Shown: piece after piece, positions 1-64,000 of the stretch
Layout of the letters: each line of letters opens with the position of its first letter
Position numbering within the stretch: position 1 is the stretch's first letter
Origin: Chitinophagaceae bacterium IBVUCB2
GTDB taxonomy: Bacteria > Bacteroidota > Bacteroidia > Chitinophagales > Chitinophagaceae
Direction of reading: 5' to 3'
DNA length: 64,000 bases
Assembly: GCA_002127295.1 (NCBI GenBank)
Contig: NFUV01000002.1
Span: forward strand, 930,001-994,000
Made by a program: the position numbers and the translations under genes
Notes under the pieces: model-generated
What the model was told of the DNA's origin: nothing
Seen by the model: the letters and a program-made list of their open reading frames with translations, nothing else
Database searches by the model: none

Positions 1-522
1 TGCTGAAATATTTTTATCTCCCAGCCTGTTTTTTGCATGTTGCAATAACGTAATGCCATGAGGGCCCGGCGTTTTTTGAATGCCCGGAACTGTTTCAACA
101 ATTTCCTGTAAACTTTTATAAGCACCGAGCATAGCAAACGTAAAAATATCTGGTCTTGCACCATGGCTCATTAATAATTCAGCAATATCTCTACGCCCAA
201 CATGAGAGGCGGCACCCAGCGCCGATTCCCAATCGCCAAAACCCCAATCCCAGGTAGCAACTGCCAGTTCTGGTCGCTGACCCAACAATTCTTTTACTTT
301 ATCAATATCACGGTGAGAAGCACCTACAATTCCACTAACCATACTGTCATTCATACTGGGATAGCGATAAAATAAAGGGTCTTTATCATTATTATGCCAC
401 GGTTTGCTGATCGCATCCTGTGATGATGCAAAACCAAATGTGGTGATGCCAATTAAACCGAAAGCTGAACTCTTTATAAACCGGCGACGTTCGAATGAAT
501 TGTTGTTCATGATAAATTGCAT
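1..522 (-). CDS. Ankyrin-repeat protein with Tat-type signal (partial, C-terminus outside window)
   Basis: This open frame runs off the left edge, so only about 174 N-terminal residues are visible. The N-terminus carries a twin-arginine-like motif (ERRRFIKSS) followed by a hydrophobic stretch, which suggests Tat export. The mature part shows ankyrin-like helices, for example DIDKVKELLGQRPELA and GRRDIAELLMSHGARPD. Ankyrin repeats mediate protein-protein contacts; the partner here is unknown. ATG codons at 522 and 510 are in the same frame; the shorter one starts closer to the Tat motif. The frame is not interrupted. Confidence 0.8.
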   Translation of the reverse strand, partial: MQFIMNNNSFERRRFIKSSAFGLIGITTFGFASSQDAISKPWHNNDKDPLFYRYPSMNDSMVSGIVGASHRDIDKVKELLGQRPELAVATWDWGFGDWESALGAASHVGRRDIAELLMSHGARPDIFTFAMLGAYKSLQEIVETVPGIQKTPGPHGITLLQHAKNRLGDKNISA

Positions 523-623
523 TTTGTTACTTTATCAATTTACGTAATTCAATAGTCATACGTCTAAATGTTTGCGATGACTGGTAGCATTTTGTTTTTG
601 AAGGTAGGTGTTAGCTATTGAGC

Positions 624-1019
624 TTACACCAAGGGGTTTCTATTCTTTCTGGTTTTCTTATTTTGTTCCTGCTTATTGAGTATAGCTCTCATCGCAAACA
701 AAATAATAAAAAAACCGCCAGCCAACAGTAGTATTCTATTTCTAAAAACATGTTGTTCTTCCTCCAGTTGTTTCATTACTCTGTCAAAATTTGCTTGTTT
801 TTCGCTGGGTATTTCTTCTTCGGTGCCGGGGTCAACTGGCATTGGTAAGTCTCCCTTTTCCTGCAACTGGTTATCTTGTCCTATCAGGGCTTTTGATATA
901 GAATCCCTGATTTCATTTAAACGCTGTAACTCCTGTAGTATAGCAGCGGAGTCAGTTGCTTGTGTAAACGACGATGCCGATAAGCCCAATAAGATAAATA
1001 AAATGAAACCCTTTTTCAT
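624..1019 (-). CDS. Small membrane-anchored protein of unknown function
   Basis: The product has 131 residues and I do not recognise its family. It begins with a signal peptide (residues 1-21, ending near FTQA). A charged, probably helical or coiled segment rich in Glu, Gln and Asp follows. One hydrophobic helix lies near residues 97-113 (ILLLAGGFFIILFAMRAIL), then a basic Lys/Arg/Asn tail. This fits a protein with its body outside the cytoplasmic membrane and a short basic tail inside. It is the last gene downstream of the serine hydrolase, 63 bp away, and may be co-transcribed with it. Confidence 0.6.
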   Translation of the reverse strand: MKKGFILFILLGLSASSFTQATDSAAILQELQRLNEIRDSISKALIGQDNQLQEKGDLPMPVDPGTEEEIPSEKQANFDRVMKQLEEEQHVFRNRILLLAGGFFIILFAMRAILNKQEQNKKTRKNRNPLV

Positions 1020-1082
1020 GTTCTATAAAATTCCGGGTCACCCTTTTAAAAGGTTAAAATTTCTTTTTACCATTGGATATTC

Positions 1083-2702
1083 TCACAATTTCCTAAACTC
1101 CACATTCCTAGCCCTGCCAACATATAGTTTCATACCGGTAACCTGTCCTTTTTTATTTCGCTCAATAAAAATATTGGTGCCGGGGGTGCTGAATCCATCT
1201 TTATACAAAGGTGTAAGTATTGTGGCTGAGGTAGGACTACGTTGTGCAAACAGTTTTCCATCTTTTAATTTCACAATATATTTTGCTTCTGCTTCATCTG
1301 ACCAATATTCACCCACATAATCCTGTAAGCTTTTTTCATTTGTTTGTGCAGAGTCTGCTGCAATATATATTATAGTATCAGCCGGTGAAATTAAAAGGAT
1401 CTTTCGTGGAGTTGTTGATTGTATTTCCACTCTTGTTTGGCCTTGCATAAAAATATTTTCAGCAATTGGTATTAATGCAGTTCCTGTTTGTGTTCGTAGT
1501 GTATCGTTGCGAAGAATAAGTTTTGTTCCGCTTGCGGTTTTTGGATCTCTGTACCAGCCTGCATAGCTTTTTAATTTTTCTGTTGATACAGTGTAAGGCG
1601 TTGCAGGATTTCTTTTTGCTGCAACAGCAATGTTTTTCACCATAATATCTCTGATAGCATTCGGCATATTGGGGCCGTTATCAAATTCAGAACTGTTACT
1701 TAGCCATGCTATAGACAAACCAAGATCAGGAAAATATTGCAGGGATGACCGATAGCTTGCTGTAGCACCTGTATGGGCAATATATTTCCAGCCACGGACG
1801 GAATCTACCCGCAATCCTGCAGCATAAAAATTGATGGTCCCATTATTTAGTGGTGTTGTAGCTAACTGTTTGGGCAATAATGAAGGGCTTCCTAATTTTC
1901 CACTCAGGTAATAATTATTCCAGCGCAACAGATCTTCTGCAGTAGTTAATAAGCCGCCATTACCGTAGGCATATTCATTGGGCATATCCGTTAAATAAGT
2001 ATTGCCATTTTTTTCATAAGCAATAGCCCTGTTCGGAACGATCTTTTTAAAATTATTTCTCCATTCTGTATGCGTAAGACCTGCCGGTTCAAATATATGG
2101 ATGCGGCAAAACTCTGCCAGGCTTTTACCACTTACTCTTTCAACAATTATTGCAAATAGGTTATAGCCCGAGTTGCTATATATATATTCATCACCCGGAA
2201 TATTATTTAATGTTTTTTGTTTAGCGATAATATCCAGGGCATCATCATTACTATATGTTTTGGTTGAGCGGGGCCATCCTGCTATCCCTGCTACGGATCC
2301 CCAGTCTTTTAGTCCGCTGGTATGTTGCATCATATGCCTTAATGTGATGCTGTTGGCATATTCAGGTAATTCAGGAATGTATTTTCGTACATTATCTCCA
2401 AGAGAAAGCTTGCCCTGTTGCTCCAGCAATAATATAGCTGCTGCAGTAAACTGTTTAGACACCGATCCTGCTTCGATAACAGATCCATTGGTTAACGGTA
2501 CATTATGCTCCATATCGGCCATGCCCCATGCACGGGAAAAAATTACCTCTCCATTTCTGCTGATTGCTAATTGGGCACCGGGTATTGTTGGTTTGTACCG
2601 GTCGAATGCTTTTTCAATCAGCACCACTGTATCCTGCCAGGTTTGAGCAACGCTGGAGAGTTGAATTGCTAATAATATTAATACAGAGAATATTTTTTTC
2701 AT
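1083..2702 (-). CDS. Serine hydrolase of the beta-lactamase/S12 family, exported
   Basis: This is a penicillin-binding-protein-like serine hydrolase. The start at 2702 gives a clean signal peptide (MKKIFSVLILLAIQLSS, cleavage near VAQ); an in-frame upstream start would add 12 non-signal residues. The catalytic SxxK is at Ser80-Lys83 (SVSK), the YSN motif is at residues 175-177, and a third-motif HTG follows near residue 325. The C-terminal third (about residues 380-539) resembles the DUF3471-type accessory domains common in this family. Substrates could be D-amino-acid peptides or esters; true beta-lactamase activity cannot be told from sequence. The protein should act in the periplasm or at the cell surface. 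Confidence 0.9.
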   Translation of the reverse strand: MKKIFSVLILLAIQLSSVAQTWQDTVVLIEKAFDRYKPTIPGAQLAISRNGEVIFSRAWGMADMEHNVPLTNGSVIEAGSVSKQFTAAAILLLEQQGKLSLGDNVRKYIPELPEYANSITLRHMMQHTSGLKDWGSVAGIAGWPRSTKTYSNDDALDIIAKQKTLNNIPGDEYIYSNSGYNLFAIIVERVSGKSLAEFCRIHIFEPAGLTHTEWRNNFKKIVPNRAIAYEKNGNTYLTDMPNEYAYGNGGLLTTAEDLLRWNNYYLSGKLGSPSLLPKQLATTPLNNGTINFYAAGLRVDSVRGWKYIAHTGATASYRSSLQYFPDLGLSIAWLSNSSEFDNGPNMPNAIRDIMVKNIAVAAKRNPATPYTVSTEKLKSYAGWYRDPKTASGTKLILRNDTLRTQTGTALIPIAENIFMQGQTRVEIQSTTPRKILLISPADTIIYIAADSAQTNEKSLQDYVGEYWSDEAEAKYIVKLKDGKLFAQRSPTSATILTPLYKDGFSTPGTNIFIERNKKGQVTGMKLYVGRARNVEFRKL

Positions 2703-2773
2703 TGGACAAATAAAAAAATTATTACACTCAAACACCAATCAATTCATCATCTCTTTCAATTAACCGTTCTTTC

Positions 2774-3001
2774 TTATATCGTTTTCTTTGGCGGTAAATC
2801 AAAAGCAACGGCTTCATGTTCAAAATGCCCGTTGTGGGAGCCATCACAAAATGGTTTATTTTTCGACAAACCACAGCGACAAAAAGAAACAATTTCTCTG
2901 CCCTGTAAATTATAAACACCACCGTTGCGGTCTACTACTTCAAAATCTCCTTCTACTTTTAATGACCCGTTATTATTAACGGTGATCTTTGTTTTTGACA
3001 T
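2774..3001 (-). CDS. CDGSH iron-sulfur domain protein
   Basis: The product is a 75-residue single-domain CDGSH protein. The [2Fe-2S] ligands are all present as three Cys and one His: Cys41, Cys43, Cys52 and His56 in the motif CRCGLSKNKPFCDGSH. The family carries a redox-active cluster with one His ligand and is thought to act in iron/redox sensing or electron transfer. The ATG at 3001 is preferred over an in-frame TTG at 3007. The gene stands alone between the serine hydrolase and a small membrane protein. Confidence 0.92.
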   Translation of the reverse strand: MSKTKITVNNNGSLKVEGDFEVVDRNGGVYNLQGREIVSFCRCGLSKNKPFCDGSHNGHFEHEAVAFDLPPKKTI

Positions 3002-3094
3002 ATACAATTTTTTTAAAAGTACTTAACTAAAAGCAAATTACCGGTAATTAAATTTATGAGATCCGGCAGGAGATGTATCAACATCCCGCTATCA

Positions 3095-3431
3095 TTATTT
3101 CAAAAGCTGGTAAATGGTGATTATAACAATTACTACTAAAATGGAAGTATAAGTGAGCTTATTATATTTCGCCAGCCAGTTGGGAATATAAATATCAAAA
3201 TTGTGCTTTGTAGAGTCAGAGTATTTTCGGGCAATGATGGTTAACGGGCAAAAGAATTTGAACAGCAATAAAACGATCCCTTCAATAACAAACAAACCAT
3301 AACCGATCCACAACCATTTATCCAGTTTATTGGTAAGTGCGGCATACAACATATAAAAGATCACTACATTGAAAAATAGCCAGATAAGCGTATGAATAAC
3401 TTTTATGAATGAGTTTGGTTTCGTTCTTCAT
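3095..3431 (-). CDS. Small conserved membrane protein, 5' end apparently frameshifted
   Basis: The uninterrupted frame (3095-3364, first codon GTG; first ATG at 3352) encodes a protein with two clear membrane helices around the motif FKFFCPLTIIARKYS and a C-terminal helix. It lacks a natural N-terminus. In-frame codons upstream still encode hydrophobic sequence (VIHTLIWLFFNVV) with no start codon. An ATG at 3431 begins MKNETKLIHK in another frame. Removing one base from the A4 run (T4 on the plus strand, 3401-3404) joins the two into a protein of about 111 residues with three helices. A sequencing indel or a real frameshift are both possible. The function is unknown. Confidence 0.6.
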
Positions 3432-3580
3432 GACCGGTGATTGAGCTAAAACGATACCTAAGTTAATAAAATAATTAAGTTGGGTACACGGAGATGCTTT
3501 GATATGGGCCAGCGACTAGAATGCTTTTTTTGAACAGTGGCTAACAAGAAAATAAGCTATGCAAATGGAGCTATCAAACG

Positions 3581-3622
3581 AGAAGGGCCATACTGCGTAT
3601 TGAAACGTAGCATAGCCCTTTC
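3581..3622 (-). terminator. Imperfect stem-loop downstream of ompA-like gene
   Basis: The arms AGAAGGGCCATACTGCGT and ACGTAGCATAGCCCTTTCT pair with a few G-U pairs and one bulge around a loop of about 7 nt. The element begins about 50 bp beyond the stop of the OmpA-like gene. It is placed where a terminator is expected, but the U-tract is weak on both strands, so it could also be an mRNA-stabilising 3' hairpin. Confidence 0.45.
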
Positions 3623-3671
3623 TTGCAAAATCGAACCTTGAACATGAAAAAAAATTACAACCGCTTTTATA

Positions 3672-4733
3672 TTATCGTAAGAATAATTCAAGTTCCACTC
3701 TTCTGTTTAATGCCCTTGCTGTTGAATTTGCATTTGAGCCTGCAGGTCTTGTTTTACCATATCCTGTAACAGCTATCCTGCTTTCAGCTACGCCTTTGCC
3801 TGTTAAATAAGACATCACTGCATCTGCACGGCTTTGCGAAACAGTAGTTGGATTTTTTTCAAGACCATCTGTATGGCCACCAATGCGCAAATCATAATCT
3901 GGATATTCTTTTAAAATATTCGCTACCTCATCCAGCATAGGGTAAGAAGATGTTTTTATCAGCGCATTTCCTGATTCAAACATTACACGGCGGGTTGCAA
4001 ATTGCATACGCTTCGGCACTTCTTTTTTTACAACCGGACAGCCATTGTTTGATATAACTCCTATTACACCCGGGCATTTGTCATCTGCATCCAACACGCC
4101 GTCTCCATCTGTATCAGCAGGACATCCCGATGCATCCACTTTTGTTCCTGCATTGGTAGCAGGACATTTGTCATCTGCATCTAACACACCATCTCTATCG
4201 CTGTCGGCATCACATCCGTTTACATCTGTTTTAATTCCTTTTTTTGTATCAGGACATTTATCATTGGAGTCTGCCACACCATCGCCATCTGTATCCGGGC
4301 ATCCCTGAAACATATCTAACCCTGCAGCATTCGGACACTTATCCTGCGAATCCTGGATGCCATCTGCATCACTATCAGGGCAGCCTTTAAATCTTGCATC
4401 ACCGGGTACATCCGGACAACTATCATTTGGATCGCTTACACCATCTTTATCTTTGTCCTGGCAACCATTCATTCCAACTGAACCAACTATAGAAGGACAT
4501 TTATCCAAATAGTCAGGCACAGCATCCTTATCTGTATCAACAGGACAACCGGTGCCATCTACCGGCACTCCCGGAGGAGTGGAAGGGCATTTATCTCTTT
4601 TATTCTTTACGCCATCACCATCACCATCTTTTTTCATTTCAAATTTAGAAGGATTGTCTTGCGCAAAGAGGGAAGTAGCAGTAGCTGTAAATAGTAATAC
4701 TGTAAATAAGGGAATAATTTTTCTAAACAACAT
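3672..4733 (-). CDS. OmpA-family outer-membrane protein with thrombospondin type 3 repeats
   Basis: The product has 353 residues. A signal peptide (1-24, ending SLFA) leads into about eight Asp-rich thrombospondin type 3 repeats (residues about 35-235, of the kind DTDGDGVLDADDKCP), which bind calcium in known members. A C-terminal OmpA domain (about 245-353) follows; it contains the peptidoglycan-binding signature with GGHTDG, the SRADAV helix and the terminal NRRVEL arginines. Such proteins tether the outer membrane to peptidoglycan. No N-terminal eight-strand barrel is present. The gene appears monocistronic. Confidence 0.92.
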   Translation of the reverse strand: MLFRKIIPLFTVLLFTATATSLFAQDNPSKFEMKKDGDGDGVKNKRDKCPSTPPGVPVDGTGCPVDTDKDAVPDYLDKCPSIVGSVGMNGCQDKDKDGVSDPNDSCPDVPGDARFKGCPDSDADGIQDSQDKCPNAAGLDMFQGCPDTDGDGVADSNDKCPDTKKGIKTDVNGCDADSDRDGVLDADDKCPATNAGTKVDASGCPADTDGDGVLDADDKCPGVIGVISNNGCPVVKKEVPKRMQFATRRVMFESGNALIKTSSYPMLDEVANILKEYPDYDLRIGGHTDGLEKNPTTVSQSRADAVMSYLTGKGVAESRIAVTGYGKTRPAGSNANSTARALNRRVELELFLR

Positions 4734-4911
4734 AAAGAGTTTGTTTGTGGATAAAAAAAATAGTTTTCATTGCATACAAAGATTGGTATTGTAAGGGTCG
4801 TAACTGTTACACGCTGTGGGTTAGCAGTTATATAATTCGCACATTTTATTAGTTGTGAGTGCTGCTGAGGGACAGCACAGCAACCGGCGGAGGTAGGCGC
4901 TAATGTTGAGG

Positions 4912-5319
4912 TTAGTTATTCTGAAGCAGAGTAGGAATAATTGCTTGCTCTTGTTTAAAGTCTTTGATGATAGTTGTAATCATTTTGAATTGAGAATCGG
5001 CAATAAAGCAATGTGTAATATTGGCAGGAATTATTATTCCATCGCCTAAATTAAGATGATGTAATTCACTGCCAATAGTAATGCTTGCTTTTCCGTCAAT
5101 GATCTGAACATAGATATCATGTTCTATCGTTTTCTCACATAGCTTCTCTCCTTCGTCAAATGAAGTAGCCGTAACATTGCCACTGTTTTTATTGACCACT
5201 GTTTTGCTAACAATGCAATCGGGAACATATTCCACAATTTCAACAACAATATGTTTGTTTGATTTGGGAGATTCGCTTTTATTGTTTTGGCTATTTGTTA
5301 TTGGAGGAGCTGATTGCAT
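4912..5319 (-). CDS. Cupin-domain protein (paralogue of the gene at 61.4 kb)
   Basis: The product is a single-domain cupin of 135 residues. It contains a beta-barrel pattern with GKASITIGSELHHLNLGDG, followed by a proline turn (IIIPANITHCF). The classical metal-binding His cluster is incomplete, so metal binding is uncertain. It aligns through its whole length with the 119-residue cupin at 61361-61720 (shared VEIVEY/VEIIEY, GNV/GNI, FDxGE, QIIDGKA/QIIEGKA, GxGIxIPA and FKMI). Its ligand and role are unknown. It stands alone, with no regulator beside it, unlike its paralogue. Confidence 0.75.
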   Translation of the reverse strand: MQSAPPITNSQNNKSESPKSNKHIVVEIVEYVPDCIVSKTVVNKNSGNVTATSFDEGEKLCEKTIEHDIYVQIIDGKASITIGSELHHLNLGDGIIIPANITHCFIADSQFKMITTIIKDFKQEQAIIPTLLQNN

Positions 5320-5461
5320 TTATTTTTGATGTAAGTTCGATTATCTTACGAGCATGCCTGTTACATAATAGGTCAGATATGTTGTATAATTCACAGGTCG
5401 GAGGGCCATATCCTATGTGAAATTTTATTTTTACCGGTACAAATCTCAAGCTGAGGTACTC

Positions 5462-7909
5462 TTAAAACTCTATAATAACGCCGATGGTCGGCGTTACAAA
5501 CGGGTCATCATTTTTTACTCTTGTTGGTATCGCATTACTGCCATCTGCTTTTATAGCTAAGCCATCTGTTGTTTCAAAAGCGGTATTAGTAGCGTTTCTT
5601 TTAAAAGTATATTCTGGTATCGCAGGATTTTTTGCTACATACCAATTCGTAACATCTAAAAATAAATCAATAGTTGTTTTGCGGAAGTTCCATTTCTTAT
5701 CGATACGTACATCGCTGCTGTTGAATCCGGAAAGGCGGTTGCTGTTCAATTGTGCATAGTTTAGCGTACCAACACCCTGCGATAAATAATTAAGCCTCGA
5801 AAGAGTTTCATCAAACGGTGTATAAGGTGAACCACCCTGGTAACGGAATTTTAAACCCAACTCCCAGTTGCGGGGAAATTTATAACCCCATGTAACACTT
5901 AGTAAATGACGATTATCCCAGCTGCTGGCTATATACTTTTCATCATTACCTGCATAAAGGCTTCTGTAAAAAGTGTACGATAAAATGCCAAAGAATTTAT
6001 TGGTGAGTTTCTTTTGTACAAAAAATTCAACACCATAAGCTTTGCCTTTTCCGTTTGTTGTAACAGCTTCATTACCCAACAAAGTGAAATCAGTACCAAG
6101 GTTGGCTAATGAAATGCCATTACGAACAGATACAGGCACCTGGCTGTATTTTTTATAAAAGCCTTCTATTGTAAATCGTAATCCATCATTGGGTAAATAT
6201 TCAAAGCCGGTTGTGTAATGATTGCTCCGCTGGTACTTTGCATTTTTATTCACCAGTACATTATTATTATCTGCAAAGCCAAGAATAGTGTACGGCGGAA
6301 TTTTATAATAGATACCAGCCGATGAATTCCAGGTCCATTTATTGGCCAGCACATAACTAAAAGAAATGCGGGGCGATAAAGTTTGTATCCCATTCATTCC
6401 ATCAGTGGTAAAGCTGTTCATATCTGTACGGATACCTGCACTGATACCCAGGCGATCGGCTGCAAAGCGTTTACCTGCTTGTACAAAAGCTCCCAATCGT
6501 AAAAATGTTTTTAATGGGCTGTTGAAATTTACACTGACAGCAGGTTGTACGATGTTGCCAGCACCATCACGGATTTCTTTACGGATGACGTTGAACGTTG
6601 TGTTGGTGTAATCTGCTAACTGCGTGGAGGCGCCCCAGGCTATCTTCCAGTCATTGCGATTTTTATTAACATCAAAACGAAGTTTGGTTTCTTTTTCACC
6701 ACTTACAATATCTAACGACTTATTACCTGCCGTTGGATTTTGATTATCCTCGTACTTTTCAATATCATTATTAAAATCTGTATGACTCAATGCTAAATTC
6801 CAAAAACCATTATTGATATTTCTTTTTAACGAAGCACCAATGGTATAGTTCCATTGATTGACTAAAACATTGGAGTTGATAGTATATAATTTTTCCGGGG
6901 TAGCTTCTTTGGGTGCTGCAAAACGGAATTCATCAATAGCACCGATCCCCAGAAAAGTAAGTGTTGTTTTTTTATTGACCTGGTGAGTGATCTTAGTTTG
7001 AAAATCCCAGTAGTTGGGACGTATAGGCAGATCCAGTGCCTTGAACAACAATTCCAGGTAAGAACGACGGGCCGATGCTAGGAAAGTTGTTTTCTTATTT
7101 TTTGACAAGGGTCCTTCCAACGTTAATGCTGCTTCCGTAGCACTCAATCTAAAATTGCCCTGGAATTGATTGGGGTTGCCATTTTTTTGCTTGAACTGGA
7201 AGACAGAACTTAAGGCATTATCATAGCGGGCATCAAATGCTGATGAGCTCAGCTTTACGTCCTCAATAAAACTAACGTTTAAAATTCCCTGTGGGCCGCC
7301 GCTGCTACCCTGTGTTTGAAAGTGGTTAATAACCGGAACTTCAATGCCATCTAAATAAAATACGTTTTCATTAGGAGCACCACCGCGGATTATAATATCA
7401 TTCCTGAAACTACCGCCTTGCTGACCACCACCTACGCCGGGCAATGTTTGAATTACTTTGCTGATATCGAAGTTACCACCGGGATTGCTTTTGATCTCTT
7501 CCGTAGTTAATCGTTGCACACTCAACGGCGTTTCTAAAGTAGCCGCCCTTGCCGTTCTTTTGTTTGTTTTGATAACTACTTCAGATAATGAAGTGGCAGA
7601 CTGTTCCAGTTCGATAGTATAGTTATTTTCATTGCCGCTATTGATAACAATATTATACAGTACAATTGTTTTGTATCCTATTTTACTGATCTCAAGATTG
7701 TAACTTTTTACCGGGATATTTCCAATTCTGAATTTACCGAGGCTATCTGCAACAGCGCCATTTACAGTGCCCTCCAGTTTTATGGAAGCCCTTTCAAGTG
7801 GCTGCTGGGTGGATTTATCCACGACAATTCCCGTAATACTTCCTGTATTTTGGGCATTGGAAACATTTAAAACATATAAGGCGAGGAATAAGAATATAAA
7901 ACGGTTCAT
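5462..7909 (-). CDS. TonB-dependent outer-membrane receptor
   Basis: The product has 815 residues. The signal peptide is 1-19. A carboxypeptidase-regulatory-like beta-sandwich occupies about 20-110 (GSITGIVVDKSTQQPLERA). The plug domain is at about 120-230 (SVQRLTTEEIKSNPGG, VIQTLPGVGG, RGGAPNENVFYLDGIEV). A long beta-barrel ends in an aromatic residue (IGVIIEF). It would import a large nutrient across the outer membrane using TonB energy. No SusD-like partner lies next to it, so a glycan substrate is not indicated; siderophores, peptides or other ligands remain possible. Confidence 0.93.
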   Translation of the reverse strand: MNRFIFLFLALYVLNVSNAQNTGSITGIVVDKSTQQPLERASIKLEGTVNGAVADSLGKFRIGNIPVKSYNLEISKIGYKTIVLYNIVINSGNENNYTIELEQSATSLSEVVIKTNKRTARAATLETPLSVQRLTTEEIKSNPGGNFDISKVIQTLPGVGGGQQGGSFRNDIIIRGGAPNENVFYLDGIEVPVINHFQTQGSSGGPQGILNVSFIEDVKLSSSAFDARYDNALSSVFQFKQKNGNPNQFQGNFRLSATEAALTLEGPLSKNKKTTFLASARRSYLELLFKALDLPIRPNYWDFQTKITHQVNKKTTLTFLGIGAIDEFRFAAPKEATPEKLYTINSNVLVNQWNYTIGASLKRNINNGFWNLALSHTDFNNDIEKYEDNQNPTAGNKSLDIVSGEKETKLRFDVNKNRNDWKIAWGASTQLADYTNTTFNVIRKEIRDGAGNIVQPAVSVNFNSPLKTFLRLGAFVQAGKRFAADRLGISAGIRTDMNSFTTDGMNGIQTLSPRISFSYVLANKWTWNSSAGIYYKIPPYTILGFADNNNVLVNKNAKYQRSNHYTTGFEYLPNDGLRFTIEGFYKKYSQVPVSVRNGISLANLGTDFTLLGNEAVTTNGKGKAYGVEFFVQKKLTNKFFGILSYTFYRSLYAGNDEKYIASSWDNRHLLSVTWGYKFPRNWELGLKFRYQGGSPYTPFDETLSRLNYLSQGVGTLNYAQLNSNRLSGFNSSDVRIDKKWNFRKTTIDLFLDVTNWYVAKNPAIPEYTFKRNATNTAFETTDGLAIKADGSNAIPTRVKNDDPFVTPTIGVIIEF

Positions 7910-8127
7910 TTATTTCAATTATTTATAATTAGCCCGGAATGCCAGCTCATTTTGTTTCAAACCAGTTGGTGGTAGGTGATAAACAGTTGAACAAAGCAAA
8001 TGTTCGGAGAAAAATAAATTAAGGCATGGTAACAGTAATGAATATTCCTGTCGGTAATTAAAATAAAAAGGCCGCAGCTTTTCCTGTTTTTCAAGAACTG
8101 CTAGGGCCTGGTAGTAAGAGTTTATTC

Positions 8128-9525
8128 CTAATTTCTTTTCAGTGTGCCAATTGTCGTTTTAAGAGAAGAAGCATCCAGTTTTTCATTACCCAAACTAATA
8201 GTACTACTTTCCTGGTAGGGTGGCTCATTAGTGTTGGTTCGATAATTACCAGATAAAATATTTCTTACTGCACTGGCCAGGCTTGCTTCGTCAGCATCGC
8301 CCCAATCTTTATCCAAACCATCAGCAACAGCAGCATTTACTGGTATACCATTATAGTAATTGCCTTCACCATTTCCATTTACTGTTTTAAAAGATACCGG
8401 GAAAATATACCAATCGCCAAACGGTATGGGAAAAAAACCAACCGGCTTTCCATGTGTCGCTGAAGCTCCGATCAATTTTACATCCATATACGGTTTCAGG
8501 TTATTGATCACCAGTTCACTTGCTGAAGCAGTGCTTCTTCCAACAATAAAATAAACATCGTCAAGGTTTAAAGAACCTGTTTTTCTAAAATTAGTTATTT
8601 CATTAAACTGGCTGTTCTGGCTATTGTATTGCTGCGTCATCATCAACCTTCCGTTAGCAGAAGATTTTACGAGGTAATTGCTTAATTGTTCGGCCAGGGC
8701 AACATAACCGCCACCATTATAGCGAAGGTCTACAACCACATCAGTTACTTGCTTGCCTGCAAAACGGCTGAACACCCGTTGAAATTCTGAACTGATGGAA
8801 TTTATATTTCCCAAAAATGAATTGAATACGAGGTAACCGATCTTCTTATCTCCGTAGTTATATACTGTATCCAGGTAAACTGGCTTCTCGGTATAATGAC
8901 CTGCTTGTAATGCTATTGTAGCAGAACTGCCATCTGGTTTTTGAAATGTAAAAGAACTGCTGGTACTATTGTACACCGCATCTACAATAAAATTTGCATT
9001 GGCTGTATTGATATTACTGCTACCATTAATACTTGTTATGCGCCAGCCTCTGCGTATACCTGCCTGTCCGGCGGGTGCATCTGGCTCCACCAATCTCACT
9101 CTTAAATCGCCTTCGGTTCTAAAAAAAACAGACAATCCAAAATCACCAGCACCGGTTGTTGAACTTACTAAACTCATACCTCCGCTCATGGCATCCCATT
9201 CTGTTTTTTTCATCGCAAAACTCCATCTGTCAACGGGAGTTGTAAATCCGGCTTCCATACTGTAGGGGCGGATACCGATCATCAGCGCTGCCGGGTCCGC
9301 AAAAGGCTGTACACTAAAACCAGCAGGAATTTGTGTATTCCACAGGTATATATTTCTTGTTTCCCGCAATACAGAATCATTAATAGCTAATGGGGATGTA
9401 TTGCCACCGCCACCCGTGTTGGTTGGAGGAGTTACGGCAAGAGTATCCACATTCTTTTTGCAGGCGGCAAAGAATAAAGGAGCTGTCAATAATATGGTGG
9501 GAAAAAAACGGTTGAAGTTTCTCAT
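8128..9525 (-). CDS. S41-family (C-terminal processing) protease, lipoprotein
   Basis: The product has 465 residues and a lipobox ending FFAAC, so it is probably anchored to a membrane by lipid. A Gly/Asn linker leads to a PDZ-like region (about 140-205, GDLRVRLVEPDAPAGQAGI). The tail-specific protease core includes VTDVVVDLRYNGGG and the serine region GRSTASASELV, with a lysine in THGKPVG as the likely general base. Members cleave C-terminal or unfolded segments in the periplasm. The length and order of domains are typical of Bacteroidota S41 lipoproteins. It lies 218 bp from the TonB receptor. Confidence 0.9.
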   Translation of the reverse strand: MRNFNRFFPTILLTAPLFFAACKKNVDTLAVTPPTNTGGGGNTSPLAINDSVLRETRNIYLWNTQIPAGFSVQPFADPAALMIGIRPYSMEAGFTTPVDRWSFAMKKTEWDAMSGGMSLVSSTTGAGDFGLSVFFRTEGDLRVRLVEPDAPAGQAGIRRGWRITSINGSSNINTANANFIVDAVYNSTSSSFTFQKPDGSSATIALQAGHYTEKPVYLDTVYNYGDKKIGYLVFNSFLGNINSISSEFQRVFSRFAGKQVTDVVVDLRYNGGGYVALAEQLSNYLVKSSANGRLMMTQQYNSQNSQFNEITNFRKTGSLNLDDVYFIVGRSTASASELVINNLKPYMDVKLIGASATHGKPVGFFPIPFGDWYIFPVSFKTVNGNGEGNYYNGIPVNAAVADGLDKDWGDADEASLASAVRNILSGNYRTNTNEPPYQESSTISLGNEKLDASSLKTTIGTLKRN

Positions 9526-9701
9526 GTTTTCAAGGATTTTTTAGGTGCACAATAACGACAAATAGCCTGCTAAAAGATGTTAGCGGAGTTACATTTAACA
9601 TCCTTTTTATAAAACTGTGAATAAAATGATCAAGCTACGGGCAGCAGTACAGCTTTATAAAACCTGTGATTTTAAAAGAAGCCGGAAACAGAAGTTTCAT
9701 T

Positions 9702-10196
9702 TCAAAAAATGCTTTCGATCTTATCAAGCGACGATTGCCATCCTTTGGTACAATCTTCTATCATTTCAGCAGGTAATCCTTCATGCTGCAATTTGATATT
9801 TGTTTTTCCATTCACTTCTTCAAATTCTACTGTTACCAGTAATTCGAAACCCCAATCTCCCGGCATATCATAGTAAGATGCAGGTACGATATTGCCTTCG
9901 CTATCAGAAAAACTGTCGGTGTTAACGATTTTTTTCATGGGTATTATTTCTTTATAAGTACCGGTTGACCAGAATTTTTTTCCATCTTCTCCAAGCATGG
10001 AGGCTAAAAACTTACCACCTACTCTAAAGTCAATGGTGCAGTCAGGGCAAGTATATTCTTTTGGTCCCCACCATTTTTTCAGGCTCTTTTCATCTGACCA
10101 TGCTTTCCATACAGTAGCCAGCGGAAGATCAAAGGTTCTTTTAATGGTTAGAACTTTTTGTTGCTCGGTTGTTGAGTTACTGTTATTCGTTGCCAT
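9702..10196 (-). CDS. SRPBCC/AHSA1-like ligand-binding protein
   Basis: The product has 164 residues from the ATG at 10196; an upstream in-frame start would add 13 hydrophobic residues that do not belong to the family. The sequence has the AHSA1-like hallmarks: TIKRTFDLPLATVWKAWSD, LKKWWGPK, and a C-terminal amphipathic helix after GWQSSLDKIES. These START-like folds bind small hydrophobic ligands or chaperone clients; no specific substrate can be given. It is a cytoplasmic protein without an evident operon partner. Confidence 0.88.
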   Translation of the reverse strand: MATNNSNSTTEQQKVLTIKRTFDLPLATVWKAWSDEKSLKKWWGPKEYTCPDCTIDFRVGGKFLASMLGEDGKKFWSTGTYKEIIPMKKIVNTDSFSDSEGNIVPASYYDMPGDWGFELLVTVEFEEVNGKTNIKLQHEGLPAEMIEDCTKGWQSSLDKIESIF

Positions 10197-10358
10197 AAAA
10201 TAATTTTTGATTACCAAAACAGCTGCAATAATCACACCGCAACAGATCGCTGCTTGACAATTAAAAAAAAATACACGGGGTGAGGAAAGATTTACATGAC
10301 AGGTGATGCGAATTGTAAACAGTTAAACCTGGTTAATTAGTATGTGTATTAAATTGCA

Positions 10359-10859
10359 CTATCCTCTTTTTATGTGAAACTCCCCATCGGTTACAGTTTT
10401 AAAAATACCGGTAGCTGGATCTTGCACTGTTATAAATTCAAACGTTCCTTTTACATACTGTGAGCTTTGCTCGGTAATAATTATTTGCCCTGACCCGCCA
10501 TAGGAACTTAAATGAGTATCTGCTCCCGCAACATACCTGGCAGCAGGAGTCTGTGTCCATATAGTTCCGTGGTCCCACTTGGTTGACATAAAGGGATACG
10601 TACCGGTTGTTAGTAGCGGTTTTTTGGATGCCCTGAATGCAATTGAACCGTTAGCCCATGCACCAGTTACTGTAACAACACTGTCAGGGATACCAGCAAA
10701 ATAAGTAGCGTTGATAAGGGATGTACATTCTGTTGTTACACCATCCAGTTTAAACTTCAGGTAGCTTTGAAAAACAGGAGTGGGGTCAGGGCTATTACTT
10801 TTCTTGCAACTACTAAAAAAAAGTATAGAGCAGAGGGTAGCTATAATAATCTTTTTCAT
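10359..10859 (-). CDS. Lipoprotein of unknown function
   Basis: The product has 166 residues starting at the ATG at 10859. The signal peptide ends in a clear lipobox (ILFFSSC, then KKSNS). The rest is a beta-rich domain with repeated short strands (YLKFKLDGVTTECTSLI, GQIIITEQSS, VKGTFEF). It looks like the DUF6252-type secreted beta-sandwich lipoproteins of Bacteroidota, but I cannot assign it with certainty. The protein is expected on the periplasmic side of a membrane. Confidence 0.7.
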   Translation of the reverse strand: MKKIIIATLCSILFFSSCKKSNSPDPTPVFQSYLKFKLDGVTTECTSLINATYFAGIPDSVVTVTGAWANGSIAFRASKKPLLTTGTYPFMSTKWDHGTIWTQTPAARYVAGADTHLSSYGGSGQIIITEQSSQYVKGTFEFITVQDPATGIFKTVTDGEFHIKRG

Positions 10860-11026
10860 AACAAGGAGGTTTACGTATAACAAGGTATAAATATTTGCAA
10901 AGCAGGAAAAATCTTTTAATTCGCAACGATGAGGAGTGATTTTATGTTTTTTAAACAGGGAAGTTGAAATAATCAGCAGAAGGAAAATCCCCTTTTAACA
11001 GGATGTTTCCAATGATGAGGGTAGAG

Positions 11027-11034
11027 TAGTTTTG
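11027..11034 (+). promoter_or_regulatory. TAnnTTTG -7 box
   Basis: TAGTTTTG matches the Bacteroidota -7 consensus. It lies 15 bp before the ATG at 11050. It also overlaps the in-frame TTG at 11032, which argues against that TTG as the start. Confidence 0.45.
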
Positions 11035-11049
11035 AAAAAACCAGGAGTT

Positions 11050-12072
11050 ATGTATTCTACATTCTTTTCTTTTAAAAATTATGCTGTCCTGTTGTTGGCG
11101 ATGTTCATCAGTACAGCAGCGGTGAATGCTCAAAAGGATACATTCGATATTGTTATGTATACAGCACCTGCAGGATATACAAAAGAAGTAAAGCATTCCA
11201 GTGTAGAGTATACGTATATCGACAAGAATGATAAAAGCTGGTGCCAGATAGCCATTTATAAAAAAACAAAAAGCCTCGGCAGTATTGAAAAAGATTTTAA
11301 CGCCGAGTGGCAGGAACTGGTGGTTAAACCCCTGCAAATAACTGTTGCCCCGCAAAAAGAACCAGTCATACAAGCCGGTGACTGGAAAATAATGAGCGGC
11401 GGCTGCAGCTGGAATTTTAAAAATACACCTGTTGCCTCTGTACTTACTACTTATAGCGGGTCGGGTGAACGCATCAGTTTTTTAGTAAACACAACTGCAG
11501 AACGTTATATGGATGATTTTGTAAATTTTGTTACCTCAGTTGATCTACATAAGCAAGGTACCCCTGTTGCACCAATCATCGAAACAAACAATAGTAAATC
11601 AGTAGTTGGCACCTGGGGTAAAGGAAACAGTGTTGGACAAGCTGGTGGAAGTTATGGGCGATGGAGTTATACCAAAGAGCAATACATTTTTAACAGCAAT
11701 GGCACTTATAGTTTTGCACGCAAAGTGTACCGGGAAGATGATAAAGAAACTTTTCTTACAAGAGAGAAGGGAACTTTTAGCATAAAAGGAAATTTGCTTA
11801 GCCTGGTTCCCAGCAGCAATGTAATTGAAGCATGGAGCAAAAAGAATGGCGGCGATAATTTTAATCAACTGCTTTCCCGGCAAAACAAACCTTTAGAAAA
11901 AACTACTTACCAATTTTCTGTGCACTACGAAGCCGAACTAAAACAAACAAGCCTGCTACTGGTTGCAGCAGCCACACAACGAGACGGTACTTTTAATGCA
12001 ACGATGCAGAACTCCAATGCATGGCGATATGGACCAACTCCTCCTTATACTCCTATTAAGTTGCCGGAGTAA
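11050..12072 (+). CDS. Exported lipocalin-like protein of unknown function
   Basis: The product has 340 residues from the ATG at 11050. It has a signal peptide ending near AAVNAQ. An N-terminal domain (about 25-165) is followed by a second beta-rich domain starting at VVGTWGKG (about 190-340). The second part, with GTWxxG, YIFNSNGTYSFARK and GTFSIKGNLLSLVPS, resembles lipocalin-like stress-response domains. The ligand is unknown. It is convergent with the FISUMP gene, with stops 17 bp apart. Confidence 0.75.
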   Translation: MYSTFFSFKNYAVLLLAMFISTAAVNAQKDTFDIVMYTAPAGYTKEVKHSSVEYTYIDKNDKSWCQIAIYKKTKSLGSIEKDFNAEWQELVVKPLQITVAPQKEPVIQAGDWKIMSGGCSWNFKNTPVASVLTTYSGSGERISFLVNTTAERYMDDFVNFVTSVDLHKQGTPVAPIIETNNSKSVVGTWGKGNSVGQAGGSYGRWSYTKEQYIFNSNGTYSFARKVYREDDKETFLTREKGTFSIKGNLLSLVPSSNVIEAWSKKNGGDNFNQLLSRQNKPLEKTTYQFSVHYEAELKQTSLLLVAAATQRDGTFNATMQNSNAWRYGPTPPYTPIKLPE

Positions 12073-12089
12073 TCTTAGGGGTAGAAAAT

Positions 12090-13316
12090 TTAATTTTTAA
12101 TGCAACGCACCGATAGCCCTGTTGCTTTATCTACACCTCCATCATCACCTCCACTGGTATAGTATATAGCTTGCCATGTAAATGAGCTGACCGAAGTAGA
12201 GGTCCAGTATATACCCACTTTGCCCAATGCTTTAAACTCCTTGACATATCGTTCTCCCGCAAGCCTTGACACAAAAGTAATTTTATTATTACTCCCATCT
12301 CCTGGTGCCTGCCAACCCGTGGCAGTTGGAATATGATAACCTGCCGGGGCCAGGCCACGAGGATCATTTACGGCATACCAGTTATAAAGCTTGCCATATA
12401 ATTTTGCATTGTTAGGGTCATTATCATAATAGCACCAGGCTGGCTGGCCCTCAATTCCCGCCATTTCCCAATCATGGTTCGTCTTTGCTTCGGGTATGGT
12501 ATCGCCATTGGCAAAGTGACTAACGTTTAGATTTTCAGACATCCAAACCTGCTTGGTTAAACTGGCAGGTACCAAGATTTTCTTTTGGGGTATAGGACTA
12601 ACAACTGGAACAGGTACTACCACTTCCGGATCCATTACTCCTGTTAGTATATCTGTCTTTCTTCCTACTACTTTTCCAAATAAGTTTATTTCAAAAATTT
12701 TACCATCCTTCACTACTCTTGAAGTTCCCTTTATAGAACCAGAGGTCCCAAAGCTTCGTACCAGCGAATCATATTCAATGGGTATTACAACAACGCCATA
12801 TTTATTTACGTAGCCCCATTTTTTTTCAAGCTTTACTCCATATCTATCTTCTACTGCAAAACTCAGTTCATCATATATTACAGGTATCCGCTCATATACA
12901 TACTTTCCGTCCCTTAATACGTATCCCCATTTTCCATTCAGCTTTACTGCCATTAATTTATCAGGACCGGGCCAACCTACATAACTGTACTTGCTTAGTT
13001 TGTCAAGACCTTCCTCATTATCCTCTTTTATTTGCTTTTGGTATGCTTTTGCATTTTTACGATGGCCGCCAGTACTACCCCCCATAAAAGTACCGCCTCC
13101 GTTATTACCCCCACCGCCACCACCTGAACCACCGGATGTTGAAGGGACTGAATTATTTTGCTTGTTTTTCGACTCTTCCAATTTAATATCGGCTGCCGAT
13201 TTTTTTGTTCCATCTGCCTTATAGGGCGACACATATTGTGCATTGACAATACCGGAAAGAAAAAAAAGAAGTGTGAATAGCAAAAGAGGAGAATAAACTT
13301 TTGAGCAATTACTCAT
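12090..13316 (-). CDS. WG-repeat and FISUMP-domain secreted protein
   Basis: The product has 408 residues. After a signal peptide (ending IVNAQ) comes a low-complexity Ser/Gly/Asn stretch (about 55-85). Two or three WG-type beta repeats follow (KLNGKWGYVLRDGK and EKKWGYVNKYGVVVIP, about 120-200). The C-terminal half is a FISUMP domain (Fibrobacter succinogenes major paralogous domain), with QVWMSENLNV, YGKLYNWYAV, GYHIPTATGW and the terminal LSVRCIKN. FISUMP domains occur on surface or secreted proteins of fibre-degrading and gliding bacteria; their activity is not established. Confidence 0.9.
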   Translation of the reverse strand: MSNCSKVYSPLLLFTLLFFLSGIVNAQYVSPYKADGTKKSAADIKLEESKNKQNNSVPSTSGGSGGGGGGNNGGGTFMGGSTGGHRKNAKAYQKQIKEDNEEGLDKLSKYSYVGWPGPDKLMAVKLNGKWGYVLRDGKYVYERIPVIYDELSFAVEDRYGVKLEKKWGYVNKYGVVVIPIEYDSLVRSFGTSGSIKGTSRVVKDGKIFEINLFGKVVGRKTDILTGVMDPEVVVPVPVVSPIPQKKILVPASLTKQVWMSENLNVSHFANGDTIPEAKTNHDWEMAGIEGQPAWCYYDNDPNNAKLYGKLYNWYAVNDPRGLAPAGYHIPTATGWQAPGDGSNNKITFVSRLAGERYVKEFKALGKVGIYWTSTSVSSFTWQAIYYTSGGDDGGVDKATGLSVRCIKN

Positions 13317-13514
13317 ATAAAGACCATTGAATAAGTAATCTACCTTTTATATCAGGAAGTATGCTATATATTTTCACAAAATCACATTTGCTGCCTAAAA
13401 CATTTTCGAGCTGTTATTAATTATGAAGATGCCTGAAATACTTCTGCCTTTCAATATTACAACACAACGTTTGCGAACAGTCCAGAATGGGGTAATCGAA
13501 TGCCTCAACTTCCA

Positions 13515-13522
13515 TTACATTT
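13515..13522 (+). promoter_or_regulatory. TAnnTTTG -7 box of the HipA-like operon
   Basis: TACATTTG fits the Bacteroidota -7 element exactly and ends 5 bp before the chosen ATG at 13528. Transcription would start within a few bases of the start codon, giving a leaderless or nearly leaderless mRNA. No good TTG -33 box is seen at the expected distance. Confidence 0.45.
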
Positions 13523-13527
13523 GTAAC

Positions 13528-14310
13528 ATGTCACTCCAACCGGAAATAAGAACGATCAATGTGACCCGATACGTGGCTCCATTAAGAGAAGGAGGTTCAC
13601 TTCCTGCCATTGCAGAAGGTGATGATGGTTTTTTATATGTATTAAAATTTCGTGGAGCAGGACAAGGCATCAAAGCTTTGATAGCAGAACTGATAGGAGG
13701 TGAGCTGGCAAGACTGGCCGGACTTAAAATTCCTGAAATTGTTTTTGCCAACCTGGATGAAGCATTTGGAAGAACAGAAGCGGACGAAGAGATACAAGAC
13801 CTGTTGAAAGCAAGCACAGGACTTAACCTGGCATTACATTATTTGTCGGGCTCCGTAAGTTTTGATGCGGCAGTTACACAACCGGATGCTGCACTGGCTT
13901 CAAAGATTGTGTGGTTAGATGCATTATTGTTCAATGTGGACAGAACTGCAAGAAATACCAATATGTTATTTTGGAATAAGGAACTCTGGTTAATAGATCA
14001 TGGAGCGGCTTTGTATTTTCATCACTCCTGGAATTTACGGGAAGAATATATTCTAAAACCGTTTGAGTTGATCAAAAACCATGTGCTGCTGCGCTATGCT
14101 GCTGATATTATTGCAGCAGATGCATACATGAAAAAAATATTAACGCCGGAAGCCATTACTGCCGTTGTAAATTTATTGCCCGATGAATGGCTGCAATGGG
14201 AAGAAGGGATGAACCCATCACAAATAAAGGAAGCCTATATACATTTTCTGAACAGCCGCATTTCCAATTCTTCTATATTCGTAAAACAGATACAGCATGC
14301 AGCAGAATAA
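13528..14310 (+). CDS. HipA-like kinase-fold protein
   Basis: The product has 260 residues from the ATG at 13528; the longer frame from 13423 would place the -7 box inside the gene. It has the stripped-down HipA-type kinase fold. A conserved lysine sits in the first sheet (YVLKF, Lys40), the catalytic loop is VDRTARNTN (Asp138, Asn143), and the metal-binding motif is LIDHG (Asp157). It lacks the N-terminal subdomain and HipB-type antitoxin of classical HipBA. It overlaps the next gene by 14 bp; this HipA-like/DUF3037 pairing recurs in many bacteria. Its role, whether toxin, regulator or other, is not known. Confidence 0.85.
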   Translation: MSLQPEIRTINVTRYVAPLREGGSLPAIAEGDDGFLYVLKFRGAGQGIKALIAELIGGELARLAGLKIPEIVFANLDEAFGRTEADEEIQDLLKASTGLNLALHYLSGSVSFDAAVTQPDAALASKIVWLDALLFNVDRTARNTNMLFWNKELWLIDHGAALYFHHSWNLREEYILKPFELIKNHVLLRYAADIIAADAYMKKILTPEAITAVVNLLPDEWLQWEEGMNPSQIKEAYIHFLNSRISNSSIFVKQIQHAAE

Positions 14311-14680
14311 ATTATACGAATATGCCGTGATACGCATTGTGCCACGGGTGGAACGGGAAGAATTTATCAATGCCGGAATCATTGTGTTCTGCAAAAAAGA
14401 AAAATACCTTAGCTGCAAGTATGAATTGAATGAAGAAAAGTTATTGTGCCTCTATGCAGATGCTGATATTGAATTCATCCGGAAAAACCTGGAGGCTTTT
14501 GCGAATATTGCTTTGGGAAAAAAGAGTGATAGTGAAATCGCATCGTTAGATACGCCGGAACGTTTTCGCTGGCTCACTGCTACCCGCAGCACTGTTATAC
14601 AGGCCAGCAAAGTTCATCCGGGCTTATGCTTTAATGAAGAGGAGACGGTGGAGAAATTATTTCAACAATACGTTAAATGA
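14297..14680 (+). CDS. DUF3037-family protein
   Basis: The product has 127 residues and matches the DUF3037 pattern: an N-terminal YEYAVIRIVPRVEREEFINAG segment and a central GIIVFCKKEKYL. The C-terminus contains a conserved FRWLTATRSTVIQ motif. The family is nearly always found beside a HipA-like kinase gene, as here, and the two frames overlap by 14 bp, so they are almost certainly translated together. No catalytic residues are obvious. A partner, substrate or regulator of the kinase-like protein is the most economical inference. Confidence 0.85.
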   Translation: MQQNKLYEYAVIRIVPRVEREEFINAGIIVFCKKEKYLSCKYELNEEKLLCLYADADIEFIRKNLEAFANIALGKKSDSEIASLDTPERFRWLTATRSTVIQASKVHPGLCFNEEETVEKLFQQYVK

Positions 14681-14730
14681 GTTATTGCAGCTCATATTTT
14701 ATTGTACATAACTGTTGATCTTACCTTTAA

Positions 14731-15585
14731 CTACTTCAACTGTTCTATCATATCTGTAATTGCTTTTATTACCAAAGCAGGATGTTCCTTTGCAATGTGA
14801 TGTCCACTATTTAATAGGCTGTATTGAAGATTGGGTCGCTTAGAGGCCCATTTTTTTAATTCTTCCACCCACATCAAATTCATCGGGTTATTGGGATCCT
14901 TTTCACCATCTCCCGGAATTTTACCATACGAAGCTATCAACAAGGTAGTAGGAGTAGCATGTGCAGCGTCTGATAATTTTGCCTGATGCATGCTTGTATC
15001 AAAAGCTTTCATTTCTTCCCTTTCACCCGGCCTGCCAGTGCTGGTCAATATTTCTTGCATATAAATCGAGTCTTCTTTCATTAGTTCAGGATGTTCTTTT
15101 TGCATTCTTGTATAAAAATCTTCCGGGCATGGATCAATTAAAACTAATCCTGCAACGTCAGCAGGATACAGGCCGCAGAAAACTTTAGCAAAAGATCCAC
15201 CCATCGACCAGCCCACTAAAATATAGGGTGGGGGATAACCACCAGTAGCTAATGCTTCTTTTAATTCTTTAGCAATCGTAATGGCATCTCTTGATTTATT
15301 GCATATCTCTGATTTCAAATAGCCCGGACGATCATACGAAACAACACGGGTAATTTTTGCCAGCGACGTATCAATGGTTCTATAGCAACGGTGGTTAGAA
15401 GAGCCGCCAGCTTCCAGCACCACGGTATATTTACCAGTGCCGGCAACATACATCGACATTTTATGATCGTCCACCGTTACCTGCACGGTATCCTTTCTAT
15501 TTGTCTGTTGCGCCAGTACTCCATTTCCATATACAATATGTAAATAGAAATACACAGCCATTGATACAACTAAACGTAAGTGCAT
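14731..15585 (-). CDS. Alpha/beta-hydrolase, exported or membrane-anchored
   Basis: The start at 15585 gives a 284-residue protein with an N-terminal hydrophobic segment; another in-frame ATG at 15633 would add 16 residues. The fold is recognisable from the oxyanion-region strand (VVLEAGGSS), a DRPGY motif, the nucleophile elbow GWSMGGS (serine), LVLIDP after strand 6, and a C-terminal SGHHIAKEHP holding the catalytic histidine. Members cleave esters, amides or epoxides; the substrate cannot be deduced. It is convergent with the DUF3037 gene. Confidence 0.87.
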   Translation of the reverse strand: MHLRLVVSMAVYFYLHIVYGNGVLAQQTNRKDTVQVTVDDHKMSMYVAGTGKYTVVLEAGGSSNHRCYRTIDTSLAKITRVVSYDRPGYLKSEICNKSRDAITIAKELKEALATGGYPPPYILVGWSMGGSFAKVFCGLYPADVAGLVLIDPCPEDFYTRMQKEHPELMKEDSIYMQEILTSTGRPGEREEMKAFDTSMHQAKLSDAAHATPTTLLIASYGKIPGDGEKDPNNPMNLMWVEELKKWASKRPNLQYSLLNSGHHIAKEHPALVIKAITDMIEQLK

Positions 15586-15734
15586 AGAAAAGATTGATGA
15601 ATTTAAAGTTACTTCAAATATTTGTCTGGACATGTATTACAAAATTATTTTGTAGCACCCGCCTATAAAGTATACTCAAAAAAAATTGGCTATCGTTATT
15701 CACAATAGCCGAAATAATTATGTAATGCGGGTAA

Positions 15735-16943
15735 TTAATCTCTGCCGATGCTATACATTCTTCCTTCATCCGTAATTGCATAGAGCTTTCCATCTTTGCC
15801 CATACCTACATCACGGAAGCGTTGGTTCTCGGCGGACATTAAACGTTCTTCACCCAGTACTTTATTTCCATCCAACACTAAACGGATAATATGTTTACCA
15901 CTTAAACTGCCTACGAATAAATTATTTTCCCACTCCGGAATATTTCTACCAGTATAAAAAGCAATACCGCCGGGTGAAATAGAAGGATCCCAATAATAAA
16001 CCGGCTGTTCATAACCATCTTTTTGAGTAAGTCCTTCGCCGATGGTGGCACCACTGTATTCAACACCATATGTGATGACCGGCCAGCCATAATTAACGCC
16101 ACGACGAATGATATTGATCTCGTCGCCGCCTTTCGGTCCCATTTCTGCTTCCCAGATATCGCCGGTGGTGGGGTGAATGGCGATACCTAAGGGATTACGA
16201 TGTCCACTTGAAAATATTTCTGGCCTGTCATTCGGTTTTGGTAACATCAACGGATCGGTAACGGCCTGCCCTGTTTTAGTAATCAGCAAAATTTTCCCCA
16301 AACTGGTGCTGTTGTCCTGTGCGAGGGGACGGGTTGCCAGGTCTGAACGTTCACCGGAGGTTACTAATAAATTACCGTCTTTATTAAAAGCCAGTTTGCC
16401 GCCATTATGTTTATCTCCCCTGTAGGTTGGTGTTACCCGGTAGATGACGGTTACATTTTCTAATGCTGTTTCATTATTGGATAATCTTGCTTTAGCAACG
16501 GCTGCATGATTGCCGGTTGCTACGGGTTCGCTGAAAACAAAATAGATCATCCGGTTACTGGCAAAATCAGGATCCAATGCAAGGCCGAGCAAACCACCTT
16601 GTCCTGCTGTATCTGCAGCGGGGATGCCGGTAATTTTATTACTTACTGTGCCATTGGTGGATACGATGCGCATACTGCCTAGTTTCTCTGTTACAAGGAA
16701 ACGGCCATCGGGTAAGGCGGCCATACTCCATGGTTTTACCAATGCCTGTGTGATGATATTAGTGGTATAAACTGTTTCTGTCTTTACGGAACCAACCCGG
16801 GTTTGTCCTTCAAAAGCCGGTTTGTATTGCGGGCTGTTGGGAGGCAATGTTTCTACGGCCGGGCCTGAAACAGTAGAGGATTTTGTAGATGAGCAGGCGG
16901 CTATTAATACAAGACCAGCTGCTGCCATTATTATTTTTACCAT
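15735..16943 (-). CDS. PQQ-dependent sugar dehydrogenase (glucose/sorbosone dehydrogenase family) lipoprotein
   Basis: The product has 402 residues and a lipobox (LVLIAAC). The six-bladed propeller of soluble aldose sugar dehydrogenases is visible: LVKPWSMAALPDGRFLVTEK, GQGGLLGLALDPDF, NGGKLAFNKDGNLLVTSGE, GHRNPLGIAIHP, WEAEMGPKGGDEIN and GVNYGWPVITYG. The His and Arg/Asp residues of these motifs match those that bind PQQ and calcium in the family. It would oxidise aldoses in the periplasm, passing electrons to the respiratory chain. No PQQ synthesis genes are in this window. Confidence 0.9.
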   Translation of the reverse strand: MVKIIMAAAGLVLIAACSSTKSSTVSGPAVETLPPNSPQYKPAFEGQTRVGSVKTETVYTTNIITQALVKPWSMAALPDGRFLVTEKLGSMRIVSTNGTVSNKITGIPAADTAGQGGLLGLALDPDFASNRMIYFVFSEPVATGNHAAVAKARLSNNETALENVTVIYRVTPTYRGDKHNGGKLAFNKDGNLLVTSGERSDLATRPLAQDNSTSLGKILLITKTGQAVTDPLMLPKPNDRPEIFSSGHRNPLGIAIHPTTGDIWEAEMGPKGGDEINIIRRGVNYGWPVITYGVEYSGATIGEGLTQKDGYEQPVYYWDPSISPGGIAFYTGRNIPEWENNLFVGSLSGKHIIRLVLDGNKVLGEERLMSAENQRFRDVGMGKDGKLYAITDEGRMYSIGRD

Positions 16944-17034
16944 TGTGAAAAAGTTTTAATAATGGGTACGGTTACAACAATGGTGCTAAAATGGCTGTGT
17001 TGTTTTTTGTAGAGCACTTGCCACGGCAACAAAA

Positions 17035-17502
17035 TCATTTTTTGGGCTTCATGATCGCAAAGTTCAGGTAATACTGTTTGTAAGGGTTCTTGAACATTGC
17101 CAAATCAATGATGATATTTCCTGAAGTGATATTGAAATGAAGCGGAACGTCGGAGATTATTTTTTTTGGCATCTCGCAATTCAGGAGCAATTCCCTGATC
17201 TCTGCAAATTTAGTTTTTGCAACAAGGCTATCTTCATCCCGTCCTTTCCTGGCTACAAAGCTGAAATCATTGAGATTGTTTTGTATAGAAGTAACCCAAC
17301 CGGCAATGGTGATATTACTTTCATACACATCGGCACCTTCGGCAACCTCCCAGCTTTTCATGGTTAGTTCTTCATCAGCTTTCATTTTTTTTAAAACAAG
17401 TTTCGTTGCATCACAAAAGCTAAGTTCTTCTTTGGGTACATTTTGGCGAAAACTAAATGAAGTAAGCATTAGGATGGCGACAATGATCAATAATTTATAC
17501 AT
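17035..17502 (-). CDS. Exported protein of unknown function
   Basis: The product has 155 residues: a signal peptide (MYKLLIIVAILMLTSFSF) and a small domain of mixed strands and helices. I do not recognise a family. Two cysteines (near SFCDATK and LLNCEMP) could form a disulfide. The protein lies between the sugar dehydrogenase and a degenerate gene copy, in the same orientation. Confidence 0.6.
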   Translation of the reverse strand: MYKLLIIVAILMLTSFSFRQNVPKEELSFCDATKLVLKKMKADEELTMKSWEVAEGADVYESNITIAGWVTSIQNNLNDFSFVARKGRDEDSLVAKTKFAEIRELLLNCEMPKKIISDVPLHFNITSGNIIIDLAMFKNPYKQYYLNFAIMKPKK

Positions 17503-17644
17503 GAGGAAGATTGAGATGGTTATTAAAGGCTGGCCTTGTAATATAGGCTTTAATGAGAACTCTCTTGATATAATAACAGTGCGAGAAGAGTAATAAGAAA
17601 TATTACAGGCAGGACTACGATAACGGGAGCTGTTTATTTGGTTC

Positions 17645-17895
17645 TTTTATACAAAATGATTTTAGTAGTACGAAGTCATTGTATACATTAAGCAATTCTC
17701 CAATGGTATATCGCAAGCAAGACGATTAAAGGCAACCGTTTCTTTTTCCGTTTTAAAATTTATCCAAGATAATGGAGCATGTTCTTTTTTATCGCAAGGC
17801 TCCAATTCAATTCCGCTTCCCTCATTCGGTTTACCAGGTGGCAAAGGCAACAAGTCATAAATGTTGAACGGAAAAGTAGCATTCCAACAGCAGCG
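17645..17895 (-). pseudogene. Degenerate partial copy of the gene at 23557-23991
   Basis: This stretch repeats the last 75 or so codons of the exported protein gene at 23557-23991, including its distinctive LPLPPGKP and GIELEPCDKK segments, and continues into the matching 3' flank (ACGAAGTCATTGTATACATT is shared). It lacks the signal-peptide half. A one-base deletion (GGAAGAATTG in the intact copy, GGAGAATTG here) shifts the C-terminus into another frame. It is therefore a remnant, left by duplication, just upstream of the rhodopsin gene on the other strand. Confidence 0.75.
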
Positions 17896-18050
17896 AATAC
17901 TTGTTTATTCTTTACGGTGTTTGTATTGAAAAGAGTGAACAGGATGAATCCTTTTTTTTTAAAGCATATGTAAAATCAGAATTTTCAAAAAAAATCGAAA
18001 ATTTCTAAACTTTTTAATTTCAAAAAATGTTTAACTGATTGTACAAAATC

Positions 18051-18063
18051 TTGAACAGTTCAA
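18051..18063. promoter_or_regulatory. Perfect 6-1-6 inverted repeat upstream of the rhodopsin gene
   Basis: TTGAACAGTTCAA is a perfect dyad centred 61 bp before the rhodopsin ATG. A possible degenerate -7 box (GAAATTTG, 18079-18086) follows about 15 bp later, so the dyad would sit in the -35 region, where an operator for a dimeric regulator is expected. The binding protein is unknown. Confidence 0.4.
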
Positions 18064-18117
18064 AGTTTATACGGACCAGAAATTTGTTTTCATTTTTTTA
18101 AAATTAAAATTTTAAGT

Positions 18118-18855
18118 ATGAACCTAACATTATTGGACATCCAATCCATTTCTAATGACAATTATGTCGCCTTTACTTTTTTCATTGGCTGTATGGCTAT
18201 GATGGCGGCTTCTGCATTTTTCTTTTTTGAAATGGGGAACATGGAGAAAAAGTGGCGCACATCTATCCTTGTTTCAGGACTAATCACATTTATTGCAGCA
18301 GTGCATTATTATTACATGCGGGATTATAATCTTGCTACAGGAGAATCACCCACTTTTTTCCGTTATGTTGACTGGTTATTAACTGTACCGTTGATGTGTG
18401 TGGAATTTTACCTGATAACCAAAAAAGCAGGTGCTAAAATTGGATTGCTGTGGAAGCTCATTGCCGCTTCTGTTTTCATGCTAGTTACGGGTTACATTGG
18501 CGAAGCTATTTATCCTGCTGAAAAACAAAGCTGGATCTGGGGATTTGTCAGCAGCATTGGTTATTTCTACATTGTATACCTGATATGGTTTGGTGATGTA
18601 GCTAAGCTTGCAGATAAGGCTGGTCCTGCCGTAGCCAAAGCTGTAAGAACATTAGCATGGTTTGTATTAGTTGGTTGGGCTATTTATCCTATTGGCTATA
18701 TAGCCGGAACAGAAGGTGGTTTATTTGGCCTCAAAATATTGGAGGGAGTATCGCTGGATGTAGTGTATAATATTGGCGATGCTATTAATAAGATCGGATT
18801 TGGTTTAGTAATTTATGCTTTAGCGCAGTCTGATAAAGAATTGGTAAAAGCATAA
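18118..18855 (+). CDS. Proteorhodopsin-type light-driven proton pump
   Basis: The product is a 245-residue seven-helix microbial rhodopsin. The helix C motif RYVDWLLTVP holds Asp85 (proton acceptor) and Thr89, and Glu96 is the proton donor, so the DTE triad is that of outward proton pumps. His63 matches the histidine that partners the acceptor in proteorhodopsin. Lys225 in NIGDAINKIGFG carries retinal, with counter-ion Asp221. The spectral-tuning position (three residues before Glu96) is Met93, as in many Bacteroidota pumps, predicting green absorption. The gene is followed by a hairpin terminator and then blh. It supplies light-driven proton motive force in the cytoplasmic membrane. Confidence 0.96.
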   Translation: MNLTLLDIQSISNDNYVAFTFFIGCMAMMAASAFFFFEMGNMEKKWRTSILVSGLITFIAAVHYYYMRDYNLATGESPTFFRYVDWLLTVPLMCVEFYLITKKAGAKIGLLWKLIAASVFMLVTGYIGEAIYPAEKQSWIWGFVSSIGYFYIVYLIWFGDVAKLADKAGPAVAKAVRTLAWFVLVGWAIYPIGYIAGTEGGLFGLKILEGVSLDVVYNIGDAINKIGFGLVIYALAQSDKELVKA

Positions 18856-18864
18856 GCTTTCTTT

Positions 18865-18908
18865 ACAGTAGTACTTAGTTGGAAGATTAGGTACTACTGT
18901 ATTTTCTT
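18865..18908 (+). terminator. Intrinsic terminator/attenuator between rhodopsin and blh
   Basis: A perfect 10-bp stem (ACAGTAGTAC at 18865-18874, GTACTACTGT at 18891-18900) encloses a 16-nt loop and is followed directly by ATTTTCTTT. This is a convincing intrinsic terminator. Since blh begins 12 bp later, partial readthrough would make much more rhodopsin than retinal-forming enzyme. Confidence 0.75.
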
Positions 18909-18920
18909 TAATCTAACAAT

Positions 18921-19853
18921 ATGCTTCGCTCCTTATTATTATTATCGGGTGTTTTGATATTGGCAGGGCATTGGTTTTTTGAGCCCCTTTCTGCCAATGG
19001 ACAATTTATTATTTTTTTAACCGGTATCATTTTTTTAGGTATCCCGCATGGAGCGGCCGATTTACTGGTAGCAAACAAAAGTGCAGAATCGGGTAAGCAA
19101 AAATTTTATGCTATCCAGTTTTTTGCGTTTTATATATCCAGGCTTATCATTTTTGCTGTGGTGATTTATTTTTTCCCTGCCGCAGGCATTATACTTTTTT
19201 TACTTTTTGCAGCGTATCATTTTGGAGAGACGGATCTGCATTTTTTCAATACGAAGACGGTGATTGGTAAAGTGCTGGTAGGCAGCTATGGCCTGGTTAT
19301 CTTATCGGTTATTTTGTTGAACAATATGGTGGAATTACAACAGCTTATTCAGTTGTCCGGTTTTACTATCGAACGTTTCCCGTTATTAAATTGGGTTGCC
19401 CAACATCATTACCTGGTTTTATCTTTATCGCTGCTATTCTTCTTTTGTACTATTTTTTTATACTTCCTGCTTATCAAAGACACGGGTAGTATAAATGAAC
19501 ATTTTTTAGTTCAGTTTGCTGTCCTGGTTTTTTTATTATTCAATTTGCCATTATTAGTAGGATTTACTTTTTATTTTATTGTTTGGCATTCTGTATTGTC
19601 GTTGCAAAATATTATTCTATACCTGAAAACGGGGAATAAGTTTTCATTGGGGGCGGTAATAAAGCAAGTTATTTTATACAGTACCCTTGCTCTTATTGGT
19701 ATACTTATCGTCGGATCTTTGGGTTTTATGTTTGTCAGTTACCAGGCTTTCATTATTTACATTTTTATGGGTTTGGCTGTTCTTACGGCCCCGCACATGC
19801 AGATCATGCATGATATGTATGGTCATATCCGTAAACATCATAAAATTGGTTAA
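18921..19853 (+). CDS. blh: Brp/Blh-family beta-carotene 15,15'-dioxygenase
   Basis: The product is a 310-residue multi-pass membrane protein with the family's conserved histidine motifs: GIPHGAAD (His43, Asp47), AAYHFGETDLHFF, IVWHSVLS and APHMQIMHD near the C-terminus. Blh proteins cleave beta-carotene symmetrically into two retinals using iron bound by these histidines. The position directly after the rhodopsin gene shows that it supplies the chromophore. Beta-carotene synthesis genes are not in the window and must lie elsewhere. Translation starts at the ATG only 12 bp after the terminator T-tract. Confidence 0.94.
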   Translation: MLRSLLLLSGVLILAGHWFFEPLSANGQFIIFLTGIIFLGIPHGAADLLVANKSAESGKQKFYAIQFFAFYISRLIIFAVVIYFFPAAGIILFLLFAAYHFGETDLHFFNTKTVIGKVLVGSYGLVILSVILLNNMVELQQLIQLSGFTIERFPLLNWVAQHHYLVLSLSLLFFFCTIFLYFLLIKDTGSINEHFLVQFAVLVFLLFNLPLLVGFTFYFIVWHSVLSLQNIILYLKTGNKFSLGAVIKQVILYSTLALIGILIVGSLGFMFVSYQAFIIYIFMGLAVLTAPHMQIMHDMYGHIRKHHKIG

Positions 19854-19908
19854 GCAGGAATAGTCCTTACTATCCCAGGGAAGAGAGTATATATTTACAA
19901 AAAATTTT

Positions 19909-21087
19909 TTGTCTAAAAAGCCCTCTTACCTGTTACCTGTTATTGTGTTGTCGCAGTTTGCGGGAACATCGTTATGGTTTGTGGGCAATGCAGTGTTGCC
20001 GGAGTTAAAAGAATATCTCCAGCTTGATCAATACGCAGTAAGCCAGGTTACCTCTGCTGTTATGCTTGGTTTTATTGCAGGCACACTGGTCTTTGCTCTG
20101 TTTGCATTGGCAGACCGCTTTTCCCCGGTACGTTTGTTTTTCATCAGTTCGTTATTGGGCGCATTATTTAACGCCGCAGTGGCATGGTGGGCAAATGATG
20201 CAAACACACTTTTTATTTTTCGTTTTCTTACCGGCTTTTGCCTGGCGGGTATTTATCCTGTAGGAATGAAAATAGCTGCCGACTGGTATGATAAAGGGTT
20301 AGGAAAAGCAATGGGTTACTTATTAGGTGCTTTGATATTGGGCACTGCATTTCCGCATTTATTAAAGAACCGGGATTTTGGATTACCCTGGCGATCCATT
20401 TTGTATTGCACATCCGGTTTTGCAGTGGCTGGCGGTTTGTTAATGGTTTTCTTTGTGGGTGATGGGCCGTACAGAAAAAGGTCAGGTGTTTTTCAATGGA
20501 ATGCTATACCTACCATCTTTCGTTCAAAACAATGGCGGCAGGCAGCATTTGGCTATTTCGGTCATATGTGGGAGTTGTATACGTTCTGGGGATTTCTTCC
20601 GTTGATGCTTGAACTCTATGCCCGTAATCATACACTATCGCTCAACATTACTTTACTCAGTTTCCTCATCATTGGCAGCGGTTGTTTATCATCCATTGCC
20701 GGCGGATATTTATCACAACGGTACGGCAGTGCCAGCATTGCTTTTACAGCGTTGTTTATTTCGGGTTGTTGTTGTTTTCTTTCAGGCTTATTTTTTTTAC
20801 TGCCTGTCACGGCTTTTTTGCTGCTGCTTTTTATTTGGGGAATGACTGTTGCTTCCGACTCACCGCAGTTCTCTACATTGGTAGCACAATATGCACCCGA
20901 AAATTTTAAAGGGACAGCACTTACCATTTATAACTCGATCGGCTTTCTTATTGCTGTTATCAGCCTGCAGGTAATGGACCGGGTCTTTCATTCCGGTGGT
21001 TTTGCCGGGGGAACGAACAGTTTTTTGTTGCTGGGTATTGGCCCGTTGATCGGTCTGTTGATATTTTATAAACAGCTGAAAAAATAA
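19909..21087 (+). CDS. Major facilitator superfamily transporter
   Basis: The product is a 392-residue protein of about 12 membrane helices. MFS features are visible: the loop 2-3 region (LFALADRFSPVR, a variant of the GxxxDRxGRR signature), FRFLTGFCLAGIYPVGMKIAADW in helices 4-5, and a related SQRYGSASI loop in the second half. The start is a TTG (MSKKPSYLLPV); no ATG fits, and this N-terminus is natural for the family. The TTG lies inside a perfect 16-bp A/T palindrome (19897-19912). The substrate is unknown; the gene follows blh in the same direction with a 55-bp gap. Confidence 0.9.
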   Translation: MSKKPSYLLPVIVLSQFAGTSLWFVGNAVLPELKEYLQLDQYAVSQVTSAVMLGFIAGTLVFALFALADRFSPVRLFFISSLLGALFNAAVAWWANDANTLFIFRFLTGFCLAGIYPVGMKIAADWYDKGLGKAMGYLLGALILGTAFPHLLKNRDFGLPWRSILYCTSGFAVAGGLLMVFFVGDGPYRKRSGVFQWNAIPTIFRSKQWRQAAFGYFGHMWELYTFWGFLPLMLELYARNHTLSLNITLLSFLIIGSGCLSSIAGGYLSQRYGSASIAFTALFISGCCCFLSGLFFLLPVTAFLLLLFIWGMTVASDSPQFSTLVAQYAPENFKGTALTIYNSIGFLIAVISLQVMDRVFHSGGFAGGTNSFLLLGIGPLIGLLIFYKQLKK

Positions 21088-21146
21088 GTAAGCAGATTAT
21101 TAGATGGCAGAAAAGTTTATAACCAGCTGCATTAATAAAAGAGAAT

Positions 21147-21209
21147 TGCACATGTATTGTAGTATACGGATGTGCATTTGCGAAGTCTGCATTGTAAGTG
21201 AACTTACAA
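21147..21209. terminator. Two stem-loops between convergent genes
   Basis: A 7-bp stem (TGCACAT at 21147 and ATGTGCA at 21170-21176) is followed by a perfect 8-2-8 dyad (TTGTAAGTGAACTTACAA, 21192-21209). They lie between the convergent MFS and MORN-like genes and probably end transcription from one or both sides. Neither has a strong T-tract, so the dyad could instead bind protein. Confidence 0.4.
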
Positions 21210-21290
21210 GAGCACCACTAACGAAAGCAGTTGTAGCTTCAAGAATAAAGACAACGCTTAGTCGAACACAAGCATAACAACCCTAAATTT

Positions 21291-22235
21291 TTATTTTTTA
21301 TTAGAAACAACGAGTTTACCAGCTACATAAGTTTCATCTACACTTACCCGTCCGTCGGGGAGATAATGAATTTTCTTTCCGTGCAACAATCCATCTGCAT
21401 AGATTTCAACAATAGCAAGCTTGCCATCAGGATACCATGTTTTGGAAGAGCCGTGCAGCAAGCCATCCATATATTCTTTTTCTGATTCCAGTTTGCCCTG
21501 TTCTGTCCAGGTTTTATAAATGCCATGCTCTCTTCCATACAGTTTAGTTACTTCAGCTGCTTTCTTTCCATTCTTGTGAAACCAGGTGCATAGGCCATCT
21601 GTGAGATCGAGATTATTATCTTGCGGGTCCATATACGTTACATAGCCCTGCCATTGCTTTTCGCCGCTGATGTAAAAATCTGTTACCAATCCTTTGGGTA
21701 CTTCGGCTTCATCCAATGTAACCAACCGGTAATAGGCTGCATTACCTGCCGTTGTAACCCGCCAATCTTTATCGTAATAGATCTTTTTAGTTACACTTGG
21801 AACCGCTTTTTTATATACCTGGAATTCGCAACCCCTGTTTACCGGTAAATAGATATACGGTATCTCTTTTGTTAAACCCAGCTCCGTATATATACCGATA
21901 GCATTATACTCTCCTGATTTTTTAATTTCTGTGATGCCAAGAATTCTTGGCAATCCCACCTTTATATAACGTTGGCCATTCAGTGTAACAATCTTGTCTG
22001 TATTAAACCAAGTTGTATTTATGGCGTAATCCTTTGCTGTAGCAGGGTAGACCTGTTCAAAATCTTTTTTGGCTCCGTTAACGGTAACATAGGATTTTCC
22101 TGTTGCAGGATCATAGTCTGCTACAACATTCTTTAATATGCCGTTTTCAATAATGCATTTGTTGACCCTGGAGGTTTGGGTGTGCCCGGTTACTGCCAAA
22201 AAAATAAAAGGGCTAAGCAGGATAAATAGTTTCAT
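21291..22235 (-). CDS. Exported MORN-like repeat protein (YwqK-type)
   Basis: The product has 314 residues from the ATG at 22235, which opens a good signal peptide (MKLFILLSPFIFLAVTGHTQ); an upstream start would add 18 residues. The C-terminal third holds tandem repeats of the form DGLLHGSSKTWYPDGKLAIVE, the MORN/YwqK type: repeated beta-hairpins with G/Y/W spacing. Databases often label these as antitoxins of the YwqK family, but there is no toxin beside it, so I make no such claim. The N-terminal domain is unassigned. Confidence 0.8.
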   Translation of the reverse strand: MKLFILLSPFIFLAVTGHTQTSRVNKCIIENGILKNVVADYDPATGKSYVTVNGAKKDFEQVYPATAKDYAINTTWFNTDKIVTLNGQRYIKVGLPRILGITEIKKSGEYNAIGIYTELGLTKEIPYIYLPVNRGCEFQVYKKAVPSVTKKIYYDKDWRVTTAGNAAYYRLVTLDEAEVPKGLVTDFYISGEKQWQGYVTYMDPQDNNLDLTDGLCTWFHKNGKKAAEVTKLYGREHGIYKTWTEQGKLESEKEYMDGLLHGSSKTWYPDGKLAIVEIYADGLLHGKKIHYLPDGRVSVDETYVAGKLVVSNKK

Positions 22236-22448
22236 TGGAGCGAATTGTTTTAATGAATATGGAAACCGAAAATAAAAAGGAACTGGCATTTAAACAACAG
22301 GGCTGCCGATTTTACTTTGTTGGTAGCCTGACAGGCTACGCACAACAACGTTCACATTATTTTGTTTATTGATGCGAAGACTATGCAGAGAGTTGATTTT
22401 TTTATTTCTATGTATTAAATTGCTTTTTTTTTATTCAATAACAATAGT

Positions 22449-23540
22449 ATGAATCGTACCCTGCATCGTTGTAAAAAAAATGTAATTATAATAGGTTGCC
22501 TGTTGCTCAGCAATACCCTGCCTGCTCAGATAGAATTTAAAAACCCGGCTTATTTACATAGGGATAATCAGAGTATCAGTCTTGAGAAAATAACCGTTTC
22601 TCCCAACAGTATCATTTTTGAATTAGAATATGACGGCGGTAAGGTTTGGAAATACATGAAATCTGCCTGGGCATCTCATTTTGCAGGTACCCCTTATTTA
22701 TCCATCGACAGATTAGGAGATTTTTCATTGACAGATGGTACCCGTCCGCCGGGTACGCCGGCATCGAGTTTTGAGTTGTATAACGGCCCCGTTAAAATGA
22801 GTAACCCTCCAAAGAAAAAAACGCATATCGTACAATTTCCTTTTAGGTCCAGCAGACTTTTTTTAAGAATGTTCAATGATCGCTATACTACTTCCGACAA
22901 TTACCTGGTAATGAATTTTGCAGAATGTTCTTCCAAAAACCCGGTAAAGGATTGGGTGCCTTTTTGCATCAACTTCCGGGGCATCAGCATTTCTTTTACC
23001 AATAAACAATTGCACCTGCTTTACCTGCAAAACTACCTGGCTAACGAATTAATAAAAAATGAGTTTGAGACAAGTGCTGATTTTGCAAAGCGAACGCATA
23101 AGGATAGTTTATTGAATGGGATGCTTAAGAAATTTGATGCGCTGGAGGATGTGTTCGAAGATCAGATAAGACAACGCATCTCTAAAGTAAAACCAACGGT
23201 GACTTATAATGCCGATAAGCAGCAGTTTACACTTAACTATAGCGGGGTAGGATTGGATCCTGTTATCATTAATGTACCACTTGCGCAAGCCCAGCAGTTC
23301 AAAGAAAATTTTCTAAATGGTTCGTTGAAAGTATGTGAGCGGAAAATGTTGCGGAGAACGGATGCTAATTATTATATCAGTAATATTTCGTTTATGGATG
23401 CCGGGCAAAAGAAATACGAATTTGATAATCTCTATGGCGAGAATAAAAATGCAGAATGGAAAAAAGCTTACAGCCAGGAAGTTTTTAAAGAACTGGAACG
23501 GCTTTATCCAAAGGGAAAGATATGGGGCGAATTGAAATAA
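22449..23540 (+). CDS. Exported protein of unknown function
   Basis: The product has 363 residues with a short signal peptide (VIIIGCLLLSNTLPAQ). I do not recognise a family. A first beta-rich part (30-180) is followed by helices with charged repeats (NELIKNEFETSADFAKR, residues about 205-265) and then another beta-rich part. A segment with FETSADFAKRT resembles motifs seen in other Bacteroidota secreted hypothetical proteins. It is convergent with the next gene; the stops are 16 bp apart. Confidence 0.65.
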   Translation: MNRTLHRCKKNVIIIGCLLLSNTLPAQIEFKNPAYLHRDNQSISLEKITVSPNSIIFELEYDGGKVWKYMKSAWASHFAGTPYLSIDRLGDFSLTDGTRPPGTPASSFELYNGPVKMSNPPKKKTHIVQFPFRSSRLFLRMFNDRYTTSDNYLVMNFAECSSKNPVKDWVPFCINFRGISISFTNKQLHLLYLQNYLANELIKNEFETSADFAKRTHKDSLLNGMLKKFDALEDVFEDQIRQRISKVKPTVTYNADKQQFTLNYSGVGLDPVIINVPLAQAQQFKENFLNGSLKVCERKMLRRTDANYYISNISFMDAGQKKYEFDNLYGENKNAEWKKAYSQEVFKELERLYPKGKIWGELK

Positions 23541-23556
23541 ACCAGGGGGAGAGGTT

Positions 23557-23991
23557 TTAATAAAATTCTTTTGTACAAAATGATTTCAGCAGTACGAAGT
23601 CATTGTATACATTAAGCAATTCTTCCAATGGCATATCGCAAGCAAGACGAATAAAGGCCACTGTTTCATTTTCTGTTTTAAAATTAATCCATGATAAGGG
23701 AGCATGTACTTTTTTATCGCAAGGCTCCAATTCAATTCCGCTTTGTTCAGCCGGTTTACCAGGCGGCAAAGGCAACAAGTCAAACAGGTTGAACGGGAAA
23801 ATAGCATTCCGTTCATTGCTGACAATAATATTTCCGTTGCGGGTTGCAGAAACGGTGATTAGATTGCCCCATTCCTGCCAGGTGTCTAATCGTTTGTTAA
23901 TACTCTCCAGCGTTTTCTCAAACGTCTTTTCCTGTCCATAGAGCAAGCTACTGCTGGTAATTAAAAAGGCCAGTAAAACAGCTATTTTCAT
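23557..23991 (-). CDS. Exported protein of unknown function (intact copy)
   Basis: The product has 144 residues with a signal peptide ending at SSLLYGQ. The mature part contains LPLPPGKP, GIELEPCDKK and VAFIRLACDMPLEELLNVYND. It is probably a small periplasmic or surface protein. A truncated, frameshifted copy of its 3' half lies at 17645-17895. The family is unknown to me. No partner is obvious; it lies between a convergent gene and a 21-bp tandem array. Confidence 0.65.
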   Translation of the reverse strand: MKIAVLLAFLITSSSLLYGQEKTFEKTLESINKRLDTWQEWGNLITVSATRNGNIIVSNERNAIFPFNLFDLLPLPPGKPAEQSGIELEPCDKKVHAPLSWINFKTENETVAFIRLACDMPLEELLNVYNDFVLLKSFCTKEFY

Positions 23992-24075
23992 GTTGTTGGT
24001 TTTTGTGTTTGTTCATAAAAGAGGCTCATTCCTCTTTACGGATGTTGTTGGGGTAACAATTACATAAGTAAACCA

Positions 24076-24474
24076 TTGCAGCAAAATTGGAAGCTTTTGA
24101 GTGGATGCAGATGTGGTTTGTTTGAAAACAGATACTCATTGCTTGAGAACAGTTGTCGTTTGTTTGACCGCCGCCTGTCATTGCTTCATCGCAGAATGCC
24201 ATTGTTTCAGCGCAGATGGCCTTTGTTTGATAGGAGATGCCCATTGCTTGAGAGCAGTTGGCTATTGCTTGAAAGCAGAAAGTCTTTGCTTGTCCTACGC
24301 CTGTCATTGCTTCAGCGCAGGATGCCATTGCTTCCGTGCAGATGGCCTTTGCTTGAATGCAGATGGCTATTGCTTGAGAGCAGATGCCTCTTGTTTGAGG
24401 TGACTATGTGTTAGTTATGCTGAAAATGGGTGTTGTTTGAGTGGGAGTTGCTGTTGTTGGAGTTATTTGTTTTG
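24076..24474. repeat. Tandem array of nineteen 21-bp units
   Basis: The stretch divides into 19 units of exactly 21 bp with no change of register. The core units (24118-24390) follow the pattern TTGCTTGAGAGCAGATGGCTA; units at both ends, including one that contains TAG at 24412, are more degenerate. Because 21 is a multiple of three, long open frames appear on both strands: a Leu/Arg-rich heptad on plus and a Cys/Ala/Gln-rich heptad on minus (24026-24328). It lies in an intergenic region between convergent-looking neighbours. It is not a CRISPR array, as there are no spacers. Confidence 0.9.
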
Positions 24475-24500
24475 CTGAGAGAGAAAAGAGAGGGTTGGTG

Positions 24501-24600
24501 GCGAAGTGATTAAGATTCCTATGCGTGGAGCGACATCGAAGCATTTGTTTGCGGACACGAACCAAGGTGAAGATATTATTCCTGGATATTTTTCTCAGAC
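24501..24600. repeat. Dispersed element B, copy 1
   Basis: The 67-bp core (24501-24567) matches the core at 28994-29064 at 63 of 67 positions, apart from four extra T in the second copy. It contains ATGCGTGGAGCGACATCG and GCGGACACGAACCAAGG. Weaker similarity continues over the stop codon of the response regulator gene. Both copies end 8 bp before the stop of a minus-strand gene. Confidence 0.8.
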
Positions 24601-25073
24601 AAGACGAATCTTTTTTTGAGTGGTTTCAGTAAGGCACCGGCCCACTTTAATGAAAAAACTTTTTTCAGCAGGAGAATAAAGCTTTCGAAGGTAGATGGTT
24701 TATGCACATAAAGGTTTGCACCTGCTTCATAGGTTTCATTAATATCCTTCTCATTTTTTGATGTGGAAAGAATAATTGCAGGAATATCTTTCAGTGTATC
24801 ATCCGCTTTAATTTCAGCCAGTGCCTCTTTGCCATTTTTTTCCGGCATATTAATATCCATGAAAATAATATCCGGATTGGGTTCATTGGGATCTTTTAAA
24901 GTGTCGATCAAATCTTTGCCATTATCAACCACGGTCAGTTCGGAGGGTATCTCTGATTTATCCAGGGCTTCCTGGAAAAGTTCCTGGTCATCTTTATCAT
25001 CCTCCGCTAATAAGATCTTTACCGGCTCGTCAGGTATTTTTGTTTCCTCATTGGATGGTGTATCTTCTTTCAT
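24576..25073 (-). CDS. Stand-alone response regulator receiver protein
   Basis: The product has 165 residues and a single receiver domain. The acidic pocket (Glu24, Asp25), the phosphorylation site Asp73 (IIFMDINMP), the switch Thr104 (LSTS) and Lys125 (VHKP) are all present. There is no output domain. It resembles the Rcp1-type receivers with the extended NxPxxNGxEALAEIK region, which usually act downstream of PAS/GAF histidine kinases. No kinase is adjacent. The last codons lie within a dispersed repeat, so the C-terminal tail may be recent. Confidence 0.92.
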   Translation of the reverse strand: MKEDTPSNEETKIPDEPVKILLAEDDKDDQELFQEALDKSEIPSELTVVDNGKDLIDTLKDPNEPNPDIIFMDINMPEKNGKEALAEIKADDTLKDIPAIILSTSKNEKDINETYEAGANLYVHKPSTFESFILLLKKVFSLKWAGALLKPLKKRFVLSEKNIQE

Positions 25074-25253
25074 GTAGCCGCACTTTTTCGGTATGTTATA
25101 TAAGGTGTATCGGGTGTAAGGTATAAAAATTAAATGACCGAAAAATAATGGGTTTTTCCGGGTTTAAATGACGATGTTTTAAGTGTGAGTGGGAATGGCT
25201 AGTGGGGAGTGAGTAGTGGGTAATAGGGTGATACTTCGACAAGCTCAGTACAT

Positions 25254-25300
25254 CAACCACGGCGTGTTGTTTTTGGGGAACACCTGCCGGGCGGAAAAAT
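25254..25300. repeat. Dispersed element A, copy 1
   Basis: This segment, with the core TTTTTGGGGAACACCTGCC and GGGCGG, resembles 28935-28982 (TTTTTTTGGGAACATTTGCC, then GGGGCGG). It follows a CTTCGACAAGCTCAG motif (25234-25248), a common interspersed intergenic sequence in bacteria. Its function is unknown; similarity between the copies is only moderate. Confidence 0.45.
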
Positions 25301-25349
25301 ATTAATCAGGCCGGGAGACTATTATTATTTTATGGTAGATTGGTGTTTT

Positions 25350-26282
25350 ATGAAGAAAGTTCAATCGAAAATAAATGAGGTAGTAATTTTCTTCAGTTGC
25401 CTGCGGCCTTCACTATTATTATTCATTAAAAATGATCCGTTGAGGATGGCCGGGGCCACCGCTTTTTTTACCACATTTGCATTGCCACCCATTATTTTTT
25501 TATTAGTACAATTGTTTGGGTTTTTTATCGGCCGCCGAAATATGGGCCGGGAATTAATGGAAGGCCTTTCCGATGTATTGGGAAAGGATGGTGCTGACCA
25601 GGTTAGGCAGGTGATAAGAAGTATCCGGGGATTTGACGACAAGTGGTATATCATTTTGGTTGGTGTGCTTTTTCTTTTTTTTGTGGCTACTACCTTATTC
25701 AATGTAATTAAAGATTCGCTGAACCAGCTATGGCAAATCAGTGTAAAAGAAAAGCCAGGTTTTTTATTTATACTAATTGTACGGTTACGGTCTTTTGCTG
25801 TTATACTTTTTGTTGGTGCTTTATTCCTTGCTGATATTTTTTTTCAGAGTGTGGAAGCTATGGCCGGTAATTATATTAATATTCTTTGGGCGGGTGCCGG
25901 TAATTATTTCACCAGTTTTATCAGTGAGGTGATAGGTATTATTGTCATTTCGGCCTGGTTTGTTGTCTTGTTCCGTTTTATTGCAGATGGAAGACCATCG
26001 TGGAAAGCATCACTCGTTGGTGGTGTGTTCACCGGCATTTTGTTTGCAGCCGGAAGAGAAGTGCTGGCAGCCTTGCTCATCAATAGCAACATCAGTAAGC
26101 TTTATGGAGCCTCAGGCTCTTTTGTATTGGTATTACTATTTGTTTTTTATTGTTCTTTTATATTGTACTTCGGAGCATCTTTTGTAGCCGTATATGCTGC
26201 CAAAAAGAATTGGCCGATACAGCCTACTGCTAAAGCGTATGCAACAGAAGAGGTGAGTGGTGAAAATGAAGACAAGGCTTGA
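25350..26282 (+). CDS. YihY/BrkB-family inner-membrane protein
   Basis: The product has about 310 residues from the ATG at 25350 (MKKVQSK); an in-frame ATG six codons upstream is the alternative. Six membrane helices and the family motifs are visible: RMAGATAFFTTFALPP near the N-terminus, a FNVIKDSLNQLW segment, the central RFIADGRPSWKASLVGG, and LYGASGSFVLVLLFVFYCSFILYFGA near the end. The family was once called RNase BN and is now regarded as a membrane transporter or channel-like protein of unknown substrate. Confidence 0.88.
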   Translation: MKKVQSKINEVVIFFSCLRPSLLLFIKNDPLRMAGATAFFTTFALPPIIFLLVQLFGFFIGRRNMGRELMEGLSDVLGKDGADQVRQVIRSIRGFDDKWYIILVGVLFLFFVATTLFNVIKDSLNQLWQISVKEKPGFLFILIVRLRSFAVILFVGALFLADIFFQSVEAMAGNYINILWAGAGNYFTSFISEVIGIIVISAWFVVLFRFIADGRPSWKASLVGGVFTGILFAAGREVLAALLINSNISKLYGASGSFVLVLLFVFYCSFILYFGASFVAVYAAKKNWPIQPTAKAYATEEVSGENEDKA

Positions 26283-26300
26283 TCATAACTTCGGGAACGA

Positions 26301-26339
26301 TTCAACATTTTTTATTTCTGGAACACTACGGAGAACGGG
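26301..26339. repeat. Dispersed element C, copy 1
   Basis: TTCAACATTTTTTATTTCTG and GGAACACTACGGAGAACGG match the right half of the 63-bp element at 27708 and 30510, in the same orientation. It is the most diverged and shortest copy. It lies in the 63-bp gap between the convergent YihY-family gene and the small gene of the nuclease pair. Confidence 0.7.
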
Positions 26340-26345
26340 TGGAAA

Positions 26346-26621
26346 TTAAATCATCTCAAGAACTTGTCTTTTTTCAACCTCAGTATATTTTTTGTATCCT
26401 CGCATTTGTGAAATTCCTACTGAAATATTAAGACGTTTTCCATGTCTGAGATGTTCATTGTTTTCGTAATCTGCTTTTCGGGTGAAAACAATATATCCAT
26501 TTATATCAAATAAGGTTCCCGGAAAGTCAACTAAATTATTATACCATTTCCCGTCTTCTCGATAAAGAACATGAATGGATTTTGTTTTTACAATTCTTTC
26601 AATTTTTTTTGCTGTAATCAT
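26346..26621 (-). CDS. Small unknown protein downstream of a PD-(D/E)XK-type nuclease
   Basis: The product has 91 residues from the ATG at 26621; a longer in-frame start at 26711 would overlap the upstream gene by 35 bp. It is charged, with the central motif HVLYREDGKWYNNLVDFPG followed by LFDINGYIVF and a C-terminal GISQMRGYKKY. I do not recognise the family, though LFDxxGYxxF resembles a small domain found in some DNA-acting enzymes. It follows the nuclease gene by 55 bp on the same strand and probably shares its mRNA, so it may be a partner or antidote. Confidence 0.65.
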   Translation of the reverse strand: MITAKKIERIVKTKSIHVLYREDGKWYNNLVDFPGTLFDINGYIVFTRKADYENNEHLRHGKRLNISVGISQMRGYKKYTEVEKRQVLEMI

Positions 26622-26676
26622 AATTATATTTATTGAATGGAGGACTAAGGAGAACCTGGGAGTCTCTTTTCTTCCA

Positions 26677-27561
26677 TTAGCTTTCTTCATTATAAATTTT
26701 CTGAATTGCAAGCAGTAATTCTTTTAGAGATTCTCTTTTTGTTGCCAAATCTTCTTCGCTGATTCTTATTCTATATCTAGTTCCTTTTGGAGTATAACCC
26801 ATATCATCGAAATCATTGTTCTCAATTAAAGCATCTATTTCTTCTGTTTTTTGTGCTATTAAAACTACTACAATATGATCTCTCTTTCTCAATCTAAGTC
26901 TTACATAACGAATAATTTGCCCTTCTTTGATGAATCTAACATTAATCTTTGTATATTTTAATTGACAATTACCTTCAATTTCATTTATAAGTTCTAAAAA
27001 TTTATCAGCTAATGGTAGCGTTTCTTCAAATCCTTTTTTAATCCAATATTCTCTGGTCGTTACTATTTGTTGAACGTCCTTTTCTTCATCTTCGTCTACT
27101 AATCCAAGAGGCATTTCATCTAATATCTTAGTAAAAATAAGAGCAATGTCATCTCCGAACTTAAATGCATTCATTTGGATTGCAACAATTGGAATAAAAC
27201 CATTGAACAGACTAATTACATTTAAGAACCTACTTGTAATATCTTCTGCAATTATTACTGCACAATGGTCGTATTGAGGGTATCTCCTTCTCTCAATATC
27301 CCAATACTCAATAGTCCTGATTATATGACTCTCATCTGATCTTCCAAGTTGGATTTCCACTTCAAACCTTCGTGTTTCAGAATCTTGAAAAAGTAAATCG
27401 AGTCTTCCAGCCCTCGGCTGCATTCGTTCTTTATCTTTTAATATCAAATCACCCAAACCAAGAATAGAAGGATCTTCAGCAATTTTATTCTGAATTATCC
27501 TTTCAGAAATCTCAGGATGATCTTTAAGATTAATTTTCTCTGGTTTGAATATTTGATTCAT
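26677..27561 (-). CDS. Putative PD-(D/E)XK-superfamily nuclease
   Basis: The product has 294 residues. The N-terminal half has the layout of DUF91/NucS-like nucleases: an acidic helix (KIAEDPSILG, Glu29), a first strand GRLDLLF (Asp55), a second strand FEVEIQ (Glu69, Gln71), then an Arg/Tyr helix and a CAVIIAEDIT strand. The usual ExK is ExQ here, a known but less common variant, so activity is likely but not certain. The C-terminal half (about 160-294) is unassigned. With its small downstream partner it is flanked by copies of dispersed element C, which suggests an accessory, possibly defensive, cassette. Confidence 0.72.
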   Translation of the reverse strand: MNQIFKPEKINLKDHPEISERIIQNKIAEDPSILGLGDLILKDKERMQPRAGRLDLLFQDSETRRFEVEIQLGRSDESHIIRTIEYWDIERRRYPQYDHCAVIIAEDITSRFLNVISLFNGFIPIVAIQMNAFKFGDDIALIFTKILDEMPLGLVDEDEEKDVQQIVTTREYWIKKGFEETLPLADKFLELINEIEGNCQLKYTKINVRFIKEGQIIRYVRLRLRKRDHIVVVLIAQKTEEIDALIENNDFDDMGYTPKGTRYRIRISEEDLATKRESLKELLLAIQKIYNEES

Positions 27562-27707
27562 AAAGTCAATGTATTTTAAATAAATATAAACAAAAACGCC
27601 CCAGTTTTCCCGAGAGCTTTTTTAATTATTGGGGTCTATGGCAAGTTTTCGAACTTTCACAATCCATCATATTATATTGTTTTTTGGAAGATTAAGAAGA
27701 ACAGAGG

Positions 27708-27770
27708 TTAGACGCAGACTAACCACAACCATTCAGCATTTTTTTATTTTTGGAACACTACGGACAACGG
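27708..27770. repeat. Dispersed element C, copy 2
   Basis: This 63-bp sequence is identical to 30510-30572 at 59 positions. It includes ACTAACCACAACCATTCAGC, an A/T block with TATTTTTG (a -7-like box), and GGAACACTACGGACAACGG. It sits in the 336-bp divergent gap 27562-27897, in which I see no gene. Confidence 0.88.
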
Positions 27771-27897
27771 CAGCAACTATGCAAGCTATTTACATAAACC
27801 CCTGATTGGATTAAAATTAATTAATTGGTAAGATAATTGTAGCTTACTAGGTAACCCTTTGCCAAACTTCGATTAAACTCAATAAACATACCTTAAA

Positions 27898-28122
27898 ATG
27901 ACTTATTACATTAAAAGGATAATGCCCTTTGCATTGTTCCTCCTCGTCCTTACCTCTTCCTGTTCGGAATCAAAAACCAATAGCCAGGAAGAAACCGAAA
28001 TCACCAGGATGGATTCCATTTCCAATGCTGTAAAAATAAATGCTGATAAACTGGAAGAGCAGACTAAAAAAGTAGAACAATCTCTTGAAAAACTGGACAA
28101 GGAGTTTGAAGATAAAAATTAA
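27898..28122 (+). CDS. Small lipoprotein with coiled coil
   Basis: The product has 74 residues. The signal peptide ends in a lipobox (LVLTSSC). The mature part is one charged helix with heptad character (NADKLEEQTKKVEQSLEKL), resembling small murein-type lipoproteins in form. No family is certain. The next gene starts 10 bp downstream, so the two are probably co-transcribed. Confidence 0.7.
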   Translation: MTYYIKRIMPFALFLLVLTSSCSESKTNSQEETEITRMDSISNAVKINADKLEEQTKKVEQSLEKLDKEFEDKN

Positions 28123-28132
28123 AAAATATAGT

Positions 28133-28891
28133 ATGAAAAAACAACTTAACAGATTGGGCTTTTCTTTATTACTACTATCAGCCGTAGCATACCTGGCATT
28201 TACTCCACAGGAAAAAGATAAACCCAACCAAAAAAAGCAGGAGCAAAATAAAGGCCTGAAAGAGGAAAAGAATAACCAGGGTAAGAATGATGTAAAAAAT
28301 AATAACCGCAAGAACGAGGACGGGGATAATAATAGTAATAATAAAAATGATCCTGCGAGAGACGGTAAGGACAACAATGGAAAGAATAATGACAACAAGG
28401 ATAATGGTAACCACGACAGGGATAATTCATATAATTGGGACCGTGAAACTTTTAAAGAAAGGAATAAAATAAGAAACAAGGATAAGGTTACTATCTGTCA
28501 TAAATTTAACAGGAATAATGAGCAGGCTGTTACCATCAGCGTTTCTTCGAATGCACTGAAAGCACATATGAGTCACGGGGATGTAATGGGTGATTGCCCT
28601 GCTGTTACTGATAACCGGTATAGCGATATTTTCAGACGGAAAAGAAATGATTATTATAATAATTTGCAGCTAGGCCAGGAGCAAGTAGTATACAGCCAGT
28701 CTATATTAGACTATGCGTTGAGCAGGTTGGCAAATTCCCGTTCGCAGTTAGTTATTTATCAAAACAATAATATGCCCCAGGCTGATATAGAACGAAAGCA
28801 GGCTACCGTTATAGAGCTGGAGCAAAATGTAAGCTTATTGGAAACACTAATTGGTACAGCTGTTAATGTACTTGTCAATAAATTACAATAA
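28133..28891 (+). CDS. Exported Asn/Lys-rich protein with a CxxxH-HGDxxGxC domain
   Basis: The product has 252 residues from the ATG at 28133; a longer frame from 28085 overlaps the upstream lipoprotein gene. A signal peptide (ending near LAFTPQ) precedes an extremely Asn/Lys/Asp-rich, probably disordered region (about 25-115). Then comes a small domain with VTICHKF, VTISVSSNALKAH and HGDVMGDC, a Cys/His arrangement found in many bacterial secreted proteins and likely to bind metal or form a disulfide. The last 80 residues are helical. The function is unknown. Confidence 0.75.
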   Translation: MKKQLNRLGFSLLLLSAVAYLAFTPQEKDKPNQKKQEQNKGLKEEKNNQGKNDVKNNNRKNEDGDNNSNNKNDPARDGKDNNGKNNDNKDNGNHDRDNSYNWDRETFKERNKIRNKDKVTICHKFNRNNEQAVTISVSSNALKAHMSHGDVMGDCPAVTDNRYSDIFRRKRNDYYNNLQLGQEQVVYSQSILDYALSRLANSRSQLVIYQNNNMPQADIERKQATVIELEQNVSLLETLIGTAVNVLVNKLQ

Positions 28892-28934
28892 CTGGTAAAG
28901 CAGCTATTGTTGATCTATACTATCAGCAGAAAGG

Positions 28935-29064
28935 CTTCCACCACGATATGATTTTTTTGGGAACATTTGCCGGGGCGGGAAGAGAGGAATGGGGCGAAGT
29001 GATTAAGATTCCGATGCGTGGAGCGACATCGGGGCATTTATTTTTTTGCGGACACGAACCAAGG
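28935..29064. repeat. Dispersed elements A (copy 2) and B (copy 2) side by side
   Basis: 28935-28982 resembles element A at 25254; 28994-29064 is the second copy of element B, with the core at 24501. Here the two elements are adjacent. The B core ends 8 bp before the stop of the DUF695-like gene, exactly as at the response regulator gene. Confidence 0.8.
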
Positions 29065-29072
29065 CTACAGAA

Positions 29073-29489
29073 CTATTTTGGAAATATTTCTACAGGATAC
29101 TTTTTGAGAAAGCCCCATCGTTTATCAATACTGCAATAAAACTCAAGCGATACTTTATATTGACGTTTTATTTTTTTTAATAAAGGGGCAATATCATAAT
29201 CCGGTGAGGTGTAATAATAATATGCTCTTTTGCCGCCGAATGTTTCTGTAAGTAAAATTATTCCTTGTTTGTTTTTTTCAAATAGCGAGCACATGCTATG
29301 ATCAAAATCTGCTAATGTTTTATTGTACTTTTTTTCGGGTAAGCCATTTGCTGTAACCTTATCTAAAAGATGATAGATTGAAACCAGCTGTGAAAATTGT
29401 TTTTTGAACTGCCAAATATCGGCATGATCGGGCCTGCGTAAGAGCAACGGAAACCCTTCGTATTCTGTTTCAAGTGTTGACCAGGTCAT
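29073..29489 (-). CDS. DUF695-like protein
   Basis: The product has 138 residues. The pattern W-x-(15)-G-F-P-L-L-L-R-R near the N-terminus and the paired FDHSMCSLFEKNKQGIILL and GKRAYYYYTSP segments are like DUF695, a small family without known function that is often found among polymorphic-toxin immunity or accessory genes. The C-terminal codons overlap the weakly conserved end of dispersed element B. It precedes nothing obvious downstream and follows the 29523 gene by 33 bp. Confidence 0.62.
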   Translation of the reverse strand: MTWSTLETEYEGFPLLLRRPDHADIWQFKKQFSQLVSIYHLLDKVTANGLPEKKYNKTLADFDHSMCSLFEKNKQGIILLTETFGGKRAYYYYTSPDYDIAPLLKKIKRQYKVSLEFYCSIDKRWGFLKKYPVEIFPK

Positions 29490-29522
29490 TTTTGTGAAAA
29501 TTTTACTGTCTTTGGGAATAAT

Positions 29523-29963
29523 TTAATCTTCAAATTCAGCGGGATATATTTCTATTTGGTCTATCATATATCGATACAAATTATAATCCTCTTCAGATAG
29601 CTCGTCCTCAGAATTTACCGATATCATAATTATCTGATTTTCTTTAGCTACTGCCCACCATATCCAATTAATATTATCTTGTTTAAAAGCTTGTTCGATG
29701 TAAAGTCTATCGGTTGTAATGTCTTTGGTGGTTGGTGAAATTGGAATGTACGCCTCGGTAGCATCTTCAAAGAATTCTGTGAGAACCTTCTCATCGATCT
29801 CTATATTGCCATGGTAGCCTGAAAGGGTAAGATTGGAATAGGTTATTGGTGATGTTATTGTAACTATTCCATCTTCATCTTCATTCAAAATAAAATCTTT
29901 GGGATAAAGAATCTTAAAGGTTGCAGATTGTGAAATGTATGATATTAATTTTATTTGGGACAT
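29523..29963 (-). CDS. Unknown small cytoplasmic protein, immunity-protein-like
   Basis: The product has 146 residues and no signal peptide. The order of motifs, FKILYPKDFILNEDEDGIVTI, SPITYSNLTLSGYHG, then WIWWAVAKENQIIMISVN and an acidic tail, resembles DUF3805-type small acidic proteins, which are often seen as immunity proteins. I am not certain of the family. Its composition is acidic (many Asp and Glu). It is in line with the DUF695-like gene and a small membrane-protein gene on the same strand. Confidence 0.6.
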   Translation of the reverse strand: MSQIKLISYISQSATFKILYPKDFILNEDEDGIVTITSPITYSNLTLSGYHGNIEIDEKVLTEFFEDATEAYIPISPTTKDITTDRLYIEQAFKQDNINWIWWAVAKENQIIMISVNSEDELSEEDYNLYRYMIDQIEIYPAEFED

Positions 29964-29999
29964 ATTACGCCTTCGTTGATGTTTGTAGTAGAAGTTGTG

Positions 30000-30245
30000 T
30001 TATTCTTTGCCAATCGAATCAATCAGCGTTTGACTTTCCTTTTTTTGTATTTTTCTTTTGAGATACCAGGACATTGTAAATAATATGGCGGCCAGGATAA
30101 CAGGCATATTAAATCCTATATAGTATGCAACCAGATTTGTACCAGTTGTATGACGGTGAGTTATATTCCTTCCGATGTATCCTAAAATTTGAAATAGCAC
30201 CAGGAGGATAGTTATGATGTTTAGGATCAGTCGGGCTCTTTTCAT
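30000..30245 (-). CDS. Small two-helix membrane protein
   Basis: The product has 81 residues with two hydrophobic helices (about 6-26 and 42-62) and basic flanks, then a charged C-terminal tail. No family is recognised. It is the first gene of a minus-strand run with the 29523 and 29073 genes (gaps of 36 and 33 bp), which may form one operon. Confidence 0.55.
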   Translation of the reverse strand: MKRARLILNIITILLVLFQILGYIGRNITHRHTTGTNLVAYYIGFNMPVILAAILFTMSWYLKRKIQKKESQTLIDSIGKE

Positions 30246-30314
30246 GTTGATTGATAATGATAGTTACAAGGGTTTTGAATAACGCCACTTGCTATTATTT
30301 CTTCTTTTTCGGTA

Positions 30315-30410
30315 TCAAAACCTCAAGTTCAGTATATCATGCATAATGGTAAATACATCATCAGCATTGAGAACCTTTATTTTTTGTTTGGCCGTTAGTT
30401 TTATGGTCAT
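30315..30410 (-). pseudogene. N-terminal remnant of a RadC/JAB-domain-like gene
   Basis: A 31-codon frame starts MTIKLTAKQKIKVLNADDVF and continues TIMHDIL before it stops. This resembles the N-terminus of the RadC-like JAB-domain proteins common on Bacteroidota mobile elements, from my memory of that family. The rest of the gene is missing. A one-base shift near LNL would extend the frame only by a Lys-rich tail. Treat it as a fossil; a short functional peptide is less likely. Confidence 0.4.
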
Positions 30411-30509
30411 AGGGTAAAGATATTGAAAGGATTAAATAGTTTGTTCCCTATTGGTACGGAAAGTTGGTTGAAATAAATTATTGTTTGACGGCTCTTGCAA
30501 AGCCGATGC

Positions 30510-30572
30510 TTAACCGCATACTAACCACAACCATTCAGCATTTTTTTATTTTTGGAACACTACTGACAACGG
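30510..30572. repeat. Dispersed element C, copy 3
   Basis: This copy matches 27708-27770 at 59 of 63 positions and has the same orientation. It ends 38 bp before the DUF2971 start codon. It lies in the 365-bp divergent gap 30246-30610, which also holds the RadC-like remnant; I see nothing else there. Confidence 0.88.
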
Positions 30573-30598
30573 GGGAACACCGACAAGGCAAAAGAATG

Positions 30599-30606
30599 TA
30601 TTTTTG
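30599..30606 (+). promoter_or_regulatory. TAnnTTTG -7 box of the DUF2971 gene
   Basis: TATTTTTG ends 4 bp before the ATG at 30611, implying a nearly leaderless transcript. No clear -33 TTG is present. Confidence 0.4.
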
Positions 30607-30610
30607 ATAA

Positions 30611-31360
30611 ATGGGGCTGATTTATGAAAACGAAAAACCTGCAAAAATTTACAAATACGTTTCTTTAGCAGACGGTCAGTTAATAATTTCGAATAGCACA
30701 TTAAAGTTTACAAAACCTTCTGATTTTAATGATCCGTTTGATTGTGATATCAGATTACTTCAATTTGAAAATATCGGCAAGTTAGATCAGCATGTTTATG
30801 ATGATTATGATGAGTTAAAAAAAAGGTTTCCTTTGGTTCCTTTAGCTCTTTTTTTGGAGGCCTATGAGCCCGCAATTAATGAAAAAATCAATAGCACTCG
30901 AGTTTGTTGTTTTTCTGCAAATGAAAGCGTTGGTAATATACTTATGTGGTCACATTATGCAAATAAGCATAAAGGGATATGCCTCCAGTTTGATAATAAT
31001 TTTGAAAAAAAATTTATTGATCTTGATGAAGAAGAAGAATTGTCAGAAGGTAAGGTGAACTATCATTTTGATGGGAAATTGAATTATTTAGGGGGAAATA
31101 AAAAAGATGGACATGCATGGGTCTTTGTCAACAAAGCGAAAGAATGGGAATACGAACAGGAGTATCGTTTTATGATAATTAAGAAAAAAGAAATCCAGAG
31201 ATTTGATCCATTGTTTTTAAAAAATATTTATTTTGGAGTTAATGTTACAAATGAAGAGAGAATTGATTTTATAGAATTATGCAAAAAGAATAATTATGCC
31301 CATGTAAAATTTTATTTGGGTGTAAAACAAGGCTTATCTCTAGAATTTACTGAAATATAA
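30611..31360 (+). CDS. DUF2971-family protein
   Basis: The product has 249 residues. The family pattern is clear: an N-terminal YKYVSL, then LKFTKPSDFNDPFDC, a central VCCFSANESVGNILMWSHYANKHKG split over two conserved blocks, and a C-terminal EWEYEQEYRFMI with LKNIYFGVNV. DUF2971 genes are frequent in defence islands and near mobile DNA; their biochemical activity is not established. The gene follows a copy of dispersed element C and uses its own -7 box. Confidence 0.88.
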   Translation: MGLIYENEKPAKIYKYVSLADGQLIISNSTLKFTKPSDFNDPFDCDIRLLQFENIGKLDQHVYDDYDELKKRFPLVPLALFLEAYEPAINEKINSTRVCCFSANESVGNILMWSHYANKHKGICLQFDNNFEKKFIDLDEEEELSEGKVNYHFDGKLNYLGGNKKDGHAWVFVNKAKEWEYEQEYRFMIIKKKEIQRFDPLFLKNIYFGVNVTNEERIDFIELCKKNNYAHVKFYLGVKQGLSLEFTEI

Positions 31361-31366
31361 ATGCAT

Positions 31367-31828
31367 TTATAAAGTTTTAAATTCTATTGAACTTCCCATT
31401 AAAGATTTAGAAAATTCAGTCATAATCCCAAATAAATAATGGTATGAGCTTTTTTTATCTTTCCAGTAAAGAACTTCTGAAAAATCATCTTTATCATCAG
31501 TATTCTTATGGTTGTTTAACAGGTTTAATTGGACAGCAGAACTAAACTTCCCTCTAATGGTCGCAACTGAGTCTTTAACTCTGATATAGTATATAAGTTG
31601 GTAAAAATCCTTATTTGGGCATTCGCAAAATCCTTTTTGTTTTGTTATTATAGTTCCATCTTCTGCGTTTTGCTGATCTATAAAAAACCCGGCATCCAAA
31701 AGCGTTTCTTTTACTTTACTAAAAATCACTCCTTTAACAACAATAGCATTATTGTTTTTCACTGGTTCTTGTGATTTTACAATAATCGAAAAGAATAGAA
31801 AAAGGAAAAAAGTAGAAATCCGTTTCAT
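31367..31828 (-). CDS. Exported protein of unknown function
   Basis: The product has 153 residues with a signal peptide (ending IIVKSQ). The body has mixed strands and helices, with a FCECPNK cysteine pair. I do not recognise a family. Its stop lies only 6 bp from the end of the convergent DUF2971 gene. Confidence 0.6.
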   Translation of the reverse strand: MKRISTFFLFLFFSIIVKSQEPVKNNNAIVVKGVIFSKVKETLLDAGFFIDQQNAEDGTIITKQKGFCECPNKDFYQLIYYIRVKDSVATIRGKFSSAVQLNLLNNHKNTDDKDDFSEVLYWKDKKSSYHYLFGIMTEFSKSLMGSSIEFKTL

Positions 31829-31948
31829 TTTTTGATGGGTTTAATAAGTGGGTAAAGGCTAATTAATATTTATTTTAATTTTACTTCTCTAACCAAAAGG
31901 TCATATTAAAGATACTTCAAAAGAAAACGAAATTTTCCATAGCGCTGA

Positions 31949-32000
31949 GTAGAATTACCGAACGTACAAGAGTGCGACGCAACAGACGATGATAGTAGCA
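31949..32000. repeat. Dispersed element D, copy 1
   Basis: TAGAATTACCGAACGTACAA, then GAGTGCGACGCAACAGACGA and TGATAGTAGCA reappear in reverse orientation at 53251-53303 with only a few differences. The copy lies directly upstream of the prfC promoter. Confidence 0.8.
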
Positions 32001-32028
32001 CTGTAGCTGGCTAAAAAATTGTATTCCT

Positions 32029-32036
32029 TACCTTTG
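32029..32036 (+). promoter_or_regulatory. TAnnTTTG -7 box of prfC
   Basis: TACCTTTG ends 9 bp before the prfC ATG at 32046. It lies between dispersed element D and the gene and excludes the in-frame upstream start at 32019. Confidence 0.45.
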
Positions 32037-32045
32037 CCGCCATTT

Positions 32046-33632
32046 ATGAAATATCACAACGAAATAGCCAGGCGGAAGACATTTGCGATCATCAGTCACC
32101 CGGATGCGGGGAAAACGACGCTGACGGAAAAGTTTTTGCTGTTTGGCGGTGCCATTCAAGTGGCGGGTGCGGTAAAGAGCAATAAAATAAAGAAGCATGC
32201 GACCAGCGACTTTATGGAGATAGAACGGCAAAGGGGTATATCCGTAGCTACGTCGGTAATGAGTTTTGAATATAACAACGTACTGATAAACCTGCTGGAT
32301 ACTCCCGGTCACAAGGATTTTGCGGAGGATACCTACCGTACACTAACTGCCGTGGATAGTGTGATACTGGTGATCGACAGTGTGAATGGGGTGGAGGCGC
32401 AAACCCGCCGGCTTATGGAAGTGTGCCGGATGCGGGATACGCCGGTGATAGTTTTTGTAAATAAAATGGACCGTGATGGTAAGAACCGCTTTGACCTGCT
32501 GGAAGAAGTGGAAAAAGAACTGAGCCTGGCACTGCACCCGATGACATGGCCAATAAGCAGTGGTAAAGAATTTAAAGGCGTTTATAATTTGCATGATAAG
32601 AATTTAGTGTTGTTCACTGCGGGTACTAAAGCGGCGGATGAAGCTGTGATACGAGTGGATGACCTGAATGATGCAGTGGTGAATGAAGCATTGGGTGAAA
32701 GAGATGCTGACCAACTGCGGGAGGATGTGGAACTGGTGGATGCCGTGCATGGTGAATTGAAATTGCAGGATTACCTGGATGGTAAAGTGGCGCCGGTATT
32801 TTTTGGTAGTGCGGTAAATAATTTTGGTGTGAAAGAAATGCTGGACACTTTTATTCGCATAGCACCTACACCACGCAGCAGGGAAACAACGGTTCGACCG
32901 GTGAATGTGGAAGAAGATAAGATGAGTGGTTTTGTTTTTAAAATTCATGCCAACCTTGATCCGAAGCACAGGGACAGAATTGCTTTCTTCAGAGTGTGCT
33001 CGGGTAAGTTTGAGCGAAACAAATACTTTCATCATGTTCGCTTAGATAAGGATGTTCGGTTTAGTAACCCGTATAGTTTTATGGCGAGGGATAAGAGTGT
33101 GATAGAAGATGCATATGCGGGTGATGTGGTGGGTTTGTTTGACACGGGTAATTTTAAGATCGGTGATACACTGACGGAGGGAGAGAATTTTTTCTTTACG
33201 GGTATTCCTGCTTTTTCGCCGGAGATATTTAAGGAGGTGGTGAATAAGGATCCGTTAAAGACGAAACAACTGGAGAAGGGTTTACTGCAACTAACGGATG
33301 AGGGAGTGGCGCAGTTGTTTACCCAGTTTGGCGGGAATAAAAAAATTATTGGCTGCGTGGGTGAACTGCAGTTTGAAGTTATTCAATACCGGTTGCTGCA
33401 TGAATATGGTGCAAGTGTGGTGTTTAACTCGCTTCCTTTTTATAAGGCTTGCTGGTTGACCAGTACGGATGAGAAAAAGTTATTGGACTTTTCCCGTTTT
33501 AAGCAGGCGAATATCGGTGAAGATAAGGATGGGCATATGGTGTACCTGGCGCAGAGTGAATGGTTTTTGAATACGGAGATCAGTAATAACCCGGAGATAA
33601 CGTTTCATTATACGAGTGAGATACATAAATAA
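32046..33632 (+). CDS. prfC: Peptide chain release factor 3
   Basis: The product has 528 residues, the normal length for RF3. It is a translational GTPase that recycles RF1/RF2 from the ribosome after peptide release. The G motifs are intact: [10 protein letters not shown] (P-loop), the switch I region with [17 protein letters not shown] (G3) and VFVNKMD (G4). RF3-specific domains II and III follow ([32 protein letters not shown]). The ATG at 32046 ([13 protein letters not shown]) fits the family N-terminus. The sequence is followed at once by a GC-rich hairpin. Confidence 0.97.
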
Positions 33633-33633
33633 G

Positions 33634-33660
33634 CCCCCCTGCCCCCCGAAGGGGGGGCTC
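33634..33660 (+). terminator. GC-rich hairpin after prfC (copy of a C/G-rich repeat)
   Basis: GCCCCCCTGCCCCCCGAAG followed by GGGGGGCTC can fold into a very stable stem right after the prfC stop. It probably helps end transcription, though no T-tract follows. An inverted copy occurs at 33799-33824. Confidence 0.55.
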
Positions 33661-33744
33661 AGAACCCTTCTGTAAATGATTTGTTTATTGGTATCGAAAT
33701 ATGGGATTTCTTATTATTATTGTTTGCTTTATTTTTTTTTACGA

Positions 33745-34332
33745 ATGAATACGAACTCTCAACAAGAAAAAAGTGGCTCCGATAATCGGAGTACAAGAAC
33801 CCCCTATCGGGGGGCAGGGGGGCCGGGTATTATTTTTGAAACAGAACGTTTGGTTGTCCGGGAGTTTACGGGTGATGATTATGAGAATTATTTTATTCTT
33901 CACAGCGATCCGAAAGTGATGCAGTATATACGTCCGGCGGAGAACAGGGAGGATTGCAATAAGCGATTTGAATCAACAATTTTATTTCTTCCATCGCATG
34001 CTTACTTGGGCCGCTGGGCCGTGAATGAAAAAGAGAGTGGGAGGTTTGTGGGATGCTTTGTTATTACACCTATTCCGAAAGAGCCGGAAAGAATACAGCT
34101 TGGCTATTCGTTTATCCCGGAAGTGTGGGGCAAGGGATATGCAACAGAAGTGTCGAAGGCGGGTGTAGAATATTTTCATACTGGTACACCGCTTACAGAA
34201 TTGTATGCTGTAACAGAGACGGAGAATGTGGCTTCAGAAAATGTGTTGCGGAAAGTGGGCTTTCAAGTATTAGAAAAGAAAATGGAAGGAGAGAAGGAGT
34301 TGCTGGTGATGATCATGAGGAAAGACGTTTAG
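33745..34332 (+). CDS. GNAT-family N-acetyltransferase with repeat-derived N-terminus
   Basis: The product has 195 residues from the ATG at 33745. The RimJ/RimL-like GNAT fold starts at FETERLVVREFTGDDYENY and continues with acetyl-CoA-binding motif IQLGYSFIPEVWGKGYATE and NVASENVLRKVGFQ. The target could be a ribosomal N-terminus or a small molecule. The first 28 residues (MNTNSQQEKS to GAGGPG) are encoded by a palindrome (33777-33791) and by an inverted copy of the C/G-rich repeat that ends prfC. The true family N-terminus has no usable ATG, so this start is the likely one, or expression is impaired. Confidence 0.85.
   Translation: MNTNSQQEKSGSDNRSTRTPYRGAGGPGIIFETERLVVREFTGDDYENYFILHSDPKVMQYIRPAENREDCNKRFESTILFLPSHAYLGRWAVNEKESGRFVGCFVITPIPKEPERIQLGYSFIPEVWGKGYATEVSKAGVEYFHTGTPLTELYAVTETENVASENVLRKVGFQVLEKKMEGEKELLVMIMRKDV
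33777..33824. repeat. Palindrome plus inverted copy of the C/G-rich repeat inside a coding region
   Basis: CTCCGATAATCGGAG (33777-33791) is a perfect 7-1-7 dyad. It is followed by CCCCCTATCGGGGGGCAGG and GGGGCC, nearly the reverse complement of the hairpin at 33634-33660. Both are translated as part of the acetyltransferase gene. Confidence 0.75.
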
Positions 34333-34368
34333 GAGTTGAGAGTTTAGGGTTGAGATGAATACAAATAC

Positions 34369-34437
34369 AGGCGACCACAGATTACACAGATTAGTACACA
34401 TCTGCCTGGCGGCAGATTGCACAGATTAACACAGATT
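34369..34437. repeat. CACAGATTACACAG-type interspersed repeat with hairpin
   Basis: Copies of ACAGATTA occur in series (CCACAGATTACACAGATTAG, GCACAGATTAACACAGATTA) around ATCTGCCTGGCGGCAGAT, which forms a 7-bp stem. Such sequences are widely scattered between genes in bacterial genomes. It lies in the gap between the acetyltransferase and the convergent adhesin gene. Confidence 0.65.
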
Positions 34438-34520
34438 ATTGCTACGCAATTGCAACTTGAATGGATAATAAAATATAAACGACTTGAAACCCCTGCTTCG
34501 GATGTGTTTGGGGAGGCTAA

Positions 34521-37500
34521 TTATCGAATCAGAATAAAAGTTCCTTTTTTGAATACAGCCGGGTCGCAAGCGGTGTTTGCTTTTATTACATATACAAATA
34601 CACCGGTCTCCTGTATTACTCCTTTGTAAATTCCATTCCAGCAATCACCCACTTTGGTGGAATAAAAAACCCGTTCGCCCCAGCGGTTATAAATGCTGAA
34701 ATCAATTTCAGTTACATTGCCCCAGTATTTTATTCCATAGCAATCATTCAATCCATCATTGTTGGGTGTAAAGCCGGTGGGCATCTGGTAGTTCACCAGG
34801 TTGTCTTTGGTTACGTTCACCGTTACTGAATCTTTGTTGGTGCATCCATTGCTGTTGGTGCCACTCACTACATATTGTGTAGTAACCGTTGGGCTGGCAA
34901 CAGGTGTAGCACCTGTAGTTGTATTGAGTGTTGCTGCAGGTGACCAGGTATAAGTGGCAGCACCTGTAGCCGCTAATTTACTTTGCAGAAGTACACAGTT
35001 AATATCGTTTGATTTGGAAGTTCGTATGGTTGGCAACGGTAATGCGGTAATGATAGTAGATAAGGTAGTGCTGTTGTTACAAAGTGTATCAGTAATCAAT
35101 ACTGTATACGTAGTGGTAGCTATTGGTGTGGCCGTTGGATTTGGAATGGAAGTGCTGCTGAGTGTTGGATTGGTTTGCCACAAATAAATATCACCACCCC
35201 CGGCTACAAGTTGTATTGGCGCATTGATACAAACCTGGCCCGGCGGATTAATGCTAAATGAATTGGGTGATCGTACATCAATTTTTACTGAATCGGTATT
35301 GGTACAGGTATTGGCGCCGGTAACCGTTACTATATAATTGGTAGTACTTGCAGGCGTTGCCAGCGGCGTTGCTGATGTTGGATTGTCTAAACTTGCTGCC
35401 GGCAACCAACTGTATGCTACACCACCGCTTGCCGATAATCGAATGGAGTTGGGTGCACAAATAGTATCATTCGCTGATTTTGTAATGATAGGTTTTGGAT
35501 TCACTGTAATGTCAACGCTGTCTTTTGCTTCGCATCCTGCCAATGTAGTTCCGGTAACAATATAACGGGTAGTACCAGTTGGTGTAGCAATTGGATTGGC
35601 AATAGCAGGATCACTTAAAGTTGCGCCTTGTGTCCAGCTATAGGTAGCAGCACCGGTGGCATTTAATTGAACCGATCGTCCTTCGCAAATAGCAGTGCTG
35701 TTAGTTGCCACTACCAGCGGAGTATCTACTATTATTTTTACAGAATCTCTTTTAATAAGTACTGGTGCAAAGGAGATATCATCCAGTGCAAAATCATTCC
35801 CGATGACTTGTGTGTTCTTATTGACGATGGAAATATTGGCCGTCGTATTATTGCCGGAGTTCCAGGTAGTATAAAATTGTGTCCATGTGCAGGTAGGCAG
35901 ACTTGCTGTTATAAGTGTGCCTACATCATTATCATTAATAGAAAATCTCAACTGCGCCGGATTAGGCGGCCACAATGCCTGTATCCAGGTAGAAAAAGCA
36001 TAGTTAGTATTGGGTGTAACGGTAACCGTTTGACTCCACACTTTTACATCAGGAGTAGGGGCGCCATTTATCAGCATCATATTACCGTTGCCGCTGGTAT
36101 GATCGCCGCAATTACTTAAGGAAAGATTCCATGCCTGCGGACTGGTACCTACATAGTATTGCCCTTCTGTTAGATTCGGTGTTGCATAATTATAGGCCGA
36201 AGTAAAACCAGTATTCCCTGCATTGAAATTTCCGTTGCTGATAATATTTGTTCCGGGTATTTCGGCGGTGTAGTAATAAGTAATGTTTCGTGGTGTTGAA
36301 GTGATGGGGTTGGCTGAATTTGGGTTATCTAAATATGTTGCCGGTGTCCAGCAAAAACCTAATGATGTACTTGTACGAAGTTGTTTGGTAGTGCCAAAGC
36401 AAATGGTAGTGTCGGAGGTGAGGATGACCTGATTATCATTTTGAATATTTACTGCTATCTGTTTCAAAACAGTATCATTACAAGTAGGGTATCTTTGAAT
36501 CATTCTCACCAGGTAGTTTCCGGTGCTTGAATATATATGAGATGGTGTTGAAGTACCTGTTATTGAATTTCCATCTCCAAAATCCCATTCAATGGAATTA
36601 TAAGAAGTTGAATTTGTCAGGAAAGAAATATTTAAAGGATTACATACATCTGTGCGGAAAATAAAATCACCTTTTGGCGAACAGGATTCAATAAAACAGC
36701 TATCCTCAATAAACGAACAAACAGGATTTACACTATTTATAGCAGCTGCTCCACTTAGGGTTCCATTCCATACGGGGTTACCCTGCTTATTTAAAAGGTT
36801 ATCAAAGATATAATAAGCCAACAGACCTGTTTGTGTAGGTGGTGTTGGTAATGAACTATTCATATAGGTTCTGATTTCGGCTTGTGTTCTGGCTACATTC
36901 CAGATTCGAACCTCGTTTATATAACCTAAAAATTGTGTGTTCCACACCGTAGCATCATATCGTCCTATTTGAGTATTGAAATTATTCTGAATTAAATTAC
37001 CTGTTGCAGGAACCTGGCTCATCAAAAACCCATTCCGATAGAATTTTAAAAAGGCTCCGTCATATACCATTGCTACATGATAGTTTTTATTTAATTCAAT
37101 ATCGCAAATATCAGGTGTGGCAAAAAAACCATTTGTAGTTGTAATATAAGCATGGTTCGGTCTTAATAAATAATTGACATCATTAGGGTCAGTATGTTTT
37201 GAAACAACATCTCCTTCTGTATTATTACCTCCACCCGGCAGATAAGTTTGAGTTCTGTTTATAGTTGCTTCAACTGTAATTCTATTACCCGGAACATCCA
37301 GGTCACCTATTCGGGCATAGGAAGATGCAGAAGGTGTACTCAGCCAATTACTACAGGGTGGTATCGCACAACTGTCTGCAACGAAATTACAAGTTGGAAT
37401 TGTTGCATTAATCGTGGCACTTCCTCCAAGTGTTCCATTCCATGCAGTATTTCCCTGCTTGTTAAGAAGGTTGTCAAAAGTATAATAAGCAAGCAGACCC

Positions 37501-38090
37501 GTTTGTGTTGTAGGATTAGGCAGTGATGTATTCATGAAAGCTCTGATCTGTGATTGGGATCTGACTACATTCCATATCCTTACTTCATTGATATAGCCAA
37601 TAAGATTTGTATTATGAACTAACGCATCATAAAGACCTATTCTTGTTTGATGATTATTTTGAAACAGCGTTCCTGTAGCTGGGACACTGCTCATTAAGAA
37701 TCCATTCCGATAGAATTTCAACGTATTACCATCATACACCATTGCCGCATGATATACTTTGTTCAACTGAATTTCACAAATGGGAGGCGTAGTGAAAAAT
37801 CCGTTACTAGTTGTTATCTCAGCATTGTTAGGACGTAAAAGATAATTTGCATCGCTGGGATCCACATGTTTTGAAACTAAATCACCAGCCCAATTATATC
37901 CATTAGAATAAGGAGCTGTTCTACTGAAGATTGCCTCCACTGTAATTGTATTACCGGGTACATCGAGATCTCCAACTTTTACATAAGATTGGTAGGAAGG
38001 CAGATTTAGCCAGTTATTACAAGGGATATTAAGTTGTCCATAGCAAAGAGTATGAACTAAGAGAAATATAACAAGACCTTTAAATCTCAT
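34521..38090 (-). CDS. Giant T9SS-secreted adhesin with duplicated LamG domains and gliding-motility C-terminal domain
   Basis: The product has 1189 residues. A signal peptide (ending LCYGQ) leads to two tandem LamG/concanavalin-like domains (about 20-240 and 245-470), which are close copies (shared GDLDVPGN, NYLLRPN, FYRNGFLMS, GYINEVRIWNV). A PKD domain follows (about 480-555, IEWDFGDGNSITG). Next come about five Ig-like repeats that end in DSVTVNV-type strands. The last 90 residues are the gliding-motility-associated C-terminal domain (PTGFTPNNDGLND, YNRWGERVF, W-N-G) of type B T9SS cargo. It should be exported through the outer membrane and bind glycans or surfaces. Confidence 0.93.
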   Translation of the reverse strand: MRFKGLVIFLLVHTLCYGQLNIPCNNWLNLPSYQSYVKVGDLDVPGNTITVEAIFSRTAPYSNGYNWAGDLVSKHVDPSDANYLLRPNNAEITTSNGFFTTPPICEIQLNKVYHAAMVYDGNTLKFYRNGFLMSSVPATGTLFQNNHQTRIGLYDALVHNTNLIGYINEVRIWNVVRSQSQIRAFMNTSLPNPTTQTGLLAYYTFDNLLNKQGNTAWNGTLGGSATINATIPTCNFVADSCAIPPCSNWLSTPSASSYARIGDLDVPGNRITVEATINRTQTYLPGGGNNTEGDVVSKHTDPNDVNYLLRPNHAYITTTNGFFATPDICDIELNKNYHVAMVYDGAFLKFYRNGFLMSQVPATGNLIQNNFNTQIGRYDATVWNTQFLGYINEVRIWNVARTQAEIRTYMNSSLPTPPTQTGLLAYYIFDNLLNKQGNPVWNGTLSGAAAINSVNPVCSFIEDSCFIESCSPKGDFIFRTDVCNPLNISFLTNSTSYNSIEWDFGDGNSITGTSTPSHIYSSTGNYLVRMIQRYPTCNDTVLKQIAVNIQNDNQVILTSDTTICFGTTKQLRTSTSLGFCWTPATYLDNPNSANPITSTPRNITYYYTAEIPGTNIISNGNFNAGNTGFTSAYNYATPNLTEGQYYVGTSPQAWNLSLSNCGDHTSGNGNMMLINGAPTPDVKVWSQTVTVTPNTNYAFSTWIQALWPPNPAQLRFSINDNDVGTLITASLPTCTWTQFYTTWNSGNNTTANISIVNKNTQVIGNDFALDDISFAPVLIKRDSVKIIVDTPLVVATNSTAICEGRSVQLNATGAATYSWTQGATLSDPAIANPIATPTGTTRYIVTGTTLAGCEAKDSVDITVNPKPIITKSANDTICAPNSIRLSASGGVAYSWLPAASLDNPTSATPLATPASTTNYIVTVTGANTCTNTDSVKIDVRSPNSFSINPPGQVCINAPIQLVAGGGDIYLWQTNPTLSSTSIPNPTATPIATTTYTVLITDTLCNNSTTLSTIITALPLPTIRTSKSNDINCVLLQSKLAATGAATYTWSPAATLNTTTGATPVASPTVTTQYVVSGTNSNGCTNKDSVTVNVTKDNLVNYQMPTGFTPNNDGLNDCYGIKYWGNVTEIDFSIYNRWGERVFYSTKVGDCWNGIYKGVIQETGVFVYVIKANTACDPAVFKKGTFILIR

Positions 38091-38132
38091 AAGGTGGCTT
38101 TCCTGAAAAAGAAGATTAAAAATAATCTTTTT

Positions 38133-39464
38133 TTACACACCTGTATAATTATGCGGGGTTATCTTTTTGAGCTCTTTTTTTATGCTTTCTGCCACTTTCA
38201 GCTTATCAATAAAGTTGTGAATGGTCTTTTTGTCTATTTGCTGGGCACCCCTTGTCAGGTCTTTCAACGCTTCGTAAGGGTTAGGAAAATTTTCTCTCCG
38301 TAAAACAGTTTGAATAGCCTCCGCCACCACTGCCCAATTATTATCAAGATCGTCATATAATTTCTGGTCATTCAAAACCAGTTTACCTAATCCTTTTTCA
38401 ATGGAACGTAAGGCGATCAATGTATGTGCAAATGGTACTCCAATATTTCGCAATACAGTAGAGTCGGTTAAATCTCTTTGCAATCTTGATACCGGCAATT
38501 TTGAAGCTAAGTATTCAAACAATGCATTGGCCATTCCCAGGTTCCCTTCTGCATTTTCAAAATCAATCGGGTTTACTTTATGCGGCATGGCTGATGAGCC
38601 TATTTCACCTTTCTTAGTTTTTTGTTTGAAATATTCCATCGATACATAGCTCCATATATCACGGCAAAAATCAACCAGTATATTGTTGATCCTTTTCATA
38701 CAGTCAAAGTGGGCAGCCAGGTTATCGTAATGTTCGATCTGTGTTGTGAATTGCTGACGATTTAAACCGATATGCGAAACAAACTCATTGGCGAATTTCA
38801 CCCAATCTACTTTTGGAAAAGCAATATGATGTGCATTGAAGTTTCCTGTAGCACCACCAAATTTTCCGGTGAAAGGGATGCCAATAAATTGCTCTATTTG
38901 ATTTTGTATTCTTTCTACAAAAACCATTATTTCTTTACCCAGCCGGGTAGGGCTGGCCGGTTGCCCATGTGTATGCGCCAGCATCGGAATATCTTTCCAT
39001 TGGGCAGCCAACAATTTTAATTCTGTATTTAAATTTAATAAAGCCGGCAGGTACTCATATTCTATAGCATGCTTCCATGATAAGGGGATAGCTGTATTGT
39101 TTATGTCTTGTGATGTTAATCCAAAATGTACCCATTCTTTAGCCTCTTTTACTCCAACTTTTTCTAATTCATTTTTTAAAAAGTATTCAACTGCTTTTAC
39201 ATCATGATTGGTGGTGAATTCAATTTGCTTTATTTCCTGCGCATCTTCTGGCCCAAAATCTTCGGCTAATTTTTGGAGATGTTTTACTGCTTTTCCAGGC
39301 AACTTAAAAAACTTCTTACGTTCTAAAAACAGCAGGTATTCTACTTCCACCAGCACCCTGTATTTGATAAGTCCATATTCAGAAAAATAATCATCCAGGT
39401 GCTGCACTTGTTTGCGGTAGCGGCCATCGACGGGTGAAATAGAAGTAAGTGCTGTTAGTTCCAT
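38133..39464 (-). CDS. purB: Adenylosuccinate lyase
   Basis: The product has 443 residues. PurB catalyses two steps of purine synthesis: release of fumarate from SAICAR and from adenylosuccinate. The fumarase/aspartase signature GSSAMPHKVNPIDFENAEGN contains the mobile-loop catalytic serine. The TSxDINNTA segment (GLTSQDINNTAI) and the HTHGQPASPTRLGKE stretch, with its conserved histidines, are also present. The protein begins MELTALTSISPVDGRY, as usual for the family. It is divergent from mqnA, whose transcript starts about 50 bp away. Confidence 0.97.
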   Translation of the reverse strand: MELTALTSISPVDGRYRKQVQHLDDYFSEYGLIKYRVLVEVEYLLFLERKKFFKLPGKAVKHLQKLAEDFGPEDAQEIKQIEFTTNHDVKAVEYFLKNELEKVGVKEAKEWVHFGLTSQDINNTAIPLSWKHAIEYEYLPALLNLNTELKLLAAQWKDIPMLAHTHGQPASPTRLGKEIMVFVERIQNQIEQFIGIPFTGKFGGATGNFNAHHIAFPKVDWVKFANEFVSHIGLNRQQFTTQIEHYDNLAAHFDCMKRINNILVDFCRDIWSYVSMEYFKQKTKKGEIGSSAMPHKVNPIDFENAEGNLGMANALFEYLASKLPVSRLQRDLTDSTVLRNIGVPFAHTLIALRSIEKGLGKLVLNDQKLYDDLDNNWAVVAEAIQTVLRRENFPNPYEALKDLTRGAQQIDKKTIHNFIDKLKVAESIKKELKKITPHNYTGV

Positions 39465-39496
39465 GGTTGTGCTGGTTTTTTAATTCCTTGTTCCTG

Positions 39497-39504
39497 TACC
39501 TTTG
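39497..39504 (+). promoter_or_regulatory. TAnnTTTG -7 box of mqnA
   Basis: TACCTTTG lies 19 bp before the TTG start at 39524. It would leave a leader of about a dozen bases and rules out the longer frame that begins at 39449. Confidence 0.5.
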
Positions 39505-39523
39505 CCCGGCAAAAATAACTGAA

Positions 39524-40261
39524 TTGGGCAAGATTAAAGTTGGTATAGTTAATTACCTGAATACAAAACCATTACTCTATGGATTGGAAAGAGAGCCAAT
39601 AAAGAGTCAAATTGAACTTATCGGTGATTATCCGGCCCGTGTAGGACAAATGCTTCTTAATAACGAAATTGATGTTGGTCTTGTGCCGGTAGCACTTCTT
39701 TCAAAGTTTCCCGAATATCATATTGTAGGTAATTATTGTATAGGTACAGAGGGTGAAATTGCATCCGTTGCCCTGTTCAGTGAAGTGCCGATGAATGAAG
39801 TGCAAAAAGTTTATCTCGATTATCAAAGCCGTACTTCTGTTGCTTTGCTAAAATACCTGATGAAGGAGTATTGGGGTATCAGCCCGGAGATCGTAGAAGC
39901 GACCAATGAAGCGTATCGAAAAGAAATAAAAGGGACTACCGCCGGATTGGTTATCGGAGACAGGGCATTTGAGCAGCGAAAAATATCAACTTTTATTTAT
40001 GATCTGGGCTCTGAGTGGCGTTCTATTACAGGATTACCATTTGTGTTTGCGGCATGGGTGAGTACAAAAAAACTTCCTGATTATTTTATCCGCTTATTTG
40101 ATGAAGCTAATGCTGCCGGCTTAAAACATATTGATGAAATTGTTGCTGCTAATCCGTTTGATTTATATGACCTGAAGAAGTATTACCAACTCCACCTGAG
40201 CTATCAATTAGATTCAAAAAAAAGGGACGGGTTGTCCCGGTTTTTACAGGTAATAAAGTAG
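39524..40261 (+). CDS. mqnA: Chorismate dehydratase, futalosine pathway (MqnA)
   Basis: The product has 245 residues from a TTG start (MGKIKVGIVNYLNTKPL). MqnA converts chorismate to 3-enolpyruvylbenzoate, the first step of the futalosine route to menaquinone. The family's N-terminus (VGIVNYLNTKPL), the GDYPARVGQML and VGLVPVALL strands, YLDYQSRTSVAL, and GLVIGDRA with the C-terminal GLPFVFAAWV are all present. MqnD is related, but these motifs and the length fit MqnA better. The start is set by the -7 box at 39497; the longer frame overlaps purB. Confidence 0.88.
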   Translation: MGKIKVGIVNYLNTKPLLYGLEREPIKSQIELIGDYPARVGQMLLNNEIDVGLVPVALLSKFPEYHIVGNYCIGTEGEIASVALFSEVPMNEVQKVYLDYQSRTSVALLKYLMKEYWGISPEIVEATNEAYRKEIKGTTAGLVIGDRAFEQRKISTFIYDLGSEWRSITGLPFVFAAWVSTKKLPDYFIRLFDEANAAGLKHIDEIVAANPFDLYDLKKYYQLHLSYQLDSKKRDGLSRFLQVIK

Positions 40262-40292
40262 CAGGGTAAGGCTGTTAGGTGGTTGATTTCTT

Positions 40293-40325
40293 TTTGCTAT
40301 ACGATGCCTAAATCAAGTAAATTTG
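40293..40325 (+). promoter_or_regulatory. Bacteroidota-type promoter of the polysaccharide operon
   Basis: A TTTG -33 box (40293-40296) and a perfect TAAATTTG -7 box (40318-40325) are separated by 21 bp. The predicted transcript starts about 20 bp before the rfbF ATG and would cover the whole 40350-48509 operon. This is one of the two best promoters in the window. Confidence 0.65.
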
Positions 40326-40349
40326 CCCCCTCTATAATAACTAACATTC

Positions 40350-41126
40350 ATGAAAGTAGTAATATTTGCAGGCGGTCTTGGAACCCGAATATCTGAAGAG
40401 ACTGATACCAGACCTAAGCCAATGGTGGAAATAGGGGGCAAGCCTATCCTTTGGCATATTATGAAAATTTATAGCCAGTATGGTTTCAATGAGTTTATTA
40501 TTTGTCTGGGTTACAAGGGCTATATCATTAAGGAATATTTTATGCATTATTTTTTGCATAACTCGGATATCACCATTGAATTGGGAAATAACAAAGTTGA
40601 TATTCATGGAACCAATACTGAGTCTTTCAAAGTAACCTTAGTTGATACCGGACAGCATACAAAAACTGCGGGAAGACTGCAACAGATAAAAAAATATGTT
40701 GGTGACGAAGATTTTATGCTGACCTATGGTGATGGTGTAAGCGATGTTAATATAAATGAATTGCTGAAGTTTCATAAATCACATAGCAAAATTGCAACAG
40801 TTACAGCTGTTCAGATGGATGCAAGATTTGGGGGAATGGACCTGGCAGGAAATGGTGATGTTGTTTCTTTCAAAGAAAAGGCTAAAGATGAAAGTAAATG
40901 GATCAATGGAGGCTTCTTTGTATTAAAGCCTGAAGTTTTTAAATACCTGGATGGCAATATGAATGATATGATGTGGGAAGACGAGCCGCTGGAAAAATTG
41001 ACGAACGATAACCAACTGTCTGCATACAGGCATAAAGGTTTTTGGAAGCCTATGGATGCACTGAGAGATAAATTGGAGCTTGAGTCACTCTGGCAAACTA
41101 ACCAGGCAAAATGGAAAATTTGGTAA
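40350..41126 (+). CDS. rfbF: Glucose-1-phosphate cytidylyltransferase
   Basis: The product has 258 residues. RfbF joins CTP and glucose 1-phosphate to CDP-glucose, the entry step to CDP-linked deoxysugars. The nucleotidyltransferase signature FAGGLGTRISEETDTRPKPM is followed by VEIGGKPILWHIM, LTYGDGVSD (metal-binding Asp) and WINGGFFVLKPE; all are typical for the RfbF subgroup rather than RmlA. The stop overlaps the next start in a TAATG. It is the first gene of the operon. Confidence 0.96.
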   Translation: MKVVIFAGGLGTRISEETDTRPKPMVEIGGKPILWHIMKIYSQYGFNEFIICLGYKGYIIKEYFMHYFLHNSDITIELGNNKVDIHGTNTESFKVTLVDTGQHTKTAGRLQQIKKYVGDEDFMLTYGDGVSDVNINELLKFHKSHSKIATVTAVQMDARFGGMDLAGNGDVVSFKEKAKDESKWINGGFFVLKPEVFKYLDGNMNDMMWEDEPLEKLTNDNQLSAYRHKGFWKPMDALRDKLELESLWQTNQAKWKIW

Positions 41127-42190
41127 TGCAGCGATATCTTTCATACTATAACGGTAAAAAAGTTTTTATAACCGGGCATACTGGATTTAAAGGTTCCTGG
41201 TTGTTAGCCTGCTTGCACCAGGCAGGATCAAAAGTTAAAGGGTATGCACTTAAGCCTGAGTACGATGGGCTTTTCAATTTACTTGAGCCATTGAATATGG
41301 TAGAAAGTGTAATTGCTGATATCAGAGACAAACAAAAACTTCAAAGAGAAATAGAATCATTTCAGCCAGATTTTATTTTTCATCTTGCAGCACAACCTTT
41401 AGTAAGACGTTCATATGAAATACCTGCAGAAACTTTTGATATTAACGTAGTGGGAACCGCAAACTTATTAGAAGCTGTTACAAACTTGAAATCTAAATGC
41501 ACCGTTATAGTAGTTACTACCGATAAAGTGTATGATAATAAAGAGCAGGATCTATTATACAATGAAGATGATACACTTGGTGGTTACGACCCATATAGTG
41601 CCAGCAAAGCATGTACGGAATTAGTTGTAAATTCTTTTCGTAATTCTTTTTTTAATATCAGCGAATACGAGGAGCATAAAAAAGTTTTGGTAACTGCAAG
41701 GGCTGGTAATGTGATTGGAGGTGGAGATTGGAGTAAGGACAGAATTATACCTGATATTGTTCGGTCGCTTCAAAATCATGAATCAATTACAGTGCGCAGT
41801 CCAAAATCAGTAAGACCCTGGCAACATGTATTGGAGCCATTGAGTGGTTATTTGCAATTAGGTATGTTAGCGGATAAGGAACCTTTGACTTTTTCAAAAG
41901 CATATAATTTTGGTCCTCTACCAAACGATCATCTTACCGTGCAGGAGTTGGTAGAAAATGCAATTTTCAATTGGGGAAATGGCAATTGGTCCAATGCTTC
42001 CGATTCTATGCAACCGCATGAAGCAGGATTGCTAAAGCTTGATATAAGCCGTGCAAAGAAAGAATTAAGCTGGGAACCAAAGCTGTCAGCAAGTGAAGCA
42101 ATTGAATGGACCGTAAGTTGGTATAAAAAACCCGTTAATGAACAAGTTGAGTATTCATTTCAACAAATTAAGAACTTCTTTGCATTATGA
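41126..42190 (+). CDS. rfbG: CDP-glucose 4,6-dehydratase
   Basis: The product has 354 residues from the ATG that overlaps the rfbF stop (TAATG); an in-frame ATG at 41111 is possible but overlaps rfbF by 16 bp. The SDR fold is seen in GHTGFKGSWLL (NAD-binding), FHLAAQPLVRRSY, VVTTDKVYDN and YDPYSASKACTELV, with the Tyr-x3-Lys pair. It converts CDP-glucose into CDP-4-keto-6-deoxyglucose. GNVIGGGDWSKDRIIPD is diagnostic of RfbG. Confidence 0.96.
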   Translation: MQRYLSYYNGKKVFITGHTGFKGSWLLACLHQAGSKVKGYALKPEYDGLFNLLEPLNMVESVIADIRDKQKLQREIESFQPDFIFHLAAQPLVRRSYEIPAETFDINVVGTANLLEAVTNLKSKCTVIVVTTDKVYDNKEQDLLYNEDDTLGGYDPYSASKACTELVVNSFRNSFFNISEYEEHKKVLVTARAGNVIGGGDWSKDRIIPDIVRSLQNHESITVRSPKSVRPWQHVLEPLSGYLQLGMLADKEPLTFSKAYNFGPLPNDHLTVQELVENAIFNWGNGNWSNASDSMQPHEAGLLKLDISRAKKELSWEPKLSASEAIEWTVSWYKKPVNEQVEYSFQQIKNFFAL

Positions 42191-42732
42191 TTTTTAACTC
42201 AACTCCACTATCTGGTAGTTATACTATAGACTTAAAACCTTTTACGGATGATAGAGGTTGGTTCGGTAGATACTATTGCAAAGAAGAGTTTAAGCAAATT
42301 GGCCATACAAAAGAATGGGTGCAGATGAACCATTCTGCTAGCAATAAAAAAGGAACAATAAGGGGGCTCCATTTTCAGATTTCACCCTATAAGGAAATTA
42401 AAATGGTGAGATGTATTGCAGGAGAAATATTTGATGTAATTGTTGACCTGAGAAAAGATTCACCAACTTTTCTTCAATGGTTTGGTGTGGAATTATCTGC
42501 TCAAAATAAAAAAATGATCTATATCCCTGAAGGGTTTGCCCATGGGTTTCAATGCTTGACAGACCATTGTGAGCTATTATATCATCATTCTGAAATGTAT
42601 CAACCTAAAGCAGAAGCCGGAATCAGATTTGATGATTCAATGGTCCATATCAAATGGCCGTTACCTGTAACCATTATATCCGAAAGAGATGCAGCTCACC
42701 CATTAATTAATGAAGATTTTAAAGGCGTTTAA
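42187..42732 (+). CDS. RmlC-like sugar 3,5-epimerase
   Basis: The product has 181 residues. It belongs to the RmlC family, which epimerises C3 and/or C5 of 4-keto-6-deoxy nucleotide sugars. TIRGLHFQ carries the catalytic histidine region, followed by VRCIAGEIFDVIVDLRK, and IPEGFAHGFQ gives the usual base. In this operon its substrate is more likely CDP-4-keto-6-deoxyglucose (or a methylated product) than the dTDP sugar, since no rmlA/rmlB is present. It overlaps rfbG by 4 bp (ATGA). Confidence 0.9.
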   Translation: MIFNSTPLSGSYTIDLKPFTDDRGWFGRYYCKEEFKQIGHTKEWVQMNHSASNKKGTIRGLHFQISPYKEIKMVRCIAGEIFDVIVDLRKDSPTFLQWFGVELSAQNKKMIYIPEGFAHGFQCLTDHCELLYHHSEMYQPKAEAGIRFDDSMVHIKWPLPVTIISERDAAHPLINEDFKGV

Positions 42733-42735
42733 AAT

Positions 42736-43965
42736 ATGCAATGCAGATTTTGTAATACGGAACTCGAACACACTTTTATTGACCTTATAAATTCACCCGC
42801 TTCTAATTCTTTTTTAACAAAGAAACAATTGAACGAACCGGAAACATTTTACCCATTAAAAGTTTATACTTGTCAGAACTGTTTTTTAGTTCAGGTTGAT
42901 GAGTATAAAAAATCAGATGCTATTTTTAATAGTGACTATGTTTATTTCTCTTCGTATTCAACCAGCTGGCTTAGTCATGCGAAAAATTATACTGAGTTGA
43001 TGATCGAGAAGTTTGGGTTAAATGCTCAATCCCAGGTGGTAGAGATAGCTTCCAATGATGGATACCTGTTGCAATATTTTAAAGAAAAGGGCATTCCTGT
43101 TTTGGGTATTGAGCCAACCGCCAATACAGCAGAAGTGGCAACTGGAAAAGGTATAAAAACAATTGTTGAGTTTTTTGGGGTTGAGTTAGCTGATAGATTG
43201 GTCAATCAATTGAAAATAAAAGCAGACTTACTATTGGGTAATAATGTGCTGGCTCATGTGCCAGATATAGTAGATTTTGTAGGAGGTATGAAAATTGTGC
43301 TTGCTGATAAAGGCGTTGTCACAATGGAGTTTCCACATCTTGTTCAATTGATTGATAATAACCAGTTCGATACTATTTATCATGAACATTTTTCCTACTT
43401 AACCTTTCATACCGTTAAGCAAATATTTGAAGCAGCAGGGTTAGAATTATTTGATGTTGATGAAATTCCAACACATGGGGGATCACTTCGTATTTATGCC
43501 AAACATAAAGAAGATTCGAGTAAAACAATATCGCAGAATGTGAAGAGTTTATTGGATAAGGAAATTATAAAAGGAGTTACAAAGCTTGAGTATTATGATA
43601 ATTTTCAACAAAAAGCCTTATGGGTTAAATTAGGAGTTATTTCCTTTTTAATAGAACAAAAGAAAGCAGGTAAAAGGGTTGCTGCTTATGGCGCAGCTGC
43701 AAAGGGAAATACATTGCTGAACTATTGCGGTATAAAAAATGATTTGATTGAGTTTGTTGTAGATGCCAACCCCAATAAGCAAAATAAATGGCTACCGGCA
43801 AGCCATATTCCTGTAGTAAATGAAGAGTATTTGAAAGCAGCTAAGCCAGATTATGTACTAATCCTTCCCTGGAACCTGAAAGAGGAAATTACAGCCCAAC
43901 TTTCTTACATAAAAGAGTGGGGTGGACAGTTTGTAATACCGATTCCACATTTACAAGTGATATAA
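42736..43965 (+). CDS. NDP-sugar C-methyltransferase
   Basis: The product has 409 residues with the three-part layout of TylC3/NovU-type deoxysugar C-methyltransferases: a zinc-binding N-terminus (CRFCNTE and CQNCFLV), a central SAM-binding domain (VVEIASNDGYLLQYF, GIEPTANTAEVA), and a C-terminal nucleotide-sugar-handling domain (AAYGAAAKGNTLLNY, FVVDANPNKQ). Members methylate C3 of a 4-keto-sugar. Its place after rfbG and the epimerase implies a branched CDP-sugar. Confidence 0.92.
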   Translation: MQCRFCNTELEHTFIDLINSPASNSFLTKKQLNEPETFYPLKVYTCQNCFLVQVDEYKKSDAIFNSDYVYFSSYSTSWLSHAKNYTELMIEKFGLNAQSQVVEIASNDGYLLQYFKEKGIPVLGIEPTANTAEVATGKGIKTIVEFFGVELADRLVNQLKIKADLLLGNNVLAHVPDIVDFVGGMKIVLADKGVVTMEFPHLVQLIDNNQFDTIYHEHFSYLTFHTVKQIFEAAGLELFDVDEIPTHGGSLRIYAKHKEDSSKTISQNVKSLLDKEIIKGVTKLEYYDNFQQKALWVKLGVISFLIEQKKAGKRVAAYGAAAKGNTLLNYCGIKNDLIEFVVDANPNKQNKWLPASHIPVVNEEYLKAAKPDYVLILPWNLKEEITAQLSYIKEWGGQFVIPIPHLQVI

Positions 43966-43975
43966 TCTAAGAATA

Positions 43976-44830
43976 ATGAAGATTTTGGTGACTGGCGCAA
44001 CAGGTTTTATTGGCAACTATGTTGTTGAAGAATTACTTAAGCACAAACATGATGTTGTAGCATCTTCATCAAATAAGGAAAAGGCTTCACAATCTACATG
44101 GTTTAATAAAGTAACTTATATTCCATTAAACCTGGAGGATTTAACTGCGGATCAGAACTATTACAATTTTTTCAAGCAGCCTGATCTTGTAATTCATCTC
44201 GCCTGGGAAGGATTGCCAAATTATAAATCTTCATTTCATGAAGAGGTAAACCTGCCAAGGCATTTTGCATTTTTATCTAACCTCATAAAAAATGGATTGA
44301 GAGATTTAACAGTTATAGGGACCTGCTTTGAATATGGAATGCAGGAAGGCTGTTTGCAGGAAAATATGCCAGCATTACCTGGAAATCCATATGGAAAAGC
44401 AAAGAATAGCCTGAGATTACAACTGGAAAACTTAGAAAGGGCGCATCAGGTTTCTTTAAAATGGGTAAGACTGTTTTACATGTACGGGAAAGGGCAAAAT
44501 CCTAATTCCTTACTTTCGCAATTAGATAAAGCATTGGAAGCAGGAGAAAAGGAATTTAATATGAGCGGAGGTGAGCAAGTAAGGGATTATTTGCCCGTTG
44601 AAAAGGTGGCGGAGAACATTGTAAAAATTGCATTACAAAATAAAGTAGAAGGGATAATTAATAATTGTAGTGGTAATCCAATAACAGTTAAAGATTTTGT
44701 TGAAGATTATTTGAAGCGTATAAATAAAAGCATTGATTTAAATCTTGGCCATTATCCTTACGCCGATTATGAGCCGATGAAATTTTGGGGAGATATACAA
44801 AAACTTAAAAAAATAACAAGTAATGAGTGA
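43976..44830 (+). CDS. NAD-dependent nucleotide-sugar reductase/epimerase
   Basis: The product has 284 residues of the extended SDR family. The glycine motif is GATGFIGNYVVEELL; LVIHLAWEGLPNYK, a threonine-containing active-site strand (VIGTCFEYG) and NPYGKAKNSLR (Tyr-x3-Lys) follow. The sequence is close to CDP-abequose/paratose synthase-like reductases. It probably reduces the 4-keto group after C-methylation, giving the finished sugar. It overlaps the next gene by 8 bp. Confidence 0.88.
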   Translation: MKILVTGATGFIGNYVVEELLKHKHDVVASSSNKEKASQSTWFNKVTYIPLNLEDLTADQNYYNFFKQPDLVIHLAWEGLPNYKSSFHEEVNLPRHFAFLSNLIKNGLRDLTVIGTCFEYGMQEGCLQENMPALPGNPYGKAKNSLRLQLENLERAHQVSLKWVRLFYMYGKGQNPNSLLSQLDKALEAGEKEFNMSGGEQVRDYLPVEKVAENIVKIALQNKVEGIINNCSGNPITVKDFVEDYLKRINKSIDLNLGHYPYADYEPMKFWGDIQKLKKITSNE

Positions 44831-45560
44831 TCCTATCCAGGCATTTGTAAATGAAAGAGAGCAACGCATCCGGAGAAATGAGACCAACAGTGGATTGCAA
44901 AAGGCCGCCGTTGATTTTAATGTAGAGTCAAACAAAGCTCAGTATTCATATAATTTTTCGTGGATGGGCCGTCCCATAATTCAATATCCGCAGGATATGA
45001 TCGCTATGCAGGAATTGATTTGGGAAATAAAACCTGACCTAATTATTGAAACAGGCATTGCTCACGGGGGGTCTTTGATTTATTATGCATCAATCATGGA
45101 GCTAATTGGAAATGGTGAAGTATTAGGTATAGATATCGATATAAGGGAGCATAATAAACAGGAGATAGAGAAGCATCCAATGTTCAAAAGGATAAAGATG
45201 ATTGAAGGTTCGTCGGTAAGTGAAGAAACAGTTGAAAAGGTCAGGCAGTTTGCTGATGGGAAGAAAAAAATACTTGTTTGCCTTGATTCAAATCATACTC
45301 ATGAACATGTATTGCAGGAGTTAAATTTTTATGCACCATTTGTGTCACTGAACTCTTATATAGTAGTTTTTGATACTATTGTTGAAGATCTGCCAGAAGG
45401 ATATTTTTCTCAACAACGTCCATGGGGGATTTCAAATAATCCGAAAACTGCTGTGCAAGATTTCCTGGTTACAAACAAAAATTTTGAAATTGATCATTCA
45501 ATTGACAATAAAGTTTTGATTAGTGTTGCACCACAGGGGTATTTAAAAAGAGTTAAGTAA
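44823..45560 (+). CDS. CmcI/cephalosporin-hydroxylase-family O-methyltransferase
   Basis: The product has 245 residues. It carries the CmcI/RhmT-type Rossmann methyltransferase motifs: LIIETGIAHGGSLIYYAS for SAM binding, VLGIDIDI, and LVCLDSNHTHEHVLQEL with metal- or substrate-binding residues. Relatives O-methylate sugar hydroxyls of surface glycolipids. Here it could methylate a hydroxyl of the new sugar or of the glycan end. The N-terminus (about 1-55) is variable, as in relatives. Confidence 0.85.
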   Translation: MSDPIQAFVNEREQRIRRNETNSGLQKAAVDFNVESNKAQYSYNFSWMGRPIIQYPQDMIAMQELIWEIKPDLIIETGIAHGGSLIYYASIMELIGNGEVLGIDIDIREHNKQEIEKHPMFKRIKMIEGSSVSEETVEKVRQFADGKKKILVCLDSNHTHEHVLQELNFYAPFVSLNSYIVVFDTIVEDLPEGYFSQQRPWGISNNPKTAVQDFLVTNKNFEIDHSIDNKVLISVAPQGYLKRVK

Positions 45561-45566
45561 TTAGTT

Positions 45567-46580
45567 ATGCAAAGCCAGCCCTTTGTAAGTTTTTGTTTTT
45601 CCACTTTTAAAAGACCCGTTTTTTTAAAATCTACTCTGGAAAGTATTTTATTGCAAACATTTTCAGATTTTGAAGTAGTTGTGTCGGATAATGATATTGA
45701 GCAAAGCGGACGGGCTGTTGTAGAATCTTTTAATGATGTTCGGTTTAAATATTTTGCCAATGAGGAAAATTTCGGGATGAAGAAAAGCTTTAATAAAAGC
45801 CTGGAGCGGTCATCTGGAAGATTTATTGTAATGATTGCTGACGATGACCCGGTTTATCCGAATATGTTGAAGCTGTTATATGATCTTCAAGATGAATATC
45901 CTGGGTATGGTATGTACCTGGGAGGTTGTGATTGGTTTTGCACAAGTCATGAAGTAGGTAAGTTATATAATTTTAAAGTAGGCACAAACTCTTGTCTATC
46001 AAATATTCATGACATAGGCTACAAAAAAGCTTATTCTCCAAATGAGTTTCTAAAAGAACTTTTCAGTTTTGGAATATTTCCACATTACCTATGGTCAACT
46101 GGAATCGTAAAAAGAGAAATACTTATAGAAATGGGAGGTGTCCCTGAATATGGAACCCCTTTTCTTGGTGATTATGCTTATATGAGTACTGTAGCTGTTC
46201 ATTCAGGATGTGTCATAACCAATACATCTTTAGGTTGTCAAACACTTCATAACGAAAATTTTGGCCGAAATCAAAATGACCAGATCGTTATTGCAGCACA
46301 AAATTTCCCAAATTATCTTGAAAAAAAAGCTGGTCACCTTGCCGAATGGCCTGATATAAAACAACGGATGTTGAAGTTCGTAGCTTTATGGGTTGTGTCT
46401 CATATGAGTTTTTTACATCAGTATTATAAAAAGACAGGTAAGTATGATATCAGTTTAAAAGAAGCAGAAAAAAAAGTATTTAAAATTGAATACATCCGAA
46501 AATATAAGTTTAAGTATTATATAAAGAAAAAATTTCCTGCCATACATGACTTCCTTGTAAGATTAAAAAGAATGTTTTAA
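45567..46580 (+). CDS. Family 2 glycosyltransferase
   Basis: The product has 337 residues. It starts with a GT-A fold: FVSFCFSTFKRPVFLKSTLES, SDFEVVVSDND, a DDDP metal-binding motif (IADDDPVYP) and LWSTGIVKREI. It transfers a sugar from a nucleotide donor during surface-polysaccharide assembly; donor and acceptor are unknown. The C-terminus is basic and amphipathic, suggesting a loose membrane contact. The next gene begins 18 bp downstream. Confidence 0.9.
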   Translation: MQSQPFVSFCFSTFKRPVFLKSTLESILLQTFSDFEVVVSDNDIEQSGRAVVESFNDVRFKYFANEENFGMKKSFNKSLERSSGRFIVMIADDDPVYPNMLKLLYDLQDEYPGYGMYLGGCDWFCTSHEVGKLYNFKVGTNSCLSNIHDIGYKKAYSPNEFLKELFSFGIFPHYLWSTGIVKREILIEMGGVPEYGTPFLGDYAYMSTVAVHSGCVITNTSLGCQTLHNENFGRNQNDQIVIAAQNFPNYLEKKAGHLAEWPDIKQRMLKFVALWVVSHMSFLHQYYKKTGKYDISLKEAEKKVFKIEYIRKYKFKYYIKKKFPAIHDFLVRLKRMF

Positions 46581-46598
46581 AATAGTTAGTATCAAATC

Positions 46599-47603
46599 TT
46601 GGCTAAATTTAGCATCATATTACCCGTAAAGAATGGAGGCCATTATGTTAAAGAATGTGTTGAAAGCATATTAACACAAACATTCACTGATTTTGATTTT
46701 CTTGTTCTTGATAATCAAAGCACTGATGGAACATTGGAATGGATCCAATCAATTAGTGATGCAAGAATTAAAGTATATCCTGCTGATAGGCCTTTGTCCA
46801 TAGAGCAAAACTGGAATAGAATTATAACAATTCCTAAGAATGGGTTTATTACACTTATTGGGCATGATGATTTGCTAAATGAGAATTATTTAGCAACAAT
46901 GAATGATTTGATTTTGAAGTTCCCAGATGCTAGTCTTTATCAAACTCATTTTACTTATATAAATGCACAGGGTGAAAAGATCAGGGATTGTAAAGTAATG
47001 TCAGAGATCGAGTCAGCAGAGGAATTCCTGGGTAAATTTTTGCGAAGGGAAATTGATGTGATGGGGACAGGTTTTATGATGCGGTCCCAAGATTATGACA
47101 CAATTGGTGGTATCCCACTTTATCCAAATCTTTTATTTGCAGATTTTGAACTTTGGATAGAGCTGGCAAGAAAAAGTTATAAAGCTACTTCCTCCAAAAA
47201 ATGTTTCTCTTTTCGAATTCATCAAAGTACAACAACCATATCGTCAGATATAAAATACCACGAAGCATTTCAGAAATTTGTCCTTTTTCTTCAACGACTC
47301 AGAAAAGGAAATCAAGAGTTTGGAAAAGTAATTCAAAGCAACCTCCCAGCTTTTTTAGAATTCTATTGTAAAGGTCTTTCACATCGCTTGTTAAGAACGC
47401 CTAAAGAAAAAAGAAATGGCCTTTCTGTACGAAAATTTGTGTTTCAATGTAAAGAATATGCTGAAATGTTGGAGATTGGTAATGATTTTAAGCCTGAAAA
47501 AATATTTAGTATAAGATTAGCTATCCTTATAGATAGCAATATTGCTAGTAGATCTTTTTTTCTTTGGTTTAAGAAAATATATTCAAAGCCAATATTGAAA
47601 TAA
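46599..47603 (+). CDS. Family 2 glycosyltransferase
   Basis: The product has 334 residues from a TTG start, the only one that keeps the GT-A fold intact (FSIILPVKNGGHYVKECVES). Motifs are TDFDFLVLDNQSTDGT and the metal-binding LIGHDDLLN. GGIPLYPNLLFADFELWIEL marks the acceptor side. It is a member of the same operon; specificity cannot be predicted. It resembles the preceding gene only in the core fold, so it is not a recent duplicate. Confidence 0.9.
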   Translation: MAKFSIILPVKNGGHYVKECVESILTQTFTDFDFLVLDNQSTDGTLEWIQSISDARIKVYPADRPLSIEQNWNRIITIPKNGFITLIGHDDLLNENYLATMNDLILKFPDASLYQTHFTYINAQGEKIRDCKVMSEIESAEEFLGKFLRREIDVMGTGFMMRSQDYDTIGGIPLYPNLLFADFELWIELARKSYKATSSKKCFSFRIHQSTTTISSDIKYHEAFQKFVLFLQRLRKGNQEFGKVIQSNLPAFLEFYCKGLSHRLLRTPKEKRNGLSVRKFVFQCKEYAEMLEIGNDFKPEKIFSIRLAILIDSNIASRSFFLWFKKIYSKPILK

Positions 47604-47621
47604 GAATACATATTTAAAGTA

Positions 47622-48509
47622 ATGCCTCAAGTCTCCATCATCATACTTAACTATAACACATTTGCTTTAACCAGTAATTGCATTCGTTCTGTAATCACAG
47701 AAACGAAAGGAGTGGAGTATGAGATCATCCTGGTGGATAATGCCTCAACTGAATGCAATGCTGATTTGTTTTTGCAAGAATTTCCGCAGGTTCGGTTGGT
47801 AAAAAGTCCAGTAAATGGCGGCTTTGCTGATGGGAATAACAGGGGGATTGCGATTGCAGGAGGAGAATATTTACTGTTGCTTAACAGCGATACTATTTTG
47901 CAGGAAGATGCTATCAGCAAAACAATTCAATATGTAAGCGGTGAAAACAACATTGGAGTAGCAGGTTGCCGAATGACATATCCTGATGGAACCGTTCAAT
48001 ATACGGCACGCAGATTCAGAAGCATAAGCTGGGAATTATTAGACCTGTTTAGATTTATACCGCTACTGCTGCCGTACGAAAAAAGAGCAAAACGAATGCT
48101 GGGCAAATATTTCAGGCATGATGAGGATATGCATTGTGACTGGCTGAACGGAGCTTTTTTTATGTTTCCTAAATCAGTATTAGAAAAATTACCTGAAAGA
48201 AAATTAGATGACCGTTTCTTTATGTATGGTGAAGACCAGCTTTGGTGTGAACAGATCAGGAGACTGGGATATACAATAAAATTTTATACAGGAACTACTA
48301 TCATTCACATTAATAGCGGGAGCACCGGTCTGTCAAAACAATTAAAGCTGCGTAAAACGATGATGCAGCATGAACTCGAGATCATGCGATCAAGAAAAGG
48401 GAAGGGGTTGTATTATTTTATTTTTAAAATGATCTATTGCACTAAAGAAGGAGTGAGGAACTTTATTAAATCAATTATTTTCCGTGTTACGGGAAAACTA
48501 GTTCGTTAG
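47622..48509 (+). CDS. Family 2 glycosyltransferase, rhamnosyltransferase-like
   Basis: The product has 295 residues. The sequence is of the WbbL/RfbF-rhamnosyltransferase-like subgroup: VSIIILNYNTFALTSNCI, ILVDNASTECN, NGGFADGNNRGI, LLLNSDTIL (DxD-like) and DRFFMYGEDQLWCEQIRRLGY as the catalytic-base region. It is likely to add a deoxyhexose. Its end overlaps by 12 bp with the end of the convergent glycosyltransferase gene. Confidence 0.9.
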   Translation: MPQVSIIILNYNTFALTSNCIRSVITETKGVEYEIILVDNASTECNADLFLQEFPQVRLVKSPVNGGFADGNNRGIAIAGGEYLLLLNSDTILQEDAISKTIQYVSGENNIGVAGCRMTYPDGTVQYTARRFRSISWELLDLFRFIPLLLPYEKRAKRMLGKYFRHDEDMHCDWLNGAFFMFPKSVLEKLPERKLDDRFFMYGEDQLWCEQIRRLGYTIKFYTGTTIIHINSGSTGLSKQLKLRKTMMQHELEIMRSRKGKGLYYFIFKMIYCTKEGVRNFIKSIIFRVTGKLVR

Positions 48510-49610
48510 TGCAGGAAGTACATTGCTTATAATGTTTCCCCAATAATAATAAGTATAATATGCGTTCGGTGTAGGCAGTGTTGATGTTGCAGAAGTAATG
48601 GATGCTGCAAAACTCTGCCAATCATTATCCCTTACCACTTGCAATTTCTGGCCGCATGCTTCTTTTAAAATACCAGCAGCACCAGTTTCTGTAGAAATAA
48701 CAGTAGCGCCAAATGCAATTGCCTCTACCATTTTTGTTTTTATGCCACCACCGCTCAATACAGGGTTGAGAAAAATGTCGGCAGCTGTAAAGTAAGTTTC
48801 AATGGTATCAACAAATCCGGCGTAAATTATATTTTTATCTGCGTAAGTTTTTAACTCATTCATTTCTTCTGGCAAACCTTTACCGCAGATAATTATTTTA
48901 TACTTGAAAGAAGGTTGGTTTAATAAACGTGGATTTATTTCATCCAGTATTATTTTCAAGGCATCAAGGTTCGGTTTATAATTCAGCAGACCATTAAAGA
49001 GGATTATTCTTTCATCATTATTAATGTTGTATCGCTGGGTAATAATTGCTCTATTCGTTAATTTATCGGCAGGAAATTCTTTTATCTCTACCCCAAATGG
49101 TAAGTCTAAGCTTTTTTCTTTAGCTATTCCCCAAGTTGTAATTGCAAACTCCCTGTCTTCGGGAGTAATAAAAAATAATCCATCTGCCTTTTTTAAAGCC
49201 CATTTTTCATACCATTTTAAAATAGGCCACCACCATCTTCCTGTAGAACGGAAACGTTTGTACTCTATATTATGTGTATGGATGATTGTTTTTACTCCTG
49301 TTCTTTTTTTTATGCGATTGGCCAGCCATCCGTAATATGGATGTTCCCAGATAATGGCATCAAATTTTTCCTGCTGAACTAGCTGCGAAATTTTCTTTAC
49401 AAGACTTCCGTCTATGTATCGTGTAAATCCTTTTTTCAGCAGCGGAATGGTTTTGTAAGTCTTCGCTAATGAAAAATCATTTTTGGCAACAGAGATAACG
49501 GTCAGATCAACTTCTTTACTTAAGTAGTCTAAAAATTGCGCAATGAATTTTTGCCCCCCTGAAAAAAAAGGTAAGTAAGGGTAGGGGGCTATAACTAATA
49601 TTTTCTTCAT
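48498..49610 (-). CDS. Family 4 glycosyltransferase
   Basis: The product has 370 residues from the ATG at 49610, 8 bp after the end of the upstream gene; a longer frame would overlap that gene. It is a GT-B enzyme: the N-terminal domain has APYPYLPFFSGGQKF; the C-terminal domain has ILFNGLLNYKPN, the nucleotide-binding FVDTIETYFTAADIFLNPVL and a GxxTKMVEAIAFGATVIST helix with the conserved glutamate. It is probably part of the same polysaccharide pathway, but is transcribed toward the operon. Confidence 0.91.
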   Translation of the reverse strand: MKKILVIAPYPYLPFFSGGQKFIAQFLDYLSKEVDLTVISVAKNDFSLAKTYKTIPLLKKGFTRYIDGSLVKKISQLVQQEKFDAIIWEHPYYGWLANRIKKRTGVKTIIHTHNIEYKRFRSTGRWWWPILKWYEKWALKKADGLFFITPEDREFAITTWGIAKEKSLDLPFGVEIKEFPADKLTNRAIITQRYNINNDERIILFNGLLNYKPNLDALKIILDEINPRLLNQPSFKYKIIICGKGLPEEMNELKTYADKNIIYAGFVDTIETYFTAADIFLNPVLSGGGIKTKMVEAIAFGATVISTETGAAGILKEACGQKLQVVRDNDWQSFAASITSATSTLPTPNAYYTYYYWGNIISNVLPALTN

Positions 49611-49617
49611 TACCGCT

Positions 49618-52086
49618 TTAGGCTGTTTTTCTTCCTTCTCTCCAGGCCATAAATAAACCTCCCACAAATACCAAAAGGATTATAATGGAGGAAATAAACA
49701 TAATGGAAGTTCCACTCTTTACAGATTCGGGTTCAAACACAAACTTTACAGCATGTTTTCCGCTTGGTATAGAAATGCCACGCAGTATATAATTAGCATT
49801 TACATAATCCACTTTCTTTCCATCTATATATGCATTCCAACCTACGGGGTAATAAACTTCACTAAACACTGCAAACTGCGGCCCATTACAATTGGCCTCA
49901 TATTCAATTGCATCGTTATCGTATTTGATCATTTTAATAGAAGAAGCAGAATCTGCCTGCGGCTGAATTATGTTTTTACTAAATGATTTTTCTACAATGG
50001 CTGTGTCTTTCAGGTTTGTATTGCCTAGGGCAACAATAGCAGCCACCTGGTCATCCACCAGTTTTACATTTTTTACCAACCAGCAAGGGCCAAACGTTTC
50101 CGGGTTTGGAAGTAAACCCGGCTGACCTGTTTGCGGATCTTGCACCACAATATATTTGGTGTTCAGCATATTTAAAATGGCAGGAGTTGGTCTTGCTGAC
50201 AAATACTTTTCAATTACATCCTGGTATATACGAAGCTTGGCCGGATGATAACCTCCTACTGATTTATGGAAATAAGAGGTACGGGACTCTGCATAAGGAT
50301 TGCCGCCAGACATATTAAACACACGATAGTTAGGATCCTTGTCCTGCAGAATTTGCTGATCGATACTGCTTGGAGCAAAATTAGTGTTAGCATAATCATC
50401 GGGTGATACATAATACTCATCATCCAGGTATTTATGACTTACCATTGTTAACTCCAGGGTACTGATGAAAAGCAGAATAATACCAGCGGCTAACGGCTTA
50501 ATCCAATTTCTTAAATAGGCGTAAAGAACACCGAGTAGTAAAATAGAAAATCCGGCTGCTCTTAATAGTTGTCCGCCAAACATAGCTTTACGATCAGCTT
50601 TCAATCCTGATAGAACAGCACTACCAATTTCGGTACTTTTAGTTTGCTCATTAATATTTGCCAGCAAAGCTGCATCACCTGGTGCTTTATAATCCATCAT
50701 CAAATACATTAGTGCAAGCAATGCAAATAAACCACCAACCGTGTACAACACTTTTTTAAAGTCGGCTTTAAAACTGTCTTTAATTTTTTCTTCAAATAAT
50801 AAATACTGCAAGGCTAATGCAGCAGCTACCCCTACAGCAAATTGCGGAATTACTTGTGAAAAAGAGGGTGCCCTGAATTTATTATACATTGGCAGGTATT
50901 CAAATAAGAATACATTGAAGCTGCCAAAATATTTTCCCCATGCCATGAAGATGCCGAATATCGTTATTACCAATAAACCCCAGCGGATCGGTTTCTTCAC
51001 TACTACAAAACCAATTAAACCCAACACACAAATAATAACACCTAAATAGGCAGGGCCAGATGTATCTAATTTTCCCCAATAGGCGGGAAGGTTGGCAGCA
51101 AACTGGGTGGCCTGATTTTCAGGAATACCTTTATCGATTAATTTTTCTACAACTTTTGATTCTTCACCAGCAGGCCTTGAGCTACTTCCTCCAAATGCGT
51201 TTGGCATTAAAAAAGTAACTGTTTCCGCTGTGCCAAGGCTATATTGAAAAGCATAAGAAGTATCAAGCCCTGATGTCTTGGCTACTTTTACAGAATCACC
51301 CTCAATCGAAATGTTTTTTCCACCCCGCATGGTATATTTCGCATACTCAGAAGTTGTTTTTAAGGTCAATGCATTACCCGCAATACCAATGATGGCAGAA
51401 ACAATCGTTATGGCAGCTGCTATTCCCAAATGTTTCCAGTCTTTTTGTTTTATCCATACATACACATAGCAAAGTGTAATTGCTATAGCAATTAAAAAGG
51501 TATAATAGCTTACCTGCAAGTGGTTCACCCCTATTTGCTGATACGTAGCATAAGTTGTTAATGCAAGACCGAGCCAATATTTTTTCTCATAAGTAAAAAT
51601 CAATCCTGCTATCAGTAAAGGCATAAATGCAGTGGCCAGCATTTGTGTATCATGTCCTGCTGCAACAATTACCGGATTGTAAGTGGAGAATGCAAAACCA
51701 AGTCCAGCCAATATTCCAATCACAGGTCTTATCCTTAATGCGAGGCAGAGAATATAAAAACAAACACAGGCTAAAAAGAAAAAGTTGATCGGCTTTGGCA
51801 AGCCGAGAGAAAATATTTTAGTCAGATCTGGTAGAATCGTTTTGCCTTCCAAAGCCACCTGGTAATTGGGCATACCGCTAAAAAGATTCGGGTTCCACAA
51901 CGGGAAATGGCCGTTTTTATCTTTGTACTCAAAGGAGTTTTGCGCCATGCCTTTCCAGCCCACATTATCATGCTGGTTCAGCACATCACCTTCCAGTGCA
52001 GGTTTACAAAACAGCACGGATACGATCAAAAAAACAAGAACAGCAAGAAAATGGGGGAGTAATTTTTGCAGCAGGGGATTTTTCAT
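49618..52086 (-). CDS. YfhO-family polytopic membrane protein
   Basis: The product has 822 residues and about 13 membrane helices. It has the family's N-terminal arrangement (QHDNVGWKGMAQ, FPLWNPNLFSGMPNYQ) and, after the last helices, a large extracytoplasmic domain (about 560-780) including NMSGGNPYAESRTSYFHKS. A final helix ends the protein. YfhO proteins are GT-C-like enzymes implicated in glycosylating cell-wall polymers, for example lipoteichoic acid in Bacillus. Beside glycosyltransferases, a role in moving or adding lipid-linked sugars is likely, but it is an inference. Confidence 0.9.
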   Translation of the reverse strand: MKNPLLQKLLPHFLAVLVFLIVSVLFCKPALEGDVLNQHDNVGWKGMAQNSFEYKDKNGHFPLWNPNLFSGMPNYQVALEGKTILPDLTKIFSLGLPKPINFFFLACVCFYILCLALRIRPVIGILAGLGFAFSTYNPVIVAAGHDTQMLATAFMPLLIAGLIFTYEKKYWLGLALTTYATYQQIGVNHLQVSYYTFLIAIAITLCYVYVWIKQKDWKHLGIAAAITIVSAIIGIAGNALTLKTTSEYAKYTMRGGKNISIEGDSVKVAKTSGLDTSYAFQYSLGTAETVTFLMPNAFGGSSSRPAGEESKVVEKLIDKGIPENQATQFAANLPAYWGKLDTSGPAYLGVIICVLGLIGFVVVKKPIRWGLLVITIFGIFMAWGKYFGSFNVFLFEYLPMYNKFRAPSFSQVIPQFAVGVAAALALQYLLFEEKIKDSFKADFKKVLYTVGGLFALLALMYLMMDYKAPGDAALLANINEQTKSTEIGSAVLSGLKADRKAMFGGQLLRAAGFSILLLGVLYAYLRNWIKPLAAGIILLFISTLELTMVSHKYLDDEYYVSPDDYANTNFAPSSIDQQILQDKDPNYRVFNMSGGNPYAESRTSYFHKSVGGYHPAKLRIYQDVIEKYLSARPTPAILNMLNTKYIVVQDPQTGQPGLLPNPETFGPCWLVKNVKLVDDQVAAIVALGNTNLKDTAIVEKSFSKNIIQPQADSASSIKMIKYDNDAIEYEANCNGPQFAVFSEVYYPVGWNAYIDGKKVDYVNANYILRGISIPSGKHAVKFVFEPESVKSGTSIMFISSIIILLVFVGGLFMAWREGRKTA

Positions 52087-52138
52087 TCATCTACTTTATT
52101 AGGCTGACAAAATAATGCTATTTTAGACTAAAATCCCG

Positions 52139-52447
52139 ATGCGCTGGCTTTTATTTTTGTCAAGATTGGCCTTTATATCAGGTATTTGTATCCTCGTATG
52201 GCTTATCCTCGCCATGGTGGAAACGGATAATACTGAACTGTTTTCCTCAACCGTCATCATCATTGGTTATGCCCTGGGTGCTGTTATACTTCCTGTAACA
52301 AATATCTGCTACCTTATTGTTGTAATGATGGGGAAGAAATTGCGTGCCGCCGTGCCAATGTGGTTAATTATTGCGAACATCTTTTTCTTAATACTGTTGA
52401 TTTACTACATCTTTTATCTCAATGATCCATACTATCATCAGGAATAA
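52139..52447 (+). CDS. Small three-helix membrane protein
   Basis: The product has 102 residues and three hydrophobic helices (about 4-26, 37-63 and 73-95). No family is recognised. It overlaps the start of the queuosine-precursor transporter gene by 26 bp, so translation is coupled; the two may work together, but nothing in the sequence shows how. Confidence 0.65.
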   Translation: MRWLLFLSRLAFISGICILVWLILAMVETDNTELFSSTVIIIGYALGAVILPVTNICYLIVVMMGKKLRAAVPMWLIIANIFFLILLIYYIFYLNDPYYHQE

Positions 52448-53222
52448 GCCCACCAGGCTCTTTCTTATTTTGAGCGGCATTTTTATTACCAATACATTAA
52501 TAGCAGAGTTTATTGGCGTAAAAATCTTTTCGTTAGAATCCACTTTAGGTTTAAAACCAGCAGATATAAAATTATTTGGCGGCAGCTATTCATTCAACCT
52601 TACCTGTGGTGTATTACTGTGGCCTGTTGTTTTTGTAATGACGGATATTATCAATGAGTATTATGGGGTAAAAGGTGTAAAGTTTTTAAGCTGGCTTACC
52701 ATTTGTTTAATTGCTTTTGGTTTTTTAATGGTGTATGGTGCCATTCAAACTGAACCCAATGGTTGGTGGGTTACCAGTAAAAAAGAAGCGGGTATTGAAA
52801 ATATGAGTGTTGCTTTCAACGGTGTGTATGGGCAGGGACTAGGTATCATCATAGCATCCATGTCAGCTTTTTTAGTAGCGCAGCTGGTTGATGTTTTTGT
52901 TTTTCATCGCATCAAAAAAATGACCGGCGAAAAAAAGATTTGGTTGCGGGCCACTGGTTCTACCGTAATTTCTCAACTGATAGATAGTTTTGTAGTGCTA
53001 TTTATTGCGTTTTATTTTTATCCAAAATTAGTAAAAGGCCAAGGTGATCCCTGGCCACTGGATCAACTGATCGCCATTTGTATTGTCAACTATATTTATA
53101 AATTTATTGTGGCGTTACTGCTAACCCCGGTGATTTATTTTGTGCACAATCGAATTGAAAGATATTTGGGACATGAACAGGCTACAGTAATGAAGAAGGC
53201 TGCAATGGGAGATGAGTCGTAG
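52422..53222 (+). CDS. yhhQ: Queuosine precursor transporter (QPTR/YhhQ family)
   Basis: The product has 266 residues and six or seven membrane helices. It shows the QPTR hallmarks: FIGVKIF early on, the motif VVFVMTDIINEYYG, and the late WLRATGSTVISQLIDSFVV. The family imports preQ0 or preQ1, the deazaguanine precursors for the wobble base queuosine in tRNA. Its insertion of about 30 residues between helices (TEPNGWWVTSKKEAG) is typical for the Bacteroidota form. The end of the gene meets dispersed element D. Confidence 0.92.
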   Translation: MIHTIIRNKPTRLFLILSGIFITNTLIAEFIGVKIFSLESTLGLKPADIKLFGGSYSFNLTCGVLLWPVVFVMTDIINEYYGVKGVKFLSWLTICLIAFGFLMVYGAIQTEPNGWWVTSKKEAGIENMSVAFNGVYGQGLGIIIASMSAFLVAQLVDVFVFHRIKKMTGEKKIWLRATGSTVISQLIDSFVVLFIAFYFYPKLVKGQGDPWPLDQLIAICIVNYIYKFIVALLLTPVIYFVHNRIERYLGHEQATVMKKAAMGDES

Positions 53223-53250
53223 AAGAATATTATTATTAAACAAGCTTTAT

Positions 53251-53303
53251 TGCTACTATCATCTTTTGTTGCGTCGCACTCTTGTACTTTCGGTAATTCT
53301 ATT
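53251..53303. repeat. Dispersed element D, copy 2 (inverted)
   Basis: This is the reverse complement of 31949-32000 with a few changes. GCGTCGCACTCTTGTACTTT and CGGTAATTCTATT are the most conserved parts. It includes the stop codon of the Nudix gene and lies between two convergent genes. Confidence 0.8.
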
Positions 53304-53775
53304 GAACAATACTCTGCGTTTCCTTCACCAGTGTAGCTACAATTTTATCAATAGGAAGTGTAACACTCTCGGCAGAAAAATCATCCCAGTCAATAAAGCG
53401 AAAGGTTTCTGTTTCCTTTGTTGCTTCATAAACCTTTAGCTGGGCTTCATCAAAATCGAATGGTTTTGTGCGAAGAGGGACTTTTATTTCTTCCAGGGCT
53501 GTAGCAGCATAGTAGATAGAGATGATCTGGTGTTCGGGATTGAAAGCAGACATTTGAAAAAAGTCTGTTGTGTAAATGTGATTTTCAACACTTACATTCA
53601 AATTCATTTCTTCCATGAATTCTCTTTTCAGGCAATCTCTTGTTCCTTCGCCAAATTCCAAGCCACCACCGGGAAATTTAGTGATATAACTTCCTCTTAT
53701 TAACTCGTCACTTACTAAAACTTGCTTTTTGTCATTGATAAGAATGCCGTATACTCTTAGGTTGAAGTAATGCAT
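53299..53775 (-). CDS. Nudix hydrolase
   Basis: The product has 158 residues. The Nudix box is complete: GGGLEFGEGTRDCLKREFM, then EEMNL, with the REFMEE core that binds divalent metal. Family members hydrolyse nucleoside diphosphates linked to another group. The substrate is unknown. The C-terminal half (FRFIDWDDFS) is the usual variable region. The stop codon lies in a copy of dispersed element D. It follows the CorA gene, with a 6-bp gap, in one operon. Confidence 0.93.
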   Translation of the reverse strand: MHYFNLRVYGILINDKKQVLVSDELIRGSYITKFPGGGLEFGEGTRDCLKREFMEEMNLNVSVENHIYTTDFFQMSAFNPEHQIISIYYAATALEEIKVPLRTKPFDFDEAQLKVYEATKETETFRFIDWDDFSAESVTLPIDKIVATLVKETQSIVQ

Positions 53776-53781
53776 GGGCGA

Positions 53782-54720
53782 TTAAAAAATTTTCTTGCGG
53801 AGAAAAAACCAACCAATAAAAAGGGAAATGATAAGCGACAAACCTACCGGCATATAAAATGCCAGTTTAGATTCCTGGTAGGGGATAGGTACGTTCATCC
53901 CATAGATACTTGCTACCAATACGGGTAATGTAAGTACGATGGTGATCACAGAAAGTCTTTTCAATACCTCATTCTGGTTATTAGCAATAATACCGGCAAA
54001 TGCATCTAATGTACTGCTAAGGATGTTGCTGTAAATATTGGTCATCTCCAATGCCTGTGAGTTGTCTACAATTAAGTCATCCAAAAATTCTTTTTCATCT
54101 TCGATCAGCAGTAGAAAGTTTGTCCGCTGCAGTTTCATCAGCAACAATTCGTTTGAGCGTAGTGCTGTGTGAAAGTATACCAGGCTTTTTTGAATGCGCA
54201 TCAACTCCAGTAAATGTTCGTTCCGGCTGGCATCGTATAATTTTTGCTCCAGTGTATTGCGGCGCTGGTTAATCTGTTTCAAATGATCCATGAAATTCTG
54301 AATGATCTTTTCAAACACTTTCAGCACCATCATATTGCGTTTGTCGGTCTGGCGGTTTTGAAAAGTATTCAGGAATTTTTTGATGGCCGGGTTGTCAAAT
54401 GAATTAACCGTTAAGATCTGGTTGTGTGTAAGAATGATACAAATTGGAATAGTGATATAATAGGCATCACTTTCATTGAACGAATTGTTTTCAGTAGGCG
54501 TTTTAATTACGATAAGTTTTACATTATCGTCTTCTTCAAAACGGCTTCTTTCATCTATGTCGAGTGAGTCTGTAAGAAAGTCAATTGGAATATCAAGTCC
54601 TTCGGAAAGTTCAGAAAACTCTTCTTGTTTGAGGGGTGGTGACACATTTACCCAGGCACCATCTTCTACCTTATCAATTTCAACAGTTTGCTGGTTGATA
54701 TTTTTGAAATACTGAATCAT
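53782..54720 (-). CDS. corA: CorA-type divalent cation transporter
   Basis: The product has 312 residues. The large cytoplasmic funnel domain (1-250) is followed by two membrane helices; the pore signature YGMNVP sits at the end of the first. These pentameric channels carry Mg2+ (also Co2+ or Ni2+). The short basic tail RKKIF faces the cytoplasm, as usual. The gene lies directly upstream of the Nudix gene, and the two probably share an mRNA. Confidence 0.93.
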   Translation of the reverse strand: MIQYFKNINQQTVEIDKVEDGAWVNVSPPLKQEEFSELSEGLDIPIDFLTDSLDIDERSRFEEDDNVKLIVIKTPTENNSFNESDAYYITIPICIILTHNQILTVNSFDNPAIKKFLNTFQNRQTDKRNMMVLKVFEKIIQNFMDHLKQINQRRNTLEQKLYDASRNEHLLELMRIQKSLVYFHTALRSNELLLMKLQRTNFLLLIEDEKEFLDDLIVDNSQALEMTNIYSNILSSTLDAFAGIIANNQNEVLKRLSVITIVLTLPVLVASIYGMNVPIPYQESKLAFYMPVGLSLIISLFIGWFFLRKKIF

Positions 54721-54782
54721 GTGGCCTGTAAATTTAAAAGGTGGTTTGAACCGGTTGCAAAGGTAAGTTTGTGAAGTGGAAT

Positions 54783-55325
54783 TTAGTGCTGTGTTTTTTG
54801 CTTTATTAAGGCAAGGTGGTGGTACGTATGATAAATATTGAAATAAGCTAACTCCCGCAATGTTATTTTACCCAATAGAGGATGTGGTGCTATGTATTTA
54901 TCCAATTGATTTGTTTCCCATTTGTTCTGGATCGCAGCTGCCATTTTATCCATTGCTTTTGAAAAGTTATCAAGCAGTAGTTGCTTTCCTTTTCCTGGGG
55001 ATATGGGGCTTGGTACAAAACGTCCACTGGCTTTGCCGCCTTTTTCCAATTTTGATTTATATTTTTCTACTAACTCATCGTAACTGCGGGAAGGCCGGTT
55101 AGGTTTTCCTGCATAAAGCCTTACTATAAATCTCGGAAGTGTATACGCTAAACGGCTGCTGTTAGTAGCCGTAGTAAGATGAGCAATATCTTGTGCTATC
55201 GACCATTTTGTTTCGGGTTGATGAAAAAATATTTCATCGTTTATTTCATTGCAATAAGCAAGAGTTTCATTTAATGCAACCTGAAGCTGCTGTATAATTT
55301 CTTGTTTGGATGAAATGGCAGGCAT
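54783..55325 (-). CDS. DinB-family four-helix protein
   Basis: The product has 180 residues. It fits the DinB/YfiT fold: the first metal-binding histidine lies in KWSIAQDIAHLTTA and the others in NIYHTYHHLALI. The family binds a divalent metal and includes thiol-dependent transferases such as bacillithiol S-transferases; the cofactor in Bacteroidota is unclear. It is followed by dapF upstream with a 2-bp gap, so it is probably the last gene of the phosphorylase-dapF operon. Confidence 0.87.
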   Translation of the reverse strand: MPAISSKQEIIQQLQVALNETLAYCNEINDEIFFHQPETKWSIAQDIAHLTTATNSSRLAYTLPRFIVRLYAGKPNRPSRSYDELVEKYKSKLEKGGKASGRFVPSPISPGKGKQLLLDNFSKAMDKMAAAIQNKWETNQLDKYIAPHPLLGKITLRELAYFNIYHTYHHLALIKQKTQH

Positions 55326-55327
55326 AA

Positions 55328-56116
55328 CTATTTTATTTCAACAGAGCCTTCAAATACTTTTTCAGCAGGGCCGCAAAGCCAGATGTTTTCATAACGGGTG
55401 TCATCCACTTTATCAAATTCTACGGTAAGAGTGCCGCCCAATGTTTTTACTTCTACATCATTAAAACCGTTTTCGTTGTGGTAGCAAACCAATGCTGCTG
55501 CTGTTACACCCGTACCGCAGGAAAAAGTTTCATCTTCCACACCCCGTTCAAAAGTGCGGACAATAATTTTATCTACTTCGCTTAATTGTTCGGTAAAATT
55601 TACATTGATACCTTCTTCAACAAATTCTTTACTATTCCTGATTTCGGAACCTTTTTTAAAGACATCCATCTCCATTACGTTTGAAACCATTTTTATATAA
55701 TGGGGAGATCCGGTGTCCAATATAAAATCGTTATGGAATTTGCGTATAGTTTTAACGTCTTTCATTTTCAGTGAAACAATCCCATCTATATCGATCTCAG
55801 CTTCATGTGCACCATCATAAGCAATAAACCGATATTTTTCTCTGTGAATGCCGAGGTGGTAAGCAAATTTGGTGATGCACCGGCCGCCATTGCCACACAT
55901 GCTTCCTTCTTTGCCATCTGCATTGTAATATTTCATTTCAAAGTCGAAGCCATTTTTTTCATTCAACAGCATTAGCCCATCTGCACCAATACCAAATCTT
56001 CTATCGCAAAGTTTGTGTATCTGCTCCGTTGTCAGAGAAGAATACTCTCCTTTACGATTATCTGCAAGAATAAAATCGTTTCCTGTTCCCTGGTACTTAT
56101 AAAAATTGAGTTTCAT
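55328..56116 (-). CDS. dapF: Diaminopimelate epimerase
   Basis: The product has 262 residues. DapF interconverts LL- and meso-diaminopimelate for lysine and peptidoglycan synthesis. Both catalytic cysteine motifs are present: MCGNGGRC in the first domain and FSCGTGVTAAAL in the second. The N-terminus (FYKYQGTGNDFIL) is exactly that of the family. The start overlaps the stop of the upstream phosphorylase gene by one base (TAATG), so translation is coupled. Confidence 0.97.
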   Translation of the reverse strand: MKLNFYKYQGTGNDFILADNRKGEYSSLTTEQIHKLCDRRFGIGADGLMLLNEKNGFDFEMKYYNADGKEGSMCGNGGRCITKFAYHLGIHREKYRFIAYDGAHEAEIDIDGIVSLKMKDVKTIRKFHNDFILDTGSPHYIKMVSNVMEMDVFKKGSEIRNSKEFVEEGINVNFTEQLSEVDKIIVRTFERGVEDETFSCGTGVTAAALVCYHNENGFNDVEVKTLGGTLTVEFDKVDDTRYENIWLCGPAEKVFEGSVEIK

Positions 56117-56994
56117 TAGATGCTATCTGAAAATATTTGAAGAAATTTTTGAATTAAATTCTCTACCGCAGCTTTGCCGTCTTTTGAAAACTCTTTTTGT
56201 ACCCTGTTCGCAACAATGGCATTTACGGCAAGGCAATTATGGCCCAACAGTTTCCCTAACCCGTATATAGCGGAGGTTTCCATTTCAAAATTAGTGATGC
56301 GATGCTGGCCAAAGCGAAAATCAGTAAGACGGTTCACAAAATTAGGGTTACTGATTCCCAAACGTAAAATTCTTCCCTGTGGCCCATAAAAACCCGGACA
56401 GGTAACCGTAATGCCCTGGTGAAAATCTTTTACAAAATGTTTAATCAGGGAAGCCGCTCCGCTGCTGATATAAGGGTTGCCGATTTGGCCATGCACTTGT
56501 GTGTGTGTTACAAATGAATGAAGCAATTGCTGTTCCTCTACATTCTGTTCATGGCGATAGAAATTTAGCAGGTTGTCAACCCCCAGGCCATGTGTAGAAG
56601 CAACAAAACTATCAACAGGAATATCAGTTTGCAAAGAACCCGATGTGCCGATGCGAACAATATTGATCGACCTTAATTCTTTTTTTATTTCCCGGGTTTC
56701 AAAATCAATATTCACTAAGGCATCCAGTTCATTTAATACTATATCAATATTATCAGGACCGATGCCGGAAGAAAGAACTGTCAATCTTTTTTTTCCTACA
56801 TAACCTGTATGTGAAATGAACTCCCGGTGTTGCCGTTTTACTTCTACCGAATCGAAATGTTTGCTAACTTCTTTAACCCTGTCAGGATCACCCACAGTAA
56901 TAACTGTTCCTGCTATTTCTTCAGGGCGCAAATCAAGATGATAAATAGCACCCCGGGGGTTAATTATTAATTCTGATTCAGCAATCCGGCTCAT
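56116..56994 (-). CDS. Nucleoside phosphorylase (uridine-phosphorylase family)
   Basis: The product has 292 residues of the PNP/UDP phosphorylase family. VITVGDPDRVKEVSKHF begins the fold; SGIGPDNIDI and IGTSGSLQTDIPVDSFV are phosphate-binding segments, and FEMETSAIYGLGKLLGH is the ribose-binding signature. It splits a nucleoside with phosphate in salvage, most likely uridine or a similar pyrimidine nucleoside. It is first in an operon with dapF and the DinB-like gene and has a well-formed promoter. Confidence 0.92.
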   Translation of the reverse strand: MSRIAESELIINPRGAIYHLDLRPEEIAGTVITVGDPDRVKEVSKHFDSVEVKRQHREFISHTGYVGKKRLTVLSSGIGPDNIDIVLNELDALVNIDFETREIKKELRSINIVRIGTSGSLQTDIPVDSFVASTHGLGVDNLLNFYRHEQNVEEQQLLHSFVTHTQVHGQIGNPYISSGAASLIKHFVKDFHQGITVTCPGFYGPQGRILRLGISNPNFVNRLTDFRFGQHRITNFEMETSAIYGLGKLLGHNCLAVNAIVANRVQKEFSKDGKAAVENLIQKFLQIFSDSI

Positions 56995-57030
56995 ATGTAA
57001 AAGTTGAAGTGATCAATAACTTATATTTCT

Positions 57031-57061
57031 CAAAAATATCCTATTTTTGCTGCCATTCAAA
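57031..57061 (-). promoter_or_regulatory. Bacteroidota-type promoter of the phosphorylase-dapF operon
   Basis: Read on the minus strand, a TTTG -33 box (57061-57058) and a TATTTTTG -7 box (57038-57031) are separated by 19 bp. Transcription would start about 30 bp before the phosphorylase ATG at 56994. It is back-to-back with the tRNA promoter; the two -7 boxes are 3 bp apart. Confidence 0.65.
57042..57049 (+). promoter_or_regulatory. TAnnTTTG -7 box of tRNA-Cys
   Basis: TATTTTTG lies 15 bp before the first base of the tRNA. No clear -33 box is seen. It is 3 bp from the opposing -7 box of the phosphorylase operon. Confidence 0.5.
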
Positions 57062-57064
57062 AAT

Positions 57065-57135
57065 GGTCCTTTGGCCGAGTGGCTAGGCAAAGCTCTGCAA
57101 AAGCTTCTACAGCAGTTCGAATCTGCTAGGGACCT
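57065..57135 (+). tRNA. tRNA-Cys (anticodon GCA)
   Basis: The 71 bases fold into a full cloverleaf. The acceptor stem is GGTCCTT with AGGGACC, the D stem GCC with GGC, and the anticodon stem AAGCT with AGCTT around CTGCAAA (anticodon GCA at 57097-57099). The T arm is AGCAG-TTCGAAT-CTGCT. The discriminator base is T, the cysteine identity element. CCA is not encoded. Confidence 0.97.
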
Positions 57136-57136
57136 C

Positions 57137-57176
57137 AAAGGGAAAGTAGTAGAAATCTATTACTTTCCCTTTTTTC
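57137..57176 (+). terminator. Strong intrinsic terminator after tRNA-Cys
   Basis: AAAGGGAAAGTAGTAG and CTATTACTTTCCCTTT form a 16-bp stem with one G-U pair and a 4-nt loop, followed by a run of T. It starts two bases after the tRNA, so the primary transcript is short. The remaining stretch to 57341 shows no gene. Confidence 0.92.
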
Positions 57177-57341
57177 TTTAAATACCTTTCCTCTTGTTTT
57201 TAGCTTATTTATTCCTTTAAAAATTTCAGAAATAAGGCTGGGCTGTAATCTGCAGATGCTACTAAGAAACTAAAACTTACTTGTCCGTTTCTGACATCTT
57301 ACTGTCTTTGGAGGCGGTTCTTTTCAAAGTAATTTTATGCA

Positions 57342-57965
57342 ATGGAAAAGAATATTGCAATACTAATGGCTGACCTGTCCGGGTACACAGCCCTAACAGA
57401 AACACACGGCGCCTTAGCAGCAGCCGATCTGATTGACAAGTATATTAGTATAGTTGAGAAATGCCTGATCGGCGATACATTTCTGCATGAACGGACGGGT
57501 GATGAGCTGATGCTGGTCTCCTCTTCGCCTGATTTTCTATTGGCTACTGCTGTTATGATAGGAAAGCAAACTTCAAAAGAAGATAAATTTCTCCGGGTGC
57601 ATGGAGGATTGCATTATGGTAAAGTATTACAAAGAGGGAACAGTTATTTTGGATCGGCCCTCAATCTAACATCCAGGATTGCTTCCAAAGCAACTGCAGG
57701 AAGCGTTTGGTGTTCTGATGAATTTGTCAATGCGTTGTCTGATAGATCTGTATTTCCTTTGATATCAAAGGGAAACCAGGTTTTTAAAAACGTCAGTATT
57801 GAAAAGCAAGTATTTGAGTTGCGCATTGAAAATCGAGAATCAGTTTACGTTGATCCGGTGTGCAGAATGTTAATACTGGATACCAACAAAGCCATTTCGC
57901 ATCCTACGGAGGAGGGTAAATATTTTTGTTGTACGGAATGCATTGGACTTTATAGTTCTATTTAA
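57342..57965 (+). CDS. Class III nucleotidyl cyclase domain fused to a YHS-like domain
   Basis: The product has 207 residues. Residues 1-165 are a class III cyclase homology domain. The metal-binding aspartates are Asp11 (MADLSGYT) and Asp54 (RTGDE), and the transition-state pair is Asn108/Arg112 (NLTSR). The usual substrate-selecting lysine before TGD is Arg here, so the activity and nucleotide are uncertain. Residues 169-207 resemble a YHS domain (VDPVCRM, then YFCCTEC), with Cys174, Cys196, Cys197 and Cys200 as possible metal ligands. Fusion suggests metal or redox control of a cyclic-nucleotide signal. It is soluble. Confidence 0.85.
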   Translation: MEKNIAILMADLSGYTALTETHGALAAADLIDKYISIVEKCLIGDTFLHERTGDELMLVSSSPDFLLATAVMIGKQTSKEDKFLRVHGGLHYGKVLQRGNSYFGSALNLTSRIASKATAGSVWCSDEFVNALSDRSVFPLISKGNQVFKNVSIEKQVFELRIENRESVYVDPVCRMLILDTNKAISHPTEEGKYFCCTECIGLYSSI

Positions 57966-58025
57966 AGATTATTGAAAGAGGCGCCCTTTAAAAAATGGAT
58001 AGCATAACTCCTAAAAATATATTTT

Positions 58026-58433
58026 ATGACACCATTAATTATTGGAATTTCTTCTGGAATTTTTCTAATTATATTGTTTGAAGTTTTAAAACGGTATGAC
58101 AAGCAAATTGTTTACGGGTTGATACTTACCGGAATTGGGTTTATATATATAGGATTTACCTGGACCGACTTATCGTCATTGATTATTAATTCAACTCAGG
58201 CTGTCTTTTTTTTAGCGTTAGCATATTATGGTATCAAAAAGAATATGAATCTGCTTGCTTTGGGCTATTTTCTACATGGCAGTTGGGATATTGCATATGA
58301 TATTTTGGGTCAGCCTGACTTAGTTCCACCTCATTACGATGTGTTTTGTTTATCTATTGATTTCACAATTGGAATATATCTCTTATTTATAGCCAGGAGC
58401 ATCAAACTCAAGTTGAACAAGAGCAACGTATAA
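58026..58433 (+). CDS. DUF6010-like membrane protein
   Basis: The product has 135 residues and four or five hydrophobic helices. It has the family's conserved FLHGSWDIAYD segment and a late PPHYDVFCLSIDF segment. The role of the family is not known; histidines and aspartates within the membrane region could bind a metal or be part of an active site. The gene follows the cyclase-YHS gene by 60 bp. Confidence 0.75.
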   Translation: MTPLIIGISSGIFLIILFEVLKRYDKQIVYGLILTGIGFIYIGFTWTDLSSLIINSTQAVFFLALAYYGIKKNMNLLALGYFLHGSWDIAYDILGQPDLVPPHYDVFCLSIDFTIGIYLLFIARSIKLKLNKSNV

Positions 58434-58502
58434 TCATTTAATTTTAATTGCAACAAAATCCTTTTTATCCTGCTTTAGTTAAGAACAATTAAAACACTCA
58501 CT

Positions 58503-59417
58503 ATGTTGAAGTTTGCTTTTATCATACCACCCACCGTTGAAATACTTGACCTCGCTGGGCCCATGCAGGTTTTTACGGAAGCTAAATTCTATGGTTTCGA
58601 TATTGATATAGAATTTTATACTTTCTCGGATGAGCCGGTCAGTACTTCGGGTCTTGGATTTGGAAAGCTTGAAAATTATACGAAAGCAAAATTGAAGGAG
58701 GGTGATTTTGTTTTTGTACCCGGGATGGATATGGAATATGTAAATAGTTTTTCGTTCAGGGCAGAAAAGGAATTTTTTAGATGGCTAAAAGATTGTTCCG
58801 ATAAAAAAATTACTGTTTGTTCTATTTGTAATGGAGCTTTTGCATTGGGCCATGCCGGTTTACTGAAAGATACGGAGTGTACCACTCATTGGCGCAGAGT
58901 AAAAGCACTGCAAGAATTGTTTCCTTCAGCAAGGGTTGTAGCTGATATTCTATTTATAAAAAGTAATAATGTATATACAAGTGCCGGCATCAGTGCAGGT
59001 ATTGACCTGGCCCTGGCAATTCTTGAAGATCTGAAAGGTCCGCTTTTTACACATAAAGTTGCAAGGGGATTGGTTGTTTATCACCGTAGAAGTGGAAGGC
59101 ATAATCAACAGAGCGTCTACCTTGATTATAGAAATCATATAAATCCACAGGTTCACGAAGTGCAGGATTATTTAATTGATAATTTGTCGAAGGAAAATGA
59201 CATTGCGACACTTGCATCGTTGGTGGGAATGAGTCCCCGAAATTTAAGCAGGGTGTTCAAAGAGAAAACAGGCTCTACTATTTTGGAATATCTAACACTT
59301 TTACGTAAGGAATTTGCCAGTACGATGTTAAATAACCCTGAATTCACCATAGAATATATTGCATCTAAATGTGGGTTTAAGACGGCCAGGCAATTGCAAA
59401 GGATATTGAAAACCTAA
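58503..59417 (+). CDS. GlxA/FtrA-type regulator: DJ-1/PfpI-like domain plus AraC helix-turn-helix
   Basis: The product has 304 residues. Residues 1-185 form a DJ-1/PfpI-like sensor domain, with the nucleophile-elbow cysteine (VCSICNGAFALG, Cys109) and a late SAGISAGIDLAL motif. The C-terminal 95 residues are an AraC-type pair of helix-turn-helix motifs (TLASLVGMSPRNLSRVFKEK and IEYIASKCGFKTARQLQRI). It should bind DNA as an activator in response to a small ligand. Target genes may include its neighbours, which is untested. Confidence 0.93.
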   Translation: MLKFAFIIPPTVEILDLAGPMQVFTEAKFYGFDIDIEFYTFSDEPVSTSGLGFGKLENYTKAKLKEGDFVFVPGMDMEYVNSFSFRAEKEFFRWLKDCSDKKITVCSICNGAFALGHAGLLKDTECTTHWRRVKALQELFPSARVVADILFIKSNNVYTSAGISAGIDLALAILEDLKGPLFTHKVARGLVVYHRRSGRHNQQSVYLDYRNHINPQVHEVQDYLIDNLSKENDIATLASLVGMSPRNLSRVFKEKTGSTILEYLTLLRKEFASTMLNNPEFTIEYIASKCGFKTARQLQRILKT

Positions 59418-59615
59418 ATTTGTTGTTTACTATCAGTAATCACCTCATTTCTTTAATTATCATACCAGGTTATTTTAGCGGTAATTGGCATGAATTATTC
59501 CCGGTTTTGCCCCCGAAGCAAGAAATTTTTTCCCCGACTTACCAATGATTTAGCGTTCTATACGCAGTAATTTGTCCCGGCATGGTTTTGTACTAAATAA
59601 AGAAAATAATTCAGT

Positions 59616-59789
59616 ATGATACGATGGATAACTTTATTGGGCTTATTGATTATTTCCGCTGCATTTATTGGATTTGGTGACCATGAGCCTGCTATTGAAC
59701 AGGTAGCCAAATCAGTGTACTTTACCGTTACTATTCTCCTGGTTGTTTCCCTCATATTGCGGGATGTGCGGAGAAAACAGGTGGAATAA
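59616..59789 (+). CDS. Small two-helix membrane protein (57 aa)
   Basis: A short frame begins MIRWITLLGLLIISAAFIG and has two hydrophobic helices (5-21 and 38-50) with an Arg-rich end (LRDVRRKQVE). Its layout, with FGDHEPAIEQVAKSVYF between the helices, resembles DUF1328-type small membrane proteins, which are common in stress responses. No other gene covers this strand, and the antisense frame (59558-59803) has no features. Confidence 0.6.
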   Translation: MIRWITLLGLLIISAAFIGFGDHEPAIEQVAKSVYFTVTILLVVSLILRDVRRKQVE

Positions 59790-59869
59790 CCAGAGGCAAA
59801 CATTCATTTTATATGCAGAAGATGCATCCTGTTTTCTACTTTTAATATTATAATTTTCTATTACTTTTT

Positions 59870-61350
59870 TTACATATGATTACTAGCTAAAGTAGCTGCT
59901 ATATCTTTATTTAGAGAAAAAGTAGCTTTGAGTTCGTAACCATCTCCTGGTTTTGAAATGATCCTTACTTTCCCATGAAAAAGTTCTACACGACTTTTTA
60001 TATTAATGATTCCAACTCCTTTTTTTCATTCGACATATCACAACCCTTTCCATTGTCATTTATTACTAATAACATTTCATTATCCTGCCTGGTCAGCTTG
60101 ATAATAGCAATGGAAGCTTCTGAATGCTTAAGAATATTATTTATTTGTTCCTGAACAATCCGGAAAATATTGATTTGCAATTGTTCGGGAATTTTTTCCT
60201 CTTCAAGGCCGGGCTCATAAAAAATAATTTTTATTGGATGAACAGCCATTACATCTGTAATTAAAATTCTGATATTTTGTATTAAGCCGAAAATATCAGA
60301 GGGAGGGATTATTAGGTTTTTTGACATTTTTCTGATCACTTCTATTACTTCCTGAATAAAATCCAATGATTTTACAATATGGGCATCTTTATTTTCTTTA
60401 GAGGTCTTAGCCATTTGCATATACATTTTGGCCACCACTAAAATCTGGCCCAGATTGTCATGAATTTCCATCCCTATCGCAGACCGTTCATTTTCTAAAG
60501 AGGTTAAGACCGCACTGGTTATTTCCCGATGTTGTTCCATTTTTTGGTTCGACATATCTTGTTCCAGCATTACTCTTTCATCGATATCCTGCGTCGCTCC
60601 AATGATGCGGGTAGGTTTATAATTTTCATCCCGAAGGATATGCCCCCTGTCATGTACATAGCAAAAGCTTCCATCCATCCGTTTAAAACGGTATTCATCT
60701 TCCCATATTTCCAATTCGGTATCTTTAATAGTCGTATTTAGTTTTGTCAGTACCCTTTCTCTATCATCGGGATGTAGGCAGCTTCTCCAAAAATTTACCG
60801 GGATTAATTTATTTTCGATAGGATAGCCAAAAGCTCTTTTATGACCACCATCTATCCAAAATATTTCATTGGTTCCCCAATCCCATTCCCATAATGCGTC
60901 ATTAGTAATTTCTGTTACGTATTTGTAAAGCTCAGTAAGAGTATTAAGACGGTCCATTATCTTAACCGAATCTTCAGTGTACGGTGCAGAACTACTTTTA
61001 AAGGACACACACAGATTATCATCCACACACCAGGTAGTTACATCAAACCATGCGTTCATTTCGCCCCAGTATTCCTGAAATTGAATGGGAATATCCTTCA
61101 GAAAGGCTTTATTATATACTGCATAAAATTCTATCGGTATCCTTTGCGCAAATTCCTTCCAAAGGTTCTTCCCGAGAATATTAATTTTCGTAATTCCTAA
61201 TAATTTTTCTGCCGACTCATTCCAGTATTTTACTACCCAATTTTCATCTACAATAAAATAACCGTTAGTCAGCGTCTCAATGACTGGCTTACCCTGGTAG
61301 GTATTTTTTTTAAATGATCTTTTTGATGATATGATGGGTTCCGCAGACAT
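59870..61350 (-). CDS. PAS-domain sensor histidine kinase, frame broken at an A_AAA_AAG slippery site
   Basis: Frame zero (59998-61350) gives 450 residues: PAS 1 (about 22-115), PAS 2 with PAC (about 140-265, ending GATQDID), a HisKA_3-like helix with the phospho-histidine in GMEIHDNLGQ, and the ATPase N box (EQINNILKH) and D box (NDNGKG). It then stops in ELESLI, without the G2 box. A -1 shift at A_AAA_AAG (60025-60019) restores KGVGIINIKSRVELFHGK and 49 more codons to the stop at 59870, total 493. The gene is downstream of a cupin gene by 10 bp. A missing base in the A7 run is the simplest explanation. Confidence 0.85.
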
Positions 61351-61360
61351 ACAGTAGCGT

Positions 61361-61720
61361 TTAATCTATATTGTTTTTAATGGTAGTCAGTATCATTTTA
61401 AAACGTCCGTTTGGTTTGATAAAGTTGGATGCATGGGCCGGTATCACAATACCTTGACCCGTTGTAAGAATGGTTGCTACTTTATCAATAACAATTTCTG
61501 CTTTTCCCTCAATGATCTGAGCGAAAGTATCAAATGGAGATCTTTTTTCTGTTAAACCTTCTCCTGCATCAAAAGACAAGACACTGATATTTCCAGTTGT
61601 TTTTTTGATAATAGTTTTTATGACAACTGCATTAGTCATATACTCTATAATTTCAACTATTATATGTGCTTTGGCTTTTTCAAGTTCTGTGTTATTTTTT
61701 ATTTCATCTGATAGTGTCAT
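61361..61720 (-). CDS. Cupin-domain protein paired with a histidine kinase
   Basis: The product has 119 residues and is a paralogue of the cupin at 4912-5319. It has a single cupin fold (IEGKAEIVIDKVATILTTGQG, then IVIPAHASNF). It lies 10 bp upstream of the PAS histidine kinase and shares its transcript, so it might sense a ligand for the kinase or be part of its output; neither is shown. Metal-ligand histidines of the usual cupin motif are mostly missing. Confidence 0.78.
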   Translation of the reverse strand: MTLSDEIKNNTELEKAKAHIIVEIIEYMTNAVVIKTIIKKTTGNISVLSFDAGEGLTEKRSPFDTFAQIIEGKAEIVIDKVATILTTGQGIVIPAHASNFIKPNGRFKMILTTIKNNID

Positions 61721-62046
61721 ATTGAAAATTTATTATAATACAAACAAGAAAACCATGTGTGCCTCTCAGTAAGCACTAAAATTTTTAATTGACAGTTTTG
61801 GGGTAATGAATGGAGGTGAAAATGGGATGCGACTGATCTGGCTCGAAATATAAGCATGGATATTTAATCGAAATTCTCTACTTATCCATAGTAAAGTTCG
61901 CTACATAATGATTGCAGACGGTTATGCGATTACCGTAAGATGTTACATAATTCACACTTAAAGACATATCGATAATAAAATTGAAAATTTCTTCTAAATA
62001 GAAAAGGTTAGAAAAGGGAATTTTAAAAGTATGTTACATTCCAGTT

Positions 62047-62065
62047 CGGGGCATTAAATACCCCG
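62047..62065 (+). promoter_or_regulatory. Hairpin in the 470-bp region before the membrane cyclase
   Basis: CGGGG and CCCCG pair around CATTAAATA, 126 bp before the cyclase start. The whole gap 61721-62190 shows no coding frame. The hairpin has no T-tract, so it may be a leader-RNA or protein-binding site. Confidence 0.3.
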
Positions 62066-62190
62066 ATTAGCACTGAATGGGGAATGTATAATAACTTATC
62101 ACTATACTAAACAAGTAAAAGGTGGCACGTTTTAAGCATCTAAAGGTCTACTTAATACCGCCTTACCATTAATTTCGAGAGCTCAATCAA

Positions 62191-63339
62191 ATGAATACTA
62201 AGGAAAAGCAACTAACGCTGAAAAAAAGCGGTAAGCCTAATTTTATGACACTTACTGATATTTTCAGCAAAAATTCTATCCTTAAAAGATATTATTTCAA
62301 AACGCTGGCTGTTATTGGAATTATATGGACATTCTTTGACTATTCAAGATTTCTTACTCTTTCTTTCACCGAAAAAACTGAGCAATATCCCTATACAGAA
62401 CCAGGGCAAAGTCTTTTCATTCTCCGTTTAGTCCTGGGGCTTATTGCTTACTCTGCAATGGCCTATATGCTGATCTTCCCGTTGAAGAACAGATTTAGAA
62501 AATATCCACTCTGGCTTAGCTTTATTTTCAAAACATTAATTCTATGTGTTCTCACTGCATTGTTTGCAATCATTAATTTTTATATCATTTATATTTTTGT
62601 ATACTCCATTAACCCTATTGCGGCTACCCGAACCTTGTACTATTATGCCATACAAACTCCATGGCTGTTGAATTATGTCGAATCAAGGCTACTATTATAT
62701 ATTATTACCTTATTAATACTGGAGATCAATGAAAAGTATTCACCCGGAGTGTTCACTGATATTTTTATTGGAAAATATTTAAAGCCGAAAGAAGAAAAAA
62801 GAATCATTCTTTTCATTGATTTAAAAGATTCGACACCCACTGCAGAGAAATTAGGCCATAAAAAATACTTCTTTTATATCCGTGACTTTATTCATCATAT
62901 TTCTCTTGCTTTACTTGAATACGATGGATTGATCTATCAATATGTTGGAGATGAAATTGTAGTATCCTGGTTATCTACTGCTGGAAATAAAAATAAATGT
63001 ATACAATCTGTTATAAGAGCTCGTCGTATTATACAGAGAGAAAGTAACTATTACCGGCGGGAGTATGGCATTGTACCTGAATATCGAATTGGTGTGCACC
63101 TGGGTATGGTGATGGTTGGAGAAATCGGCATCGTTAAAAAAGATCTCACCATGAGCGGCGATGCGATGAATACTACCGCACGGATCAGAACAATGACCGG
63201 GGAACTGAATCAAAAGTTTATAGGTTCAGCAGATTTTGTAAAAAATGCCGGTTTAGAAGCCTGGCAGGTGGAGAGCCTTGGGAGTATCGACTTAAAAGGA
63301 AAAGAATTACCTATGGAATTGTTTGCCATAAAAATATAA
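62191..63339 (+). CDS. Membrane-bound class III nucleotidyl cyclase
   Basis: The product has 382 residues. Residues 35-180 contain four or five membrane helices; the cyclase homology domain is at about 203-380. Both metal-binding aspartates (Asp210 in FIDLKDST, Asp254 in YVGDE) and the Asn327/Arg331 pair (AMNTTAR) are present, so it is probably active. The site that usually carries the adenine-selecting lysine has another residue. It lies 5 kb from the cyclase-YHS gene; together with the histidine kinase and AraC regulator this is a signalling neighbourhood. Confidence 0.88.
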   Translation: MNTKEKQLTLKKSGKPNFMTLTDIFSKNSILKRYYFKTLAVIGIIWTFFDYSRFLTLSFTEKTEQYPYTEPGQSLFILRLVLGLIAYSAMAYMLIFPLKNRFRKYPLWLSFIFKTLILCVLTALFAIINFYIIYIFVYSINPIAATRTLYYYAIQTPWLLNYVESRLLLYIITLLILEINEKYSPGVFTDIFIGKYLKPKEEKRIILFIDLKDSTPTAEKLGHKKYFFYIRDFIHHISLALLEYDGLIYQYVGDEIVVSWLSTAGNKNKCIQSVIRARRIIQRESNYYRREYGIVPEYRIGVHLGMVMVGEIGIVKKDLTMSGDAMNTTARIRTMTGELNQKFIGSADFVKNAGLEAWQVESLGSIDLKGKELPMELFAIKI

Positions 63340-63397
63340 TAGGATAAAACCTTTCCAAAGATTTGTGCCCCATTGATCTTTGTTTTACAATTTTAAA

Positions 63398-64000
63398 CTA
63401 CATAGCTTTTAGTGTGGGTGTTTTTTGATTGGCGAGTACTTTGTTTTTAATCATGTCTTTTACAATCATCTGTCCGTATCCATGACTCAGGCTTTCTGTG
63501 GATGCCGGTTCAAAGGATTGGCTTTGCGCTGAATAAAGCAGTGAGTTGGATACGAGATCATAGAAATTACTTTCCCAAAAATACCGGGTATCTGTAACGT
63601 AATAACCAGGGGAATATATCCGCTCATTAATAGTTTGATAATAACCATAAAAGCTATTGTGATGAACATAGTAAGGAGAATTGGTTATTCTCCCGGGGAC
63701 ATAATACTTTTCCTTTTGCTTATCAAGTAATGTTACAGTCACCACCGCATCAACACCTGAATTCCTGAGTTTAGCGATGGCTTCTTTTTCACTTAGACCT
63801 TCGAAAGCTTTGGGGTTGTATTCTTCACAGGAGCATACGGCATCATAGCCCAGTTCTTTGAGATCCCCAACCATATGCTGCTCCATTTTTTCACGAACGG
63901 TCCGGTCTGCATCACGAATCAGGCCCAGCACAACAATTTTGCTATATTTTTTTGCTGTTACATCAGGTGCTTTCCATGAACTGGTGATGCGGGATGTAGG
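63398..64000 (-). CDS. Exported protein of unknown function (partial, N-terminus outside window)
   Basis: The frame is open to the right edge, with 200 codons visible. Upstream of an in-frame GTG at 63931 it still encodes SWKAPDVTAKKYSKIVVLGLI, so that GTG is not the start. The segment SSWKAP...KKYSKIVVLGLIRD resembles the beginning of the mature part of a family of Bacteroidota lipoproteins with a GxDAVVTVTLLD core. A Tyr/Asn/Ser-rich region (about 100-155 of the visible part) follows. Its function is unknown. Confidence 0.65.
   Translation of the reverse strand, partial: PTSRITSSWKAPDVTAKKYSKIVVLGLIRDADRTVREKMEQHMVGDLKELGYDAVCSCEEYNPKAFEGLSEKEAIAKLRNSGVDAVVTVTLLDKQKEKYYVPGRITNSPYYVHHNSFYGYYQTINERIYSPGYYVTDTRYFWESNFYDLVSNSLLYSAQSQSFEPASTESLSHGYGQMIVKDMIKNKVLANQKTPTLKAM

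Follow-up and report, generated by a model that had tools for sequence, protein, structure and literature searches.

The sensor histidine kinase gene in the 64,000-nucleotide stretch of DNA analysed here (the window) is interrupted by a frame break at a run of seven A residues, and all 12 distinct orthologues examined are continuous. We propose that the product is a full-length sensor histidine kinase of the ordinary PAS and HisKA_3 kind and that the deposited sequence is short by a net one base in or next to the A-run, most likely because the consensus is wrong at this homopolymer. In the cell, the gene would then probably form one frame and give rise to one protein of about 493 residues. On balance, we think it slightly more likely than not that the gene is intact in the cell and the consensus at fault, and we favour this by a small margin over a recent slipped-strand mutation in the sequenced strain. 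The features on which the argument draws are the following.

59998..61350, minus strand: zero-frame open reading frame of the sensor histidine kinase, 450 aa, with PAS regions, HisKA_3 and the N-terminal half of HATPase_c
60020..60026, minus strand: run of seven A residues (A7) at the frame break, followed by GG; the codon model switches frame at 60022, at a penalty of -6 only
60019..60025, minus strand: A_AAA_AAG heptamer, in the zero-frame register, on Lys-Lys codons
59870..60025, minus strand: tail in the -1 frame, reading KKGVGIINIKSRVELFHGK...HM and holding the G2 box, 51 aa plus stop, undecayed
61361..61720, minus strand: 119-aa gene upstream of the kinase, adjoining it in 7 of the 12 distinct orthologous loci

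The sequence agrees with the first-pass annotation in that the frame breaks at the A7 run, the A_AAA_AAG at 60025-60019 lies in the register GAA AAA AAG, and the C-terminus and the G2 box (GVGIINI) are carried only by the -1 frame, the G1 box being in the zero frame. The zero-frame codons at the break are GAA AAA AAG GAG TTG. Entered at 60025, the -1 frame is open to a TAA at 59872-59870, and the kinase read through the break has 442 + 51 residues, which gives the 493 that had been predicted upon slipping. The zero frame was also said to end six codons past the D box; that holds for the break, which lies about six codons past DNGKGCD, but the stop comes six codons later (ELESLI). Read through, the protein has what defines a HisKA_3 sensor kinase, an H box and a HATPase_c domain with G1 and G2. 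The match to PF07730 (HisKA_3) has an E-value of 1.4e-6 and exceeds the family cut-off, while HATPase_c is partial, each half scoring below the curated cut-off of 26.4 bits (zero-frame half, profile positions 4-53 of 111, E 0.0011, 19.8 bits; tail half, positions 73-109, E 0.11, 13.4 bits). Under a codon model for which 724 kb of the same genome served as training data, the tail scores +6.6 nats when read in the -1 frame, compared with -43.6 and -26.1 in the remaining frames. At a frameshift penalty of -6 the model switches at 60022, within the A7 run, although this is a loose setting at which the kinase is one of 183 junctions, and at -9 or stricter the kinase break is not called because the tail is short.

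We found 12 distinct orthologues at 13 loci, 46-57% identical to the kinase, and each is one open frame of 478-532 codons from stop to stop that extends beyond the G2 region. Seven loci covering the site (L039-L045) came from 394 family genomes drawn from a larger group, in a search that scored at most four candidates per genome, the orthologue total being possibly incomplete for that reason. Five more (L178-L181 and L184) all came from one of three additional genus searches, the other two of which gave no further orthologue. The remaining locus, L038, from a named Bacteroidetes MAG, was the single match from a wider search of genome contigs and carries the same kinase DNA as L041; the pair was counted once. 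No close orthologue was found within the genus of the organism itself, the best-scoring match in 41 other genomes being 36% identical, and the viral contigs searched gave no match to the kinase. We left out L046, in which the frame is continuous and the C-terminal kinase domain is different, together with matches to the PAS regions only or with less than about 45% identity (most rows of the family search and L047, L182, L183, L048 and L049).

At seven of the 12 loci the kinase lies beside a homologue of the 119-aa gene (53-77% identical), and as far as gene order can tell this neighbour supports orthology at those seven; at L044, L178, L179, L180 and L184 there was no match to it at an E-value of 1e-5 in the upstream flank examined. 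The 119-aa gene, which looks cupin-like to us, has no Pfam or NCBIfam match at an E-value of 0.001, and its recurrence beside the kinase suggests a two-gene unit. The kinase also lies between two genes with adenylate/guanylate cyclase domains, both on the plus strand (57342-57965 and 62191-63339) and about 4 kb apart.

Neither the split nor the A-run is conserved among the orthologues. None of the 12 is split, and in the 10 that were measured the A-runs near the site (the longest within about 30 nt) have lengths of 3, 3, 4, 4, 4, 4, 5, 6, 7 and 7, L179 and L184 both having been missed by the G2 pattern. The first-pass annotation had linked a continuous frame in relatives to eight A residues at this point. 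No such run is present in any of the 10, in which the longest is seven, but the single frame itself is intact in the relatives, which code similar residues by other codons. Two of them do so with a seven-A stretch and an intact zero frame, L041 with GAA AAA AAG GGG and L042 with GTA AAA AAA GGG. The tail, measured over the first 37 residues past the break, is 49-70% identical to the orthologues, compared with 46-56% for the body, and its identity exceeds that of the body in 11 of the 12 comparisons, the exception being L181. We saw no second frame lesion in the tail. Since the tail is undecayed, the break would be either recent or absent from the cell.

The other kinases of the same genome point in the same direction. 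There are 18 HisKA_3 matches including the kinase under study, one of the others being below the family cut-off, and in the 17 others the stop lies 192-206 codons past the beginning of the match (the H box). In the kinase under study the distance is 163 codons in the zero frame and 206 when read through. The G2 pattern is present in 12 of the 17 and a variant of it was recognized by eye in four, while L200 is atypical-looking and lacks a G1 match. A DNA search with 451 bases returned the broken end itself and a 36-base match, and hence no second copy in the genome. With these lengths and 12 of 12 continuous orthologues, the one-base indel that the first-pass annotation had taken as its default class is supported.

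The frame break is notable and the heptamer is not, as in-register A_AAA_AAG is frequent in this genome: 363 long ORFs hold 65 copies, including that in the kinase, which is slightly fewer than the 76 that codon context predicts. Loss of one base from a Lys-Lys A-run before a G leaves A_AAA_AAG, and therefore finding a heptamer where the frame breaks adds no independent evidence and the coincidence of the two carries no weight. In the history that we propose for this gene, an A-run in Lys-Lys codons before a G, once shortened by one base, would have left the heptamer in register. A separate observation concerns in-register A_AAA_AAA, of which the long ORFs of the 33 sampled stretches and the window hold 185 copies compared with 254 expected, a deficit with the same direction in the four genus relatives sampled.

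A consensus error could be one of many in the assembly or a lone event, and we scanned 724 kb, made up of 33 stretches and the window, for frame switches. Plain counts of switches were 11, 42 and 72 at penalties of -14, -11 and -9, and by eye most of these switches coincide with gene boundaries. At -12, 14 of 96 junctions had an A/T run of at least six in the open-frame overlap, and all of these switch within eight bases of the upstream stop; this rule recovers 167 of 200 simulated one-base deletions but 3 of 9 when the tail is shorter than 200 bases. An earlier filter, which detected 17 of 120 simulated breaks, passed none of the 96 junctions, and a second filter, which detected 98 of 200, passed 15, the farthest of which (L127) lies 31 bases from the upstream stop. 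Because the switch is at the upstream stop, we judged the flagged 14 and 15 junctions to be adjacent genes, a call made from switch position and not from homology. At -9, where 181 of 200 simulated breaks are detected, 20 of 114 junctions were flagged and L131 alone switches well ahead of the stop, by 82 bases; at -6, 28 of 183 were flagged and the kinase is among the 28. An indel-ridden assembly was not seen in the 724-kb scan. A/T runs of exactly seven number 687 in the 724 kb (949 per Mb) versus 555-815 per Mb in four genus relatives, and the ratio of eight- to seven-base runs is 0.26, compared with 0.21-0.37 in the same relatives.

Given that the sample is not riddled with breaks, we hold a single error of the consensus and a single recent mutation to be almost equally likely, with the former slightly favoured. 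The break is found in a single genome, a class in which, according to the excerpted text of Antonov et al. (2013; PMC3711429), BLASTp-validated frame breaks are expected to be sequencing errors and not genuine indels. We infer that the base was lost from the consensus rather than from the strain.

A strong competitor is that the sequenced strain itself recently acquired a real slipped-strand mutation at the A-run, and to this we assign somewhat less than an even chance. To judge from the reading frames, the kinase would then be truncated ahead of the G2 box and probably inactive, maybe as a reversible phase-off state or a young pseudogene. A-runs are sites of replication slippage, the sampled assembly is without a clear excess of homopolymer breaks, and the break is close to the 3' end, a position at which breaks lean to real indels in the excerpts of the same study (PMC3711429). 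There is also a precedent in the FlgS kinase of Campylobacter jejuni, for which phase-variable loss via A/T tracts is described in the part of PMC7677240 consulted, citing Hendrixson (2006, 2008). However, the frame break occurs in a single genome, and the mutation must be recent to account for a tail free of a second frame lesion. Furthermore, seven-base A/T runs are common (687 in 724 kb), so that nothing marks this one as a dedicated switch, and the A-run is unconserved in the orthologues. A phase-variable tract is expected to be kept in homologues or to be unusually long, and the A7 of the kinase is neither.

It is also conceivable, but in our view improbable, that the A7 is real in cells and that the kinase is near off, with a trace of full-length enzyme made by slippage at A_AAA_AAG with tRNA-Lys(UUU) and heritable restoration when the tract slips back. 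We found one tRNA-Lys, with the anticodon UUU, among 37 tRNA matches (150 of 239 first-look candidates were scored), and this lone tRNA-Lys(UUU) is compatible with, and would permit, slippage at the heptamer. If this scheme were true, a short A-tract would be a contingency switch on a histidine kinase beyond the known pathogen examples.

The other option raised by the first-pass annotation, programmed frameshifting that yields both a short and a full-length kinase, is not supported, and we regard it as very improbable, whether the slip at A_AAA_AAG is a -1 shift of the ribosome or is made by the polymerase. A heptamer of the form X_XXY_YYZ is indeed in register at the junction, the only tRNA-Lys found is the UUU species, and the tail keeps its coding constraint. 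Against this, all 12 distinct orthologues are without need of a shift, two of them with A7 and an intact zero frame, no other split copy was found, and the A-run is unconserved. The RNA fold of the 80 nt downstream is no better than that of shuffled sequences (z = 0.55, pseudoknots lying outside the fold model), nor is the fold across the site (z = -0.35). No SD-like motif of the kind described in PMC4066793 was recognized by eye at the spacing given in the excerpts of that paper. According to the same excerpts, when stimulators are lacking, shifting in E. coli amounts to about 0.3% for the three best V_VVA_AAG heptamers, and up to 3.7% in the best context. The heptamer is, moreover, common in long ORFs (65 seen, 76 expected). 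The orthologues, the missing structure and the heptamer background together led us to reject programmed frameshifting, and a literature search on histidine kinases with ribosomal or programmed frameshifting returned no report of a recoded histidine kinase.

The dnaX gene of the same genome (L204; N-terminal match at G000:C2:149423-150487, minus strand) makes a stronger candidate for recoding than the kinase does. It contains a nine-A run past the conserved N-terminal part, after which the +1 frame meets a stop immediately and the -1 frame meets one two codons on. In this the gene is similar to the poly-A dnaX sites in Thermus and Chlorobium relatives that are mentioned in excerpts of PMC3711429.

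That the truncated 450-residue form is itself functional, for example as a kinase-dead partner or a phosphatase, is scarcely credible. The zero frame does retain the H box, the PAS regions and the first half of the ATPase domain, but all 12 orthologues continue beyond that point, and an open -1 tail, if long unused, would be decaying.

The reading that we prefer, that of an intact gene with a one-base consensus error, can be set against three known systems. The -1 frameshift site of E. coli dnaX is A_AAA_AAG, and its decoding relies on a lone tRNA-Lys with the anticodon UUU. The kinase has the same heptamer in register, and a single tRNA-Lys(UUU) gene was found in its genome. Unlike in E. coli dnaX, however, no stimulatory structure was found at the kinase site and the split is unconserved, and a shift would complete a protein that the orthologues encode in one frame rather than provide an extra product as in dnaX. 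The case shows that a frame break may itself generate the slippery heptamer found at it, and in annotation the gene is best handled as a histidine kinase that is probably intact but contains a suspect base, and not as a recoded gene.

The kinase also resembles the singleton frameshifted genes of the GeneTack survey, in which, as excerpts of PMC3711429 describe, the break is in one genome and the homologues elsewhere are in a single frame; these are ascribed there to sequencing error or a recent indel. We found no feature that distinguishes the kinase from the singletons, its own break being at A7 near the 3' end. The third system is flgS of C. jejuni, in which, as in the kinase, the gain or loss of a base within a short A/T tract truncates a histidine kinase (PMC7677240, in the part consulted). 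It differs in that the tract of the kinase is unconserved among orthologues and the kinase is known here from one genome sequence. Should the A7 prove to be both real and variable, the kinase would join C. jejuni flgS as another case of a histidine kinase that is switched by a short A-tract.
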